DNA of 50,845 bases from an uncultured Bacteroidales bacterium (lineage in GTDB: Bacteria; Bacteroidota; Bacteroidia; Bacteroidales; FEN-979): positions 1 through 50,845 of the forward strand of contig CAIWXI010000078.1 in NCBI GenBank assembly GCA_903916595.1, in the 5' to 3' direction. The notes under the pieces are model-generated. The model was given only the letters and a program-made list of their open reading frames with translations. It searched no databases and had not been told where the DNA came from. The position numbers were made by a program, and so were the translations under genes. Of this stretch, positions 1 to 50,845 are shown in pieces. Position 1 is the first letter of the stretch, and the number at the start of each line of letters is the position of its first letter.

Positions 1-576
1 AAACTCGGAAAGATCTACCCTTTGCTGCTCTCCGGCTCCCTGAATGTGCAGGTCGACACCCAGCTCATCAAAATCGATCCTCATAAAGTTGAATTCATGA
101 TGCTTCATCTTTTCATCGCGGTTCAGTCGACCATACTTCAATCCAAAAGTCACTATCAGGCATTCGGTGTACAGGTCGGCGACTTCCTTCAGAATATTCA
201 GCATTTTCCCGAAAATGTTCTTCCGGCTTTCCGCAAGAAAAGAGAATACTGGCTTGCCGTACTTGCTAAACACGAGATTCGGAGCAACAATCCGTATAAT
301 AAAAAATTATTCAGCCGTATGGAACGCGGAGCCTATATACTGAACCCCGGAATGCTTATACGTTTTCTCGATTCATGGATGCCCGTCAAAGACATTATCG
401 ACAGTCAGGGAGCAAGCCTGAATGAGATGATGGAGCATTCGGCCGATAAGCATATGAAAGAAATGGAAGAAATGAAACGGAAGTGGGAGAAAGAGAAGAT
501 CAAGCGGGACCGGGAAGAAGAACAGAGGCGTTATGCTTATTGGAGGGCCAGGGGCCAGGGGCCAGATGACAGATGA
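1..576 (+). CDS. Hypothetical protein, 5' end outside window
   Basis: The reading frame is open from base 1, so the start lies upstream of the window and the first visible TTG or ATG codons need not be the real start. I do not recognise the family. The visible part is soluble: there is no signal peptide or membrane segment. It has a helical middle and, after about residue 135, a strongly charged Lys/Glu/Arg-rich coiled-coil-like tail. The last residues (ARGQGPDDR) and the TGA stop come from low-complexity DNA (ggccagg and agatgac units) that continues past the gene. The C-terminus therefore seems to have been shaped by a repeat, as in several other genes here. The next gene starts about 85 bases downstream on the same strand. 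Confidence 0.6.
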   Translation, partial: KLGKIYPLLLSGSLNVQVDTQLIKIDPHKVEFMMLHLFIAVQSTILQSKSHYQAFGVQVGDFLQNIQHFPENVLPAFRKKREYWLAVLAKHEIRSNNPYNKKLFSRMERGAYILNPGMLIRFLDSWMPVKDIIDSQGASLNEMMEHSADKHMKEMEEMKRKWEKEKIKRDREEEQRRYAYWRARGQGPDDR

Positions 577-622
577 CGAAGGCTGATAGCGGATGGCAGA
601 TGAGGGATGACGGATGTCTGGT
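555..622. repeat. Degenerate short-repeat tract at a gene 3' end
   Basis: Imperfect units such as ggccagg, agatgac and gatggcagatga follow one another across the stop codon of the upstream gene. They resemble the cagat/gatggcag units found in better preserved heptamer arrays elsewhere in the window. Probably a decayed member of the GATATCT-type family. Confidence 0.45.
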
Positions 623-662
623 TTTGCAAAAAATGATTACTTTTGAAAATAAAACTACACCT

Positions 663-1295
663 ATGAAACATTCATTTTTTTTTATCACATTCATTATCAC
701 CTCAGCGTGCTTTATCATAGCTCATGCCTTTTCGCAGACTGCCGGTAATAAAGGGCCAGATCAGTCCGAAAGAGTTAAAAAATGCGACAGTATCTGGTAC
801 TACGGCGTAGACCTTTCACATGTAAGAGTGACCGACGGCGACAAGATGTCACGCAGCCAGAAATATGCAGCAGTTTATCCGTCTGCCTGGATCGCATTCG
901 TTGAAAAAGAATTACCTCCTTACAATTTCATCCAGCCTGCTTTACATAAAAAAGCGTTCTTTTATGTGCACGATGAAGTCCAGAACAACACTCAACGAGT
1001 GAGCCCGTACTTCATCATCGGCGTAAATTATTCCTTCCCACTCGACACCGTAAGCAAAGCGGTGAAATCATACCAGCTAAGCAGGAAATCGGGAATCGGA
1101 CTGGTCATTATTGCCGAAAATTTCAACAAGAACTACGAATCTTCGTCAAGCTGGGTAACTTTTTTCGACATCAGGACCAGGGAAATTCTGTGGACTGTGA
1201 AAGTAACCGGGCGATGCAGCCATATGGGGTATACAGCCCACTGGGCTTCGGGCGTCGTGGAAGGTTTTAAGAATTTCATCGGTTCGGCATACTAA
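663..1295 (+). CDS. Secreted hypothetical protein
   Basis: A 210-residue protein from ATG at 663. A longer in-frame ORF reaches back to 573 but would place repeat-derived sequence before an obvious signal peptide, so 663 is preferred. The N-terminus (MKHSFFFITFIITSACFIIAHAF) is a signal sequence with likely cleavage near residue 24-26. The mature part has alternating strands and a segment resembling small Bacteroidota envelope proteins that report a GTPase-like or lipoprotein fold (SGIGLVIIAENFNK, WVTFFDIRTREILWTVKVTG), but I cannot name a family. It ends 3 bases before the metallo-hydrolase gene, so the two are probably co-transcribed. Likely periplasmic; function unknown. Confidence 0.75.
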   Translation: MKHSFFFITFIITSACFIIAHAFSQTAGNKGPDQSERVKKCDSIWYYGVDLSHVRVTDGDKMSRSQKYAAVYPSAWIAFVEKELPPYNFIQPALHKKAFFYVHDEVQNNTQRVSPYFIIGVNYSFPLDTVSKAVKSYQLSRKSGIGLVIIAENFNKNYESSSSWVTFFDIRTREILWTVKVTGRCSHMGYTAHWASGVVEGFKNFIGSAY

Positions 1296-1298
1296 GGC

Positions 1299-2069
1299 AT
1301 GCCATTGTACCTCGCCTCCCTTAACTCGGGCAGCAACGGAAACTGTTATTACATCGGCAACGAAAGCGAAGCCGTGCTGATCGATGCAGGCATCTCCTGT
1401 CGTGAGACCGATCGTCGGATGGCCCGCCTGGGCCTTCAGCTGGCCAGGGTCAAAGCTATTTTTATTACGCATGAGCATACCGACCATACCCGGGGTGTAG
1501 AAGTGCTTTCACGCAAATACGGCATACCCGTATATATCACAGAAGCCACCCGGCTGAGCGGCCGCCTGATGCTCGACCCGGGCCTGGTACACCCTTTTAT
1601 GGCCGGGGTTCCGGTGCAGCTTGGCGGGCTCAGTATAACCCCGTTCCCAAAATGGCATGATGCCAGCGAGCCCCACAGTTTCATTGTAAGTTCAGGAGGC
1701 CTCACCGCGGGTGTCTTTACCGATATCGGTTCAGGCTGCGAACACGTCACACATCATTTCTCACAGTGCCACGCTGCCTTCCTCGAAGCAAACTACGACG
1801 AAGACATGCTCGAGAACGGGCGGTATCCGCTGTACCTGAAACGCCGCATACGGGGTATGGAAGGCCATTTATCAAACAGCCAGGCGCTCGACTTGTTTAC
1901 TTCATACCGCTCGCCGGGATTGCAACTTCTGCTTCTTTCACACCTCTCGGCCGAAAACAACCACCCACAACTTGTACAGGAACTCTTCAACCGCCACGCC
2001 AACGGTACAACCATCGAAGTAGCCTCGCGCTATGAAGAAACCGAAGTTTACCAGATATCTGACATCTGA
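1299..2069 (+). CDS. MBL-fold metallo-hydrolase (WalJ/YycJ-like)
   Basis: A 256-residue metallo-beta-lactamase-fold protein of the YycJ/WalJ type, a family linked to nuclease-like functions and cell-wall or DNA maintenance in other bacteria. The N-terminus (SLNSGSNGNCYYI) is typical. The metal-binding motif H58-E-H60-T-D62-H63 is intact, and further ligands are probable in F-P-x-W-H-D (near residue 113), in T-D-I-G (near 140) and in a late LSHLSAENN motif. No signal peptide, so cytoplasmic. The last residues (QISDI) and the TGA stop are encoded by a GATATCT-type repeat that continues into the junction with the convergent aldo/keto reductase gene. The family assignment is strong; the cellular substrate is unknown. 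Confidence 0.9.
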   Translation: MPLYLASLNSGSNGNCYYIGNESEAVLIDAGISCRETDRRMARLGLQLARVKAIFITHEHTDHTRGVEVLSRKYGIPVYITEATRLSGRLMLDPGLVHPFMAGVPVQLGGLSITPFPKWHDASEPHSFIVSSGGLTAGVFTDIGSGCEHVTHHFSQCHAAFLEANYDEDMLENGRYPLYLKRRIRGMEGHLSNSQALDLFTSYRSPGLQLLLLSHLSAENNHPQLVQELFNRHANGTTIEVASRYEETEVYQISDI

Positions 2070-2093
2070 CATCTGATATCAGATATCAGATCA
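2054..2093. repeat. GATATCT-type heptamer array, convergent junction
   Basis: Units of atctgac/atctgat followed by atcagat units form a partly palindromic tract between the metallo-hydrolase and the convergent aldo/keto reductase. It supplies the last five codons and TGA stop of the metallo-hydrolase. It can fold as a hairpin on either strand, so it may help termination. Confidence 0.85.
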
Positions 2094-2993
2094 AGGAAGG
2101 TCTTTCCCTTTAGAAGCAACATAAATTTTATACCATTGTTCCAGGCTCATACTGACATTGAGGGCTTCAACCGCATGTTTTACGCGTTCGATCCTGCCCG
2201 AGCCAACGACGGGTATTATTGAAGCCGGGTGGTTAAGGAGCCAAGAGTATATGACGGTGTCAATCGCAGTGATATTGAGCTCTTCTGCAACCTCCTGGAG
2301 TGTGCGTAGAATGCGAAAGCCCTTTTCATCAGCGGGATTAAGAAGTTTCCCTCCGGCCAGGGGGGACCATGCCATCGGTCTGATTTTTTCCTTCATAAAA
2401 AAATCCAGGTTCCCGTTCTCGAAATTTTCCAGGCAGTACGGAGAAATTTCCACCTGGTTGGTTACAAGGTTTTCTTCAGTAAATGAATTCAACATTTCAA
2501 ATTGTGCAGGAGTGAAATTTGAGACTCCAAAATGTAAAACCTTTCCGTTGCGTTTCAGCAAAGAGAATGCTTTGGCCACCTCTCCGGGATCAAAAAACGG
2601 TGCAGGACGATGCAGTAAAAGCAGGTCAACATGATCGGTCCCCAGATTTTTCAGAGAGTTGTCGACGCTGTTGACAATGTGATCGAAACTGTAATCGTAA
2701 TACTTGATCTTCCGGTCGGGAAACTTATCAGATCTCAGTTTTATCCCGCATTTCGTTATGATTTCTATTTCATTTCTGAGACTTTTTTTATGGCGGATGA
2801 CATCGCCCAGTACACCTTCACAGCTGTAATTTCCATAAATATCGGCATGATCAAAAGTAGTCACCCCCACTGAGATCATCTCTTCGAAGAGTTTAAGCAG
2901 TTCCTGAACCGACAGGCCCCAGTCATTCATTCTCATTTGACCGTGTGCAATACGCGATAATGAATAATTTGCAGTCAGGTTTATCCTGTTCAT
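2091..2993 (-). CDS. Aldo/keto reductase
   Basis: A 300-residue NAD(P)H-dependent oxidoreductase of the AKR superfamily (YdhF-like subgroup), TIM-barrel fold and cytoplasmic. The catalytic tetrad is visible: D48 and Y53 in DHADIY, K81 in IITKCG and H128 in LLLLHRP. The C-terminal half holds the cofactor motifs AWSPLAGG and IPVVGSGRIERVK. Length fits the family. The start ATG follows a -7-like motif TACCTTTG (3037-3044, minus strand) by about 44 bases. It converges on the metallo-hydrolase gene across a repeat. The substrate cannot be told from sequence; such enzymes reduce many aldehydes and ketones. Confidence 0.93.
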   Translation of the reverse strand: MNRINLTANYSLSRIAHGQMRMNDWGLSVQELLKLFEEMISVGVTTFDHADIYGNYSCEGVLGDVIRHKKSLRNEIEIITKCGIKLRSDKFPDRKIKYYDYSFDHIVNSVDNSLKNLGTDHVDLLLLHRPAPFFDPGEVAKAFSLLKRNGKVLHFGVSNFTPAQFEMLNSFTEENLVTNQVEISPYCLENFENGNLDFFMKEKIRPMAWSPLAGGKLLNPADEKGFRILRTLQEVAEELNITAIDTVIYSWLLNHPASIIPVVGSGRIERVKHAVEALNVSMSLEQWYKIYVASKGKDLP

Positions 2994-3036
2994 GATAAGT
3001 GGTTTTTATAAAACATCGATCGCAAAATCCTTAAGA

Positions 3037-3044
3037 CAAAGGTA
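3037..3044 (-). promoter_or_regulatory. Putative -7 element, aldo/keto reductase
   Basis: The minus strand reads TACCTTTG, matching the Bacteroidota -7 consensus TAnnTTTG, 44 bases upstream of the ATG. No clear -33 element was found at the right distance. Confidence 0.45.
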
Positions 3045-3193
3045 AAGCTTATACTTGCAAAAGCCCTCCGAAAACTCATAAAAGATTCCAAAACAAAGGT
3101 CTTTCCATAGGTTCCAAGGATCCGTCATCCGCCAAAACCCACAAATTAATCGACGAAACACCTAAACAAAACGTTGTATAATTAAAATATTAG

Positions 3194-3228
3194 TTGACAA
3201 ACTATATATTTAGTTGTATATTTGTATC
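3194..3228 (+). promoter_or_regulatory. BlaI-M56 promoter with overlapping dyad operator
   Basis: TTG (3194-3196), a 20-base spacer and TATATTTG (3217-3224) form a near-ideal Bacteroidota promoter. The spacer and -7 region hold an imperfect inverted repeat, ACAAACTA...TAGTTGTA. It resembles BlaI/MecI operators, which contain TACA/TGTA half-sites, so autorepression by the downstream BlaI homologue is likely. The ATG at 3229 is only 4 bases past the -7 motif, so the transcript is probably leaderless or nearly so. Confidence 0.7.
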
Positions 3229-3642
3229 ATGAAATCAGAAGACAATAATAAAAAGGAAGAGATCAGGGAACTAACCAGGGCCGAAGAGGCTGTGATGCAG
3301 ATTCTCTGGGATCTCGGTAAAGCCATGGCCTCCCAGGTGCTTGAAAAGTTCGATGAGCCAAGGCCTGCATACAATACCGTGTCTACCATCATCAGGATAC
3401 TGGAGCAGAAAGGATTTGTGGGCCACAAAGCATACGGGCGCACTCATGAGTATTTTCCCCTTGTGAGCAAAAAAGATTATACCCGTATGTATTTCCGCAA
3501 TTTCATCTCGAATTATTTCGGGAACTCCTACCACTCCCTGGTTTCCTTTTTCGCGAAGGACAGCAGGTTAAGCCTTGAGGAGCTGGAGGAGATCCAGCAG
3601 ACCATTGGATCAGAAATCAGGAAACAAAAAAAATCAAAGTAA
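3229..3642 (+). CDS. BlaI/MecI/CopY-family transcriptional repressor
   Basis: A 137-residue winged-helix repressor. The start at 3229 (MKSEDNN) is preferred over a TTG at 3214 because a promoter -7 motif overlaps the earlier codon. The N-terminal half has the family hallmark LTRAEEAVMQILWDLGKAMASQVLEKF followed by the recognition region with YNTVSTIIRILEQKGFV (residues about 45-65) and the wing (YGRTHEYFPLV). The C-terminal helices mediate dimerisation and would be the site of proteolytic inactivation. It lies directly upstream of an M56 peptidase, the usual partner. The pair is a sensor-repressor module found widely in Bacteroidota, often unrelated to beta-lactamase. It probably represses its own operon through the dyad at 3200-3220. 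Confidence 0.93.
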   Translation: MKSEDNNKKEEIRELTRAEEAVMQILWDLGKAMASQVLEKFDEPRPAYNTVSTIIRILEQKGFVGHKAYGRTHEYFPLVSKKDYTRMYFRNFISNYFGNSYHSLVSFFAKDSRLSLEELEEIQQTIGSEIRKQKKSK

Positions 3643-3643
3643 G

Positions 3644-4972
3644 ATGAATGCTATTTTTTCATACCTGCTCGAATCGTCCATCAGTATCACCCTGATGTAC
3701 ACGGTATACTGGCTTTTTCTGAAAAGAGATACTTTTTTTATGATGAACAGGGTTTACCTGCTGGGAGCCGCCGGCCTGTCGTTGTTGCTGCCCGTGATCC
3801 CTTTTCACTGGCAGCCCTCGTCAACAGCCGCCACCGTTATTTACATATTGGATCCGGTGCTGATCACCCCCGATAAAATTGAAAAAGCAGCCGGCAGTCA
3901 TTTGCAGTGGCTCGATGTCGTAGCCATAGTGTACATCACAGGCCTGGTCATTTTCCTGCTGAGGTTCGTCGTGCAGATGCTCCAGCTTTTCTTCATCGTA
4001 AGGCGTAACGGCACAGGGCGCCGGCACGGGATGCGGATTGTTTATGTTGACCGCGGGTATTCCCCGTTTTCTTTCTTCAACCTGGTTTTTATCAACGAAA
4101 AGAATGTACCCGGCGAGAAACTGGAGTCCATCCTCACGCATGAATGCATTCATGTGAAGCAGCGACACACTCTGGATCTTATCCTTGCCGAGATGCTTAT
4201 TATAATCCAATGGTTCAATCCCTTTGCCTGGTTCACGGGAAGGGAGTTCCGGACCATACACGAATTTCTGGCCGATGAAGGAGTTATAAAAGCCGGCATC
4301 AACCGTTCAGAATACCAGCAAATGATCCTGGATGAAACCATGGGCATACAGGTGAATGGGCTGACCAATAATTTCAATGTTTCACTCATTAAAAAACGTA
4401 TTCTTATGATCTCAAAAGCAAAATCCGGTAAATGGTCGCGGACCAAGCTCATCTTTGCAATCCCCGCCATTCTTGCACTGGTCTTCTTAATTTCAGCACG
4501 CTCTTACAGCAGCTCCGTGGGCCAGGATAAGACAACAGTTAAAGCTTCATCGCAGACTGCCGCGACTCCACAAAGCCAGTCAGCGGCAACGGTCAATGAA
4601 AAAGTAAAATTTGTAAAACCAACCGAATCCAAAGTTTACGACTCTGTTGATGTTATCCCCGAATTTCCAGGCGGTTGGGCGGGGCTCGGACAGTTCATAC
4701 TGAAAAACCTCAAATATCCTGAGAGCGCCAAGAAAAGCCAGACCCAAGGCAAGGTACTCGTTTCGTTTATCGTATGGAGCAACGGTTCGGTAGGCGATGT
4801 CAAGATACAGCAGGGAATCGGCCACGGCTGTGATGAAGAGGCCGTGCGTGTGGTGAAGATGATGCCCAAATGGAAACCCGGGGAAAAGGGCGGCAAGGTT
4901 GTAAATGTACATTTTATACTACCCATTAATTTCACTCTTGGCGAGGGCAAAAAAGAAGAACCGAAAAAGTAA
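3644..4972 (+). CDS. BlaR1-like M56 peptidase with C-terminal TonB domain
   Basis: A 442-residue inner-membrane protein starting at ATG 3644, one base after the repressor stop, so the genes are coupled. It has transmembrane segments near residues 5-25, 35-55, 92-117 and 268-286. The zinc-metallopeptidase motif is H166-E167-C-I-H170, with a further acidic ligand in HEFLADEGV (about 207-212). After the last membrane segment come a Ser/Thr/Gln-rich periplasmic linker and a TonB C-terminal domain (about residues 355-435: GKVLVSFIVWSNGSVGDVKI, then AVRVVKMMPKWKPG). This M56-TonB fusion is common in Bacteroidota. The peptidase is expected to act on the partner repressor when a periplasmic signal is sensed; how the TonB domain contributes is unknown. 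Confidence 0.92.
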   Translation: MNAIFSYLLESSISITLMYTVYWLFLKRDTFFMMNRVYLLGAAGLSLLLPVIPFHWQPSSTAATVIYILDPVLITPDKIEKAAGSHLQWLDVVAIVYITGLVIFLLRFVVQMLQLFFIVRRNGTGRRHGMRIVYVDRGYSPFSFFNLVFINEKNVPGEKLESILTHECIHVKQRHTLDLILAEMLIIIQWFNPFAWFTGREFRTIHEFLADEGVIKAGINRSEYQQMILDETMGIQVNGLTNNFNVSLIKKRILMISKAKSGKWSRTKLIFAIPAILALVFLISARSYSSSVGQDKTTVKASSQTAATPQSQSAATVNEKVKFVKPTESKVYDSVDVIPEFPGGWAGLGQFILKNLKYPESAKKSQTQGKVLVSFIVWSNGSVGDVKIQQGIGHGCDEEAVRVVKMMPKWKPGEKGGKVVNVHFILPINFTLGEGKKEEPKK

Positions 4973-5425
4973 GTTATTTCTGACATGTGGCGTGTTACGT
5001 GTTGATACTTGACACGCCACGTATATATCCTGCTTGCCTGGGGTTCAATATCCCCTGAGATTTCCTTTTCCATGATTCCTGATCAGGATACAATAGTGCC
5101 TTCAGCATTTTTGTAATTCTGATATTTTATGTATTTCCAACCGGTTGCTCCCATGCCAACAGTTATAATCACAGATGCCTGACTTATTTTATCAGCAGAC
5201 TGTTATGTATAAGATGTGCTGGTCAAATAATGGCATTTTGATATTTCCTTAACTCCATCTCTTCTTGTTAACAGGCTCTCTGATTGAAAAGGGTGAAGTA
5301 GACGCCCTCCCCAGGGTAAGCCCTTCATTTAAGCCTAGCAAAAAAAATCATTGGAATAGTATCACTTTTAGGAAGAAGGCGGATTAAGAAAGTAAAACAT
5401 AAGTTAAAATCTAAACCCTGAGACT
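4973..5425. other. 453-base intergenic region without a clear gene
   Basis: No convincing ORF or RNA gene. A perfect 9-bp inverted repeat lies at 4987-5020. The rest is A+T-rich with short direct similarities, and the 60 bases before dinD show no clear TAnnTTTG motif or ribosome-binding site. The region separates two unrelated transcription units and could hold a degraded gene or a small RNA. Confidence 0.5.
4987..5020. terminator. Hairpin downstream of the M56 gene
   Basis: GTGGCGTGT (4987-4995) and ACACGCCAC (5012-5020) are perfectly complementary with a 16-base loop. It begins 14 bases after the M56 stop codon. No T-run follows, so it is a stability hairpin or a weak terminator rather than a standard intrinsic terminator. 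Confidence 0.4.
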
Positions 5426-6286
5426 ATGAAAAAAGAATTAATTGCCGAATTATTAACAAAATTCGAAGATGCCTGTTATGTTTATCAGGATATAGAATGC
5501 TGGAGCGCACGCGAGTTGCAGGAAATATTAGGCTATAACAAATGGGAAAATTTCCTGAAAGTCATTGACAAGGCGAAACTATCCTGTAAAAATTCGGGTG
5601 CAAAAATCTCTGATCATTTTCCTGATATCAGGAAAATGATCAACATCGCTAAAAACGCTCAAAGACAGGTAGTTGACTATGCACTTACACGGTATGCATG
5701 TTATTTAATTGCACAAAATGGCGATGTCTCAAAGAACGAAATTGCATTCGCACAGACGTATTTCGCAGTTCAAACCAGAAAACAGGAGATAATTGAACAA
5801 AGGTTGCTTGATGTTGCCCGCATCACTGCCCGCGAAAAACTATCAAATTCCGAAAAAAAACTTTCCGGGATTATTTACGAACGAGGAGTTGATGACAAAG
5901 GATTCGCGATGATTCGCAGTAAAGGTGATTACGCGCTTTTTGGGGGTTTTACTACTAACGACATGAAGCGTAAGCTGGACCTGCCGGCAAAACGGCCGCT
6001 TGCTGATTTCCTGCCAACTCTGACCATTAAAGCCAAGGATTTTGCCACAGAACTAACCAGTCATAACATACTTGAAAAGGATCTCAAAGGAGAGCAACCT
6101 ATCACAAATGAACATGTGGATAATAATCATGCGGTGCGTAAGATGCTGCTTGAGCGTGGTGTTAAACCAGAAACACTACCACCCGATGAAGACATTAAAA
6201 AGGTTCAAAGGAAGCTTGAAAAAGATGAAAAAAAATTATTGAGAGATATCAAAACGGATAAGAAAGGTGGCTTTCCCGCAAATTAA
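5426..6286 (+). CDS. dinD: DNA damage-inducible protein D
   Basis: A 286-residue DinD homologue. In E. coli DinD is SOS-induced and inhibits RecA filament activity. The N-terminal BRO-like domain is clear (WSARELQEILGYNKWENFLKVIDKAK, residues about 26-51). It is followed by the diagnostic QVVDYALTRYACYLIAQNGD (about 92-111), the AQTYFAVQTRKQE helix, and IYERGVDDKGFAMIRSKGD. The C-terminus ends in a charged helix. The gene is more A+T-rich than its neighbours and has a long noncoding leader, which may point to acquisition. The DUF3127 gene follows after 55 bases. Family membership is strong; regulation cannot be judged because no SOS box is recognisable. Confidence 0.92.
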   Translation: MKKELIAELLTKFEDACYVYQDIECWSARELQEILGYNKWENFLKVIDKAKLSCKNSGAKISDHFPDIRKMINIAKNAQRQVVDYALTRYACYLIAQNGDVSKNEIAFAQTYFAVQTRKQEIIEQRLLDVARITAREKLSNSEKKLSGIIYERGVDDKGFAMIRSKGDYALFGGFTTNDMKRKLDLPAKRPLADFLPTLTIKAKDFATELTSHNILEKDLKGEQPITNEHVDNNHAVRKMLLERGVKPETLPPDEDIKKVQRKLEKDEKKLLRDIKTDKKGGFPAN

Positions 6287-6292
6287 TATTGC

Positions 6293-6300
6293 TAATTTTG
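6293..6300 (+). promoter_or_regulatory. Putative -7 element, DUF3127 gene
   Basis: TAATTTTG matches TAnnTTTG and lies 42 bases before the ATG at 6342. The -33 region is weak (TTTC at 6272). Confidence 0.4.
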
Positions 6301-6341
6301 CAGGCGGTCTTAATAAAAAGACTTCGCAAAATAAGCTTAAC

Positions 6342-6689
6342 ATGGAACTAACCGGAAAGATCATTAAAATACTTCCCCTGCAAACCGGGACTGGCAAGAA
6401 CGGTGTGTGGAAAAAACAGGAATTTGTTTTAGAAACGGCCGGACAGGTCGCAAGAAAAGTCTGCTTCTCATTATGGGGCGACAAGGTCGACCAGGCAAGG
6501 CTGACCGAAGGGGAACAATTCGAGATCTCATTTGATCTTGAAAGCCGTGAATATAACGGCCGTTGGTATACAGAAGCCAAAGCCTGGAAGGCTGTCAGGA
6601 AAGAAAAGTCCTCCCCCACTCAGGAAATCCCTCCTCCCGATTATATGAATGAGCCCAACATTATCCCGGCCGACGACCTGCCATTCTGA
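6342..6689 (+). CDS. DUF3127 protein with SSB-like acidic tail
   Basis: A 115-residue protein of the Bacteroidota DUF3127 family. ATG 6342 (MELTGKIIKILP) is the standard family start; the ORF extends upstream only through noncoding sequence. The body (residues 1-88) has the strand pattern of an OB fold: ELTGKIIKI, KQEFVLETA, KVCFSLWGD, FEISFDLESREYNGRWYTEAKAWKA. A Pro/Ser linker follows, then an acidic C-terminus ending in DDLPF. That ending matches the conserved tip of bacterial single-stranded DNA-binding proteins, which recruits repair and replication proteins. The position next to dinD supports a nucleic-acid role. The function is not established; the SSB-like reading is inference. Confidence 0.85.
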   Translation: MELTGKIIKILPLQTGTGKNGVWKKQEFVLETAGQVARKVCFSLWGDKVDQARLTEGEQFEISFDLESREYNGRWYTEAKAWKAVRKEKSSPTQEIPPPDYMNEPNIIPADDLPF

Positions 6690-6796
6690 TTCATGTCGAC
6701 AACCTCTTCGTATAGAATAGTCTAACCAGCTTTTTAAGTCCTGCAAAATAAAACAAAATCAGCCCCGGACAAATTATAAAAATCCGCTCTAACCCC

Positions 6797-6827
6797 TTGA
6801 CTTTGCTGCAACAATGCTGTATATTTG
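6797..6827 (+). promoter_or_regulatory. Promoter of the beta-propeller gene
   Basis: TTG (6797-6799), a 20-base spacer, then TATATTTG (6820-6827), a close match to the Bacteroidota consensus. The ATG at 6849 leaves a leader of about 15 bases. Confidence 0.65.
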
Positions 6828-6848
6828 TTTGATATATATGGTAATGTT

Positions 6849-9686
6849 ATGAAGAAAACTGTCCTTTTTCTGCTTGCATCAGGGCTCACCCTCACTGCAG
6901 CCGGAATCTGGTTTGCGCATAAACAAACCCAGAATCCACATAAACAGGGTATTGCAAAATCAAAACTGGAACGAAAATTGCCCCCGTCGAGGATGCTGCC
7001 CATGATGGCAGAACGCCAGCTTAACATGCTCCATGATCCGATTACAGGAAAAATACCATCAGGAATACGGTCAAGGGAGCTGGAATTTGCAAAAAGCCTT
7101 CCCAAATCGGCCGCAACCCAGTCTTGGGAATGGCGGGGTCCTGACAACATAGGCGGGAGGATGCTTTGTGTTGCAACGGATATCGATCATCCGGAACACT
7201 GGCTAGCTGGAAGTGCTTCAGGAGGGATGTGGGAATCGAATAACGGGGGACTTCTCTGGCATAAGGTCACGGCCCCGGATGCGGAACAGAGCGCTACATG
7301 CATCGCCCAGGACCTCAGACCAGGTAAACATTCGACCTGGTATTACGGCAGCGGGGAACTACTCAGTACAACCGATCGCAACGTAAGTACAAGTGTGCGC
7401 ACAGTCGGACTGGGGAACGGGATCTTCAAGTCGACCGACAACGGTGCTACCTGGCAGGGGCTTCCCTCCACCCAGGGAAATGCCCAGGGGGTTCTTCAAG
7501 ACGTATTCCAGGGGGTCTGGCGGATTGTCACGGATCCTGTTAACATGAGCAAAGATATAGTATACGCGGCTTGCTACGGGGCTATCATGCGGTCTGAAGA
7601 CGGGGGACAAACCTGGCAAGTGGTGCTGGGCGACCTGGTTAACAAGTCTTTTGCAAGCGATATAGCGATCACTTCGAACGGAACTCTGTATGCCTCTCTG
7701 AGTGGTTACGGCTGGTCCATAGAACCCCCTGGCAGGAAGGGGATCTGGCGTTCGGCCAACGGCATCACCTGGACAGAGATCACGCCCAGGGGCTTCCCTC
7801 CCGAGAACCGCACCACCAAGCTCGCCATCGCACCTTCCGATGAATCAGTAATGTACGTGTTCACTGAATCGCAGTCGCCCGACCTCAACCCATTTAACGG
7901 ATATACTAACTCGGTGAATACTTTCTGGAAGATGAGCTGGAACACAGCGGGAGACTCGGCTGTTTGGGAAAACCGCACCAAGGGCATACCCGGCGGGGGG
8001 AACGGGAGCATCAACTCCTGGCCTTTTTCATTGGTTGTTTACGGCGGATATTGTGTCGCCCTTGGTGTGAAACCCGACGACGCCAGCAAGGTCTTTCTCG
8101 GCGGGATGTGCCTCTACCGCTCCGATAACGGGTTCGCCGACAGCCTTCATACAAACTGGCTTGGCGGAAGTCCTTACGACATGGACTCCCTCCACGCCCT
8201 CCATCCCGACATGCACGGGATACTGTTCGACAGGAATAACCCTGATATCATGCTTACTGCCAACGACGGGGGGATCTATCTCACGACTAATTGCCTGGCC
8301 GACAGTGCCCATATCTCGTGGAACCGCCTAAACAACAAGCTGACAACCACGCAGTTCTATTCGGTGGGTATCGATCACGGCGGACAGGCCGAGGACTGGG
8401 TCCTGGGCGGATTGCAGGATAACAACTGGTATTACACGATTACCAACGACCCAAGGGAGTTGTGGTTCGATATTGATATCTGTTACGACGGATTTGATGT
8501 GGCAGTGGCGCCTTCCTGGGAGTATGCAGCTATTTCAGCCTACAGCGGGAATATCTGGACTACTCAGTTCGACGGATCTATGCACACAAAAAATATTTAC
8601 CCCCAGCTGCCCGATACCCTGCTAAAATACTATGACCCGGTGATGGGTTCTAATGCTCTATTTCCCTTTTACCAGAATTTCGCCCTGGAACAAAACTTCG
8701 CGAAAACTTTTTACCTGCCTACGATCAATAGTATCTGGCGAAAAGACGACCTAAAGGCTTCAGCCAATGATTCTTCCCTTAGAAATTTTGGATGGAACCA
8801 CCTCAGCAATGTAGATATCGGCAACGCTTCGGTCATCAGCGCCATCTCAGTTTCCCGCTTCCCGGCCAACCGCCTGTATTACGGCACAAGCCTCGGAAAG
8901 TTGTACCGCCTCGACAACGCAAATACAGGAAACCCCGTCCCTGTTGAGATCACCGGCAGCAGCTTCCCTGCCAACGCTTTCATTGCATGCATCGATATCA
9001 ATCCTCTGAACGCCGACGGCCTGATGGTGGTGTTCTCGAATTACAGGGTTCAGAGTTTATTTCATTCTGCGGATGGAGGAGCTACCTGGACTTCAGTCTC
9101 AGGAAATCTTGAAGAACATCCTGATGGCTCAGGTTCCGGCCCCTCTGTGCGCTGGGCCAAAATACTTACGCTCCAGGGGGAAAAAGTGGTCTTTGCGGGG
9201 ACTTCTGTAGGATTGTTTTCAACATCTGAATTGAAAGGTGACTCAACCGTCTGGGTCCAGGAATCCCCTGACAAGATAGGCTCTGTGATCGTCGACATGA
9301 TCGATACCCGCTCCACCGACGGGTTCGTTGCCGTTGCCACTCACGGGAACGGGGTTTACAGCGCTTACTATAAACCTTCGTCGGGGATCGTGAATCGGGA
9401 TCCGGGATTCGTGATCCGTGATCCGTATCCCGTGCCTGCACATGATGTTATTACTGTCCCCCTTGAAACCACTATAGGGGGGCCGCTTGAGATCCGGATG
9501 ACATCAAATTCGGGAGTTGATCTGGGCATTGTCTGGAAAGGCACTATCCATGCGGGAAGAAACAACATCACCATCCAGTTACCCAGACACCCAGCAACCC
9601 AGTCACCCAGCGGAGTCTACTATCTCACCGCCGCTATATCTTCCGCCAGACAAACAAAGAAAATAATCGTGACGCCTTCGCGATAA
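6849..9686 (+). CDS. Secreted BNR/VPS10-like beta-propeller, T9SS-type C-terminus
   Basis: A 945-residue exported protein; ATG 6849 (MKKTVLFLLASGLTLTAAG) gives a clean signal peptide. Residues about 90-840 hold sortilin/BNR-type propeller repeats with Asp-box-like motifs (SNNGGLLWH, STDNGATWQG, SEDGGQTWQV, SADGGATWTS), so an exo-sialidase-like or VPS10-like fold is likely. No glycosidase active site can be assigned. The last ~85 residues are a T9SS type A-like sorting domain (PYPVPAHDVITV ... GVYYLTA ... KKIIV). The linker at about residues 847-861 is encoded by heptamer repeats and residues about 913-921 by CCCAGTCA-type octamers. Probably surface-anchored or released. It ends one base before the convergent flavin oxidoreductase gene, with no terminator seen. 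Confidence 0.85.
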   Translation: MKKTVLFLLASGLTLTAAGIWFAHKQTQNPHKQGIAKSKLERKLPPSRMLPMMAERQLNMLHDPITGKIPSGIRSRELEFAKSLPKSAATQSWEWRGPDNIGGRMLCVATDIDHPEHWLAGSASGGMWESNNGGLLWHKVTAPDAEQSATCIAQDLRPGKHSTWYYGSGELLSTTDRNVSTSVRTVGLGNGIFKSTDNGATWQGLPSTQGNAQGVLQDVFQGVWRIVTDPVNMSKDIVYAACYGAIMRSEDGGQTWQVVLGDLVNKSFASDIAITSNGTLYASLSGYGWSIEPPGRKGIWRSANGITWTEITPRGFPPENRTTKLAIAPSDESVMYVFTESQSPDLNPFNGYTNSVNTFWKMSWNTAGDSAVWENRTKGIPGGGNGSINSWPFSLVVYGGYCVALGVKPDDASKVFLGGMCLYRSDNGFADSLHTNWLGGSPYDMDSLHALHPDMHGILFDRNNPDIMLTANDGGIYLTTNCLADSAHISWNRLNNKLTTTQFYSVGIDHGGQAEDWVLGGLQDNNWYYTITNDPRELWFDIDICYDGFDVAVAPSWEYAAISAYSGNIWTTQFDGSMHTKNIYPQLPDTLLKYYDPVMGSNALFPFYQNFALEQNFAKTFYLPTINSIWRKDDLKASANDSSLRNFGWNHLSNVDIGNASVISAISVSRFPANRLYYGTSLGKLYRLDNANTGNPVPVEITGSSFPANAFIACIDINPLNADGLMVVFSNYRVQSLFHSADGGATWTSVSGNLEEHPDGSGSGPSVRWAKILTLQGEKVVFAGTSVGLFSTSELKGDSTVWVQESPDKIGSVIVDMIDTRSTDGFVAVATHGNGVYSAYYKPSSGIVNRDPGFVIRDPYPVPAHDVITVPLETTIGGPLEIRMTSNSGVDLGIVWKGTIHAGRNNITIQLPRHPATQSPSGVYYLTAAISSARQTKKIIVTPSR
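9388..9431. repeat. GTGATCC-type heptamers inside the propeller gene
   Basis: Consecutive heptamers gggatcc, gggattc, gtgatcc, gtgatcc, gtatccc encode RDPGFVIRDPYP. The tract is in frame and lies exactly between the propeller and the sorting domain. Confidence 0.75.
9585..9613. repeat. CCCAGTCA-type octamers inside the propeller gene
   Basis: Octamers cccagaca, cccagcaa, cccagtca, cccagcgg lie in frame in the sorting domain. The same unit occurs in noncoding DNA at 26460-26481. Confidence 0.65.
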
Positions 9687-9687
9687 A

Positions 9688-10776
9688 TCAGACCTTGTAA
9701 AAAGGATAATCGGTATACCCTTTTTCGTCGGCCGAATATAAAAGATCGGCCTTGAAATCCTGTGACAAGGGGTAGTTGTTCTCTATCCTGTCGACCAGAT
9801 CAGGATTGTTGATGAAGGGCCTGCCGAATGCAATCAGGTTGCCAAGTCCGCTTTCAATGTCAGCTTCAGCTCTGGCTATATCGTAACCGCCTGCCAGTAT
9901 CATAGTGTTTTTAAAATTATGGCGGATGGCTTTCTTGATTGAAGCCGGAACTTCAGGAGCTCCCATAGATGAATGGTCCACGATATGAATATATACCAGT
10001 CCGAGCTTGTTGAGCTGTTCAGAAAGATAAGTGTATGTGGCATCGATTTCGGGATAAGGAGGCATGTCGCTGCCTACCCCATATGGGGACAAACGGATAC
10101 CGGTTTTATCCTTTCCGATTGTTTCTGCTACGGCTGTGGCCAGTTCAATGACAAAACGGCAGCGGTTTTCTACGCTTCCACCATAATTGTCATTTCGGAT
10201 ATTACTTACCGGTGAAAGAAACTGCTCGAGCAGGTACCCATTTGCACCGTGAAGTTCAACACCGTCAAATCCGGCTTTTATAGCATTTAATGCTCCCTGG
10301 ACAAATTCGGCTTTGGTCTTTACAATGTCATCGGCTGTCATTGCCTCAGGTACCGGATGATCCTGCATCATCTGCGAGTCGGTCCACATTTGTCCTGCCG
10401 CTTTCACTGCCGACGGAGCTAAAATACGCGTCCCTTCCTGCATATTAAGCTTGTGGCTGATCCTCCCTGTATGCATCACCTGAAGAAATATCTTTGCGCC
10501 ACCTTCATGAGCTGCGGATGTGACTTTTTTCCACCCTTCAACCTGATCAGTGCTGAAAATTCCCGGCATCCGGGCATATCCCAGTCCATTGGGGGATGGC
10601 GAAGTTCCTTCAGTTACGATCAATCCAGCTCCCGAACGCTGTTTGTAATATTCAGCTATCAATTCATTGGGTATATTTCCAATAGCCCTGCAGCGTGTCA
10701 TAGGGGCCATAACGATACGGTTCTTCAATTCCATTGATCCGACTTTCACCGGAGAAAACAAGGTAGACTCTTTCAT
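9688..10776 (-). CDS. Alkene reductase, old yellow enzyme family
   Basis: A 362-residue FMN-dependent NADH:flavin oxidoreductase of the NemA/OYE class. The N-terminus LFSPVKVGSMELKNRIVMAPMTRCRA carries the FMN-contacting strand and Thr. The substrate-binding His and Asn are in VELHGANGYLLEQFLSP (about residue 175-190), followed by the signature NDNYGGSVENRCRF. Late motifs GGYDIARAEA and LIAFGRPFINNPDL bind the FMN phosphate. Family enzymes reduce activated alkenes, quinones or nitro compounds using NAD(P)H; the physiological substrate is unknown. It is monocistronic, with a -7-like motif at 10848-10855, and faces the propeller gene tail to tail with one base between the stops. Confidence 0.94.
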   Translation of the reverse strand: MKESTLFSPVKVGSMELKNRIVMAPMTRCRAIGNIPNELIAEYYKQRSGAGLIVTEGTSPSPNGLGYARMPGIFSTDQVEGWKKVTSAAHEGGAKIFLQVMHTGRISHKLNMQEGTRILAPSAVKAAGQMWTDSQMMQDHPVPEAMTADDIVKTKAEFVQGALNAIKAGFDGVELHGANGYLLEQFLSPVSNIRNDNYGGSVENRCRFVIELATAVAETIGKDKTGIRLSPYGVGSDMPPYPEIDATYTYLSEQLNKLGLVYIHIVDHSSMGAPEVPASIKKAIRHNFKNTMILAGGYDIARAEADIESGLGNLIAFGRPFINNPDLVDRIENNYPLSQDFKADLLYSADEKGYTDYPFYKV

Positions 10777-10847
10777 ATTTTACGATTTCAATTTTTAATT
10801 AATCTAATTCTTTACAGTTTGTGGTTCCTATCCGTCAAAAACTATAC

Positions 10848-10855
10848 CAAATTTA
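10848..10855 (-). promoter_or_regulatory. Putative -7 element, old yellow enzyme gene
   Basis: The minus strand reads TAAATTTG, matching TAnnTTTG, about 72 bases before the ATG. A possible TTTG lies further upstream at 10871-10874, with a short 15-base spacer. Confidence 0.4.
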
Positions 10856-10865
10856 TCCGCCATCT

Positions 10866-10898
10866 GCCATCAAACATCAGACATCAGATATCCGACAA
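10866..10898. repeat. GATATCT-type heptamer array (degenerate)
   Basis: Units gccatca, aacatca, gacatca and gatatcc follow one another 8 bases beyond the stop codon of the membrane protein gene that starts at 11611. Confidence 0.65.
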
Positions 10899-10906
10899 CC
10901 CCCCGG

Positions 10907-11611
10907 TCACTGACTTACAACTACCGTTCTGCTGAACTCCTTTGTGCCCACATACCAGTAGAATTTCCCTGGAAATAATTTGTTGGCAGGGATAATACAT
11001 TCCCTGGTCCCGGGTCTGATTCCCCTCCACCATGCAAGCTTGTTATTGGCTTCTGAAATGAGATAAAAATTTGTGAAGGTATCTGTTGCCATCTTCCAGC
11101 GAAACAGCATCTCTTCACTTCGGTTAAAGATCATGCCCTCGGCAGGGGCCTCAAGTACTATCGGTTTGCTAACGTTGAGTTCACTTTCCCGGGCTATGGG
11201 TTGTTCGGGAATCCGGGCCGTTGGCGTGGCCGGAACATGACTTTGCAAAGGTTCTGCAGCTGGCTGAAGTGGCTGGTTTATTTTCACGAACAGGAAATAA
11301 CTCAATATTCCGGCCAATAGTAAAATAATTACACCCAACAGAAGGTATCTCGTTTTTTTTGACCTGACTCTTTTCTTTCTGATCCTTGGCTGCGGGGCAT
11401 CCTCCACGGCCATAGCAATTTCATCAGGCCCTTCCGCCTTAAACAGCGAAGGAAACGTTTTTCGAAGTCTGAATTTTCTGGCAAACTCATGGTCCTCGCC
11501 GAGCCTGATTTCAAAATCCACCACCTCAGCATGGCTCAGCTGACCGCTAAGATGCCTTTCGATAAGATCAATATCTGCCTGATCCGTGTTCATCACATGG
11601 TGTATTATCAT
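10907..11611 (-). CDS. Anti-sigma-like single-pass membrane protein
   Basis: A 234-residue protein of unknown function. The first ~75 residues (DLIERHLSGQLSHAEVVDFEIRLGEDHEFARKFRLRKTF) resemble the cytoplasmic helical domain of Bacteroidota anti-sigma factors or RDD/zinc-finger-like regulators, but without a Cys motif. A basic stretch (RKKRVRSKK) precedes one transmembrane helix at about residues 89-109. A Pro-rich periplasmic linker and a C-terminal beta-rich domain (SKPIVLEAPAEGMIFNRSEEMLFRWK ... GKFYWYVGTKE) follow. The C-terminal part looks like a fibronectin-type or Ig-like domain. An internal ATG (residue 7) is an alternative start. No sigma factor gene is adjacent, so the anti-sigma reading is weak. 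Confidence 0.75.
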   Translation of the reverse strand: MIIHHVMNTDQADIDLIERHLSGQLSHAEVVDFEIRLGEDHEFARKFRLRKTFPSLFKAEGPDEIAMAVEDAPQPRIRKKRVRSKKTRYLLLGVIILLLAGILSYFLFVKINQPLQPAAEPLQSHVPATPTARIPEQPIARESELNVSKPIVLEAPAEGMIFNRSEEMLFRWKMATDTFTNFYLISEANNKLAWWRGIRPGTRECIIPANKLFPGKFYWYVGTKEFSRTVVVSQ

Positions 11612-11738
11612 TTCTACGTAAAAAAGCAGTAAAATGTTTCAATATAAAAAAAATCCCTCGGAATAAGCTCAGGACGCTCGTTATTGAGCATGAAAGCATG
11701 ATTCGGAGACAACCTCTCGTCCTGATTCTTTAATTTCG

Positions 11739-11746
11739 TACTTTTG
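11739..11746 (+). promoter_or_regulatory. Putative -7 element, acyltransferase gene
   Basis: TACTTTTG matches TAnnTTTG and lies 21 bases before the ATG at 11768. No good -33 match. Confidence 0.5.
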
Positions 11747-11767
11747 TCAAATTGTTTTGCTACAAGG

Positions 11768-12589
11768 ATGAAGGAAGAAAAGGATGAGATAACCGAATTT
11801 CTGTTAACCTCTGCGGATTATTCCACCCCGGTGAATACACACCGCCTCCTCGGCGACAGGCTTGCGTTGAATACGAGGCTCTATTTCATGACCCGCTTCG
11901 TGAGCCTTTGCTTCTCAACCCGGCGGGCCGCTCAAAAGGGCCAATACGATACTGCTTACTGGGTATCGTCATCACATGATATATTCAGGTTGATAGAGGG
12001 TTGCGGGGGACGGTTTCTGATCAGTGGTTTGGAAAATATCAGAAACTGCAAAGGGCCGGCGGTATTTATCAGCAACCATATGAGCACTCTTGAACCCATG
12101 ATCTTTCCGGGGATAATACAACCTTTAAAAAATGTTACCTTCATTGTTAAGGACGCCCTGGTGAACCATTGGGTATTCGGTGCTGTGATGCGTTCACGGA
12201 ATCCTATTGTTTTAGGCCGCAGTAATGCCAGGGAGGATTTCAGGATTGTGATGGAACAAGGTCTCGAACGCTTATCCAGGGGCATCTCGGTAATAATTTT
12301 CCCTCAGCATACACGCCGGATGGAATTCATTCCTGAAGAGTTCAACTCACTTGGTGTAAAACTTGCCGCCAGAGCTAATGTTCCGGTAATTCCGGTTGCC
12401 ATAACAACCGATTTTTGGGGCAATGGCAAATACACAAAATATCTCGGCCCAATCCACCGTAAAAAACCTATTCATATAGCTTTCGGCAAACCCTTTCCGG
12501 TCAGTGGCTCAGGAAAAGAGGACCATCAGAAAGTCATTGAATTCATCCAGTCAAACCTGGATCAGTGGCATCTGGCATCAGATATCTGA
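11768..12589 (+). CDS. PlsC-like 1-acyl-glycerol-3-phosphate acyltransferase
   Basis: A 273-residue acyltransferase. ATG 11768 (MKEEKDEITEF) is chosen because the promoter -7 motif covers the earlier TTG. The catalytic motif is N-H104-M-S-T-L-E109, the usual HxxxxD with Glu in place of Asp. The second region VMRSRNPIVLGR and the third block IIFPQHTRR (normally FPEGTR) follow, then VPVIPVAI. It probably acylates lysophosphatidate or a related lipid at the inner face of the membrane. The substitutions in motifs I and III suggest a divergent subgroup. The last residues (LASDI) and TGA stop are encoded by a GATATCT-type repeat at the junction with convergent comB. Confidence 0.85.
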   Translation: MKEEKDEITEFLLTSADYSTPVNTHRLLGDRLALNTRLYFMTRFVSLCFSTRRAAQKGQYDTAYWVSSSHDIFRLIEGCGGRFLISGLENIRNCKGPAVFISNHMSTLEPMIFPGIIQPLKNVTFIVKDALVNHWVFGAVMRSRNPIVLGRSNAREDFRIVMEQGLERLSRGISVIIFPQHTRRMEFIPEEFNSLGVKLAARANVPVIPVAITTDFWGNGKYTKYLGPIHRKKPIHIAFGKPFPVSGSGKEDHQKVIEFIQSNLDQWHLASDI

Positions 12590-12595
12590 TATCCT
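12566..12595. repeat. GATATCT-type heptamers, convergent junction
   Basis: ggcatct, ggcatca, gatatct, gatatcc units span the stop codons of both converging genes: TGA of the acyltransferase lies within a unit, and the comB TAG abuts GATATC on the opposite strand. Confidence 0.8.
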
Positions 12596-13313
12596 ACCCC
12601 CTGTTTCTTATCACTCCTTGCTCAAACACAGGAACGACGTGGGTTGTATCGGGTCTGAAGCTGTATGGAATAACATCGTCCAGCCCGAGTTTTTTCAGAC
12701 GATGGCGATGGGCAGCTTTTTCCAGATAGGCAAAAAGATCACCCCTGGCAATATCCCACAAATCGATAGAGGCGTGGGCGCTGTCGCAGAATGTCTCAAA
12801 CCCTTTATGGACTAAGATCTTTTCGCAAAGTGCACCGGCAAAAAGAGAATCTTCAATGCAGAATTTGTTTTTCCAACCTGAACATAAAATCACAACATTT
12901 TTATTTTCACGAACCAGCCAGCCAGCCAAAGCAGAAATATTTACAAATGCTCCCATAGCAATCTGGCTGGCGTTTTTTGCTACTTCAATAGCCCGGGTTC
13001 CATTGGTCGTGCAATAAACCAGAGTCTTTCCACCTATGGCTTCAGCGTTGAAATTAAAGGCTGAGTTGCCAAAATCGGCCCATTCAAGCTTTTTGCCGTC
13101 CTGCTCGCTGGCCACCAGATAACCCTTCTCCTTCATGGCCCTGGCTTCATCGAGGTTAGCCACCGGAATGATCTCTTTTACCCCGTTCTGGAAAGCCGCA
13201 CAAATGCTGGTAGTAGCCCTTAAAATGTCGGCAAGGACCACAATATAGTCGTCACTGGTAGTAATATCAGCAAAAAGTTTTGGAGTAAAACAGACTTCTA
13301 TGGTTTTATTCAT
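12594..13313 (-). CDS. comB: 2-phosphosulfolactate phosphatase
   Basis: A 239-residue ComB-family protein. In methanogens ComB makes sulfolactate for coenzyme M; bacterial homologues are common in Bacteroidota, where the pathway may feed sulfolactate or sulfonolipid metabolism. Family motifs are clear: VVLADILRATTSICAAFQNG (residues about 25-44), YLVASEQDGKK, FGNSAFNF, VYCTTNGTRAI (about 98-108) and GWKNKFCIEDSLFAGAL. Cytoplasmic and Mg-dependent by homology. The start is ATG 13313; the 39-base gap to the LRR gene upstream holds a repeat. It may be the distal gene of the LRR operon, but the intervening array leaves that open. The family call is secure; the physiological substrate here is not. 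Confidence 0.9.
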   Translation of the reverse strand: MNKTIEVCFTPKLFADITTSDDYIVVLADILRATTSICAAFQNGVKEIIPVANLDEARAMKEKGYLVASEQDGKKLEWADFGNSAFNFNAEAIGGKTLVYCTTNGTRAIEVAKNASQIAMGAFVNISALAGWLVRENKNVVILCSGWKNKFCIEDSLFAGALCEKILVHKGFETFCDSAHASIDLWDIARGDLFAYLEKAAHRHRLKKLGLDDVIPYSFRPDTTHVVPVFEQGVIRNRG

Positions 13314-13323
13314 AGTTTATTGT

Positions 13324-13354
13324 TCGGATATCTGATATCTGATATCTGATACCT
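13324..13354. repeat. GATATCT heptamer array
   Basis: Four well-preserved GATATCT units between the LRR gene stop and comB. The LRR gene stop codon TAG lies at the array edge, followed on its strand by GTATCAGATATC. Confidence 0.88.
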
Positions 13355-15932
13355 AGTAAAACACCACCTCGCATTTCGGGTGGGTAAGTTTGAACTTATC
13401 TACTCTCTTAGCCGAGATTTTAGTATTAAAAATCTTCAGCGACTCGAGCTGCCTCATGTTTTCCAGCTCATCAAGGCTGCTTATCTTGGTATTATAAAGC
13501 TCTAAAACTTTTAGTCCTGTGAGGTTAACCAGATATTTCAGCCTTTTCACAGGGGTGCCGTTGAACTTTAGGTTCTCCAGCTGGGTCATGTTTTGTATCG
13601 GCATCAGCTCTTCTACCTGGCTGTTACTGAAGTCCAGGTCTTTGAGCTTATGCAGTGCAGCAAGAGGAGTTAGATCGGTGATGGGATTCTTTCCGCAGAT
13701 CAGGCTTTCAAGTGTAAGCATAGTACTCAAAGGTGTGAGATCTTTTACAGTGGTACCTGTAAAACTTAAGTTTTCCAACCTCGATAGCTTCTGTAAAGGG
13801 GTGAGATCACTGATCGAAAAATTTTCACTGAACGCCAACTCATCCAGATTAGCGATCTGCTGAAGCTGCAGCTTGTCGGGGGCTCCTTTCAGCTCAAGCG
13901 CTGCGAGAAAAACATCCTGCCAGGCCTTGGTCAAACCTTTCCACCAGTTGTTGTTTTCGAAAGTCTGGTAAATAAGCAGGCAACCTGGATCTTTGTCAAG
14001 AAAGACGTTGGCATCCTTCAGCACCACCTGGCTGTTGTCGGCATAAACGAATGCAAGGTCCTTCATACCGTAAAGGAACGACAAATCCGAAACTGGTGTA
14101 TTCTGAATGCTTAACACCTTCAGATTTGCCATTGTACTTAATGGCTGAAGGCTGCTTACCGAGGTATTGTCCAGATAAAGGATCTGCAGGTTGATCAGGC
14201 TCTTAAGCGGTGAAATATCGCTCACACTGGTACTGGATGCATACAGCACCCTTAGCAGACTCAGCATAGATACGGGATCCAGGCTTTTGATGTTCATTCT
14301 CCCAGTAATATTGAGGCTGTCGATGAGTATGAGCTGATGTAACTGCTCTTTTCCCGGCGGATTACTAAGCTGGGTAAAATGGCTGAGCAGGTTCTGCCAG
14401 TCGGTATTCATGCCGCTCCACCATTTTGCCAGTTCCGCAGATTCGAAAACCAAAAAAGTATGGGGGTGCTTTAACATGAAGCTGATGGCATCGCTCTTAG
14501 ACAAACTGGTATAATCACAATAGATCCTTTGCAGTGAGGGCATGTTATCAAGCGCTTTCAGGCTTGAGATCCCTGTGCTGTCGGCCTGCAATATCCTGAG
14601 TTTGCTCATATTCTGCAATGCATCTATGCTCTTTACGTTGGTGGATGAGATGTTCAGTAACTCAATATTCGTAAGACCGGCAATCGGTGCAAGGTCACTG
14701 ACGGGGGTGCCAGACAACCTCAGATCGTCGATCGAATCCAGGTCGCTGATTGGTGCCAGCGATGTCACTTGGGTACTGCTCAGATCCAGATCCTCCAGAT
14801 TAGGGAAATTTACCACTAATCCGATATCCGACATCTGGCATCCCCTTAAAAACAACTGGGTGATATGCGTGCAATACTGCAAAGGTTCCAGGCTGGTGAC
14901 TCCTGTATAGGAAATATTGAGCTGCAGCAGGCTATTGAGGTTCCTAAGGGGCATGAGGTCACTAACAGGTGTCAGGGCCAGGTTGACGTCCTGAAGCGCA
15001 CTGAGTTTGCTCAGGGGGCTGAGATCCGATATAGTAACATCTCCCGACAGGTCGATCTTAGTCATCCCCATAATCTGCGTTAGTGCTTTGTAATAGGCAT
15101 CCTGATCTATCACGGTTTTCTGCCCATTGATAATCGCAGCGGTATCGTTGTAGGAAGTTACCGTACCTAAAATGACTCCTCCTCCAAGTTGAATATCTTT
15201 CCCAAGTTTTTGCTGCCAGCCCTGGGAAAGACTATTCCACCAGTTTCGCATATCGTCTTTCTCGTTAAGCTTGGTAGTGTATATGCTAACAATCTTGAGC
15301 TGTTGGTTCTTCTCGTCATAGTTGATCTCAACATACCTTACCTGGTTGGTGTTTACATTGTCCCCGTTAAGGTTGATTCCGGTAATATTACGGTTGCAGG
15401 TTACTTTGAAAAAAGTGTTCCCAAGTTCATTGGTCATCACACTTAGATCCTGTACGTTATAAGTAAATTTTGCCTGTTTGAAGAAAAAATCAACATCGGT
15501 GAGGTAAGCCTGAACATCCTTGTACAGGGGTACGAGATGAGTGTCGAGATCATCTTCAATCTGCACTTCGCTGTCCCAGAAAAACTTCAGGTAACTGTCG
15601 TTGATGATCACCTGCTTGTCCTGTACTGAGTTCTTTTTGTCTGCTAAAAAATTCAGTGTACTTTCAAAGAATTTCACTAATTGTGTGGCATTATCGCGAA
15701 GGGCGTCAATCTTATCGGCAGGCAAGGCCCCGGGCTTAGGTGCGTTTTTATCGACGACCTTACTTCCGCCTTTTTTAACAGCTTGATTTCCGCTCTTCGT
15801 AACGGTCTTGCTTCCGCTCTTCGTTACGGTCTTACTCGTATTCTTTTTCTGTGTCTGGGCCTGGGTGAAAACAATTCCGCCGGGAGCCATCAGTAAAACG
15901 ACGACCAGGATTGAACAAAACCGGGTTCTCAT
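13353..15932 (-). CDS. Secreted leucine-rich-repeat protein
   Basis: An 859-residue exported protein with a signal peptide (residues 1-25) and a Lys/Ser/Thr-rich stretch with KTVTKSGS repeats (about 34-62). A helical domain covers about 70-240. Internalin-type LRRs (LSGTPVSDLAPIAGLTNIELLNISSTN pattern, 22 residues) occur in three blocks, about 290-480, 540-640 and 690-850. Each block is preceded by a W-W-x-x-L/M-x-x-x-W-Q motif (231-240, 504-514, 663-673) and closed by a helical segment with HPxxxxVF-like sequence. Such proteins mediate protein-protein contact at the cell surface or in the periplasm. No T9SS tail is seen. It is the last gene of a four-gene envelope operon, 4 bases after its neighbour. 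Confidence 0.88.
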   Translation of the reverse strand: MRTRFCSILVVVLLMAPGGIVFTQAQTQKKNTSKTVTKSGSKTVTKSGNQAVKKGGSKVVDKNAPKPGALPADKIDALRDNATQLVKFFESTLNFLADKKNSVQDKQVIINDSYLKFFWDSEVQIEDDLDTHLVPLYKDVQAYLTDVDFFFKQAKFTYNVQDLSVMTNELGNTFFKVTCNRNITGINLNGDNVNTNQVRYVEINYDEKNQQLKIVSIYTTKLNEKDDMRNWWNSLSQGWQQKLGKDIQLGGGVILGTVTSYNDTAAIINGQKTVIDQDAYYKALTQIMGMTKIDLSGDVTISDLSPLSKLSALQDVNLALTPVSDLMPLRNLNSLLQLNISYTGVTSLEPLQYCTHITQLFLRGCQMSDIGLVVNFPNLEDLDLSSTQVTSLAPISDLDSIDDLRLSGTPVSDLAPIAGLTNIELLNISSTNVKSIDALQNMSKLRILQADSTGISSLKALDNMPSLQRIYCDYTSLSKSDAISFMLKHPHTFLVFESAELAKWWSGMNTDWQNLLSHFTQLSNPPGKEQLHQLILIDSLNITGRMNIKSLDPVSMLSLLRVLYASSTSVSDISPLKSLINLQILYLDNTSVSSLQPLSTMANLKVLSIQNTPVSDLSFLYGMKDLAFVYADNSQVVLKDANVFLDKDPGCLLIYQTFENNNWWKGLTKAWQDVFLAALELKGAPDKLQLQQIANLDELAFSENFSISDLTPLQKLSRLENLSFTGTTVKDLTPLSTMLTLESLICGKNPITDLTPLAALHKLKDLDFSNSQVEELMPIQNMTQLENLKFNGTPVKRLKYLVNLTGLKVLELYNTKISSLDELENMRQLESLKIFNTKISAKRVDKFKLTHPKCEVVFY

Positions 15933-15936
15933 AGGT

Positions 15937-16770
15937 TTAATTACTATGTGTGTAATGCTTGAGCAATTCTTTTTTGTCTCCTGGCGACAATCGCAGGAGG
16001 TTCGATATAAGCCATCCGCTGTTATAACTGTTGCGGTTGAAAAACGAGATCTCGAAATACCAATTGGGTACCTGAAAAACGTGGAACTTTACATTATTGA
16101 CTGAAACAAATTTAAGGTTCCCTTCTTTGAGCTCCGCAACAAAGAGAGCCAGATGGTCAGGAACATAGTCCTTATCTAGATAATAGTCTATGTTCTTTGG
16201 ATCATCGAGGGCCTTGTGAATGTTCATAAAATCCACCTCATGGCTCATGGGATGTAAAAAGAATCTGAGGTTGGTGGTATCGCCCAGATGTGAAAAATAC
16301 ATATTGAATTTGTCACAAAAAACGTTCGAAATCACCCATTTATAGCCTCCATTCTGCTGTTCAATCCTGAGGTAAAGAATTACGTTTACAGTTTGTTTTT
16401 CCCAGGTAAACGTTGCCGATACTTCGCTGAACCAGTCTTTGGCATGAAAATCAAGAAAAATCGGGCTCTTTTTATTGAGTACTTCCTCGATAAAAACGGT
16501 CCGGGCATCAGCATTGACCAGCGGGCTGTCTTTATCGAACAATATGTTCAGGTACTTTCGTCTGGATTTGAGATCGCGAAAGCCTGAATTTCCGGGGTAG
16601 ATCCTGGCCCCGCTTACGTCTTCTTCTCCATTGAAACGGCGGAAGAACTGGTTTACCTGCTTGGTCTGGGCATAGAATACAGTCTCGTCCCCTTCAAAAG
16701 AGCCTAAGCTACCCTGAGGCTTTGCAATAAACGGAGCCAGGAAAACGAGAATAATCGCAAGTGTTCGCAG
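15937..16770 (-). CDS. Exported hypothetical protein, start codon unclear
   Basis: The frame is open from just after a stop at 16797-16795. It encodes a textbook signal peptide (KKLPKNKPLR, then TLAIILVFLAPFIA) and then a 250-residue mature domain of unknown family. There is no ATG, GTG or TTG before or within the signal peptide. The first usual alternative start is CTG at 16770, which keeps the hydrophobic core; the next, TTG at 16542, would delete the signal peptide and 76 conserved-looking residues. Translation may begin at a non-standard codon, or after reinitiation or frameshift from the overlapping upstream gene, or the sequence may contain an error. It lies third in the operon ending with the LRR protein. 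Confidence 0.7.
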   Translation of the reverse strand: MRTLAIILVFLAPFIAKPQGSLGSFEGDETVFYAQTKQVNQFFRRFNGEEDVSGARIYPGNSGFRDLKSRRKYLNILFDKDSPLVNADARTVFIEEVLNKKSPIFLDFHAKDWFSEVSATFTWEKQTVNVILYLRIEQQNGGYKWVISNVFCDKFNMYFSHLGDTTNLRFFLHPMSHEVDFMNIHKALDDPKNIDYYLDKDYVPDHLALFVAELKEGNLKFVSVNNVKFHVFQVPNWYFEISFFNRNSYNSGWLISNLLRLSPGDKKELLKHYTHSN

Positions 16771-16774
16771 TGGT

Positions 16775-17368
16775 TTATTTTTTGGAAGTTTCTTTTACCC
16801 TGATATCACCGAGCATCACGTCCCAGAATCCAATGAGGCGGCCACCGATCTGGGTTTCCTTGCGTTTCACGTAAATGGTGATATCTTTTTTGGTAGTGTC
16901 CTCATATACGAGGCCTTTTTCCTTATCGTAGCCCTGGAATTTCTGATATACCGTGATCACGCCAACAAAAGTGCCGTCGGGCTGGCGCTCCAGATCACTT
17001 ACATACTGGATCTTGTACCAGTCGATCACCACTTTTGAATAATTAAGCTGCATCAAACGGTCAAAGTATTCGCGGATCTTATAATTATTGACCTGCTCGG
17101 GATGCTTGATATTGCTTACACCCATCTCGCTGCCTTCCATGAAGAGTTCGCAGGCACGTTCGATCACCCTCTGAGCATCGCTCCAGGGTGTTGTTTTATC
17201 GCCTATCAGACTGATATACTTGGACAGGTCGTGAACTTTCTCCAGAGCAAGGCTGTCGATAGCATGTTTGCGGTCGGGTGTGATCTCCACCTGAGGCACT
17301 TCACTCTGTGCCAGCAATCCTGTTCCAAACAGAGTTGCGAATATTGAAATTACAAATAGTTTCTTCAT
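16775..17368 (-). CDS. Secreted hypothetical protein
   Basis: A 197-residue protein with a signal peptide (MKKLFVISIFATLFGTGLLAQ, cleavage near 21). The rest is soluble and mixed alpha/beta: an N-terminal helix region (RKHAIDSLALEKVHDLSKYISLIGDK), then VVIDWYKIQYVSDLERQPDGTFVGVITVYQKFQGY, then TKKDITIYVKRKETQIGGRLIGFWDVMLGDIRV. I do not recognise the family. The C-terminal half looks like a lipocalin- or SnoaL-like beta sheet. It starts 5 bases after the upstream lipoprotein stop and its end overlaps the N-terminal signal region of the next gene in another frame. It therefore belongs to a compact operon of envelope proteins. Confidence 0.82.
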   Translation of the reverse strand: MKKLFVISIFATLFGTGLLAQSEVPQVEITPDRKHAIDSLALEKVHDLSKYISLIGDKTTPWSDAQRVIERACELFMEGSEMGVSNIKHPEQVNNYKIREYFDRLMQLNYSKVVIDWYKIQYVSDLERQPDGTFVGVITVYQKFQGYDKEKGLVYEDTTKKDITIYVKRKETQIGGRLIGFWDVMLGDIRVKETSKK

Positions 17369-17373
17369 GTTTT

Positions 17374-18189
17374 TTATTTTTTAATCAGGTCAAGTTCTTT
17401 GATTTTTCCACTGTCGTCCTGCTGAATGGCATCCACTGAATTCATACTCTTTTTCTGGTCCTTGCAGAAGTTGAGATAGCGCTGAATGGTTGTAGGTTTG
17501 TCGTAATCTACTGTGCTGCCCTGGCGGTACACGATAATAAGCACTGGTGCATCGGGAGCAGTGAAATACTGCAAAGTGTTCTGAATGATTTTATCCGCTT
17601 CAGCGGGGTTACCGCCTGCGGCGGCCGAGGCAATGCCCTGAAAAGCATTTTCAAGCTGGGTCTTGATGGGCAGAGGGGCACTGCTGCCCATGCTGTTGAT
17701 CTTGTTCTGTACCTTCGCTACAAGGTCATTTATGTCAGAATCATTCAGATTCTGAGACTTGATCATGTTCAGCTCCTGCTGCAGCTCGGCAGCCGACTTG
17801 CCATCTTTGTTCAAAAGCAGGTCGAGAAGATTCGCCCTGGCGGAATCTACCTTCTGCTGCTGAACCTTATCCCTCTCGGCATAAGATTTCTTAATTGCCT
17901 GCTGAGACTTAATAATCATGTCGTTGATGGTAGGGTCGTTGAGTTTCTTATTGACAATCTCGTTAACCAGCTTCTCCTGGTCCGACAGTGACAGGGTAGT
18001 CGATCCGTCAATGATTGGTGTAAGCTGTTGCTTTGCCAGTGCAATCGCAGCTTTGCGATCTTTTTTGCTCATTTTTCCGGTGGACTTGCAGCTCTCGGCT
18101 CCGAGGCCCATGGCGATTACTAAGGTGATCATGAGGATCGATGCCCACCTCAAATTTGTTAGTTTTTTCATACTTTGTTTCATATTCAT
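17374..18189 (-). CDS. Putative lipoprotein, coiled-coil
   Basis: A 271-residue protein, first gene of the LRR operon. Three Met codons (residues 1, 3, 7) are possible starts; all keep the signal sequence ASILMITLVIAMGLGAESC, whose Cys (near residue 34) is a probable lipidation site although the lipobox is loose. The mature protein begins with a basic region, then long helices rich in Lys/Gln/Asp/Leu with ADLNDLVAKVQNKIN-like repeats (about 45-190). It ends in a compact domain with VLIIVYRQGSTVDYDKPTTIQRYLNF. Function unknown; probably attached to the outer or inner membrane facing the periplasm. Its 5' leader carries a large octamer array. Confidence 0.82.
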   Translation of the reverse strand: MNMKQSMKKLTNLRWASILMITLVIAMGLGAESCKSTGKMSKKDRKAAIALAKQQLTPIIDGSTTLSLSDQEKLVNEIVNKKLNDPTINDMIIKSQQAIKKSYAERDKVQQQKVDSARANLLDLLLNKDGKSAAELQQELNMIKSQNLNDSDINDLVAKVQNKINSMGSSAPLPIKTQLENAFQGIASAAAGGNPAEADKIIQNTLQYFTAPDAPVLIIVYRQGSTVDYDKPTTIQRYLNFCKDQKKSMNSVDAIQQDDSGKIKELDLIKK

Positions 18190-18197
18190 TTACTTTT

Positions 18198-18276
18198 TAA
18201 GTAGCGAGGTAGCGAAATAGCGAAGTAGCGAAACTAAACTTTCACCATTTCACCATTTCACCATTTCGCTATTTTC
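18198..18276. repeat. TAGCGAAA / TTTCACCA octamer inverted arrays
   Basis: On the plus strand tagcgaaa-type units (about 18200-18232) are followed by a short spacer and then TTTCACCA units ending in TTTCGCTA (18239-18276). The arms are complementary (tagcgaaa with tttcgcta), so the tract is an inverted pair with little or no core. It lies in the likely 5' leader of the envelope operon. Confidence 0.85.
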
Positions 18277-18289
18277 TATTAACGTTTCT

Positions 18290-18297
18290 CAAACTTA
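18290..18297 (-). promoter_or_regulatory. Putative -7 element, envelope operon
   Basis: The minus strand reads TAAGTTTG, fitting TAnnTTTG, about 100 bases upstream of the lipoprotein start. If used, the octamer array would be in the transcribed leader. Confidence 0.4.
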
Positions 18298-18308
18298 CTT
18301 AGTATAAT

Positions 18309-19397
18309 TCATCCTTTATAAAACGGGAATTTAACTACATGTGCTTTCAATATTTTTTCTCTGACTTTCACGTAAATCGTTGATCCTTCCCTTGATAGTT
18401 CTGTGGGGACATACCCCATGCCTACCGGTATTTTTACTGAAGGACCCATAGTCCCCGAAGTAACTTCGCCTATCTTGTTTCCTGTTGCATCAGTAATGTC
18501 GTAACCGTGGCGGGGAATTCCCTTATCATCCATTACAAAGCCAACAAGGCGGTGCTTAACACCTTCGTTCTTCTGCTTCAGGAGGTAGGCTTTATCAATA
18601 AAATCTTTGTAATCGGTAAACTTTGTTATCCATCCCAATCCTGCTTCAATGGGTGAAGTAGTGTCGCAGATATCGTTTCCATAAAGGCAGTAGCCCATTT
18701 CGAGGCGTAGTGTGTCGCGTGCAGCTAATCCAATAGGTTTTATCCCGTATTCTTTACCTGCTTCAAACACAGCATCGAAAATTTTCGCAGCATCTTCATT
18801 GGCCATATAAATTTCGCATCCGCCTGAGCCGGTATAGCCGGTAGTAGCGAAGATCACATCCTTTACCCCTGCAAAAGTGAGTTTCTTGAAGGTATAGTAT
18901 TCCATGTCGGTAACCTTGGTATCGGTAAGCTTCTGCATGGCTTCAAGAGCTTTTGGCCCTTGCACTGCAAGCTGGGAGATCTCATCGGAAGCATTGTAAA
19001 GCACTGCACCCATGACATTATTTTTAGTACACCAGGCCCAGTCCTTATCAATATTAGAGGCATTTACCACAAGCAGATACGTAAGGTCATCCACCTTATA
19101 AACTAAAAGATCATCAACTATACCGCCCTGCCCGTTAGGGAAGCAGCTGTACTGTACCTTTCCGGAAACGAGTTTAGATGCGTCGTTGGAAGTAATATGC
19201 TGTACAAAATCCAGAGCTTTCGGGCCTTTTACCCAAAATTCACCCATATGCGAGACATCAAAAACGCCAACGCCTTTACGCACGGTTTCGTGCTCAGCGA
19301 TAACCCCTTCGTACTGCAAAGGCATGTAATACCCTGCAAATTCAACCATCTTGGCACCCATGGCCTCATGGAAATTAGTAAATGCTGTGTTTTTCAT
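18309..19397 (-). CDS. gcvT: Glycine cleavage system aminomethyltransferase (T protein)
   Basis: A 362-residue GcvT, which transfers the methylene group from aminomethyl-lipoyl H protein to tetrahydrofolate. The family pattern is complete. N-terminal: [42 protein letters not shown]. Middle: [18 protein letters not shown] (residues about 85-103) and [15 protein letters not shown]. Then [21 protein letters not shown] with the folate-binding Asp region, and the C-terminal barrel ([21 protein letters not shown]). Full length. No other gcv gene is nearby, as is usual in Bacteroidota. A -7-like motif lies at 19429-19436. Confidence 0.97.
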
Positions 19398-19428
19398 ATA
19401 GTGTTTTTAGAAATGCCAGGCAAAAAGG

Positions 19429-19436
19429 CAAATTTA
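19429..19436 (-). promoter_or_regulatory. Putative -7 element, gcvT
   Basis: The minus strand reads TAAATTTG, about 32 bases upstream of the gcvT ATG. No obvious -33 match. Confidence 0.42.
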
Positions 19437-19523
19437 TAAAAAAAATCGACCTTATTCCTGTTTTTTCACAGAGTCTTTCACGTATATTTATTGGAAAGCC
19501 TTAGATACAAACCAAGGAATCCT

Positions 19524-19531
19524 TAATTTTG
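19524..19531 (+). promoter_or_regulatory. Putative -7 element, sugar dehydratase gene
   Basis: TAATTTTG lies only 8 bases before the ATG at 19540, so a transcript from it would be nearly leaderless. TTAG at 19501-19504 is at the correct spacing (19 bases) for a weak -33. Confidence 0.5.
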
Positions 19532-19539
19532 AAGCCGTT

Positions 19540-21411
19540 ATGAACATACTTTCACTTCGCAGGAATACACCCCGGGGGGTCATCTGGCTTATTGACATGC
19601 TCATCGTGCTGGGTTCCATATTCCTGGCTTACCTTCTCAGGTTCAACTTCGACATTCCCCCCAGCGAGAGCAAACCCTTCGCTGTGCTTATCCCCTGGAT
19701 GCTCGCGATAAGAGGCATCAGCTTCCTGGTTTCCCGCACGCATGCCGGATTAATACGGTATACGGGTACCGCTGATGGCCAAAGGGTGCTTTTCACGCTT
19801 CTCATCGGAAGCATGATATTCGGGCTCACTAATATCTTCACCTGGTTTACCATGCACTGGTTCATGATCCCAACCACAATCATTCTGCTGGAATTCCTCA
19901 TAACAACCATGGGTATGATCTTTTTCAGGATGAGCGTGAAGATAGCCTGGCTGGAATTCCAGAACCCTGAACGTCAGCGTGTTGATGTAATCATTTACGG
20001 AGCTGGTGAGGAAGGTATCAACGCCAAGCATGTAATGGACCGCGATGCCGCCACGAAATACCAGGTGATTGCCTTTATCGACAACGATCCTGCCAAGATT
20101 TACAAGAAACTGGAACGGATAAACATCCTGCCGCCCGTTAAGCTGGAATCACTTTTGAAAGACCGCACTATTGCCCAGCTTATCCTGGCTATACACCCCG
20201 TGGACCCTGCCTATAAGCAGGAGCTGGTCGATCTTTGCCTCAGATTCAACACCAAAGTACTGTCTGTCCCCCCGGCTATTCAGTGGGTGAACGGACAGCT
20301 GAGTTTTGCGCAGATCCGTCAGGTTAACATCGAAGACCTGCTGGAACGGGATGTGATTGAACTTGACACCAGCGATATCCGCCTTTATATTCATGATAAA
20401 GTAGTAATGATCACGGGGGCTGCAGGCTCTATCGGTTCTGAAATCGTGCGACAGGTGGCTCGCTTCTCCCCCGCCCATATGATTCTTGTAGATTCGGCAG
20501 AAACTCCGCTTCACAGCCTCGAACTGGAATGTAATACTTCAATAAAAGATGTCGCTATCACGTTTATTCTGGGCAATGTGTGCAATGTACTGCGGATGAG
20601 GTCTCTCTTTGAACGATACAGACCCGAAATTATCTTTCATGCCGCAGCCTACAAACATGTACCTGTTCAGGAAGCCCATCCCGGCGAGGCAGTCTTTACC
20701 AATGTTCACGGAACCCGTGTAATGGCCGACCTTTCCATGGAGTTTGAAGTAAAGAAATTCATTATGATCTCGACTGATAAGGCGGTGAACCCGACCAGCG
20801 TAATGGGCGCTTCAAAACGTATTGCCGAAATTTATTGCCAGTCGATGCATCAGGTCAGCGGCACCAGCTTTATAACTACCCGCTTTGGAAATGTACTTGG
20901 GTCAAATGGCTCGGTGATACCGCTGTTCAGGCAGCAGATCGAAAAAGGTGGTCCTGTCACGGTAACACATCCCGAAGTAATACGGTATTTCATGACGATC
21001 CCCGAAGCTTGCCGACTGGTTCTCGAAGCCGGATCACTCGGCAAGGGAGGCGAGATATTTATCTTCGACATGGGTAAACCTGTTCGCATAGTCGACCTGG
21101 CCAAACGCATGATTCAGCTCTCGGGACTGGAAGCAGGGAAGGATATTCAGATTGAATACACCGGGCTCAGACCGGGCGAAAAACTCTACGAGGAACTGCT
21201 AAACCTTGAGGAAAACACTATCCCCACACATCACCCCCTTATAATGATCGCCAAAGTGCGAGAATCGGATCCGGGACAGGTGCGTGCCGAAATCGAAGAC
21301 CTCATCGAGCTTACAACCCACCCCGACGATATGGAGATCGTACGCCGGATGAAACAAATCGTTCCGGAATACAAGAGCCAGAATTCGGTTTATGAATCTC
21401 TTGACATCTAA
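19540..21411 (+). CDS. Membrane nucleotide-sugar 4,6-dehydratase (CapD/WbpM/PglF type)
   Basis: A 623-residue polysaccharide biosynthesis enzyme. Four transmembrane segments lie at residues about 14-34, 46-63, 79-100 and 107-128. A first Rossmann domain (IIYGAGEEGINA, about 150) is followed by a second with MITGAAGSIGSEIVRQ (about 287-302), AAAYKHVPVQEAHP, and STDKAVNPTSVMGASKR. In that last motif the usual SDR Tyr is replaced by Met with Lys retained, as in FlaA1/WbpM-like UDP-GlcNAc C6-dehydratases (C4 keto, C6 deoxy products). The C-terminal TGLRPGEKLYEELL motif is standard. It probably starts synthesis of a dideoxy-amino sugar for surface glycans. The stop TAA falls in a CGTAAAT heptamer array. 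Confidence 0.93.
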   Translation: MNILSLRRNTPRGVIWLIDMLIVLGSIFLAYLLRFNFDIPPSESKPFAVLIPWMLAIRGISFLVSRTHAGLIRYTGTADGQRVLFTLLIGSMIFGLTNIFTWFTMHWFMIPTTIILLEFLITTMGMIFFRMSVKIAWLEFQNPERQRVDVIIYGAGEEGINAKHVMDRDAATKYQVIAFIDNDPAKIYKKLERINILPPVKLESLLKDRTIAQLILAIHPVDPAYKQELVDLCLRFNTKVLSVPPAIQWVNGQLSFAQIRQVNIEDLLERDVIELDTSDIRLYIHDKVVMITGAAGSIGSEIVRQVARFSPAHMILVDSAETPLHSLELECNTSIKDVAITFILGNVCNVLRMRSLFERYRPEIIFHAAAYKHVPVQEAHPGEAVFTNVHGTRVMADLSMEFEVKKFIMISTDKAVNPTSVMGASKRIAEIYCQSMHQVSGTSFITTRFGNVLGSNGSVIPLFRQQIEKGGPVTVTHPEVIRYFMTIPEACRLVLEAGSLGKGGEIFIFDMGKPVRIVDLAKRMIQLSGLEAGKDIQIEYTGLRPGEKLYEELLNLEENTIPTHHPLIMIAKVRESDPGQVRAEIEDLIELTTHPDDMEIVRRMKQIVPEYKSQNSVYESLDI

Positions 21412-21450
21412 ATCGTAATCCGTAAATCGTAATCCGTAAATCGTAATTCG
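21410..21450. repeat. CGTAAT(C)/CGTAAAT heptamer array
   Basis: Alternating cgtaatc and cgtaaat units, starting in the stop codon region of the dehydratase gene and ending 12 bases before miaA. Related to the CGTACAT arrays at 33374 and 44389. Confidence 0.85.
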
Positions 21451-21462
21451 TCCTTGATCAAA

Positions 21463-22446
21463 ATGCCTGTCATACTCGGTCCAACTGCCTGCGGAAAAAC
21501 CGCGGTGGCTGCACGTCTCGCGTTTGAGCTCGACGGGGAAGTGATCTCCGCCGATTCTCGTCAGGTATACAGGGGAATGGATATTGGATCGGGAAAGGAT
21601 CTGAGCGATTATACGATCGAAGGCCGGAACATCCCGTATCATCTGATCGACATCGCCGAACCGGGTTCAGAGTATAACATTTTCCAGTACCAGAAGGATT
21701 TTTCAGAAGCTTATAATGATATAGTTTCCAGGGGCAAGCTTCCCATTCTTTGCGGAGGGTCTGGGATGTATCTTGAAGCTGTTATAAAAGGATATTCACT
21801 GCCTGAGGCCCCAGCCTATCCCGGGTTTGTTTCCTCCATGGAATCACGCAGCGATGCAGATCTTAGACAAGAGCTCAGCCGCCTGAAAAAACTTCACGGC
21901 ACTACTGATACCTCGGTCCGGGAAAGGATTCTCAGAGCGCTGGAAATTGAACTGAAACGGCAACAGGATGCAGGATGCAAGATGCAGGATGCAGGATGCA
22001 AGATCCAGGATGCAGGATGCAAGATGCAGGATGCAGGATGCAAGATGCAAGATAAGTCACAAATCATCCTGCATCCTGCATCCTGCATCTTGTTTGGTCT
22101 CAACCCTGGTCGTGAGATAGTAAGGCAACGCATCACCGCCCGTCTCCATGCCCGGCTCGATTTTGGCATGATAGAAGAAGTTCGCGGTTTGCTCGCAAAG
22201 GATATCACTGCGGCCCGGCTCAAAGCTTACGGACTGGAATATAAATACCTTACCCAATACCTTGAAGGTGAACTAAGTTATGACGAAATGTTCAGATTGC
22301 TAAATACCGCGATCCACCAGTTTGCCAAACGCCAGATGACCTGGTTTCGCCGCATGGAAAAACAGGGAATGAAAATACATTGGATTGAAAGTAATCCGAT
22401 ATCCGATATCCGATATCAGATATCAGCCATCTGCCATCTGATCTAG
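21463..22446 (+). CDS. miaA: tRNA dimethylallyltransferase with repeat-derived insert
   Basis: A 327-residue MiaA, which isopentenylates A37 of tRNAs reading UNN codons. ATG 21463 is preferred; a TTG three codons earlier is possible. P-loop GPTACGKT (residues 5-12), ISADSRQVYRGMDIGSGK (about 32-49), PYHLIDI, LCGGSGMYLEA and RERILRALEI are intact. The family segment that should follow (a loop before the next strand) is replaced by about 40 residues encoded by GGATGCA-type heptamers in both orientations (residues about 167-208; QDAGCKM repeats, then LHPASCIL). Standard sequence resumes at GLNPGREIVRQRI. The last ~15 residues (SDIRYQISAICHLI) come from a second repeat family. The enzyme may still work because the core motifs survive. 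Confidence 0.9.
   Translation: MPVILGPTACGKTAVAARLAFELDGEVISADSRQVYRGMDIGSGKDLSDYTIEGRNIPYHLIDIAEPGSEYNIFQYQKDFSEAYNDIVSRGKLPILCGGSGMYLEAVIKGYSLPEAPAYPGFVSSMESRSDADLRQELSRLKKLHGTTDTSVRERILRALEIELKRQQDAGCKMQDAGCKIQDAGCKMQDAGCKMQDKSQIILHPASCILFGLNPGREIVRQRITARLHARLDFGMIEEVRGLLAKDITAARLKAYGLEYKYLTQYLEGELSYDEMFRLLNTAIHQFAKRQMTWFRRMEKQGMKIHWIESNPISDIRYQISAICHLI
21961..22092. repeat. GGATGCA heptamers, inverted pair inside miaA
   Basis: About twelve ggatgca/agatgca/agatcca units (21961-22053) are followed by a 16-base spacer and inverted tgcatcc units (22067-22092). The arms are complementary and could form a long hairpin. The whole tract is in frame and free of stops. Confidence 0.92.
22396..22444. 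repeat. GATATCC/GATATCA heptamers at the miaA 3' end
   Basis: gatatcc x3, gatatca x2 and gccatct units encode the miaA C-terminus and overlap the stop of the convergent small membrane protein. Confidence 0.88.
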
Positions 22447-22829
22447 AGCATTCCTGCATTCCTGAGAATCTCTGCAAGTTTAGGTTGAGATCTGGAATAT
22501 TCCATAAGGACTGATTTCAGTTTTTCATCTTCCCGTTTCAGAGGGGCAAGAGAGAGTTTACGGTCCCAGAATGCAAATCCAAATACACTGATTATCGTCG
22601 TGGTAAATATTCCGATAATAGCCCAAAGAAAGTTAAAGAGCTGATCAAAACGTTTGTCGACACCTTCAAAACGGGCAGTCATCTCCGTCTTTACGGCTTC
22701 AATCTTTTGTTCGGTCCTGATAATTCTGTCCCGGTCATCTAAGGTAAAAGGAATCTCTTTAACCTCTGCTTTGACTATAATGGGCAGAAGCAAAACAATC
22801 AGCAAAGAAAATTTTTGAATCGTTTTCAT
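22443..22829 (-). CDS. Small membrane protein, coiled coil plus TM
   Basis: A 128-residue protein with a signal sequence (MKTIQKFSLLIVLLLPIIVKA), then an amphipathic coiled-coil segment (RDRIIRTEQKIEAVKTEMTARFEGVDKRFDQLF, about residues 33-65). A transmembrane helix (FLWAIIGIFTTTIISVFGFAFW, about 67-88) and a charged C-terminal tail follow. The layout resembles small DUF1640- or CCDC90-like bacterial membrane proteins, but I do not assign a family. Its gene overlaps the miaA stop by 4 bases on the opposite strand. Promoter -7 candidate TACTTTTG at 22872-22879. Function unknown. Confidence 0.75.
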   Translation of the reverse strand: MKTIQKFSLLIVLLLPIIVKAEVKEIPFTLDDRDRIIRTEQKIEAVKTEMTARFEGVDKRFDQLFNFLWAIIGIFTTTIISVFGFAFWDRKLSLAPLKREDEKLKSVLMEYSRSQPKLAEILRNAGML

Positions 22830-22871
22830 CTTGTTCCGGATTAAGTTTTACTTCTTAATCCGTCTTCAGTA

Positions 22872-22879
22872 CAAAAGTA
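22872..22879 (-). promoter_or_regulatory. Putative -7 element, small membrane protein
   Basis: The minus strand reads TACTTTTG, 42 bases before the ATG. TTTG at 22903-22906 lies slightly too far upstream (23 bases). Confidence 0.42.
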
Positions 22880-22926
22880 ATACATTTTTTGCCGAAAAGT
22901 TTCAAACAAACCTGAAAATTCTTAAC

Positions 22927-23030
22927 GATATCAGATATCAGATGGCAGATTTCACCATTTCACCATTTCGCTATTTCACTATTTCACTATTTCACCATTT
23001 CACCATTTCACCATTTCGCTACTTAGTCTT
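22927..23030. repeat. Heptamer array fused to octamer array
   Basis: gatatca/gatggca heptamers (22927-22950) are followed directly by octamers TTTCACCA, TTTCGCTA and TTTCACTA (22951-23030). The stop codon TAG of the tricorn-like protease lies in the last octamer (TAGCGAAA on its strand). Confidence 0.9.
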
Positions 23031-26000
23031 ATCCGGGAAAGGTGGTATTCCGGGCAGTTCCTTCGGCCAGGACTTCAGCTCTTCCTTCATCTGATCAATA
23101 GCACGGTTAAGCTGCTGGTCTTCGCCGGCATATTCCTTTGCAGGATCGTTGTCGACGATGATGTCGGGATCAACTCCGTGACCTTCGATGATCCAGTTCT
23201 TTCCGTCATTATCATATGGAGCGAATTCAGGACGCATCATGGAACCGCCGTCAACAAACGGCAGAGAACCACGTATACCAACAACCCCTCCCCAGGTGCG
23301 GAGTCCGATTGCCTTTCCGATTTTCAGCTTCTTGAACTGATACGGGAAAAGGTCTCCGTCGGATGCTGAATAATTGTCGATAAGGATACATTTGGGTCCC
23401 CACTGCATCGTAAGACGGCCCGGCGCAGGTTCTGTGTTCCTGCTCATGGTGATCATAGTCATTTCGCGGTTCAGCCGCTCGATGATCATAGGCGATACAT
23501 TGCCTCCGCCGTTCCCCCTGTCGTCGATGATCAGTGCGCGTTTATTGAGCTGGGGATAGAAATGCTTCACAAATTCGTTCAGCCCTTCCACTCCCATATC
23601 GGGAATATGAATATAGCCTACTTCTCCATTTGTGGCATCGCTGACTTTTTTCGCATTGTTTTCGACCCAGTTGTAATAGTAAAGTTTTGCCTCATCATCG
23701 GTAGGAACAACGATAGCTTTTCGGGCACCATCGGGCGAGGCCTTAGAATTAACAGTAAGTTCAACCTGCTGGTCGGCAGTATTGACAAGGGCTTCGTAGA
23801 TATCGTTCATGTCTTTTGTGGAATTTCCGTTGATGGCGATGATGTAATCGCCCTCTTTCACATCCACACCAAGCTCAGTAAGCGGTGAACGCTCCTCGCT
23901 GGTCCAGTTTTCGCCTTTCAGTATCCTGTCAATATGATAATAGCCGGAAGCATCGCGGCTGAGCTTTGCACCAAGCAGGCCCATTTTGATTTTTTTCACC
24001 TCTGGACGGTCGCCTCCGCTCACATAACTGTGCCCAATGCTGATCTCACCCACCATCTCGCCGAGTATATACGTGAGATCATAACGGCTGTTAACGTATG
24101 GCAGAAGAGGTGCGTACTTGGCTTTGATATTATCCCAGTTCAGCCCCTGCATATTGGGGGCATAAAGGAAGTACTTCATCTGCCTCCAGGATTCGTTATA
24201 GATCTGTGCCCATTCACTCTTGAGGTCGACCATCAGTTTCATATTTGACAGGTCAGCCCAGTCTTTCACATCGATCTTGCCTCCCTTAGGCAGATCGACC
24301 ACGGCGTATTTGCCCTGACCAATAACCAGCATTTTCTTTGTATCTGCGCTGATGTCATACCCGTTAAAATCACCCAGGTTGGATTCTTTTTTGTCTTTCA
24401 GGCTGAAGGTCATCAGACCACCCTGTCCGCGCCTGCCGAACTTGATATAATACACATTGTCACCAACCGCTGCAAGCCCACCATAGTTTGATGCGTCGAT
24501 AGGCAGAACCACGATGCGGCCTACGATCCCGTCGAGATCAACCTTCACATCAGGAACCGCATCTTTCTTAACGTCCTTGCCATCGTCCTTCGTCACGTCC
24601 TTCGTCACGTCCTTCTTAACGTCCTTCTTAACGTCTTTTGTCACGTCCTTCTCTTCATCCTTTTTCACAGCAACCTCATCATTTTCGTATGCAAAGGGAT
24701 TGGGCGTAGCCTTGGCCAGGGTTACAAAATACACCTTGGTCATGTCGCTGTAGCTATGATTCCATTCAGTGGCAGAATATGTAGGGTTGAAATCACGGCT
24801 GGAAGTGAAGAACAGGTATTTGCCGTCGCTGCTGAAAGCCGGGTCGCCTGAGCTGTACCAGCTGTCGGTGACCTGAGTCTTTGTTTTCGTTGCCAGATCA
24901 TAGATAAAAACCAATCCGAAATTGCGGCGGTCAGGAAAGGTGTAAGTGATCCATTTGCTGTCGGGGGACCAGTTATAGTCTCCGAACTCCCAGGTTTTGG
25001 CCTGATCTACCACAGTCACCTCTTTCGAATCAATGTCCACATATTGAAGTCTGAGCATCTTGTCGGACCAGAGAATCTTTTTACCATCGGGCGACCAGAG
25101 GGGGGTATATTTATAGGTATCGGCATTTTTTGTAAGCTGTATCAGATCGCCGGTACCGTCCTGTTTTGCCAGCCATATCTCATCTTCCCCGCTGCGGTCG
25201 CTGATGAAAGCCAGGTATTTCCCGTCGGGCGACCAGGCTACATCGCGGTTGTGAACACCCTTGGTCCGGGTGATGTTGCGCGTGATGCCGGTCTTGGCGG
25301 GAACCGTCCAGATATCACCCCTGGCATCGAAAGCAATCCGTTTACCGTCGGGTGAAACAGATGAGGAGTTGATGTATTTACTTGCATCTTTCAGCTGGTT
25401 CCTGCCGGTGATAAGATCATTTGCAATAGTCACCACGACTTTGCTGTATTTCTGGGTTGCCAGGTCAAAGACGTAAAGATATCCGCCGTTCTCAAAAACA
25501 ATACTGTTGTCACCCAGAGAAGGGAACTTGATGTCGAACCCGGTAAAATCGGTAAGTTTCTTTGTTTCCTTGGTCTTCAGATCATACACGAACAGGTTCA
25601 TGGTACGGTCGCGGTCTGAGGCAAAATAGATCTTGTCGCCGGCCCACATTGGGAAAATATCCTGGGCGGGGTTGTAGGTAATATTCTCAGCCTGCCTGGT
25701 CTTGAAATCGTAAACCCAGATATCATCGGCCATGCCTCCTTTATAATATTTCCATGTGCGAAATTCGCGAAACACCCGGTTGTACGCCAGTTTAGACTTA
25801 TCTGGTGAATAGCTGCAGAAACCGCCCGCGGGCAATGGGAGTTCTTCGCTTAAACCGCCCTTGACATCAGCCAGGAAAAGTTGTCCCTTAAAATCGTTGA
25901 AAGTCTGCTTGCGGGAGCGGAATACGACCTTTTCGTTGTCTCTCCAGGTCATCACGATATTGTTCGGGCCCATACGGTCAGACACATCGTCACGGTTGAG

Positions 26001-26321
26001 TGTTGCTGTATATGTAAGACGTTTCGGGACTCCCCCATCCGCAGGTATAAGATAAACTTCGGTATTGCCATCGTACTGCCCGGTAAAGGCAATTTGCTTT
26101 CCGTCGGGAGAAAAGCGGGCGAACATTTCAAAACCGTTCTCGTCGTTAGTAAGTTTGCGGGCTGAACCTCCAGCCTTATCGACCGAATACAGGTCGCCGG
26201 CATAGGTGAACACGATCTGGTTTCCATGAATGGCGGGAAACCGCATAAGCCTTGCTTCATTTTGTGCTGACACAAGTCCTGTGAGCAGCATGGCAATAAA
26301 AAGTATGCTAATTTTTTTCAT
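23019..26321 (-). CDS. Tricorn-like S41 family peptidase
   Basis: A 1100-residue secreted protease; ATG 26321 (MKKISILFIAMLLTGLVSAQ) is chosen because it starts the signal peptide (the frame runs 18 codons further up). Residues about 20-550 form TolB-like/PD40 propellers (FSPDGKQIAFTG, WSPDGKYLAFISDRSGEDEIW, FSSDGKYLFFTSSRD). A Lys/Asp linker (about 553-588) is encoded by 12-base repeats. A helical domain, a PDZ domain (about 800-860: GVDVKEGDYIIAINGNST) and the S41 core (about 880-1080) follow. The core has GEVGYIHIPDMG, LIIDDRGNGGGN, the nucleophile region SASDGD (near 987) and EGHGVDPDI. As in archaeal tricorn, Ser-Asp is the catalytic pair. Probably periplasmic peptide degradation. Confidence 0.92.
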   Translation of the reverse strand: MKKISILFIAMLLTGLVSAQNEARLMRFPAIHGNQIVFTYAGDLYSVDKAGGSARKLTNDENGFEMFARFSPDGKQIAFTGQYDGNTEVYLIPADGGVPKRLTYTATLNRDDVSDRMGPNNIVMTWRDNEKVVFRSRKQTFNDFKGQLFLADVKGGLSEELPLPAGGFCSYSPDKSKLAYNRVFREFRTWKYYKGGMADDIWVYDFKTRQAENITYNPAQDIFPMWAGDKIYFASDRDRTMNLFVYDLKTKETKKLTDFTGFDIKFPSLGDNSIVFENGGYLYVFDLATQKYSKVVVTIANDLITGRNQLKDASKYINSSSVSPDGKRIAFDARGDIWTVPAKTGITRNITRTKGVHNRDVAWSPDGKYLAFISDRSGEDEIWLAKQDGTGDLIQLTKNADTYKYTPLWSPDGKKILWSDKMLRLQYVDIDSKEVTVVDQAKTWEFGDYNWSPDSKWITYTFPDRRNFGLVFIYDLATKTKTQVTDSWYSSGDPAFSSDGKYLFFTSSRDFNPTYSATEWNHSYSDMTKVYFVTLAKATPNPFAYENDEVAVKKDEEKDVTKDVKKDVKKDVTKDVTKDDGKDVKKDAVPDVKVDLDGIVGRIVVLPIDASNYGGLAAVGDNVYYIKFGRRGQGGLMTFSLKDKKESNLGDFNGYDISADTKKMLVIGQGKYAVVDLPKGGKIDVKDWADLSNMKLMVDLKSEWAQIYNESWRQMKYFLYAPNMQGLNWDNIKAKYAPLLPYVNSRYDLTYILGEMVGEISIGHSYVSGGDRPEVKKIKMGLLGAKLSRDASGYYHIDRILKGENWTSEERSPLTELGVDVKEGDYIIAINGNSTKDMNDIYEALVNTADQQVELTVNSKASPDGARKAIVVPTDDEAKLYYYNWVENNAKKVSDATNGEVGYIHIPDMGVEGLNEFVKHFYPQLNKRALIIDDRGNGGGNVSPMIIERLNREMTMITMSRNTEPAPGRLTMQWGPKCILIDNYSASDGDLFPYQFKKLKIGKAIGLRTWGGVVGIRGSLPFVDGGSMMRPEFAPYDNDGKNWIIEGHGVDPDIIVDNDPAKEYAGEDQQLNRAIDQMKEELKSWPKELPGIPPFPDKTK
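24566..24654. repeat. 12-base repeats in the tricorn linker
   Basis: On the coding (minus) strand GACGTTAAGAAG and GACGTGACGAAG units encode the repeated KDVKKDVTKD linker. The unit is close to GTAAAGAAGAAC of the array at 32029-32148 when phased as AACGTAAAGAAG. Confidence 0.85.
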
Positions 26322-26357
26322 ATGTTTTTGGAAATTAAGGGTTTTCGATGAGTTATG

Positions 26358-26388
26358 CAAATGTAATGAATTCATGGTAGGTTCAAAA
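26358..26388 (-). promoter_or_regulatory. Promoter of the tricorn-like protease
   Basis: The minus strand has TTTTG (26388-26384), an 18-base spacer and TACATTTG (26365-26358). The ATG is 36 bases downstream. Confidence 0.65.
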
Positions 26389-26416
26389 GAAAATCGGTGA
26401 AATGGCTTTTATAACC

Positions 26417-26445
26417 GATGACTGATATCTGATATCAGATATCGC
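26417..26445. repeat. GATATCT/GATATCA array
   Basis: gactgat, atctgat, atcagat and atcgcag units form a palindromic tract in the divergent intergenic region. It is one of the few arrays not touching a stop codon. Confidence 0.8.
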
Positions 26446-26459
26446 AGCGCAGCTGCTTT

Positions 26460-26481
26460 ACCCAGTCCCCCAGTCACCCAG
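26460..26481. repeat. CCCAGTCA octamers
   Basis: cccagtcc, cccagtca, cccagatt. Same unit as the in-frame tract at 9585-9613. Confidence 0.65.
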
Positions 26482-26609
26482 ATTTCCGCAATTTCCGCAA
26501 TAACGCATCGGCCGATGTATGAATTTGCATTTTCTGCGGATGAGGGAGCGGAAAGACCATGCTTTTCTGATTTTGTGCAACCCCGGGCAGTTCACTTGTG
26601 AAAATCAGT

Positions 26610-26640
26610 TTTGGTCCGCTTCCGCGGGGTGGTAATTTTG
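26610..26640 (+). promoter_or_regulatory. Promoter of the beta-barrel gene
   Basis: TTTG (26610-26613), 19-base spacer, TAATTTTG (26633-26640): the best full match in the window. Leader to the ATG at 26664 is about 17 bases. Confidence 0.7.
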
Positions 26641-26663
26641 TTCCTGACATTAACAGAAACGCC

Positions 26664-27602
26664 ATGAAAACTTTATCTAAAATAAGAAAAATCTTGCTGA
26701 TCCTTTTGGTTCTTCCGGTGTTTTCACTGAATGTAAGCGGACAAAAAAAGATCGATTCATTGAAGGCATTCCAAGACACTTCGGCCAATGTCGTTGTGAA
26801 ATTCAGGGAAGGGTCCCAGTACGTCGGCAGATTCAGGGAAAACAAAAATGACACACTTACTATTATCACAGCCGATCTCGGTCAGATTTGCATCCCATAT
26901 AATAAAATAAAAAGTGTTCAAACGATTGAACGTTTGGTAATAAAAAAAGGAAAATACTGGTTCCCCACCCCCCTTCCGGGGAGATATTACTTTGCTCCAT
27001 CTGCATTCATGCTTGCTCCGGGCGAGGGTTATTACCAAAACACGATGATTGCGCTGAATTCATTTAATGTAGGAGTAGCAAAATGGTTTTCGATAGGCGG
27101 GGGCGTTGAATTTTTTACCACTATCGGTTCCATCACAGCCAGAGAATTCCTCCCGACGTTTTACCTTACTCCTAAAATCGGGTTCAAAGTGGCTAAAAAT
27201 CTGAGGATCGGAGCAGGAATGATATATGCTCAGGTGCTCGGGAGCCAGTTCCGGATCGCCACCGGGTACGGACTCATTACTTATGGGAATGCTGATTACA
27301 ATATCACGGCCGGCCTGGGGCTTGCCTATTCACAGGTGAACCACGGAGAGTGGGTATGGCAGAAAAATCCAATGATCACACTTTGTGGCACGGCGAGGTT
27401 GTCGCGCAGGCTCGCTTTTGTTACCGAAAACTGGATACTCCCGGGAGCCGGTTCATCAGGTTCGGCTTATGCCATTTTCTCTTACGGACTTCGGATCATG
27501 GGTGAATCTATGAGTGTTGACCTCGCATTGATAAATACAAAAGATATTGCTACGGTCATGATCATCGGTGTACCCTTTGTATCATTTACAGTTAAATTTT
27601 AA
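26664..27602 (+). CDS. Outer-membrane beta-barrel-like protein
   Basis: A 312-residue exported protein; ATG 26664 begins a signal peptide (KIRKILLILLVLPVFSLNVSGQ) and follows a strong promoter that excludes the longer ORF start. A small N-terminal beta domain (VVVKFREGSQYVGRFRENKNDTLTIITADLGQICIPYNKIKSV, about 36-80) resembles Sm-like or SPOR-adjacent domains that read sugar or nucleotide ligands. After PSAFMLAPGEGYYQN the sequence alternates hydrophobic and polar residues with Gly/aromatic girdles to the end and terminates in Phe, as outer-membrane barrels do. No family name can be given. It is followed by a repeat and the FolD-like gene on the same strand. Confidence 0.8.
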   Translation: MKTLSKIRKILLILLVLPVFSLNVSGQKKIDSLKAFQDTSANVVVKFREGSQYVGRFRENKNDTLTIITADLGQICIPYNKIKSVQTIERLVIKKGKYWFPTPLPGRYYFAPSAFMLAPGEGYYQNTMIALNSFNVGVAKWFSIGGGVEFFTTIGSITAREFLPTFYLTPKIGFKVAKNLRIGAGMIYAQVLGSQFRIATGYGLITYGNADYNITAGLGLAYSQVNHGEWVWQKNPMITLCGTARLSRRLAFVTENWILPGAGSSGSAYAIFSYGLRIMGESMSVDLALINTKDIATVMIIGVPFVSFTVKF

Positions 27603-27634
27603 CCGATATCAGATAACAGATAACAGATATTTCA
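27603..27634. repeat. GATATCA/GATAACA heptamer array
   Basis: gatatca, gataaca, gataaca, gatattt directly after the TAA of the beta-barrel gene. Confidence 0.82.
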
Positions 27635-27652
27635 CTATTAAAATCGTTAGAA

Positions 27653-28606
27653 ATGGAAACAAAAATCATAAAAGGAGAGATGATCAGGGATCAGATCTTC
27701 GGGGAAGTAAAAGCTGAAGTTGCAAGGCTTCACGAAAAGTATAACCAGGTTCCGGGAATCGCCTTTATCGGATTCTCATGTGTACCACTCGCAAAGTACA
27801 ACATCCCCATGCACTTGCAGATGGCACAGAGCGTGGGTTTCAGAGTGTACAAGGAAATCCTCGGCAATGATGCGGCCGAAGAAGATGTTTTTGAGGTGAT
27901 CGACAGGATGAATGCCGACAAGGGCATTCACGCAATATGCCTGCTTCAGCCCTTGCCCGAACACCTGAACCCGGTACGCATCGTGAACAGAATCGACCCG
28001 TTGAAGGAGGTAGAGGGATTTCATCCGCAGAATATGATCAATACGATGATTCCAGATCTGAAAGCCGGAATGTATCCGATGTGCCTGCCGACAGCTCTTT
28101 ATGAGATGTTCAGGGAAGCTGAATTCCACATTCCTGAAGAAAGCGAATGGGTATTTGTGCTCGATGATGGCTTTATGACCAACGCACTAACACGGATGAT
28201 CGTGAGGTCGGCAGCTTCGGTAGTGGTTCCGAAGGACAGCCCGGTGATGTTCATCAACAAAAACTCAGTACACCTTGCCGATCATATCAGGAGGGCTGAT
28301 TTCCTGGTCGTGGTCACCAAATTTCCTGAATACATCAAGGCCGAATGGATCAAGGAAGGAGCATGCATCATCGACATCTATTCGAACCTGGTGAAGGAGA
28401 TCCCGTCAAAGGCAGATCCGTCGAAACAGGTTCCCATCATTCGCGGCGGGATCAACGTTGGCTCGGTGACTGGTATTGCCGGATCGCTGCTTCCTATACC
28501 GGGCGGACTGATGACAGTGGTTATGGCGATTCTGTTCAGGAATACGGTGATTGCTTTTAAGAACCGTATAAAGCAGCCTAATCCATCCGTTCTATCTTTT
28601 GCCTGA
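27653..28606 (+). CDS. Divergent FolD-like protein, active-site residues changed
   Basis: A 317-residue protein with the two-domain FolD (methylenetetrahydrofolate dehydrogenase/cyclohydrolase) layout. Recognisable: CLLQPLPEHLNP (residues 96-107; family QLPLP), PLKEVEGFHPQN (116-127; family KDVDGFH), MCLPTALYEMF (143-153; family CTPxG), and the C-terminal SLLPIPGGLMTVVMAILFRNTV (278-299; family TPVPGGVGPMT). But the catalytic Lys (four after Tyr49) is Met, the Gln of QLPLP aligns with Leu98, the Asp of DVDG is Glu121, and the NADP motif GRSxxVG is missing (LDDGFMTNALTRMIV). The cofactor and cyclohydrolase chemistry are therefore doubtful. It may be a pseudoenzyme or act on another substrate. 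It overlaps the convergent HTH gene by 29 bases. Confidence 0.85.
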   Translation: METKIIKGEMIRDQIFGEVKAEVARLHEKYNQVPGIAFIGFSCVPLAKYNIPMHLQMAQSVGFRVYKEILGNDAAEEDVFEVIDRMNADKGIHAICLLQPLPEHLNPVRIVNRIDPLKEVEGFHPQNMINTMIPDLKAGMYPMCLPTALYEMFREAEFHIPEESEWVFVLDDGFMTNALTRMIVRSAASVVVPKDSPVMFINKNSVHLADHIRRADFLVVVTKFPEYIKAEWIKEGACIIDIYSNLVKEIPSKADPSKQVPIIRGGINVGSVTGIAGSLLPIPGGLMTVVMAILFRNTVIAFKNRIKQPNPSVLSFA

Positions 28607-29585
28607 GTGTTTTCACCTTTTCATGAAGTGAATTGAAGAAGCGGTATCTTTCCTTGGCGGAGGTACCGCTAATCATTGTGGACTTCTGCATCAGGTTGCG
28701 TAGTGAATTCTCGATCTGGTCGCAGAAAACGGGATTTTTTGTGATCAGCTGGTTGATAATGTTGTAGGTGAGGTAAGAAACTTTCTGATCGTCCATGTGC
28801 ACCAGAATAGTGTTGTCGTTCACCAGCACCTCGTTATGAAATAATTTATACGTGTTCTCAATCCCCTCGGGAGTTCTTCCCAGCATATACTGAAAGCTGT
28901 ATTCAGCCTGACTTTGAACATGTTCGAGCCAGAGATTGATCACATCACAAAGCCTGAACGCATCTTCCTTCGTTTTAAAGAATCCGGAAACCATGCAGTA
29001 ATCGATCTGCCGGATAATGCTTGAAATGGTATCTTCGCTCCATATCTCCGTAACCGGGATCTTCATATAACAGCTAAGCAGCTTTCGCCCGGTTTCAAAT
29101 AGCTCTGCAGGCACTTCCAGGTCAACGTGATCGTTCTTATAATTACTCTGAGGGATCAGCACTTTATGCCAGAAAAAGAATTTAAAAGCCGCTATCTCCG
29201 GAAATTCAAAATAATAGAAGATTGGGACGTCCTTTGCCGCATATATGATCTCTCTGTTCCTGCAGTCAAAAATTTTTTTCATTTCCCCGAGCAGCGTATG
29301 CAGCCAGCTTTCAAAAGTAAACCCGTCTTTGCCGATCGCTATTGTGTTGAATGAAACAACATCTGATTTGAAGTTCAGAACCTCATCCATAGAGATACTG
29401 TAATGTGTGCAGATCAGCTTGAGCTCCTCAAGGCTAAGGTCCTTCTGCCCGCGTATCCTGCGGTAGGCACTGTCGTAACTGATGCCGAGAAGCTCTGACA
29501 GCTCATGAACAAACGAAAGATTAGGAGCAAGCCTGTTCTTCACCTGCTGAAAAAGATTTTCCTGAACGCCTGAATGTTCTGTCAT
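28578..29585 (-). CDS. HTH transcriptional regulator, cytosolic
   Basis: A 335-residue protein with an N-terminal XRE-type helix-turn-helix (residues about 22-72: FVHELSELLGISYDSAYRRIRGQKDLSLEELKLICTHYSISMDEVL). The long C-terminal region is helical, with no membrane segment and no recognisable ligand-binding domain; it has several aromatic clusters (FEFPEIAAFKFFFWHKVL). This layout matches a Bacteroidota-specific family of large HTH regulators of unknown target. The gene overlaps the 3' end of the FolD-like gene by 29 bases in convergent orientation, so the two transcripts could interfere. Regulation unknown; the upstream region holds a GATATCT array at 29622. Confidence 0.82.
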   Translation of the reverse strand: MTEHSGVQENLFQQVKNRLAPNLSFVHELSELLGISYDSAYRRIRGQKDLSLEELKLICTHYSISMDEVLNFKSDVVSFNTIAIGKDGFTFESWLHTLLGEMKKIFDCRNREIIYAAKDVPIFYYFEFPEIAAFKFFFWHKVLIPQSNYKNDHVDLEVPAELFETGRKLLSCYMKIPVTEIWSEDTISSIIRQIDYCMVSGFFKTKEDAFRLCDVINLWLEHVQSQAEYSFQYMLGRTPEGIENTYKLFHNEVLVNDNTILVHMDDQKVSYLTYNIINQLITKNPVFCDQIENSLRNLMQKSTMISGTSAKERYRFFNSLHEKVKTLRQKIERMD

Positions 29586-29621
29586 TTGGGATGAATGAAT
29601 GCAGTAAATGTAGGGAATAAA

Positions 29622-29648
29622 TCTGATATCAGATATCAGATGGCGGAT
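29622..29648. repeat. GATATCA heptamer array
   Basis: ctgatatcagatatcagatggcgga-type units between the divergent HTH and lipoprotein genes. This is one of the few arrays at 5' ends of both neighbours. Confidence 0.8.
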
Positions 29649-29841
29649 CGTGGAAAAGTTATTGCGCTTATTGCAAATCGCCCCTGAGTATTTGTAAATC
29701 TCTTAAATTTCGTGTATCTTTCGGAATATTTTGCTTCAGTTTTGGATTTTATGCAAACGCCCTTTTCACCCTGGTAAAAAACAGTTTTGATCTCCTTGTG
29801 TCTGAAAGTAATTTTATTTTGAATTTCTAAAAGCAAAGATT

Positions 29842-31548
29842 ATGGACAGTTTTTTTTTGAACAGAACAGCTAAGATAGTCGCTGTTTTCATCGCACTGAT
29901 CTTTTTGGGTCCATTGCAGGGATGCATGTTCTATTACAAGGTTCAGACGGTGAACAAGGTTACATCTGAGGAAATCAAAACTTATGATTCTCTGAAGAAA
30001 TACATCATTGTGCATCAGGGAGATTCCGCCTGGCATTTAGACAAAATCGCAATCAAAGAAAATTCGTTTGCAGGAGAAGTTGCTGTTCTGCCATATTACC
30101 GCCACAAGTTCGACACTACAGATCCCCGGGGCGGAAACAGATACCACAACACAAAAAATAATTCTGAAAGGTACGTACTGGAAGAAGTACATCTGTATCT
30201 GAAGGATTCCATTGTACCAAAAATGAGGGCCGGAGACTATATCAGCCTTGACGTTTCCACTGTAAGGAAGTCCGAAGTTTATACAAAAGCAAACGGCAGA
30301 ACCGCTGCATCCTGGGCTATTCCTGCAGTCACCCCCCTTCTTGTAATCGGCGGAATAATTACGATAGTTGTTACAACCAAATCATCCTGTCCGCTGGTCT
30401 ATACCAAAAAGGACAACAGCTTCGATTTTGCGGGGGAAATCTTCGGCGGAGCTGTTTTTTCCTCCCTCGAACGACATGATTACCTGCCACTGCCTGGATT
30501 TAAACCGTTAAAGAACAAATATCAGCTTATCATCTCAAACGGATTACCGGAGATCCAATATATCAACCTGGCCGAATTATGGATCGTAAACCATCCGAAA
30601 AACATGTCGGTCCTTCCCGACCGGCAGGGAGCCGTCCACTCCTTCAGCAAGCCGGAAGCTCCGGCGAAAGCTGTATCCCTGGCGAATTCCGATATCCTTC
30701 CACTCATAAATAAAAAAGACAAGCAGTATTTCAGGTTTGATGAAACCCCTTCAATGACGGGTGATACCAATGCATTTAATACAGCCTTTCTCACATTCAC
30801 GGTTCCGGCCGGCATTCACAATGGCAAGCTCATTATCAGTGCAGGAAATTCGATGTGGGGAGATTATACCTACGGGGAATTCACTAAGTTTTTTGGCAGT
30901 AAATATGGTGAATGGATCAAGGAGCAGGGGAAAGAACCTGCTGAGAAAAACATTCATTGGAAGGAGCAGCAGCGTTTCACACTGATGGTCTATGTTGAAA
31001 CATCCGGCGGATGGCATTTCGTGGATTATTTTGACCTCATCGGCCCGCTTGGCGCCAGGGACCTGATCATGCCGGTGGATTTTAGCCAGGCCATTGTTTC
31101 AGTTTCAGCGGAAAGTAATCGCACTATCAGGGTCAAACTTGAATCGGGATTCAAATTGTGGGACCTGGATTATGCTGCCATGGATTTTTCAAAGGATACC
31201 CTGTTCACTGTGGATCGTGTAAAACCATCGTCAGCCCAGACCGAATCGGGGACAGATGTCATACACTCTCTTTCGATCGATGACACAACTTATTATGTAC
31301 AACAGTGCATAGGGGAAAAGGGGCTTGTAATCTTCAACGACAGCCCCGGTCTGAACGAAATTAAGAAATCTGTTTTTCTTCATTCCAAGGGGTATTATGA
31401 ACATGTGCGTCACTATCCCGGACTACCCGATTACAAACAATTACTTTCATTCCTGGTGCCTGGAAAATTCAGCCGTTTCTCATATGAAAACCATATGAAG
31501 TTCATGAAAAATAACTGGGCCTTCGCCCCTGAAACCAAACTGCCATGA
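29842..31548 (+). CDS. Large lipoprotein of unknown function
   Basis: A 568-residue protein with a lipoprotein signal (VAVFIALIFLGPLQGC, lipidated Cys28). A predicted hydrophobic segment (AIPAVTPLLVIGGIITIVVTT, about 155-176) is followed by the conserved-looking SCPLVYTKKDNSFDFAGEIFGGAVFSSLERHDYLPLP (about 178-215). This resembles a family of envelope proteins seen in Bacteroidota and related phyla that lacks a function. The remainder is beta-rich with WGDYTYGEFTKFFGSKYGEW and FVDYFDLIGPLGARDLIMPVDFS. I cannot name a domain. A Lys-rich linker is absent. Probably anchored in the outer membrane; the mid-protein hydrophobic stretch could be a second membrane pass. Its 3' side has a GATATCT array upstream of the OsmC gene. 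Confidence 0.8.
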   Translation: MDSFFLNRTAKIVAVFIALIFLGPLQGCMFYYKVQTVNKVTSEEIKTYDSLKKYIIVHQGDSAWHLDKIAIKENSFAGEVAVLPYYRHKFDTTDPRGGNRYHNTKNNSERYVLEEVHLYLKDSIVPKMRAGDYISLDVSTVRKSEVYTKANGRTAASWAIPAVTPLLVIGGIITIVVTTKSSCPLVYTKKDNSFDFAGEIFGGAVFSSLERHDYLPLPGFKPLKNKYQLIISNGLPEIQYINLAELWIVNHPKNMSVLPDRQGAVHSFSKPEAPAKAVSLANSDILPLINKKDKQYFRFDETPSMTGDTNAFNTAFLTFTVPAGIHNGKLIISAGNSMWGDYTYGEFTKFFGSKYGEWIKEQGKEPAEKNIHWKEQQRFTLMVYVETSGGWHFVDYFDLIGPLGARDLIMPVDFSQAIVSVSAESNRTIRVKLESGFKLWDLDYAAMDFSKDTLFTVDRVKPSSAQTESGTDVIHSLSIDDTTYYVQQCIGEKGLVIFNDSPGLNEIKKSVFLHSKGYYEHVRHYPGLPDYKQLLSFLVPGKFSRFSYENHMKFMKNNWAFAPETKLP

Positions 31549-31561
31549 ACTGTGACTGCTC

Positions 31562-31597
31562 ATCCGCCATCTGATATCTGATATCTGATATCTGATT
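31562..31597. repeat. GATATCT heptamer array
   Basis: Five consecutive near-perfect gatatct units, ending 6 bases before the OsmC -7 motif TACCTTTG. The array occupies the region where a -33 element would lie. Confidence 0.9.
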
Positions 31598-31602
31598 TTT
31601 CC

Positions 31603-31610
31603 TACCTTTG
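31603..31610 (+). promoter_or_regulatory. Putative -7 element, OsmC gene
   Basis: TACCTTTG, 26 bases upstream of the ATG. The matching -33 position is inside the heptamer array and has no TTG. Confidence 0.5.
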
Positions 31611-31636
31611 CACCCTCACTACAAACACATCTATAC

Positions 31637-32032
31637 ATGTCTATAGAAATATATTTTGCCGGACCTAAGAAGGTCAATGCAAAACTTGAAGGCTTTACCG
31701 TTGAAACAGATCAGTCGAAACGGGCCGGTGGCGATGAAAGCGCTCCCACCCCGTTTGCTTTATTCCTCTCCTCGCTGGGAACATGCGCCGGAATTTATAT
31801 CAAGGGATTCTGTGACCAGCGTAACCTTCCCACCGAAGGATTGAGGCTTACCCTTGACTACATTTTAAGCCCGGTTACAAAAAACATAACCAGATTTATT
31901 ATCAAAATTTTTGTCCCTGCTGGTTTTCCCGAAAAATATGATTCCGCCCTGGTACAATCAGCAGGCTTATGTGCAGTGAAACGTCACCTTGACCCCGCTA
32001 TCGAAAACGAGATTACCGTTGTAAGAACGTAA
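31637..32032 (+). CDS. OsmC-family peroxidase-like protein
   Basis: A 131-residue OsmC/Ohr-family protein. The two redox Cys positions are C50 (FLSSLGTCAGIYI) and C112 (SAGLCAVKRHL), the pair that reduces organic peroxides in Ohr/OsmC enzymes; family members can also act on small thiols. Start ATG 31637 matches the promoter spacing and the family N-terminus. No signal peptide. The TAA stop lies inside a 12-base repeat (AACGTAAAGAAG) that continues for 120 bases towards the PLP enzyme gene. Oxidative-stress role by homology; the substrate is not determined. Confidence 0.9.
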   Translation: MSIEIYFAGPKKVNAKLEGFTVETDQSKRAGGDESAPTPFALFLSSLGTCAGIYIKGFCDQRNLPTEGLRLTLDYILSPVTKNITRFIIKIFVPAGFPEKYDSALVQSAGLCAVKRHLDPAIENEITVVRT

Positions 32033-32148
32033 AGAAGAACGTAAAGAAGAACGTGATAAAGAGCGTAAAGAAGAACGTAAAGAAGAACGTAAAGAAGAAC
32101 GTAAAGAAGAACGTAAAGAAGAACGTGATAAAGAGCGTAAAGAAGAAC
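32029..32148. repeat. 12-base tandem repeat, ten exact-length units
   Basis: Ten 12-base units: eight GTAAAGAAGAAC and two GTGATAAAGAGC (units 3 and 9). The second variant recurs six units after the first, hinting at a higher-order duplication. The OsmC TAA is in unit 1. The array ends in an inverted GTTCTTC that is complementary to the last unit. The spacer has no protein-coding role. Confidence 0.95.
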
Positions 32149-32186
32149 GTTCTTCATCAGGAAATTTATCTGACAAACCATATTAT

Positions 32187-33368
32187 ATGAAAAAGAAACA
32201 CACCGGATTTAACTCTGCACTTGTACATGGTATAGGATTCAAAGATCCCCACGGCAGCGTGATCATGCCTATCTACCAGACTTCCACATTCGCTTTCGAC
32301 AGTGCCGAACATGGTGCCCGCCTGTTTTCGGGCGAGAGTGACGGCTACATTTACACTCGTATTGACAATCCGACCACCCTGGATCTTGAAAAGACTATAG
32401 CTTTGCTCGAACATGGGCACGACGGCATAGCCACATCTTCAGGCATGGCAGCTGTTAATACGGTATACATGAGTTACCTGGGCACAGGGAAGCACATTGT
32501 AAGCCATAACGCCGTTTACGGTCCGGCCCGAGGGATTATGGAAGGGACGTATTCTAAGTTCGGTGTGGAATCCACTTATATCGACACCACCGATCTTGAG
32601 CAGGTAAGAAATGCCATCCGCCCGAATACAAGCCTGATTTACCTTGAATCACCGGCCAATCCGACCATGGGCATTTCAGATATACCTGCCATTTGCGAGA
32701 TTGCACATCAGCACAACATCCCCGTCTGTGTCGACAATACTTTCTGCAGTCCTTATCTTCAGAATCCTTTGGACCAGGGGGCGGATATCGTGCTCCATTC
32801 CCTTACGAAATTCCTCAACGGCCATGCCGATATCGTGGGTGGAATTATAATCGTAAAAGATCCTGCCGAGTACAAAAAGGTCCGCACCATGATGGTCAAC
32901 CTGGGCTGCAACATGGATCCTCATCAGGCTTTCCTGACTCGTCGCGGACTCAAAACACTTGGAATACGGCTTGACCGGGCGCAGGAGAATGCCGTGAAAG
33001 TGGCTGAATTCCTTGAGAAGCATCCTAAAGTTGAATGGGTGCTTTACCCCGGGCTGAAATCCCATCCCCAGTATGAACTCGGTAAGAAAATGATGCGCGG
33101 TCCCGGTGCTATGATCTCTTTTGGTCTTAAAGGCGGACTTGAGGCCGGCCGAAAAATGATGAATGCGGTTGAATTCTGCGTTCTCGCAGTTTCATTAGGA
33201 GGTATAGAAACCCTCATCCAGCATCCTGCATCCATGACCCATTCCAAACTCTCGCCCGAAGCCAGAAAACAGGGTGGCATTTCCGATGAACTGGTACGAT
33301 TCTCAGTTGGAATCGAAGAAGTGGAAGATATCCTGGCCGATCTGGAGCAGGCGTTGGAGAAAGCCTAG
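32187..33368 (+). CDS. Cys/Met-metabolism PLP enzyme (gamma-lyase or synthase type)
   Basis: A 393-residue enzyme of the cystathionine gamma-synthase/methionine gamma-lyase family. PLP Lys208 is in HSLTKFLNGH, Asp183 in VDNTF, and Tyr56/Arg58 in YIYTRIDNPT. Y111 is present, but the methionine gamma-lyase Cys two residues later is Pro (YGPARG). A methionine gamma-lyase, O-acetylhomoserine sulfhydrylase or cystathionine gamma-lyase activity is possible. Bacteroidota homologues are usually annotated as methionine gamma-lyase. Cytoplasmic tetramer by homology. Start ATG follows a short gap after the 12-base array. Followed 4 bases after its stop by a GTACGAT array. Confidence 0.9.
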   Translation: MKKKHTGFNSALVHGIGFKDPHGSVIMPIYQTSTFAFDSAEHGARLFSGESDGYIYTRIDNPTTLDLEKTIALLEHGHDGIATSSGMAAVNTVYMSYLGTGKHIVSHNAVYGPARGIMEGTYSKFGVESTYIDTTDLEQVRNAIRPNTSLIYLESPANPTMGISDIPAICEIAHQHNIPVCVDNTFCSPYLQNPLDQGADIVLHSLTKFLNGHADIVGGIIIVKDPAEYKKVRTMMVNLGCNMDPHQAFLTRRGLKTLGIRLDRAQENAVKVAEFLEKHPKVEWVLYPGLKSHPQYELGKKMMRGPGAMISFGLKGGLEAGRKMMNAVEFCVLAVSLGGIETLIQHPASMTHSKLSPEARKQGGISDELVRFSVGIEEVEDILADLEQALEKA

Positions 33369-33373
33369 GGAAT

Positions 33374-33505
33374 GTACGATGTACGATGTACGATGTACGA
33401 TGTACGATGTGCGATGTACGATGTACGATGTACGATGTGCGATGTACGATGTACGATGTACGATGTACGATGTACGATGTACGATGTACGATGTGCGATG
33501 TACGA
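33374..33505. repeat. GTACGAT heptamer array, about 19 units
   Basis: About nineteen GTACGAT units with sporadic GTGCGAT variants, 5 bases after the stop of the PLP enzyme. The array is open in frame on both strands because 7 units of 3 bases repeat as MYDVRCT/IVHRTSY, but no start context supports a gene. Confidence 0.95.
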
Positions 33506-33639
33506 CATCCTCCATCAGATTATTGATTTCTCGCACCCCAATGATTTTATTTATTATCTTTGGCTCCCTTTTCAGTATTATTTTACCGGCTTCAGTCGGA
33601 CACTAAACACCAGAATGTTAAATTATCTGTCAATAAAGA

Positions 33640-35736
33640 ATGGAAAATACAGAAAACACCCCGAATCCCGGTGCAGTAGAAGATACTGTACGGGAGGAGA
33701 ATTCTTCTTCTGCAGTTAGTGCAGAAACCAATGAGAATAACCCTCTGCCAACTGAGTTAAATCAGACAGAACAAGAAACATCCGAAGAATTCCACCCCGA
33801 GCTGGTCCTGCCTTTGGCTGAAGACCACGAAGATCACGAAATAGAGCTCGTGACCAAGCACGAAGATCACGAAATAGAGCTGGTGGCCGAGCACGAAGAT
33901 CACGAAGATCACGAAATAGAGCTCGTGACCGATCACGAAGATCACGAAGAAGAGCTTGCGGCTGAGCACGAAAGCCACGAAAGCCCAACAAATTATGACC
34001 AGCTGTCGCGTGCCGAGCTGGTCGGCCTCCTCGAAAAAGCTGTAAAGGAAGATGACATCAATGTGATCAAAACAACGATCGCATTGATAAAAGTCGCTTT
34101 TCTGAAAAAGAAAAAAGAAGAAAGTCTGATCAAATACGAGGCAGCTATTGTCGCTGATGGTGAGGCTAAGGAAGAAGAAGCCAAAGAAGGTGAGGAAAAA
34201 GAAATTCTCCCTGCTGAGCAAGATGAACTAGATATCAGGTTCAACGAGATCTTTAATGTTTACAAGGCAAACAAGGCAAGGTTCGTAGAGGAACAGGAGA
34301 GGCTCAAGAGCGATAATCTGAAGAAGAAACTCCAGATTATCGATGAATTGAAGACCCTTATCAATTCTGAAGAAACGCTGAAAAAGACCTACGATGAGTT
34401 CAAGGCCTTACAGGAACGATGGAAGAACGGGGGGATGGTACCCAGGGGCGAGATCAACAACCTTTGGCAGAACTACCATTTCCTGGTCGAAAAATTCTTC
34501 GAGAAGGTTAAGGTGAACAAAGAACTCAAGGATCTTGACCTCAAAAAGAATCTTGAAGCCAAGATGGCTCTCTGTGAAAAGACCGAGGAACTACTGCTCG
34601 AGACTTCCGTTTTGAAATCCTTCAAGAAACTTCAGAAATACCATGAGGAGTGGAAGGAACTAGGCCCAGCACCTGCTGATAAAAAAGACGAGATCTGGGA
34701 ACGGTTCAAAAATGCAACTGACAAGATCAACGAACGACGCAGGGAGCATTACAATCGCGTTGAAGGAGAACAAACCAGCAACCTGGAAACCAAAACAGCC
34801 CTTTGTGAGCAGGGCGAGGAAGTGCTCACGATGAAGAATGAGTCGATAAAAGAATGGCAGGAACAAACCAATAAAGTAAACGAACTGCTCAAGCTCTGGA
34901 AGAGTATAGGTCCTGTGCCACAGAAGGTGAATACTGAAATCTGGAACAGATTTAAAAACAGCCTGGATGCTTTTTTCTCAAATAAAAAAGAATTTTTCGA
35001 CAAACTTAAGGATCAGCAGCTTCACAATTACAACCTCAAGCTTGAACTTTGTATGGCTGCAGAATCTCTGAAGGGGAATACCGACTGGAAGAAGACCAGC
35101 CAGGAGATGGTCCGGCTTCAGGGAGAATGGAAAAAAATCGGTCCCGTTCCAAAAAAACATTCCGACAAGATTTGGAAACGGTTCAGGGCTGCATGCGACG
35201 AATTTTTCCATGCTAAATCTTCGTATTTCAGCAATGTTCAGGCTAACGAGGAGGAGAACCTGGGCAAAAAGAACGAACTGTTGAAAAAACTCATGGAACA
35301 TCAGTTTAGTGAAGACAAGACCGCCAACCTCGAAATCCTTAAGAATTTCCAGAGGGAATGGACCGAGATTGGTCATATTCCTATTAAAGAGAAAGATAAA
35401 CTGCAGAATGCGTTCAGGACCCTGGTGAACGAACATCTCGACAGACTAAAAATCAGCGAAATAGAAATATCAACACTGAATTATCAAAACAGGATGGATC
35501 ATCTTAAAAATGATCCTAATGCCCGTAGGATGATGGGCCGTGAAAAAGAACAGCTGATAAATAAGATCAGCCAGATGAAAGAAGACGTAAATCTCTGGGA
35601 AAATAATATCGGCTTCCTGGCCAGGTCAAAAAATGCGGCTATTCTGAGAGAAGAATTCGAGAATAAAATCAACAAGACCAAAAGCGAGCTGAAGGTTTTG
35701 GAAGCCAAGCTGAAGATACTGAAGCAGCAGGTGTGA
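33640..35736 (+). CDS. DUF349 domain protein with acidic His-rich repeat
   Basis: A 698-residue cytoplasmic protein. Residues 1-60 are acidic and Ser/Thr-rich. Residues about 61-115 are His-Glu-Asp repeats (HEDHEIELV) encoded by 9-base gatcacgaa units. The rest is a series of DUF349 repeats with a W-x(5)-P core: [48 protein letters not shown] and [12 protein letters not shown], each followed by W-x-RF-like helices. The end is coiled coil. DUF349 proteins in Bacteroidota lack an assigned role. It starts at ATG 33640, 271 bases after the PLP enzyme, and ends one base before aroC, so the two form an operon. Confidence 0.88.
33828..33960. repeat. 9-base GATCACGAA repeats in the DUF349 gene
   Basis: gatcacgaa/gagcacgaa units, interspersed with gaaatagagctcgtgacc-like units, encode the HEDHE segment (about residues 61-115). 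In frame, with synonymous variation. Confidence 0.88.
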
Positions 35737-35737
35737 T

Positions 35738-36805
35738 ATGGCTGGTAACTCATTCGGGAAGAACCTTGTACTGACGACTTTCGGGGAATCGCACGGACCT
35801 CTGACCGGTGGAGTTCTTGACGGATTTCCATCCAATTTTAATATTGACCTTGATTTCATTCAGTCGGAACTGAACCGAAGGGCTCCAGGCATTGGAGAAT
35901 TCTCATCACCCCGTAAGGAAGACGACCGTTTAGAAGTACTTTCCGGAATTTTTGAAGGAAAGACTACCGGGGCTCCCATCGCCTTCATCATTCCAAATAA
36001 TGATCACCATTCTGAAGATTATTCTTCAGTGAAGGATATTTACCGTCCATCACATGCCGATTACAGCTGGGAGCAGAAGTTTGGTCACCGTGATTACCGA
36101 GGTGGTGGAAGGCTGTCGGCCAGGGAAACAGCAGCCCGGGTTGCCGGTGGAGCATTTGCAAAGCTTTATTTGCTCACAAAAAAAATTAATATTCAGGCTG
36201 CTGTATCTGAGATTGGGGGTTTGGGGATGCAGGATGCAGGATGCAGGATGCAGGATGCAGGATGCAGGATGCAGGATGAGGAGATGAAATTAAAGGAATA
36301 CCTGGAAACCATCAAGGCAAGTGGAGATACGGTTGGGGGGATAATAAGCTGCATTATTACCGGACTTCCCGCCGGGATTGGAGAACCTGTATTTGACAAG
36401 CTTCAGGCCCAGCTAGCCAAAGCCATGCTCAGTATCAATGCAGTGAAAGGATTTGAATACGGGAGCGGATTTGCAGGTTCCCGGATGAAAGGCTCGGAAC
36501 ATAACGATGTCTTTGTTTCAGGCCCGGAAGGGAGCGGGTTTCACACAGCCACGAATTTTTCAGGAGGTATACAGGGCGGAATCTCTAACGGAATGCCTGT
36601 ATATTTCAGAGTTGCATTCAAACCTGTATCCTCAATTAAAATGCCCCAGGAAACCCTGGACAAACAAGGTCATCCGGTTCAGTTCACAGGCAGCGGCAGA
36701 CATGACGTTTGTGTAGTCCCCCGGGCAGTACCTATCGTTGAAGCCATGGCCGCGCTGGTTATAGCGGACCAGTTGTTAAATGGTGAAATGGTGAAAATGT
36801 TTTGA
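35738..36805 (+). CDS. aroC: Chorismate synthase with repeat-derived segment
   Basis: A 355-residue AroC, which converts EPSP to chorismate using reduced FMN, last step of the shikimate pathway. Motifs: [16 protein letters not shown] (residues 16-31), [45 protein letters not shown] (about 108-144), [13 protein letters not shown] and [19 protein letters not shown] are all present. Between SEIGG and the helix before SGDTVGG, residues about 164-182 (GMQDAGCRM x2) are encoded by eight GGATGCA heptamers. They take the place of a loop that varies in the family, so activity is probably kept. The last six residues (EMVKMF) come from GGTGAAAT octamers. Directly follows the DUF349 gene. Confidence 0.95.
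36225..36280. repeat. GGATGCA heptamers inside aroC
   Basis: Eight consecutive ggatgca units (56 bases, the last ggatgag) in frame within aroC. Same family as the tract in miaA, but in one orientation only. Confidence 0.95.
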
Positions 36806-36902
36806 GCGGAGCATCTCACATAAGCCGCATCAGGTGAGCGAAGCCACCGTAGCGGCGATGTGAGGATGCGAGCGATTTCACCATTTCACCATTTCACCAT
36901 TT
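36778..36902. repeat. Composite element: octamer arms around a hairpin core
   Basis: Left arm aaatggtg units (36778-36799) encode the AroC C-terminus. A core (36800-36874) can form nested stems: GCAT/ATGC, CTCACAT/ATGTGAG (with a bulged base) and GGTG/CACC around a loop. Right arm atttcacc units (36875-36902) encode the AguA C-terminus on the other strand. The reverse complement matches the element at 50611-50845. Confidence 0.9.
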
Positions 36903-37957
36903 ACCTCCGGCTCCTGCTGGCTCAGGCAATGCCATGCCCCAAGTCCCCAGATTATTTCCACTGAATCGATTCCAACGACCTTACGGTCGGGAAAACACTG
37001 CTCCAGTATTCGTAAAGCTTGTTCGTCCTGTTTGCATCGATAAAGCGGCACGATCACCGATTTGTTTGAGATATAAAAATTGGCGTAGGACGCGGGCAGG
37101 CGCTGATCGTCGAAAAGCACCGGGGCGGGCATAGGGAGTTCCACAATGTCAAGCTGTTTACCATTCAGCAGACGAAACGTTTTCAGCTTTTTCAGGTTGG
37201 CGCTCAGGATAGCGTGGTTAGGGTCGCTTTGGTTGGGTTCTACCATAGTGATCACCCCATCGGTCTTAAAAAAACGGGTAATATCGTCAATATGGCCATT
37301 GGTATCGTCCCCCTCAATGCCATCCTCCAGCCATAAAACCTGGCTTACCCCATAAAAATTCATAAGGTATTCCTCAATTTCAGGCTGCAGGAGACTGGGA
37401 TTACGGTTTTCGTGCAAAAGGCAGGCCGTGGTGGTTAGCAGTGTACCTTCACCGTTAAAATCAACAGCCCCTCCTTCCATCACTATGCCGGGATAATAAA
37501 CCGGCACATTCAGATATTTTCCCGCCAGGCCAGGGATCTTCTCGTCCAGCTCATGAGGGTATTTATCTCCCCAGGCATTGTATCTCCAGCTTACGACGAC
37601 TTTGGGCTTTTCGGCTTCGGGATTGAGCAGGAAGGCCGGTCCATGATCCCTGCACCATGCATCATTAGTAGGATGAATAAGCAGGTCTGTTTTTGACATA
37701 TCGACGCCTGCAACAGACAATTTATTCATTAATTCATCCTTCATTCCTTCATTCCTTATATTAATACAAACCCTCTCGCCTTTTGAAAGCTCTTTGATAA
37801 AGGCATTGTAATAGGGAAATATTTTCTCCAAAGTCCCCGGCCAGGAGTAGGAATCGCTGTGAGGATAACTAAGCCAGGTAGCTCTGTGCCTGTGCCATTC
37901 GGCAGGAAAACTATAACCAAGGTCTTTAGGTGAGGGATGAAGGATGCGGTTTGCCAT
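36878..37957 (-). CDS. aguA: Agmatine deiminase
   Basis: A 359-residue agmatine deiminase of the peptidyl-arginine deiminase-like family; it converts agmatine to N-carbamoylputrescine. Key regions: GYSFPAEWHRHRATWLSYPHS at the N-terminus, the central DAWCRDHGPAFLLN (about 97-110), VMEGGAVDFNGEGTLLTT, and the catalytic Cys344 in GLGAWHCLSQQEP. Only eleven residues follow that motif, and the last ones (NGEMVKW) come from octamer repeats of the composite element. Start ATG 37957 is 21 bases after aguB on the same strand, so the two genes make putrescine as a unit with an arginine decarboxylase encoded elsewhere. Converges with aroC. Confidence 0.93.
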   Translation of the reverse strand: MANRILHPSPKDLGYSFPAEWHRHRATWLSYPHSDSYSWPGTLEKIFPYYNAFIKELSKGERVCINIRNEGMKDELMNKLSVAGVDMSKTDLLIHPTNDAWCRDHGPAFLLNPEAEKPKVVVSWRYNAWGDKYPHELDEKIPGLAGKYLNVPVYYPGIVMEGGAVDFNGEGTLLTTTACLLHENRNPSLLQPEIEEYLMNFYGVSQVLWLEDGIEGDDTNGHIDDITRFFKTDGVITMVEPNQSDPNHAILSANLKKLKTFRLLNGKQLDIVELPMPAPVLFDDQRLPASYANFYISNKSVIVPLYRCKQDEQALRILEQCFPDRKVVGIDSVEIIWGLGAWHCLSQQEPEVNGEMVKW

Positions 37958-37978
37958 GTATTAAAAGATAGGATTAAA

Positions 37979-38866
37979 TTATATCAAATCGTACCCCTTA
38001 TCGATAAAGCGCTTCATCACAGGCCTGTAACTGTCGATACGCCGGTCGCGTAAAAACGGCCAGTGCATGCGGATCTCATCGATGAGCCCAAGATTGAGTT
38101 CCTGAACATGCACTTCTTCTGTGTCATGCGAAGCCTGGAAGATAAGGTCTCCGAAAGGCGAAGAGACGAAAGATCCACCCCAGAAATTCATGGAGCCTTC
38201 GAGGCCTGTACGGTTCGCGCTCACCACGTATACCCCGTTTGCGACGGCATGCCCTCTTTGAATGGTCTGCCAGGCCTGGTATTGCTGGCGGTTGGTTTCT
38301 GAATCCTGGTTTACAGCCCAGCCAATCGCGGTGGGGTAGAAAATAATCTCCGCACCTTTCAGGGCCACAATGCGGGCTGCTTCGGGATACCACTGGTCCC
38401 AGCAGATGAGTGTACCTATACAGCCATACCTTGTCTTAAACACCTTGTACCCTCCATCACCCGGAGTAAAATAAAATTTCTCGTAATAGCCCGGATCATC
38501 CGGAATATGGTGCTTGCGATACTTGCCAAGATATTTCCCGTCGGCATCAATCACGGCAACCGTATTGTGGTATATGCCTTGAGCACGTTTCTCAAACAAT
38601 GAAGCCACGATCACTGCCTTAAGCTCCATTGCAATTTCCTGAAAGATAGTTGTTGAAGGCCCGGGAACAGCCTCCGCCAGGGAGAAATAATCGTAGTTCT
38701 CTTCCCAACAGAAGTATGTCGACAAGAACAACTCCTGCAGACAGATGATCTGTGCCCCTTTCGCTGAAGCTTCCCTGATCAGCCTGATCGATTTTTCGAG
38801 GTTGCCGGTTTTGTCTGCGACGCAACTCATCTGGACCAACCCAACCCTGACTTTTTTTTCCAACAT
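37979..38866 (-). CDS. aguB: N-carbamoylputrescine amidase
   Basis: A 295-residue nitrilase-superfamily hydrolase. The catalytic triad is E45 (ICLQELFL), K118 (GKYRKHHIPD) and C155 (TLICWDQWYPEAAR), with the second Glu in the expected position. YFTPGDGGYKVF and IFYPTAIGW motifs match the AguB subgroup. It hydrolyses N-carbamoylputrescine to putrescine, CO2 and ammonia. It is followed by aguA after 21 bases, so the pair is the agmatine branch of putrescine synthesis. Full length, start ATG 38866; upstream lies the T9SS gene on the same strand. Confidence 0.95.
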   Translation of the reverse strand: MLEKKVRVGLVQMSCVADKTGNLEKSIRLIREASAKGAQIICLQELFLSTYFCWEENYDYFSLAEAVPGPSTTIFQEIAMELKAVIVASLFEKRAQGIYHNTVAVIDADGKYLGKYRKHHIPDDPGYYEKFYFTPGDGGYKVFKTRYGCIGTLICWDQWYPEAARIVALKGAEIIFYPTAIGWAVNQDSETNRQQYQAWQTIQRGHAVANGVYVVSANRTGLEGSMNFWGGSFVSSPFGDLIFQASHDTEEVHVQELNLGLIDEIRMHWPFLRDRRIDSYRPVMKRFIDKGYDLI

Positions 38867-38885
38867 CCGCAGTAAATATTATTCT

Positions 38886-39821
38886 TTAAAAACCAAGCAG
38901 GAACTTTTTAGTGTACATCATGCCGTCGTGCTGCACAGTCAATAAATATACTCCCTGCTTTAGCCCGTTATAGGGGATTATCATCCGGTCTGTGGCAATT
39001 TCTGCCGGACCCTGAGTGAACGCAAGTCTCCCTGTGATATCATACAACCGTGAAATTACATTCTGTGTTGAGGAAAATTCGCAGAATACGATCAAACGAC
39101 TGGTTTCTTTATCCTGGTAAACCGAAATACCCGATGCAGGATCCTGCCCGTGTTCGCCCACCGTATAATCCAGAGACAAATCATCTACATACAGCGTTGT
39201 ATTGGGATGCATATCGGTTTGAGCACTGGATAAGATAATGATATTCATCGTATCTGGATTGATATTATTAAAATAGTTGATCCAGGCAGAAAAATGGGTC
39301 CAGTCATTCACCGCGGTCCTGGTGCTGAAAAATCCACCGGCAATAGTATCCTTTACTCCTCCGGTTGTTTTATAAAGTAGAATACCCATAGCGCAGGAAT
39401 CTCCGCCCACTGGAGAATACTTGTAATAGCCCATAAGATGAGTAGGCTGATCTGTAATCGGCACTCCTCCTGTAACTGAAAAAGTCTGGTTGATAATGTC
39501 GATGGCAAGCTGCCCCAGGGTCATGAAACCAGGAGCATTAAAAGCAGCACCGGGGAGGGCAATATTTTGAGTGGTGAGTTTTGCCGAATATGTACCGGCA
39601 TGGTGATCAGTGGACCTGAATACTACGGTTTTTCCGAAAATGGGAATGCTCATTAACGTCGCATTAGGCGTGGCCCATGAAACAGGATCGCTATAGCTGG
39701 AATGGACATCCCATGACTCAAAATCTCCATTGGGGACAGGTGTCTGTGACTTTACTGTGCCTGAAAGACCTGAAGCCAGTAATAATGCTGACACCAGGAC
39801 AAAAAACATGGAATTTTTCAT
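38886..39821 (-). CDS. T9SS cargo protein with carbohydrate-binding-like domain
   Basis: A 311-residue exported protein: signal peptide (MKNSMFFVLVSALLLASGLSGTVKSQ), then a beta-sandwich with VPNGDFESWDVHSSYSDPVSWATPN (the start typical of carbohydrate-binding-like domains in Bacteroidota glycan-related proteins) to about residue 215, and a T9SS type A-like C-terminal domain from about 225 (LIVFCEFSSTQNVISRLYDITGRLAFT ... GLKQGVYLLTVQHDGMMYTKKFLL). It ends with a short tail after KKFLLGF. Probably translocated by T9SS to the surface. The function of the N-terminal domain is unclear. Divergent from the PorE-like gene and 19 bases upstream of aguB on the same strand. Confidence 0.85.
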   Translation of the reverse strand: MKNSMFFVLVSALLLASGLSGTVKSQTPVPNGDFESWDVHSSYSDPVSWATPNATLMSIPIFGKTVVFRSTDHHAGTYSAKLTTQNIALPGAAFNAPGFMTLGQLAIDIINQTFSVTGGVPITDQPTHLMGYYKYSPVGGDSCAMGILLYKTTGGVKDTIAGGFFSTRTAVNDWTHFSAWINYFNNINPDTMNIIILSSAQTDMHPNTTLYVDDLSLDYTVGEHGQDPASGISVYQDKETSRLIVFCEFSSTQNVISRLYDITGRLAFTQGPAEIATDRMIIPYNGLKQGVYLLTVQHDGMMYTKKFLLGF

Positions 39822-39875
39822 ATATACGCAGCCTCCGTTTCTTCGTTTAAACTGTAAAGTTAAAACAAAACCTCC

Positions 39876-39883
39876 TAACTTTG
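39876..39883 (+). promoter_or_regulatory. Putative -7 element, PorE-like gene
   Basis: TAACTTTG, 15 bases upstream of the ATG at 39899. No clear -33. Confidence 0.48.
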
Positions 39884-39898
39884 GAAAAATAATTCCTT

Positions 39899-41878
39899 AT
39901 GCGGCCCTGCCTTTTTTCTATTTTGCTGATGACTTTTTTTTCGTTGGCCTGCATGTCGCCGGCTAGCGGAATGTATGGAGACTCCTGCAAAGTAACCCTC
40001 GATAAAAAGCTTGAAAAAAAATATAACGACGCTACCCTAAGTTTCAAACATGGCAATTTCGTAAACACGACTATACTCCTCAAGGAAGTCCTCAGGGACG
40101 AGCCAAACTGTACCGATGCAGCCTATCTGATGGGTCTGGCTGATATTAAAAAAACTGAACCTAACTACAAGGATGCCGAAAAATGGTTTCTCCAAGTACT
40201 CAGCGCCTGCCCGTTTTACGATATTTACCTGTATTTTTATTTAGGTCAGATTGCATATGGGGCCGATCGTTACGGGGATGCGGTGAAATACCTTGAGATT
40301 TTCCTGAAAGATGTAGACAAGATCAAAAGCGATGAAGATTACAACAAAGCAATGGAACTCTTTAAATATTCGGGGTTCACCGTTGATGCGCTGGCCCATC
40401 CGGTGCCTTTTGACCCTCAGGTAGTAGGTGGAATTTCCACCGACCGGGATGAGTACCTTCCTATTCTTTCTCCCGACAACCAGGTGGCCCTGTTTACAAG
40501 GGTGGTAAAGCTTGAAGGGGATAAAAATTCGGTAGTTTCCTCAACCCGGGTTAAAGAGAAATTCATGTTCAGCGACCAGGAAAAAGACGGCAGCTATGGC
40601 CCGGGCGAGGAAATGCCCGAACCTTTTAATATTCAGGATAATGAAGGAGGCGCCACGCTCACGGCCGATAACAACAGCTTGTTCTATACTGTATGCAAAT
40701 ACGACAATGCCAAGCATTATCTGAACTGCGATATCTATCATTCCGAACGGGTAAATGGCGACTGGACTCCCATTAAAAGTGTGAGTGACAAGATAAACCT
40801 GCCCTATTCATGGGAATCGCAACCAAGCATCTCGGCCGATGGGAGGACCTTGTATTTTGTAAGCGACCGCCAGGGCGGATTCGGGGGCTATGACATTTAC
40901 CGTTCTATTAAAAATGAAAGTGGCGAATGGGGAACACCTATAAACATGGGTCCGGTAATCAATTCGAAAGGCAATGAAAAATCTCCTTTTATTCATCCCG
41001 ATGGTAAAACTCTTTATTTTTCGACTGATGGCTGGGTTGGTCTCGGAGGGTATGACATTTTTTATTCGAGGATAAATGATAACGGCATCTGGTCAAAACC
41101 GAAGAACATAGGCTATCCGATCAATTCACCCGATGATGAGATTGGTTTCTTTGTAAGCACTGACGGGACCAAGGGATTCTTCGCCTCTAATAAATATAAC
41201 AGTAAGGGCGGATGGGACTTGTATTCCTTTAATCTTTATCAGGATGCCAGACCCGACAGGATATTATTCCTTAAGGGTACAGTTCGTGACGAAAATACAA
41301 CTGAACCGGTAAAAGCAACAATAGAGCTCAAAAATGTGGAAACGAAGAAGGTAGAGGAGATCCCCCTGGACTCAAATACAGGAAATTATGTCGCCGTAAC
41401 ACCCTACAATAATAATTATGTAATGACTGTAAAAAAGGAAGGATTCGTTTATGAGACGAAGTATATCGCGAAGGTCGACAGCTCCCATCCTGCCGTGAGG
41501 AAAGTGGATGTGGAGATCAAGCCCATAGAGCTCAACCAATCATACAGGATCAACGATATTTATTTTAGTTTTAACAAGTTCGATCTCTCAGATGAGTCGA
41601 TGTTCGTGCTTGACCAGCTGATTGAATTTCTGAGCGAAAATCCAGGCATCTTCATACAGATACAGGGTCATACCGACAATATCGGTAATGACGCCGACAA
41701 CATGAGACTTTCCGACCACCGTGCACGCTCGGTTTACAATTATTTTGTTCTGCGGGGGATATCCTCATCACGCCTTACGTATAAAGGTTTCGGCAAAACA
41801 ATGCCTGTAACCGGTAACGACACGGAGGAAGGGCGGGCAAGGAACAGACGGACGGTGTTTGTGATAACAAAGAAATAG
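39899..41878 (+). CDS. PorE-like OmpA-family lipoprotein
   Basis: A 659-residue lipoprotein with lipidated Cys18 (LLMTFFSLAC). Order of domains: TPR-like helices (about 35-130, with DAAYLMGLADIKKTEPNYKDAEKWF and YLGQIAYGADRYGDAVKYL), a WD40-like/PD40 propeller (about 165-435; SISADGRTLYFVSDRQGGFGGYDIYRS and FIHPDGKTLYFSTDGWVGLGGYDIFYSR), a carboxypeptidase-regulatory-like domain (GTVRDENTTEPVKATIEL) and a C-terminal OmpA peptidoglycan-binding domain (INDIYFSFNKFDLSDESM ... IQGHTDNIGNDADNMRLSDHRARSVYNYF). This is the layout of PorE of Porphyromonas gingivalis, which anchors the T9SS to peptidoglycan. The stop TAG lies in a TAGCGAAA octamer. Paralogues with other roles cannot be excluded. Confidence 0.9.
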   Translation: MRPCLFSILLMTFFSLACMSPASGMYGDSCKVTLDKKLEKKYNDATLSFKHGNFVNTTILLKEVLRDEPNCTDAAYLMGLADIKKTEPNYKDAEKWFLQVLSACPFYDIYLYFYLGQIAYGADRYGDAVKYLEIFLKDVDKIKSDEDYNKAMELFKYSGFTVDALAHPVPFDPQVVGGISTDRDEYLPILSPDNQVALFTRVVKLEGDKNSVVSSTRVKEKFMFSDQEKDGSYGPGEEMPEPFNIQDNEGGATLTADNNSLFYTVCKYDNAKHYLNCDIYHSERVNGDWTPIKSVSDKINLPYSWESQPSISADGRTLYFVSDRQGGFGGYDIYRSIKNESGEWGTPINMGPVINSKGNEKSPFIHPDGKTLYFSTDGWVGLGGYDIFYSRINDNGIWSKPKNIGYPINSPDDEIGFFVSTDGTKGFFASNKYNSKGGWDLYSFNLYQDARPDRILFLKGTVRDENTTEPVKATIELKNVETKKVEEIPLDSNTGNYVAVTPYNNNYVMTVKKEGFVYETKYIAKVDSSHPAVRKVDVEIKPIELNQSYRINDIYFSFNKFDLSDESMFVLDQLIEFLSENPGIFIQIQGHTDNIGNDADNMRLSDHRARSVYNYFVLRGISSSRLTYKGFGKTMPVTGNDTEEGRARNRRTVFVITKK

Positions 41879-41942
41879 CGAAATGGTGAAATAGCGAAAT
41901 AGCGAAATATCTGACATCCGACATCTGCCATCTGCCATCCGG
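41876..41942. repeat. Octamer plus heptamer arrays, convergent junction
   Basis: TAGCGAAA/TGGTGAAA octamers (41876-41908), beginning in the PorE-like stop codon, fuse directly to gacatct/gccatct heptamers (41909-41942) that end at the ribH stop. Confidence 0.9.
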
Positions 41943-41945
41943 CAC

Positions 41946-42413
41946 CTACTCCCCAAGCGCTTTTATCACATTCGCCATCTCTATCGCTGCCAATGCCGCG
42001 TCAAACCCTTTGTTCCCGCCTTTTGTTCCGGCTCTTTCGATGGCCTGTTCAATGTTGTCTGTAGTAAGTACGCCAAAAATCACGGGAATGCCAGAATCCA
42101 TTGATGCGGAGGCCACGCCTTTAGACACTTCAGCCGAAACATAGTCGAAATGAGGTGTCGCGCCGCGGATAACAGCTCCCAGGCAGATTACGGCGTCGTA
42201 TTTACCAGTGACTGCAAGTTTTTTTGCCAAAAGGGGGATTTCAAATGAGCCCGGGGCCCATACCAGGTCGATAGCTTCCTCCTCAGCGCCATGACGCTTG
42301 AGACCATCAAGACATCCACTCAGCAGTTTGCCGCTGATAAACTCGTTGAACCTCGCGATCACAATTGCAAATTTCAGCCCTTTGGCATCCAGTTTTCCTT
42401 CTATTGTCTTCAT
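41946..42413 (-). CDS. ribH: 6,7-dimethyl-8-ribityllumazine synthase
   Basis: A 155-residue lumazine synthase, the penultimate step of riboflavin synthesis (condensation of dihydroxybutanone phosphate with the aminopyrimidine). Motifs: [11 protein letters not shown] (N-terminal), [46 protein letters not shown] and a late [11 protein letters not shown]. Full length; probably a 60-mer or smaller assembly. Last gene of the rib operon, 56 bases after ribBA across a short repeat. Confidence 0.97.
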
Positions 42414-42435
42414 GTTATTAGTTGTTAGTTTTTAA

Positions 42436-42467
42436 TCAGATGGCAGATATCAGATATCAGACATCCG
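42436..42467. repeat. GATATCA heptamers between ribBA and ribH
   Basis: cagatgg, cagatat, cagatat, cagacat units. The ribBA stop codon is 5 bases from the array edge. Confidence 0.85.
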
Positions 42468-42469
42468 CT

Positions 42470-43708
42470 TTAGCTTCTTCCCAGCTCGCCTACTTTCACC
42501 TCCTCAAGTACCAGCATATGCCCCATTTTTTCCTTCTTGGTGCGTAGGTATTTGAGATTGCGCGAATGTTTAATGATCTGAATGGGAATCCTCTCCACGA
42601 TCTCAAGCCCGAAACCATGAATACCCGACAGTTTTTTTGGGTTGTTTGTAAGTAATTTAATCTTTTTAATGCCCAGGTCGGCCAGTATCTCGGCCCCTGT
42701 GCCATAATCCCGGAGGTCGGCGGCAAAACCAAGTGCATTGTTAGCTTCTACCGTATCCATTCCCTTATCCTGAAGCGAGTATGCCTTCATCTTATTCGGA
42801 AAGCCAATCCCCCGCCCCTCCTGCCGCATATAAAGCAAAACCCCGCTTCCTTCCTTCACGATAGCTTTCATGGCATAATCAAGCTGGTCGCCACAGTCGC
42901 AGCGCATCGATCCGAACACATCGCCGGTAAGGCATTCCGAATGAACCCTCACCAACACAGGTTCCTGCCCATTCACCTTACCCCTTACAAGAGCGAGATG
43001 GTTTTCGCCCGTGATCTTGCTCACATAACTGTATGCGATAAATTCCCCGTATTTCGTTGGCATCTGCACTACAGCCTCGCGCTGAATAATCTTTTCGGTC
43101 TGCCTGCGGTAATCGATCAGGTCTTTTATTGTGATGATCTTAAGCTTATGCTTTTTAACATATTCCATCAGTTCTGGCACTCTGGCCATGGAGCCATCCT
43201 CATTCATAATTTCACAAATGACTCCTGCAGGATAAAGGCCTGCCATTTTAGCCAGGTCTACAGATGCTTCGGTATGCCCTGCCCTTACAAGCACGCCACC
43301 TTCCTTGTATTCAATAGGAAAGATGTGCCCCGGCCGGGTAAAGTCTCTGGCCCCTGACCTGAGGTCGAGAACTTTCTTTATCGTGAGCGCCCTTTCATGT
43401 GCCGATATCCCGGTAGTACATTCAATGGCATCAATAGACACCGTGAAAGCAGTACGGTTAGGATCGGTATTTTTGCTAACCATACGATCGATATTCAGTT
43501 CTTCGAGCCGATCGCGGACTACAGGCAGGCAGATAAGGCCACCACCGTGCTTTGCCATGAAATTAATGATATCAGGAGTGATTTTTTCAGCAGCAACAAC
43601 CAGGTCGCCTTCGTTTTCGCGATCCTCATCATCCACAACAACAATCATCCTGCCTTTGCGAAATTCATCAATTGCTTCTTCTATAGTGTTGAAAGTATAT
43701 TCAGTCAT
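42470..43708 (-). CDS. ribBA: Bifunctional DHBP synthase / GTP cyclohydrolase II
   Basis: A 412-residue RibBA that supplies both riboflavin precursors. The N-terminal DHBP synthase half has VVDDEDRENEGDLVVAAEKI and GHTEASVDLAKMAGL (Mg-binding and ribulose-5-phosphate sites). The GTP cyclohydrolase II half begins about residue 215 with the zinc Cys set RVHSECLTGDVFGSMRCDCGDQL and GVLLYMRQEGRGIGF, then LGIKKIKLLTNNPKKL. Both active sites look complete. Start ATG 43708, 20 bases after ribE; co-transcribed with it. Confidence 0.97.
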   Translation of the reverse strand: MTEYTFNTIEEAIDEFRKGRMIVVVDDEDRENEGDLVVAAEKITPDIINFMAKHGGGLICLPVVRDRLEELNIDRMVSKNTDPNRTAFTVSIDAIECTTGISAHERALTIKKVLDLRSGARDFTRPGHIFPIEYKEGGVLVRAGHTEASVDLAKMAGLYPAGVICEIMNEDGSMARVPELMEYVKKHKLKIITIKDLIDYRRQTEKIIQREAVVQMPTKYGEFIAYSYVSKITGENHLALVRGKVNGQEPVLVRVHSECLTGDVFGSMRCDCGDQLDYAMKAIVKEGSGVLLYMRQEGRGIGFPNKMKAYSLQDKGMDTVEANNALGFAADLRDYGTGAEILADLGIKKIKLLTNNPKKLSGIHGFGLEIVERIPIQIIKHSRNLKYLRTKKEKMGHMLVLEEVKVGELGRS

Positions 43709-43728
43709 AGTAGTTTAATTTCCTTGTT

Positions 43729-44367
43729 TCAGAATCCGTGCTTATCGAGAAACTCCTTGTCAATTCTGCTTTCTGAGCCTGGAATTCCGGTAAATCTTTC
43801 GATGTATTTTGCGACCATATCGCATTCAATGTTCAGAGTATCTCCCGGCTTTTTATTTCTGAGCGTGGTAACCGCCATGGTATGTGGAATCAGTGAGACA
43901 TCAAATGAAACCTCATCCACATGAACCACTGTCAGGCTAATGCCATCAAGGGAAACAGATCCTTTGGGGATCATATAGCGAAGTATGTCATGACCAGCTT
44001 TCATGGTGATCCACACGGCATTATCTTCTTTTTTTATCTGGCGGATGACTCCGGTACCGTCGATATGACCAGATACAAGATGCCCCCCGAGCCTTGATGA
44101 AAGCATGAGAGCCCTTTCAAGATTTACCTCACTTCCAGGTTTCAGAATTCCAAGGTTGGTTTTACGCATGGTTTCAGGCATGATATCAACCGTGAACGAA
44201 TTCAGGTTTAGAGCGGTGACGGTAAGACAGGCGCCATTTGTATTGACGCTGTCGCCCAACTTCAGATCCGACGCTACCACATCCGCCGTGATTAACATGG
44301 AAAAGGAGCTGGTCCCTTTAGTCACATTTTTAACAACCCCGACTTCTTCAATAATACCTGTAAACAT
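43729..44367 (-). CDS. ribE: Riboflavin synthase, alpha subunit
   Basis: A 212-residue riboflavin synthase made of two tandem lumazine-binding barrels: MFTGIIEEVGVVKNV ... GDSVNTNGACLTV (first) and MLSSRLGGHLVSGHIDGTG ... GSVSLDGISLTV (second). It converts two 6,7-dimethyl-8-ribityllumazines into riboflavin and an aminopyrimidine. Full length, ATG 44367. Second gene of the rib operon; a 19-unit CGTACAT array separates it from ribD. Confidence 0.97.
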   Translation of the reverse strand: MFTGIIEEVGVVKNVTKGTSSFSMLITADVVASDLKLGDSVNTNGACLTVTALNLNSFTVDIMPETMRKTNLGILKPGSEVNLERALMLSSRLGGHLVSGHIDGTGVIRQIKKEDNAVWITMKAGHDILRYMIPKGSVSLDGISLTVVHVDEVSFDVSLIPHTMAVTTLRNKKPGDTLNIECDMVAKYIERFTGIPGSESRIDKEFLDKHGF

Positions 44368-44388
44368 CCTGGCGCCATTGTGTTAATT

Positions 44389-44524
44389 CGTAAATCGTAC
44401 ATCGTACATCGTACATCGTACATCGTAAATCGTACATCGTAAATCGTACATCGTACATCGTACATCGTACATCGTAAATCGTACATCGTACATCGTACAT
44501 CGTACATCGTACATCGTACATCGT
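44389..44524. repeat. CGTACAT heptamer array, about 19 units
   Basis: About nineteen CGTACAT units with a few CGTAAAT variants between ribD and ribE. The ribD TGA is 8 bases from the array. Same family as 33374-33505 (reverse complement) and 21410-21450. Confidence 0.95.
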
Positions 44525-44531
44525 TCCTGCA

Positions 44532-45623
44532 TCACTTCAAATATCCTTCAATCATCAAATCTGCTCCTATCTTGCGAACCCGCATGGCATACAGATTCAT
44601 CGCGTCCTCCATCGCTCCGATACCGGCCCCGCCTACCGGTGTAGGGGCTGAAGCTCCTCCGAGTATTTTGGGTGCAATAAACGCGACAACCTTGTCGACC
44701 AGCCCATACTTTAATGCCGAGAACGCCAGTGTGCTGCCTCCTTCGAGCAGTATCCCGTCAATATCCATTCGGCCGAGCTGGTCAAACAGAAAATGCAGGT
44801 CGACCCGATTATCCTTTTCGGGACAAATCAAAACCTGCGAACCTCTTCTCCTTAACTCAATGACCTTGCCTTTATCGGCTTTTTCGGTCGTTGCAATAAG
44901 GCAAAGCTGTGGTTCGCTGCTAAGCGCCTTTGCTTCCATGGAAATCCTGAGGTGAGAATCAGCAATGATCTTTATTGGCTGTTTAAACTTTCTTCCGGCC
45001 AGTCTCACATTCAGCATGGGGTCGTCATAAATTACAGTATTCACGCCTACCATGACCGAGCTTATGCTATGCCGGAGCCGATGTACAATTTTTCTCGATT
45101 CCTCTCCGGTAATCCAGCGTGATGCATTATCTACAGTAGCAATTTTACCATCAAGGGTCATGGCGTATTTAAATACCACGAAAGGTTTACGGGTAGTGAT
45201 AAATTTAATGAATACCTCGTTCAGCTTTTTGCTTTCGCTTTCGAGAATGCCCGTTTGTACAGCGATTCCGTGATGCTGCAGAATTGCAACGCCCTTGCCG
45301 TTTACCAGTTGGTTGGGGTCCTGCAGCCCGATTAACACCTTTTTAATACCACTGCGGATGATAAGGTCGGTGCAGGGAGGCGTTTTACCGTGATGACTAC
45401 AGGGTTCAAGGTTCACGTATAAATCGGCTCCATTTGCCTGCTCTCCGGCCACGGATATTGCTATGACTTCAGCATGATCTCCGCCAAATTCCTTATGCCA
45501 GCCTTCACCAACGATTTTCCCGTCTTTCACAACTACCGCACCAACCATAGGGTTAGGGGAAACAAATCCCCTGCCTCTGGAGGCAATGACCAGTGCACGT
45601 CTCATGTATTTATTGGCAGTCAT
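44532..45623 (-). CDS. ribD: Bifunctional diaminohydroxyphosphoribosylaminopyrimidine deaminase/reductase
   Basis: A 363-residue RibD. ATG 45623 (MTANKYMRRALVIASRGRG) gives the usual N-terminus; the frame extends upstream through the riboswitch terminator, so starts before about 45660 are excluded, and 45626 or 45650 are alternatives. Deaminase zinc site: H50-A-E52 and PCSHHGKTPPC (C75, C84), with SPNPMVGAVVV. The reductase half (from about 145) has RPFVVFKYAMTLDGKIA, VMVGVNTVIYDDPMLNVRL and ILLEGGSTLAFSAL. It carries out the second and third steps of riboflavin synthesis. First gene of the rib operon under FMN control. Confidence 0.95.
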   Translation of the reverse strand: MTANKYMRRALVIASRGRGFVSPNPMVGAVVVKDGKIVGEGWHKEFGGDHAEVIAISVAGEQANGADLYVNLEPCSHHGKTPPCTDLIIRSGIKKVLIGLQDPNQLVNGKGVAILQHHGIAVQTGILESESKKLNEVFIKFITTRKPFVVFKYAMTLDGKIATVDNASRWITGEESRKIVHRLRHSISSVMVGVNTVIYDDPMLNVRLAGRKFKQPIKIIADSHLRISMEAKALSSEPQLCLIATTEKADKGKVIELRRRGSQVLICPEKDNRVDLHFLFDQLGRMDIDGILLEGGSTLAFSALKYGLVDKVVAFIAPKILGGASAPTPVGGAGIGAMEDAMNLYAMRVRKIGADLMIEGYLK

Positions 45624-45661
45624 CATTTCTTTGCTTTCAGGCAGGGGCATGGCCTGACAAT

Positions 45662-45698
45662 AAAAAAACAGAGCCCCAAAACTAATTTCAGGGCTCTG
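45662..45698 (-). terminator. FMN riboswitch terminator
   Basis: On the minus strand CAGAGCCC (45698-45691), a 14-base loop and GGGCTCTG (45676-45669) precede seven T residues (45668-45662): a standard intrinsic terminator between the aptamer and the ribD start codon. Confidence 0.9.
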
Positions 45699-45740
45699 AG
45701 TAAAACCAAAAAACATGAGGGTAAACCACCTCAATATCCA

Positions 45741-45880
45741 AAGTCTTCTTCCATCCAGACTATAACTGTCGGTACCGTAGTTTCAACGGTTCCCTCTGGA
45801 AATCAAAGATGAATAAACATCCATCAATTTTCAGAATAGCGGACTTTACCGCCGATCGGGAATTTCACCCTGCCCTGAAG
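45741..45880 (-). ncRNA. FMN riboswitch (RFN element)
   Basis: The minus strand carries the RFN core: the 5' stretch cagggcagggtgaaattccc, gatcggcggtaaagtccgc, then accgacagttatagtctgg and atggaagaagac at the 3' end. P1 is formed by TCTTC and GAAGA. It lies upstream of ribD and so should turn off the rib operon when FMN is abundant. The 5' strand of the aptamer (TTCAGGGC) is exactly complementary to GCCCTGAA in the terminator, giving an antiterminator. Confidence 0.95.
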
Positions 45881-45916
45881 ATATGTAACAATAAAGAACA
45901 AAAACCAATTCCTGTA

Positions 45917-45949
45917 CAAAGATACACAATTTTATCAATTGTGAAACAA
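45917..45949 (-). promoter_or_regulatory. rib operon promoter
   Basis: The minus strand has TATCTTTG (45924-45917) with TTG 22 bases further upstream (45949-45947). It lies about 37 bases before the aptamer, as expected for the riboswitch promoter. Confidence 0.58.
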
Positions 45950-45977
45950 TTAACATTTATTTTTTTGTGTTAAAAGT

Positions 45978-47273
45978 TTATTGAACAATCAGTTTGCTGT
46001 TAATGGTTTCTGTTCCGGCAACGACCCTGATAAAATATATACCTTGCGCATAGGAAGTTATATCCAAATGACCACTAAATTCCCCACTTTGAGTTGAAGA
46101 TTCTGCAGAAATCAATAACTTTCCGGTACTATTGATGATTGCATAACTGATTTTCTGAGCTTTCAATCCGGAAACGAAAAGATTAGCTGATCCATGTGCA
46201 GGATTCGGTGAGATGGTTAGCTGTAGCCCATCGCTGCTCCTCGTTTCAATTCCGGTACAAGGATCCAACAGAACATGCTTTACCTGGCTTACACTCCCGG
46301 AGCAGGGGCTGATCGCAGTAGCGGTAATCGTTAGGTTCGCAGATCCTGTGACTTTATCACCGGAACCTATATTATACACGGTTGAAAGCTGGTTGGGGTG
46401 ACTGAAGCTGCCGTCGCCGCTGGTCGTCCAAAGCACAGAAGCATAGTTTGTTGCCGAACTGCTGAGAGAGATGAAGTCAGCCCAATCGCAAACCAAAGTA
46501 TCTGCGCCGGCATTTACGGTCGCTGACTGCTGTACATCCACCGAAGCAGAAGCAGAAACGAAATTGATCCCATCATCCACACTGACATAGTATACAGTGT
46601 TTTCAGTCGGCTGAACCACAGGATTCTGCAAAATGGAAGTAAATCCCGCAGGGGTGGAAGTCCAGGAATATGTATAAGACCCGCTGCCACCACCGGGGCT
46701 ACAGTTCAGCTGGGAACTGGAACCGCTGCAGATTGCCGAAGGGGTTGCCGAGGCGGTTACAGATAGAGGAAGAGCTACATTTTCAGGCACGGTGATATTT
46801 TCGAGCTTAATAACAGTAGCTGTGACAACGCAGGCCATATAAAATGTAACATCGCCCGATCCTGCAGAAGGGGCTTTCCACTGAACCACCCAGGTTGCCG
46901 GGTTAGAACTTTTCTTTGTAGTGTGAGTAACATATTTTGTCCCCCCTGTTGTATGGCTGCCGGAGCCTGCAATCATTGTCCCGACCTGGGTGCCGGCTAA
47001 TTTCTGAGGAGAAACCTCAAAGCCCTTATTTCCTGACCCGGTAATATTTACCGTGATATCGTAAGTACTATCGGCTTTGTATCCTGCTGAAGGGATATTT
47101 GTAGAAAGAAAACCCGTAATGTTTGAGGACGTTCCCCCGTGGCAGTAAGTGCAATTTTTTGCATCACCAGGAGATCCTGTATAACCGGCCGGAGCTCCGT
47201 TTCCATGACTTAAGGCATTAAGTGATGATGCCAGTAACACCATCGCAATCAATAAATGTAATTTACTCTTCAT
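45978..47273 (-). CDS. T9SS cargo with CxxCH heme-type motif (choice-of-anchor V-like)
   Basis: A 431-residue exported protein; ATG 47273 gives a signal peptide (MKSKLHLLIAMVLLASSLNALS), whereas the longer ORF prefix has no initiation sense. Residues about 35-175 form a choice-of-anchor V/Reelin-like domain and contain NCTYCHGG, a CxxCH c-type heme motif (only one). PKD/Ig-like domains follow (GSGSYTYSWTSTPAGFTSILQNPVVQPTENTVYYVSVDDG), then a T9SS type A C-terminal domain (LQLTISPNPAHGSANLFVSGLKAQ ... IYFIRVVAGTETINSKLIVQ). The Ig-like and C-terminal modules closely match the next protein, so the two are likely recent paralogues in this part. Probably surface-exposed, possibly electron-transferring. 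Confidence 0.88.
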   Translation of the reverse strand: MKSKLHLLIAMVLLASSLNALSHGNGAPAGYTGSPGDAKNCTYCHGGTSSNITGFLSTNIPSAGYKADSTYDITVNITGSGNKGFEVSPQKLAGTQVGTMIAGSGSHTTGGTKYVTHTTKKSSNPATWVVQWKAPSAGSGDVTFYMACVVTATVIKLENITVPENVALPLSVTASATPSAICSGSSSQLNCSPGGGSGSYTYSWTSTPAGFTSILQNPVVQPTENTVYYVSVDDGINFVSASASVDVQQSATVNAGADTLVCDWADFISLSSSATNYASVLWTTSGDGSFSHPNQLSTVYNIGSGDKVTGSANLTITATAISPCSGSVSQVKHVLLDPCTGIETRSSDGLQLTISPNPAHGSANLFVSGLKAQKISYAIINSTGKLLISAESSTQSGEFSGHLDITSYAQGIYFIRVVAGTETINSKLIVQ

Positions 47274-47353
47274 GTATGTTTGGTTTTGGTTAATAAGTGC
47301 AATTTTACCCGATAAAAAATAAAAAAATATCCTGGTTACGGCAGCCAAGATAT

Positions 47354-47390
47354 AAAAAGAACTCCCAGGGGTAAGCCTGGGAGTTCTTTT
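47354..47390. terminator. Bidirectional terminator hairpin
   Basis: AGAACTCCCAGG (47358-47369) and CCTGGGAGTTCT (47376-47387) form a 12-bp perfect stem with a 6-base loop, extended by A and T runs on both sides. It sits just downstream of the 783-residue T9SS gene and upstream of the smaller one, so it insulates the two. Confidence 0.9.
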
Positions 47391-47406
47391 CTTTATAAAA
47401 AAAATA

Positions 47407-49758
47407 TTATTGAATTATGAGTTTTTCGATCCGGTTGCCGGTCTCTGTCTTAACTTTCAGGATATAGCTTCCTTTAGGCAGGAATGAAAGATTAAGGCGG
47501 TCATTAATAGTATTTCCCGACGCTTGATATACCTGTTGGTACACCGGGTGCCCCTGAAGGTCAGTAACAACCACTTCGGCACTTAGGGTTCCGGGATTCG
47601 TAATTTTCAGATCGAATATTCCGTTCGAAGGGTTAGGTTGAACCGATATATTCATTGTTTTTACCAGGTCATTAACTCCTGTGCAAGGATCGAACAACAC
47701 GGTCACTGTATCTGTAGCCAAACCATGGCAGGGAAGCTGGGCATGCACCATAAGAACCAGTTTAGCGCCATCCTGTTTGTCGAGAGCCATCGGGTGGTAT
47801 TGGGTTACAAGGGCCGTTGGATCGTCAAAATATCCATCACCAAGGGTTGACCATAGACTCTGGTCATAACCGATCCCGCTGCCATGAACTGTAAACACAG
47901 GAACATAGTTGCAATATACCGTGTCGTTTCCTGCATATGCTGAAGCCGGAGCCTGAACAGTAACACGTACCGAATCAACAAAAGTATTAACGCCATCGCT
48001 TACACTTGCAATGTATGTTGTACTGAGAAGGGGATGAGCCCAAAGACTTTGCAGGCTTGATGTGAACCCGGCAGGATTCGATGTCCATGAATAGGTGTAA
48101 GTACCGCTGCCGCCTGTAGCGGAAACCGATAGCTGGGTACTATCACTGCCACAAATAAGGTTCGGAACAGCCGATACTGTGGCCATCAGAACATTTCCGA
48201 AGGAGAAAGCGCCTATCCTGGTTTTCCAGCCCATGGATGATGTAGTTGCAAAATATTCCTGAGTATACCAGAATTTTCCTGGTGCGGAGGGGTCTGCATT
48301 CATAGCGCTGTAATCACCCCATCGTGATCTGCCAGCATAAGTGTAGGTCTGTGAACCACCACCGGCTACGATGGTTTTATCGGTAATAGAGAAAGTGTTA
48401 AGGGGATCGCTCTCAACGCGGCCTGCGTATGCAATAGAGGGATATACCGATGAACTGGCCATTGAATATCCAAGTGCGATATTGTTCTGGGCATCGATGG
48501 CTATGCTACCCATCCAGCGGTTGGTTGCATCGGGGGTGAACGTACTTTCCTGGTATACAGTCCACGCAGCAGGGTCGGTACCGTCGTTACGAAGTTCCCA
48601 CCAACGGATGCCGCCATGACCACTTACGTTTACCGTTGCATTGGCCACCATGGCCCAATGGTCGCTGAACTTTCTGAATGGAAGGCGGAACATAAGCCGG
48701 CCGGGAATAGCATCCAGCTGGGTGCTCGTACCTTTCTGGGGAATGCCGGAAAGAGTTCCATTAAAAGCAGAAACAGGAATGGTGCAAAGCAAAGTGTATG
48801 TTGAACTTGCAGGAGTTACCCAATCCACATGAAAAGCATACATCCTGATATGGCCCGATTTTAGCCAGGCAAAGAAATTCGGTGTACCTAAAGGAGGATA
48901 TTCCCCGTCACAATCAGAAGGCAGTATAGCATATGCTTCATTGGAACTTGGCAGAGTAAAGAATACCATACTCGCGGTAGGGCTTCCTGCATACATGGCG
49001 GCCTTATCGAAGCAAGCCGCACCTGTACCTATATAGTTTGTAGCACCTGAAGAGAAGCGGTTTGATGTCATATAAATACCGTCGGGCCATACTCCAAGTT
49101 TAGGATAGTCGGGCATATCGGTAAACTGAAACTGATAACGGTAATAAGAACCTGTTGGATCACCAGTTGTTGAAATCGCTACCATTTCCCAAAAGGGTCC
49201 GTTAGGATACGTTGGAAGTGAGAACTGGGTAAAGATCCAGCGGTTTTCAATTTCATCGTAAAGAACTACCGCATCACCATCATTTGAATTGTGGGGAAGA
49301 CCGGTAAACATCGCACTGTTTGCAATGGGTCCGATTAGTTTGTTACCTGCTTTATCATAAATTGAATAATGCAGGTTAACTACCTGGAAATAATTGTTCG
49401 GGCCAACATCGCCATCGGTGTCGGGAGGAAAAAGATTATCGATGTTGCTAATGCCATCATATGAAAGCAAAAGGCTGTCGGCCGTGCTGCTGCCAGGATA
49501 ATTCTGAAGAGTGCGGTCTGCAGTGATCATAGGTTCATCCTTCGGAAAACCAAAAGGATAAAGGTTGTTCTTCACTACACCGTCCTTCCAGGAATTGTCG
49601 GCATGCTTGGGAGCCAATTTTACAAGATCCCTAAGCGGTGGTGACACATCAAAATACACATTCTTAAATACCTGGGGTTTTAAAGGGGGTTCTGTCTGAG
49701 CCATAACACTTCCAAGCGCCAGGCTGCAGCACATCAATAGTGTAAATACGTTTTTCAT
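47407..49758 (-). CDS. Large T9SS cargo protein
   Basis: A 783-residue exported protein with signal peptide (MKNVFTLLMCCSLALGSVMAQ). Residues about 85-500 are a beta-rich, probably propeller-like domain (LLSYDGISNIDNLFPPDTDGDVGPNNYFQVVNLHYSIYDKAGNKLIGP, WMGSIAIDAQNNIALGYSMASS, RWGDYSAMNADPSAPGKFWYTQEYF) of a type seen in putative surface or sortilin-like proteins. An Ig-like domain (ICGSDSTQLSVSATGGSGTYTYSWTSNPAGFTSSLQS) and an Ig/PKD-like segment with AGNDTVYCNYVPVF follow. The end is a T9SS type A domain (MNISVQPNPSNGIFDLKI ... GSYILKVKTETGNRIEKLIIQ). The middle modules match the neighbour at 45978. Secreted or cell-surface; no enzymatic motif recognised. Confidence 0.87.
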   Translation of the reverse strand: MKNVFTLLMCCSLALGSVMAQTEPPLKPQVFKNVYFDVSPPLRDLVKLAPKHADNSWKDGVVKNNLYPFGFPKDEPMITADRTLQNYPGSSTADSLLLSYDGISNIDNLFPPDTDGDVGPNNYFQVVNLHYSIYDKAGNKLIGPIANSAMFTGLPHNSNDGDAVVLYDEIENRWIFTQFSLPTYPNGPFWEMVAISTTGDPTGSYYRYQFQFTDMPDYPKLGVWPDGIYMTSNRFSSGATNYIGTGAACFDKAAMYAGSPTASMVFFTLPSSNEAYAILPSDCDGEYPPLGTPNFFAWLKSGHIRMYAFHVDWVTPASSTYTLLCTIPVSAFNGTLSGIPQKGTSTQLDAIPGRLMFRLPFRKFSDHWAMVANATVNVSGHGGIRWWELRNDGTDPAAWTVYQESTFTPDATNRWMGSIAIDAQNNIALGYSMASSSVYPSIAYAGRVESDPLNTFSITDKTIVAGGGSQTYTYAGRSRWGDYSAMNADPSAPGKFWYTQEYFATTSSMGWKTRIGAFSFGNVLMATVSAVPNLICGSDSTQLSVSATGGSGTYTYSWTSNPAGFTSSLQSLWAHPLLSTTYIASVSDGVNTFVDSVRVTVQAPASAYAGNDTVYCNYVPVFTVHGSGIGYDQSLWSTLGDGYFDDPTALVTQYHPMALDKQDGAKLVLMVHAQLPCHGLATDTVTVLFDPCTGVNDLVKTMNISVQPNPSNGIFDLKITNPGTLSAEVVVTDLQGHPVYQQVYQASGNTINDRLNLSFLPKGSYILKVKTETGNRIEKLIIQ

Positions 49759-49821
49759 AATTGCGCTGATATTGAGTGGATAAGATTTACTTATAAAATT
49801 TTACAGAAATTTTTCATGATA

Positions 49822-49829
49822 CAAAAGTA
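49822..49829 (-). promoter_or_regulatory. Putative -7 element, large T9SS gene
   Basis: The minus strand reads TACTTTTG, about 64 bases before the ATG at 49758, with TTG 22 bases further upstream. Confidence 0.48.
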
Positions 49830-49901
49830 GTGGAAAGTTAAGTAAATAATACAATCTGACCATTTTTTTATATAATTTTAACTCCGTAAAATGATGAAAA
49901 G

Positions 49902-50606
49902 ATGAACATTATAGTTACAGGAGCCGGAAAAGGCATTGGTTATGAGCTCGTTAAAATCCTCTCCAGGCATAAGCAGAACCATATACTGGCCCTCTCCAGG
50001 AAAATGAGTGATCTGAAGGAACTTGCAAACGATTGCCGTAAACAGACGCCCGAAGCAAAGATCACTCCTTACGAATTTGACCTGAATCAGTTTGATTTTT
50101 ATCCTTTCATAGCCCAGAGAGTGGAATCGATGCTTCACCGTATCGATATCATCATTCATAATGCAGGCCGGCTTGTAAACAAACCTTTTTCAAAGACCGA
50201 ACAAGGCGATTTCGACGAGATTTATAATGTAAACGTGAAAGCCCCTTTCTTTTTCACCCAGGCTCTCCTGCCACTGATGAACAGAGGTGGGCATATCGTA
50301 ATGGTAAGCAGCCTTGGAGGAGTTCAGGGATCGATAAAATTTCCCGGACTCTCGGCCTATAGTTCCAGCAAAGGAGCCCTGGCCATTTTAAGCCAATGCC
50401 TTGCATTGGAACTTTCAGATCAGGATATTCATGTTAATTGCCTGGCCCTGGGCTCGGCACAAACCAAGATGTTCGAAAAAGCTTTCCCTGGTATCAAAGC
50501 CCCTCTCTCCCCACAACAGATGGCCTCGTTTATTGCTGACTTTGCCGTTACCGGGCAAAAGTATTTTAACGGGAAAGTGCTGGAGGTAGCGCTTTCGGGA
50601 ACGTGA
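49902..50606 (+). CDS. Short-chain dehydrogenase/reductase
   Basis: A 234-residue classical SDR. NAD(P)-binding TGAGKGIG (residues 6-13), NAG (IIIHNAGRL, about 87-89), catalytic Ser136/Ser137 (MVSSLGG), Tyr153 and Lys157 (YSSSKGA) and a Asn near 112 (VNVKAPF). It probably uses NADP(H), but the cofactor-specific charge after the second strand is not decisive. The substrate is unknown. Start ATG 49902 fits the N-terminal strand. Divergent from the large T9SS gene and followed, 4 bases after its stop, by an octamer array and hairpin element. Confidence 0.93.
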   Translation: MNIIVTGAGKGIGYELVKILSRHKQNHILALSRKMSDLKELANDCRKQTPEAKITPYEFDLNQFDFYPFIAQRVESMLHRIDIIIHNAGRLVNKPFSKTEQGDFDEIYNVNVKAPFFFTQALLPLMNRGGHIVMVSSLGGVQGSIKFPGLSAYSSSKGALAILSQCLALELSDQDIHVNCLALGSAQTKMFEKAFPGIKAPLSPQQMASFIADFAVTGQKYFNGKVLEVALSGT

Positions 50607-50610
50607 ATTC

Positions 50611-50845
50611 AAATGGTGAAATGGTGAAATGGTGAAATAGCCCGCAGCTTCACACCGCCGCTACGGTGTTCCACCTGAGGCGGCTTGTGTGAACTGCTTC
50701 GCTACCGTAATTTCACCATTTCACCATTTCACCATTTCACCATTTCACCATTTCACCATTTCACCATTTCACCATTTCACCATTTCACCATTTCACCATT
50801 TCACCATTTCACCATTTCACCATTTCACCATTTCACCATTTCACC
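50611..50845. repeat. Composite hairpin element with 17-unit octamer tail
   Basis: GGTGAAAT units (50611-50640), a hairpin core (about 50641-50709) and then nearly 17 ATTTCACC units (50711-50845), running off the window. The core has stems GCAG/CTGC, TTCACAC/GTGTGAA, GCCGC/GCGGC and GGTG/CACC. It matches the reverse complement of the element at 36778-36902. Confidence 0.93.

Follow-up and report, generated by a model that had tools for sequence, protein, structure and literature searches.

How does a short hairpin come to sit, time after time, in the middle of another palindrome? The question is raised by 50,845 nucleotides of an uncultured Bacteroidales bacterium (GTDB lineage Bacteria; Bacteroidota; Bacteroidia; Bacteroidales; FEN-979), namely contig CAIWXI010000078.1 of assembly GCA_903916595.1, which was analysed over its whole length and is called the window here. 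The initial annotation had described two copies of an octamer-hairpin-octamer element in it, with paired differences between their stems. Copies were sought by a pattern search first and then by a covariance model (R1) built on 16 copies of this genome, and the features of the window around the two copies are these:

18199 to 18270, no strand: octamer inverted array without hairpin, an empty palindrome of like kind
35738 to 36805, plus strand: chorismate synthase open reading frame (Pfam PF01264), whose final codons enter the octamer arm of copy 1
36778 to 36797, plus strand: first of the two octamer arms of copy 1, (AAATGGTG)n; sequence read directly
36807 to 36874, minus strand: copy 1 of the hairpin unit, 68 bases long, with a GCAT stem end and the loop GGCTTCGCT; R1 83.1 bits, E 3.7e-18
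36875 to 36902, plus strand: opposite, inverted octamer arm of copy 1, (ATTTCACC)n; sequence read directly
36878 to 37957, minus strand: PAD_porph open reading frame (peptidyl-arginine/agmatine deiminase type; Pfam PF04371), convergent to the chorismate synthase frame and ending inside the other octamer arm of copy 1
49902 to 50606, plus strand: short-chain dehydrogenase (SDR) open reading frame (Pfam PF00106), upstream of copy 2
50611 to 50638, plus strand: octamer arm of copy 2, (AAATGGTG)n; sequence read directly
50639 to 50701, plus strand: hairpin unit copy 2, 63 bases, short loop; R1 84.1 bits, E 1.9e-18
50710 to 50845, plus strand: inverted octamer arm of copy 2, (ATTTCACC) x17, cut at the contig end; sequence read directly

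The likeness between the two cores is real: 36807-36874 on the minus strand aligns with 50639-50701 on the plus strand with a 5-base difference in the loop. The local alignment score is 36.5, while 2000 single-base shuffles reach 15.5 at most; no other place in the window is found among the 12 best local alignments to the cores, the twelfth of which scores 13. The three compensatory pairs are there as well, one at GCA[G/T] and two in TTCACAC/CTCACAT. Folded as single-stranded DNA, the cores reach z values of -4.3 and -4.5, and with their octamer arms -13.8 and -8.9, with 0 of 200 shuffles as stable in each case. The octamer arms lie where they had been placed, but they are not a fixed part of the element, since among 20 copies of this genome only 3 have both arms within 150 bases and 2 have one arm. 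The right arm of copy 2 is incomplete because the contig ends at position 50845.

The gaps of the window are rich in short arrays of other kinds. Period-7 arrays amount to 29.5 TRF rows per 100 kb and period-8 arrays to 15.7, compared with 0.6 to 10.3 rows per 100 kb in samples of four relatives (overlapping rows counted throughout). About eight copies of the heptamer GGATGCA lie within the chorismate synthase reading frame (36225-36282), and two arrays of about 19 copies each of one heptamer (ATGTACG, or its inverse TCGTACA) stand 11 kb apart at 33372-33505 and 44388-44524. An FMN riboswitch at 45739-45886 on the minus strand was the only match in an Rfam scan of the window, which found no family at gathering score at either hairpin copy.

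Two copies had been reported; the genome holds about 20, with 24 matches at E <= 0.1 and 21 at E <= 0.001. Across the eight genomes of the genus the matches at E <= 0.001 number 21, 14, 24, 13, 46, 36, 2 and 42. Under strict filters, with 116 candidates scored per genome, 10 of 43 family genomes match at that level, including all eight of the genus, and the 2 of 35 family genomes outside the genus have a single match each, at E about 1e-6. In an order-wide draw, 2 of 393 genomes match at E <= 1e-4, both of them inside the genus and none outside, with strict filters and 12 candidates scored per listed genome, a setting at which weak matches may be missed. Scanning genome contigs for the pattern returned 16 stretches, of which one Bacteroidales MAG (CAISRB01) accounts for 11; the five single matches in unrelated genomes lack the arms and were taken as chance. 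The exact pattern had 0 matches in viral contigs, and blastn with copy 2 as query gave no match in plasmids. Literature searches on REPIN/RAYT systems, heptamer arrays, palindromic elements and loop insertion returned nothing on this sequence, and judging by these searches and the Rfam scan of the window the family seems undescribed. In the genome of the window itself, G000, five copies are no more than about 150 bases away from the end of a contig (C24, at both ends, C63, C78 and C109), so the repeats probably break that assembly.

The counts below use 131 copies among the matches listed, a part of all copies, after dropping four and removing duplicates from overlapping loci. The dropped rows are L079 and L080 (partial, outside the genus) and L049:1425 and L053:1752 (tandem-arm), which are left out of the mismatch, tree and distance counts; all four remain in the gene-context count, from which 5 short-flank copies were left out, while L079 and L080 are kept in the 128-row count of feet and unpaired positions and in the 71-row covariation set.

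What unites these copies is a dispersed imperfect stem that is kept by paired changes and whose unpaired bases are largely constant. The consensus of the unit reads CGCTC-GCAn-C-TTnnCAn-C-GCnGC-TAC-GGTG-loop-CACC-TGA[G/T]-GCnGC-TT-nTGnnAA-nTGC-TTCG, over 63-71 bases in the short form and 109-119 bases in a long form. The long form has about 45 extra inner bases, among which a left-hand GCGTCGC or GCGGAGC and a right-hand GCTCC are often retained while the rest varies; it is present at least once in each of the eight genomes, makes up 4 of 5 copies of G001, and is the sole form sampled in G004 (24 of 24).

Further copies do show compensatory changes. The 16-row alignment (A1) has 7 of 20 pairs changed on both sides, and none with one-sided changes; at that size, the number of pairs with a change on both sides was matched by 25 of 500 shuffles and the number of further pair types by 499 of 500 (by 88 of 500 for A3, the 64-row set below). 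Larger sets of 71 and 64 rows (67 and 61 distinct) have 14 and 10 of 20 pairs changing on both sides, in 131 and 136 cells, and a covariation score that 0 of 500 shuffles reached. Since shuffles ignore kinship, 30 alignments were also simulated, each column by itself, along a tree that FastTree built from 121 distinct arm pairs, by a script of our own in the manner of R-scape and distinct from it; of 1596 column pairs 5 were significant at E <= 0.05, every one of them in the stem. The stem cells (n = 2452) comprise 2349 Watson-Crick pairs, 18 G-T, 34 A-C and 51 others. As for the unpaired positions, the C opposite TT is kept in 123 of 128 rows and the two letters of TT in 127 and 119; the bulge C is conserved less (100 of 128), and none of the rows of G006, a genome with just two copies, shows TT. 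That these positions are mostly constant argues for maintenance of the imperfect fold itself.

Most often a copy is nested among further arms of the same family, that is, with a further left arm on the left side or a further right arm on the right side. With up to 3 mismatches and within 60 bases this is so for 62 of 126 copies, and the reverse for only 1 of 126; control stretches 800 bases away hold an own-arm match at the same limit in 3 of 115 cases. At up to 2 mismatches the figures are 55 nested, 0 reverse and 0 control, and at up to 4 mismatches 78 of 126 copies adjoin own modules against a background of 16 of 115, hence the limit of 3. The distinct arm sets number 115; 61 consist of a single left and a single right arm, and 51 include an extra arm or arms of either kind, in a count made at 5 mismatches, where a few extra arms are chance matches. 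Left arms recur in tandem with a period of 36-38 and sometimes 26 bases, right arms with a period of about 37.

Twenty-four nested composites have at least two contiguous arms of each kind (14 in G007, 6 in G000, 4 in G005), and in these the outer arms match each other beyond chance. Second-left and second-right arms agree at 10.46 of 13 positions, the cross pairs at 9.04 and 9.33, and the inner pair at 12.54. Outer matches add up to 251, against 211.4 (sd 6.9) when arms are permuted and 214.8 (sd 6.8) when they are permuted within genomes, with 0 of 10000 permutations as high either way. Taken one by one, the composites are mixed: 12 have an outer pair that is better matched than either cross pair, 3 have a tie, and in 9 a cross pair does better, 5 of these owing to a match of the second left with the first right arm. 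The inner arms are better matched than the outer ones, which fits growth from inside.

Where does a unit end? Near-identical pairs of copies within a genome (up to 3 differences) number 32 and are not independent of each other. In 13 of them the similarity stops within 4 bases on both sides, which suggests that the hairpin spreads as a discrete unit; in some of these 13 the flanks also hold own modules, but not at matching offsets. In the other 19 the similarity continues at one or both sides, often through own modules nearby. The likeness of two near-identical copies can, then, end with the hairpin itself. Copies also sit at palindrome centres. The two flanks of a copy are complementary to each other at 7.48 against 5.82 (sd 0.17) when flanks are permuted within genomes, and for the 48 copies without an own module nearby at 8.21 against 6.34 (sd 0.36), with 0 of 400 permutations as high in both cases. 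Eleven of those 48 surpass 95% of mismatched pairs, and the arrangements GGCAGATTG-unit-CAATCTGCC and GAGCGGGATTAT-unit-ATCCCGCTC are examples of such complementary flanks.

The octamer arms belong to a layer separate from the hairpin. Some copies are centred in octamer or heptamer inverted arrays, and the octamer-hairpin-octamer form is one such case. The arm orientation that had been claimed from two copies proves fixed across the genus: within 250 bases, 26 of 127 copies have ATTTC[G/A]C[T/C] to their right and 17 of 127 have the inverse to their left, and octamer-type arms in the wrong orientation were seen in 2 and 2 of 127. A hunt with ten-base motifs for a larger mobile unit turned up octamer pieces, edges of own modules and an outer GGAACTNCTG palindrome. 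This outer palindrome, GGAACTNCTG...CAGNAGTTCC, encloses the unit at two G002/G005 slots (L075, L145, L189). The same two genomes have a second dispersed family, in which inverted arrays of the heptamer ATCCAGT flank a GC-rich hairpin GCAGCTTCGCTCCGCTTCGCTGC; in G005 it lies at L230:2370-2500 and 5930-6080. Heptamer arrays are present also in G014 (L294, L296, L303), a family genome with no match to the Y1 transposase domain, and they are therefore independent of that enzyme.

We read the element as a short, non-autonomous mobile hairpin that inserts into the centres, or loops, of palindromes, and give this reading a probability of about 0.5. Insertion into a loop would leave the outer arms separated by the new hairpin; if this is repeated, nested stacks would build up, and with an inverted array of octamers or heptamers as the target the outcome would be the octamer-hairpin-octamer form. 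The mover probably recognises a folded single strand. In short, this is a new family of palindromic hairpins, and probably a mobile one.

We turn next to orthologous slots in related genomes. The SDR gene was located in 7 of the 8 genus genomes; downstream of it lies a unit in G000, a doubly nested one in G007, other short repeats in G002-G005 and none in G006. The gap between chorismate synthase (7 of 8 genomes) and the deiminase holds the unit or its composite in G000 and G005, inverted arrays without the unit in G002, G004 and G007, and nothing in G006, and is interrupted by a contig end in G003. Over 36 hand-listed pairs of orthologous slots the units differ at 13.97 of 61 arm bases, compared with 14.1 for the median non-orthologous copy; orthologues are closer than the median copy in 16 pairs and each other's closest relative in only 3, and the length class differs in 18. 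The nearest copy in the same genome has 6.25 differences, a minimum over many copies and thus an unfair contrast by itself. A stricter automatic rule gives 32 slot pairs, 23 in the same orientation and 9 in opposite orientations. One slot is filled in G005 and empty in G003. Another has its interior inverted between G002 and G005 inside the outer palindrome, which looks like an in-place inversion, so opposite orientations are no proof of re-insertion. No clean excision was found, and the few slots compared by eye displayed no target-site duplication, which a MITE of a DNA transposon would have, along with terminal inverted repeats in common with an autonomous element.

Several of these facts would suit a history without any transposition, made of replication slippage, template switching at palindromes and gene conversion between copies, which we consider possible but rather unlikely. 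Such copying corrects one arm from the other and would give paired changes without selection. It is in keeping with the tandem left arms at periods of 26 and 37-38 bases, with short-array content that varies between species at a slot, with the inversion in place, with heptamer arrays in a family genome that has no Y1 match, and with the many near-identical pairs that share more than the unit. Arm correction should, however, erase constant mismatches, and yet the C opposite TT (123 of 128) and the TT itself persist in rows from eight genomes. Gene conversion, moreover, needs a resident copy, whereas identical or near-identical hairpins sit in unrelated flanks and are alike only up to their edges, and for at least one slot a relative has no copy.

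A second alternative is that the hairpins are kept as RNA or as bidirectional transcription terminators, their mobility being incidental. The initial annotation had taken the paired changes as a sign of selection on structure in RNA or single-stranded DNA; the covariation is real, but wobble and strand counts do not favour the RNA half. The fold is strong and the position intergenic, copy 1 lies exactly between two convergent genes, and among 126 classified copies 36 are in convergent and 21 in divergent slots, a weak excess in a rough count, with gene strands assigned by the longest open frame only. The strand as read has 34 A-C mismatches and only 18 G-T pairs, and hence no preference for wobble; read on the opposite strand, the A-C cells turn into G-U pairs and wobble would lead by 34 to 18, and a function on both strands stays compatible with these numbers. 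Next to co-directional genes 36 copies lie on the same strand and 33 on the opposite one, again with no preference, and orthologous slots are often empty or filled with unrelated arrays. Our reading is maintenance at the DNA level, and retention of the hairpins as RNA or terminators appears to us quite unlikely.

Under the reading of a mobile hairpin, what would move it? A REP-associated tyrosine transposase (RAYT) had been proposed for the search, and each genome of the genus does carry one Y1 gene, but it is not a class 2 TnpAREP, and no copies lie beside it. Y1_Tnp (PF01797) has exactly one match in all eight genus genomes, in single copy and among the same neighbours (synteny judged from the neighbours' ends). 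The proteins are about 143 amino acids long, all eight with a DHIH motif and a Y---Q motif, and the tyrosine of the G005 protein aligns to that of the solved transposases 2xm3 and 2xma. The full Y---Q--HH is found in 4 of 8; the other four, that of the window's genome included, have LH or QH instead of HH. In all eight the W is followed by D or E and not by Q. One of the eight, compared with NCBIfam, scores 25.4 bits with the REP transposase model (cut-off 80) and 50.9 bits with the IS200 model (cut-off 55). No R1 match at E <= 1 lies within about 1.5 kb on each side of the Y1 gene in any of the eight genomes.

Outside the genus, the closest Y1 is that of G034, with 61% identity and the same neighbours; the rest have 53% or less, and a Y1 also adjoins one of the same neighbours in G009. 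The model finds no hairpin copy in G034, its syntenic Y1 notwithstanding, and of the five nearest genomes outside the genus only G020 has a match, a single one. De novo scans add little here: one for perfect-stem hairpins in G034 and in G014 (with and without Y1) was too strict for a bulged element, and one for hairpin families by blast is uninformative on G034, having found 0 families in a 339 kb control from G007 too. Some Y1 is carried by 34 of 43 family genomes, so presence alone says little, and since the element is numerous on only one branch of the tree, co-occurrence with Y1 carries little weight and is suggestive only. The syntenic Y1 HUH enzyme, acting in trans, is the best candidate in hand for the mover, albeit a doubtful one. 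The full chain of events, in which hairpins enter hairpin loops, are moved by a domesticated Y1 HUH enzyme near orphan subclass 1.2, which has no listed substrate, and so build nested covarying stacks, would be less probable still, and we think it unlikely as a whole. That this is a true REP/REPIN family driven by a RAYT is highly improbable: the palindromes are dispersed, REP-sized and bulged, with one syntenic Y1 gene per genome, but they lack a GT[AG]G/CGTC foot, the Y1 protein misses the REP model by a wide score (25.4 against 80) and has Y---Q in place of Y---NP, and no copies accompany its gene.

Should the mobile hairpin be real, it would offer a concrete substrate candidate for little-studied HUH enzymes, reported mostly from Bacteroidetes and Cyanobacteria, and one simple rule, insertion at a palindrome centre, would account for nested repeats. 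If only copying without transposition holds, the family would be a natural record of palindrome growth and of the upkeep of matched arms, and a caution against taking covariation in dispersed repeats as proof of RNA function.

How does the element compare with known systems? The feet of integron attC sites carry the core triplets GTT/AAC; those of the unit read GCA...TGC, and an attC site was rejected accordingly. The intergenic 7-base arrays of cyanobacteria, STRR and LTRR, include in LTRR a period of 37 bases, which the tandem arms here share. Heptamer direct repeats such as TAACTGA likewise form intergenic 7-base arrays, as described in part of PMC4679880. Unlike TAACTGA-type and STRR/LTRR arrays, those found here are often inverted pairs around a hairpin.

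The initial annotation had likened the element to REPINs and MITEs, and this stands as far as habit goes, for these are dispersed palindromes of conserved structure, but not as membership in the REP/RAYT system. REPs are short imperfect intergenic palindromes in many copies, generally with one stable Y1 HUH gene per type, and are thought to be mobilised in trans (passages on REPs in PMC6006769). The unit resembles REPs and REPINs in being dispersed, short, palindromic, intergenic and present in many copies. It differs from REPs in having no GT[AG]G or CGTC tetranucleotide at its foot, where the commonest letters over 128 rows are CGCTC at 5' and T[T/C][C/G][G/C] at 3'; its genus Y1 carries Y---Q, unlike the Y---NP of class 2 TnpAREP, and the absence of copies beside the Y1 gene, the long covarying stem and the nested stacks set it further apart from REP/RAYT. 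A REPIN consists of two inverted REP hairpins and a spacer, whereas the unit is one long hairpin: with RNA parameters, the median folding energy is -4.2 kcal/mol for 87 distinct left arms taken by themselves and -27.1 kcal/mol for 85 short units taken whole. Palindromic repeats with a GTAG or CGTC tag are stem-loops too, the CGTC class being reported in Bacteroidetes (in the portion of PMC3733652 that treats them), and the unit is unlike them in that the tag is missing at both of its feet.

For the enzyme, the nearest likeness is to TnpAY1 subclass 1.2, for which the relevant part of PMC6006769 lists no REP and describes members generally without IS ends, with DH[IV]H, low copy number, Y---Q--HH, a WQ motif and a specific C-terminal domain. 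By that description, the genus Y1 agrees in DHIH, Y---Q, size, single copy, Bacteroidetes host and the lack of model hairpins at its ends, and departs from it in that only 4 of 8 proteins have the full Y---Q--HH and the W precedes D or E. For the target, finally, there is precedent in IS1397, IS621, ISPpu9 and others, which insert into REP palindromes according to the passages concerned in PMC1525189. As with those elements, palindromes serve as insertion targets; unlike them, each a whole IS with its own transposase, what stands in the palindrome here is a 70-base non-coding hairpin, and the palindromes that hold it include those of its own kind.
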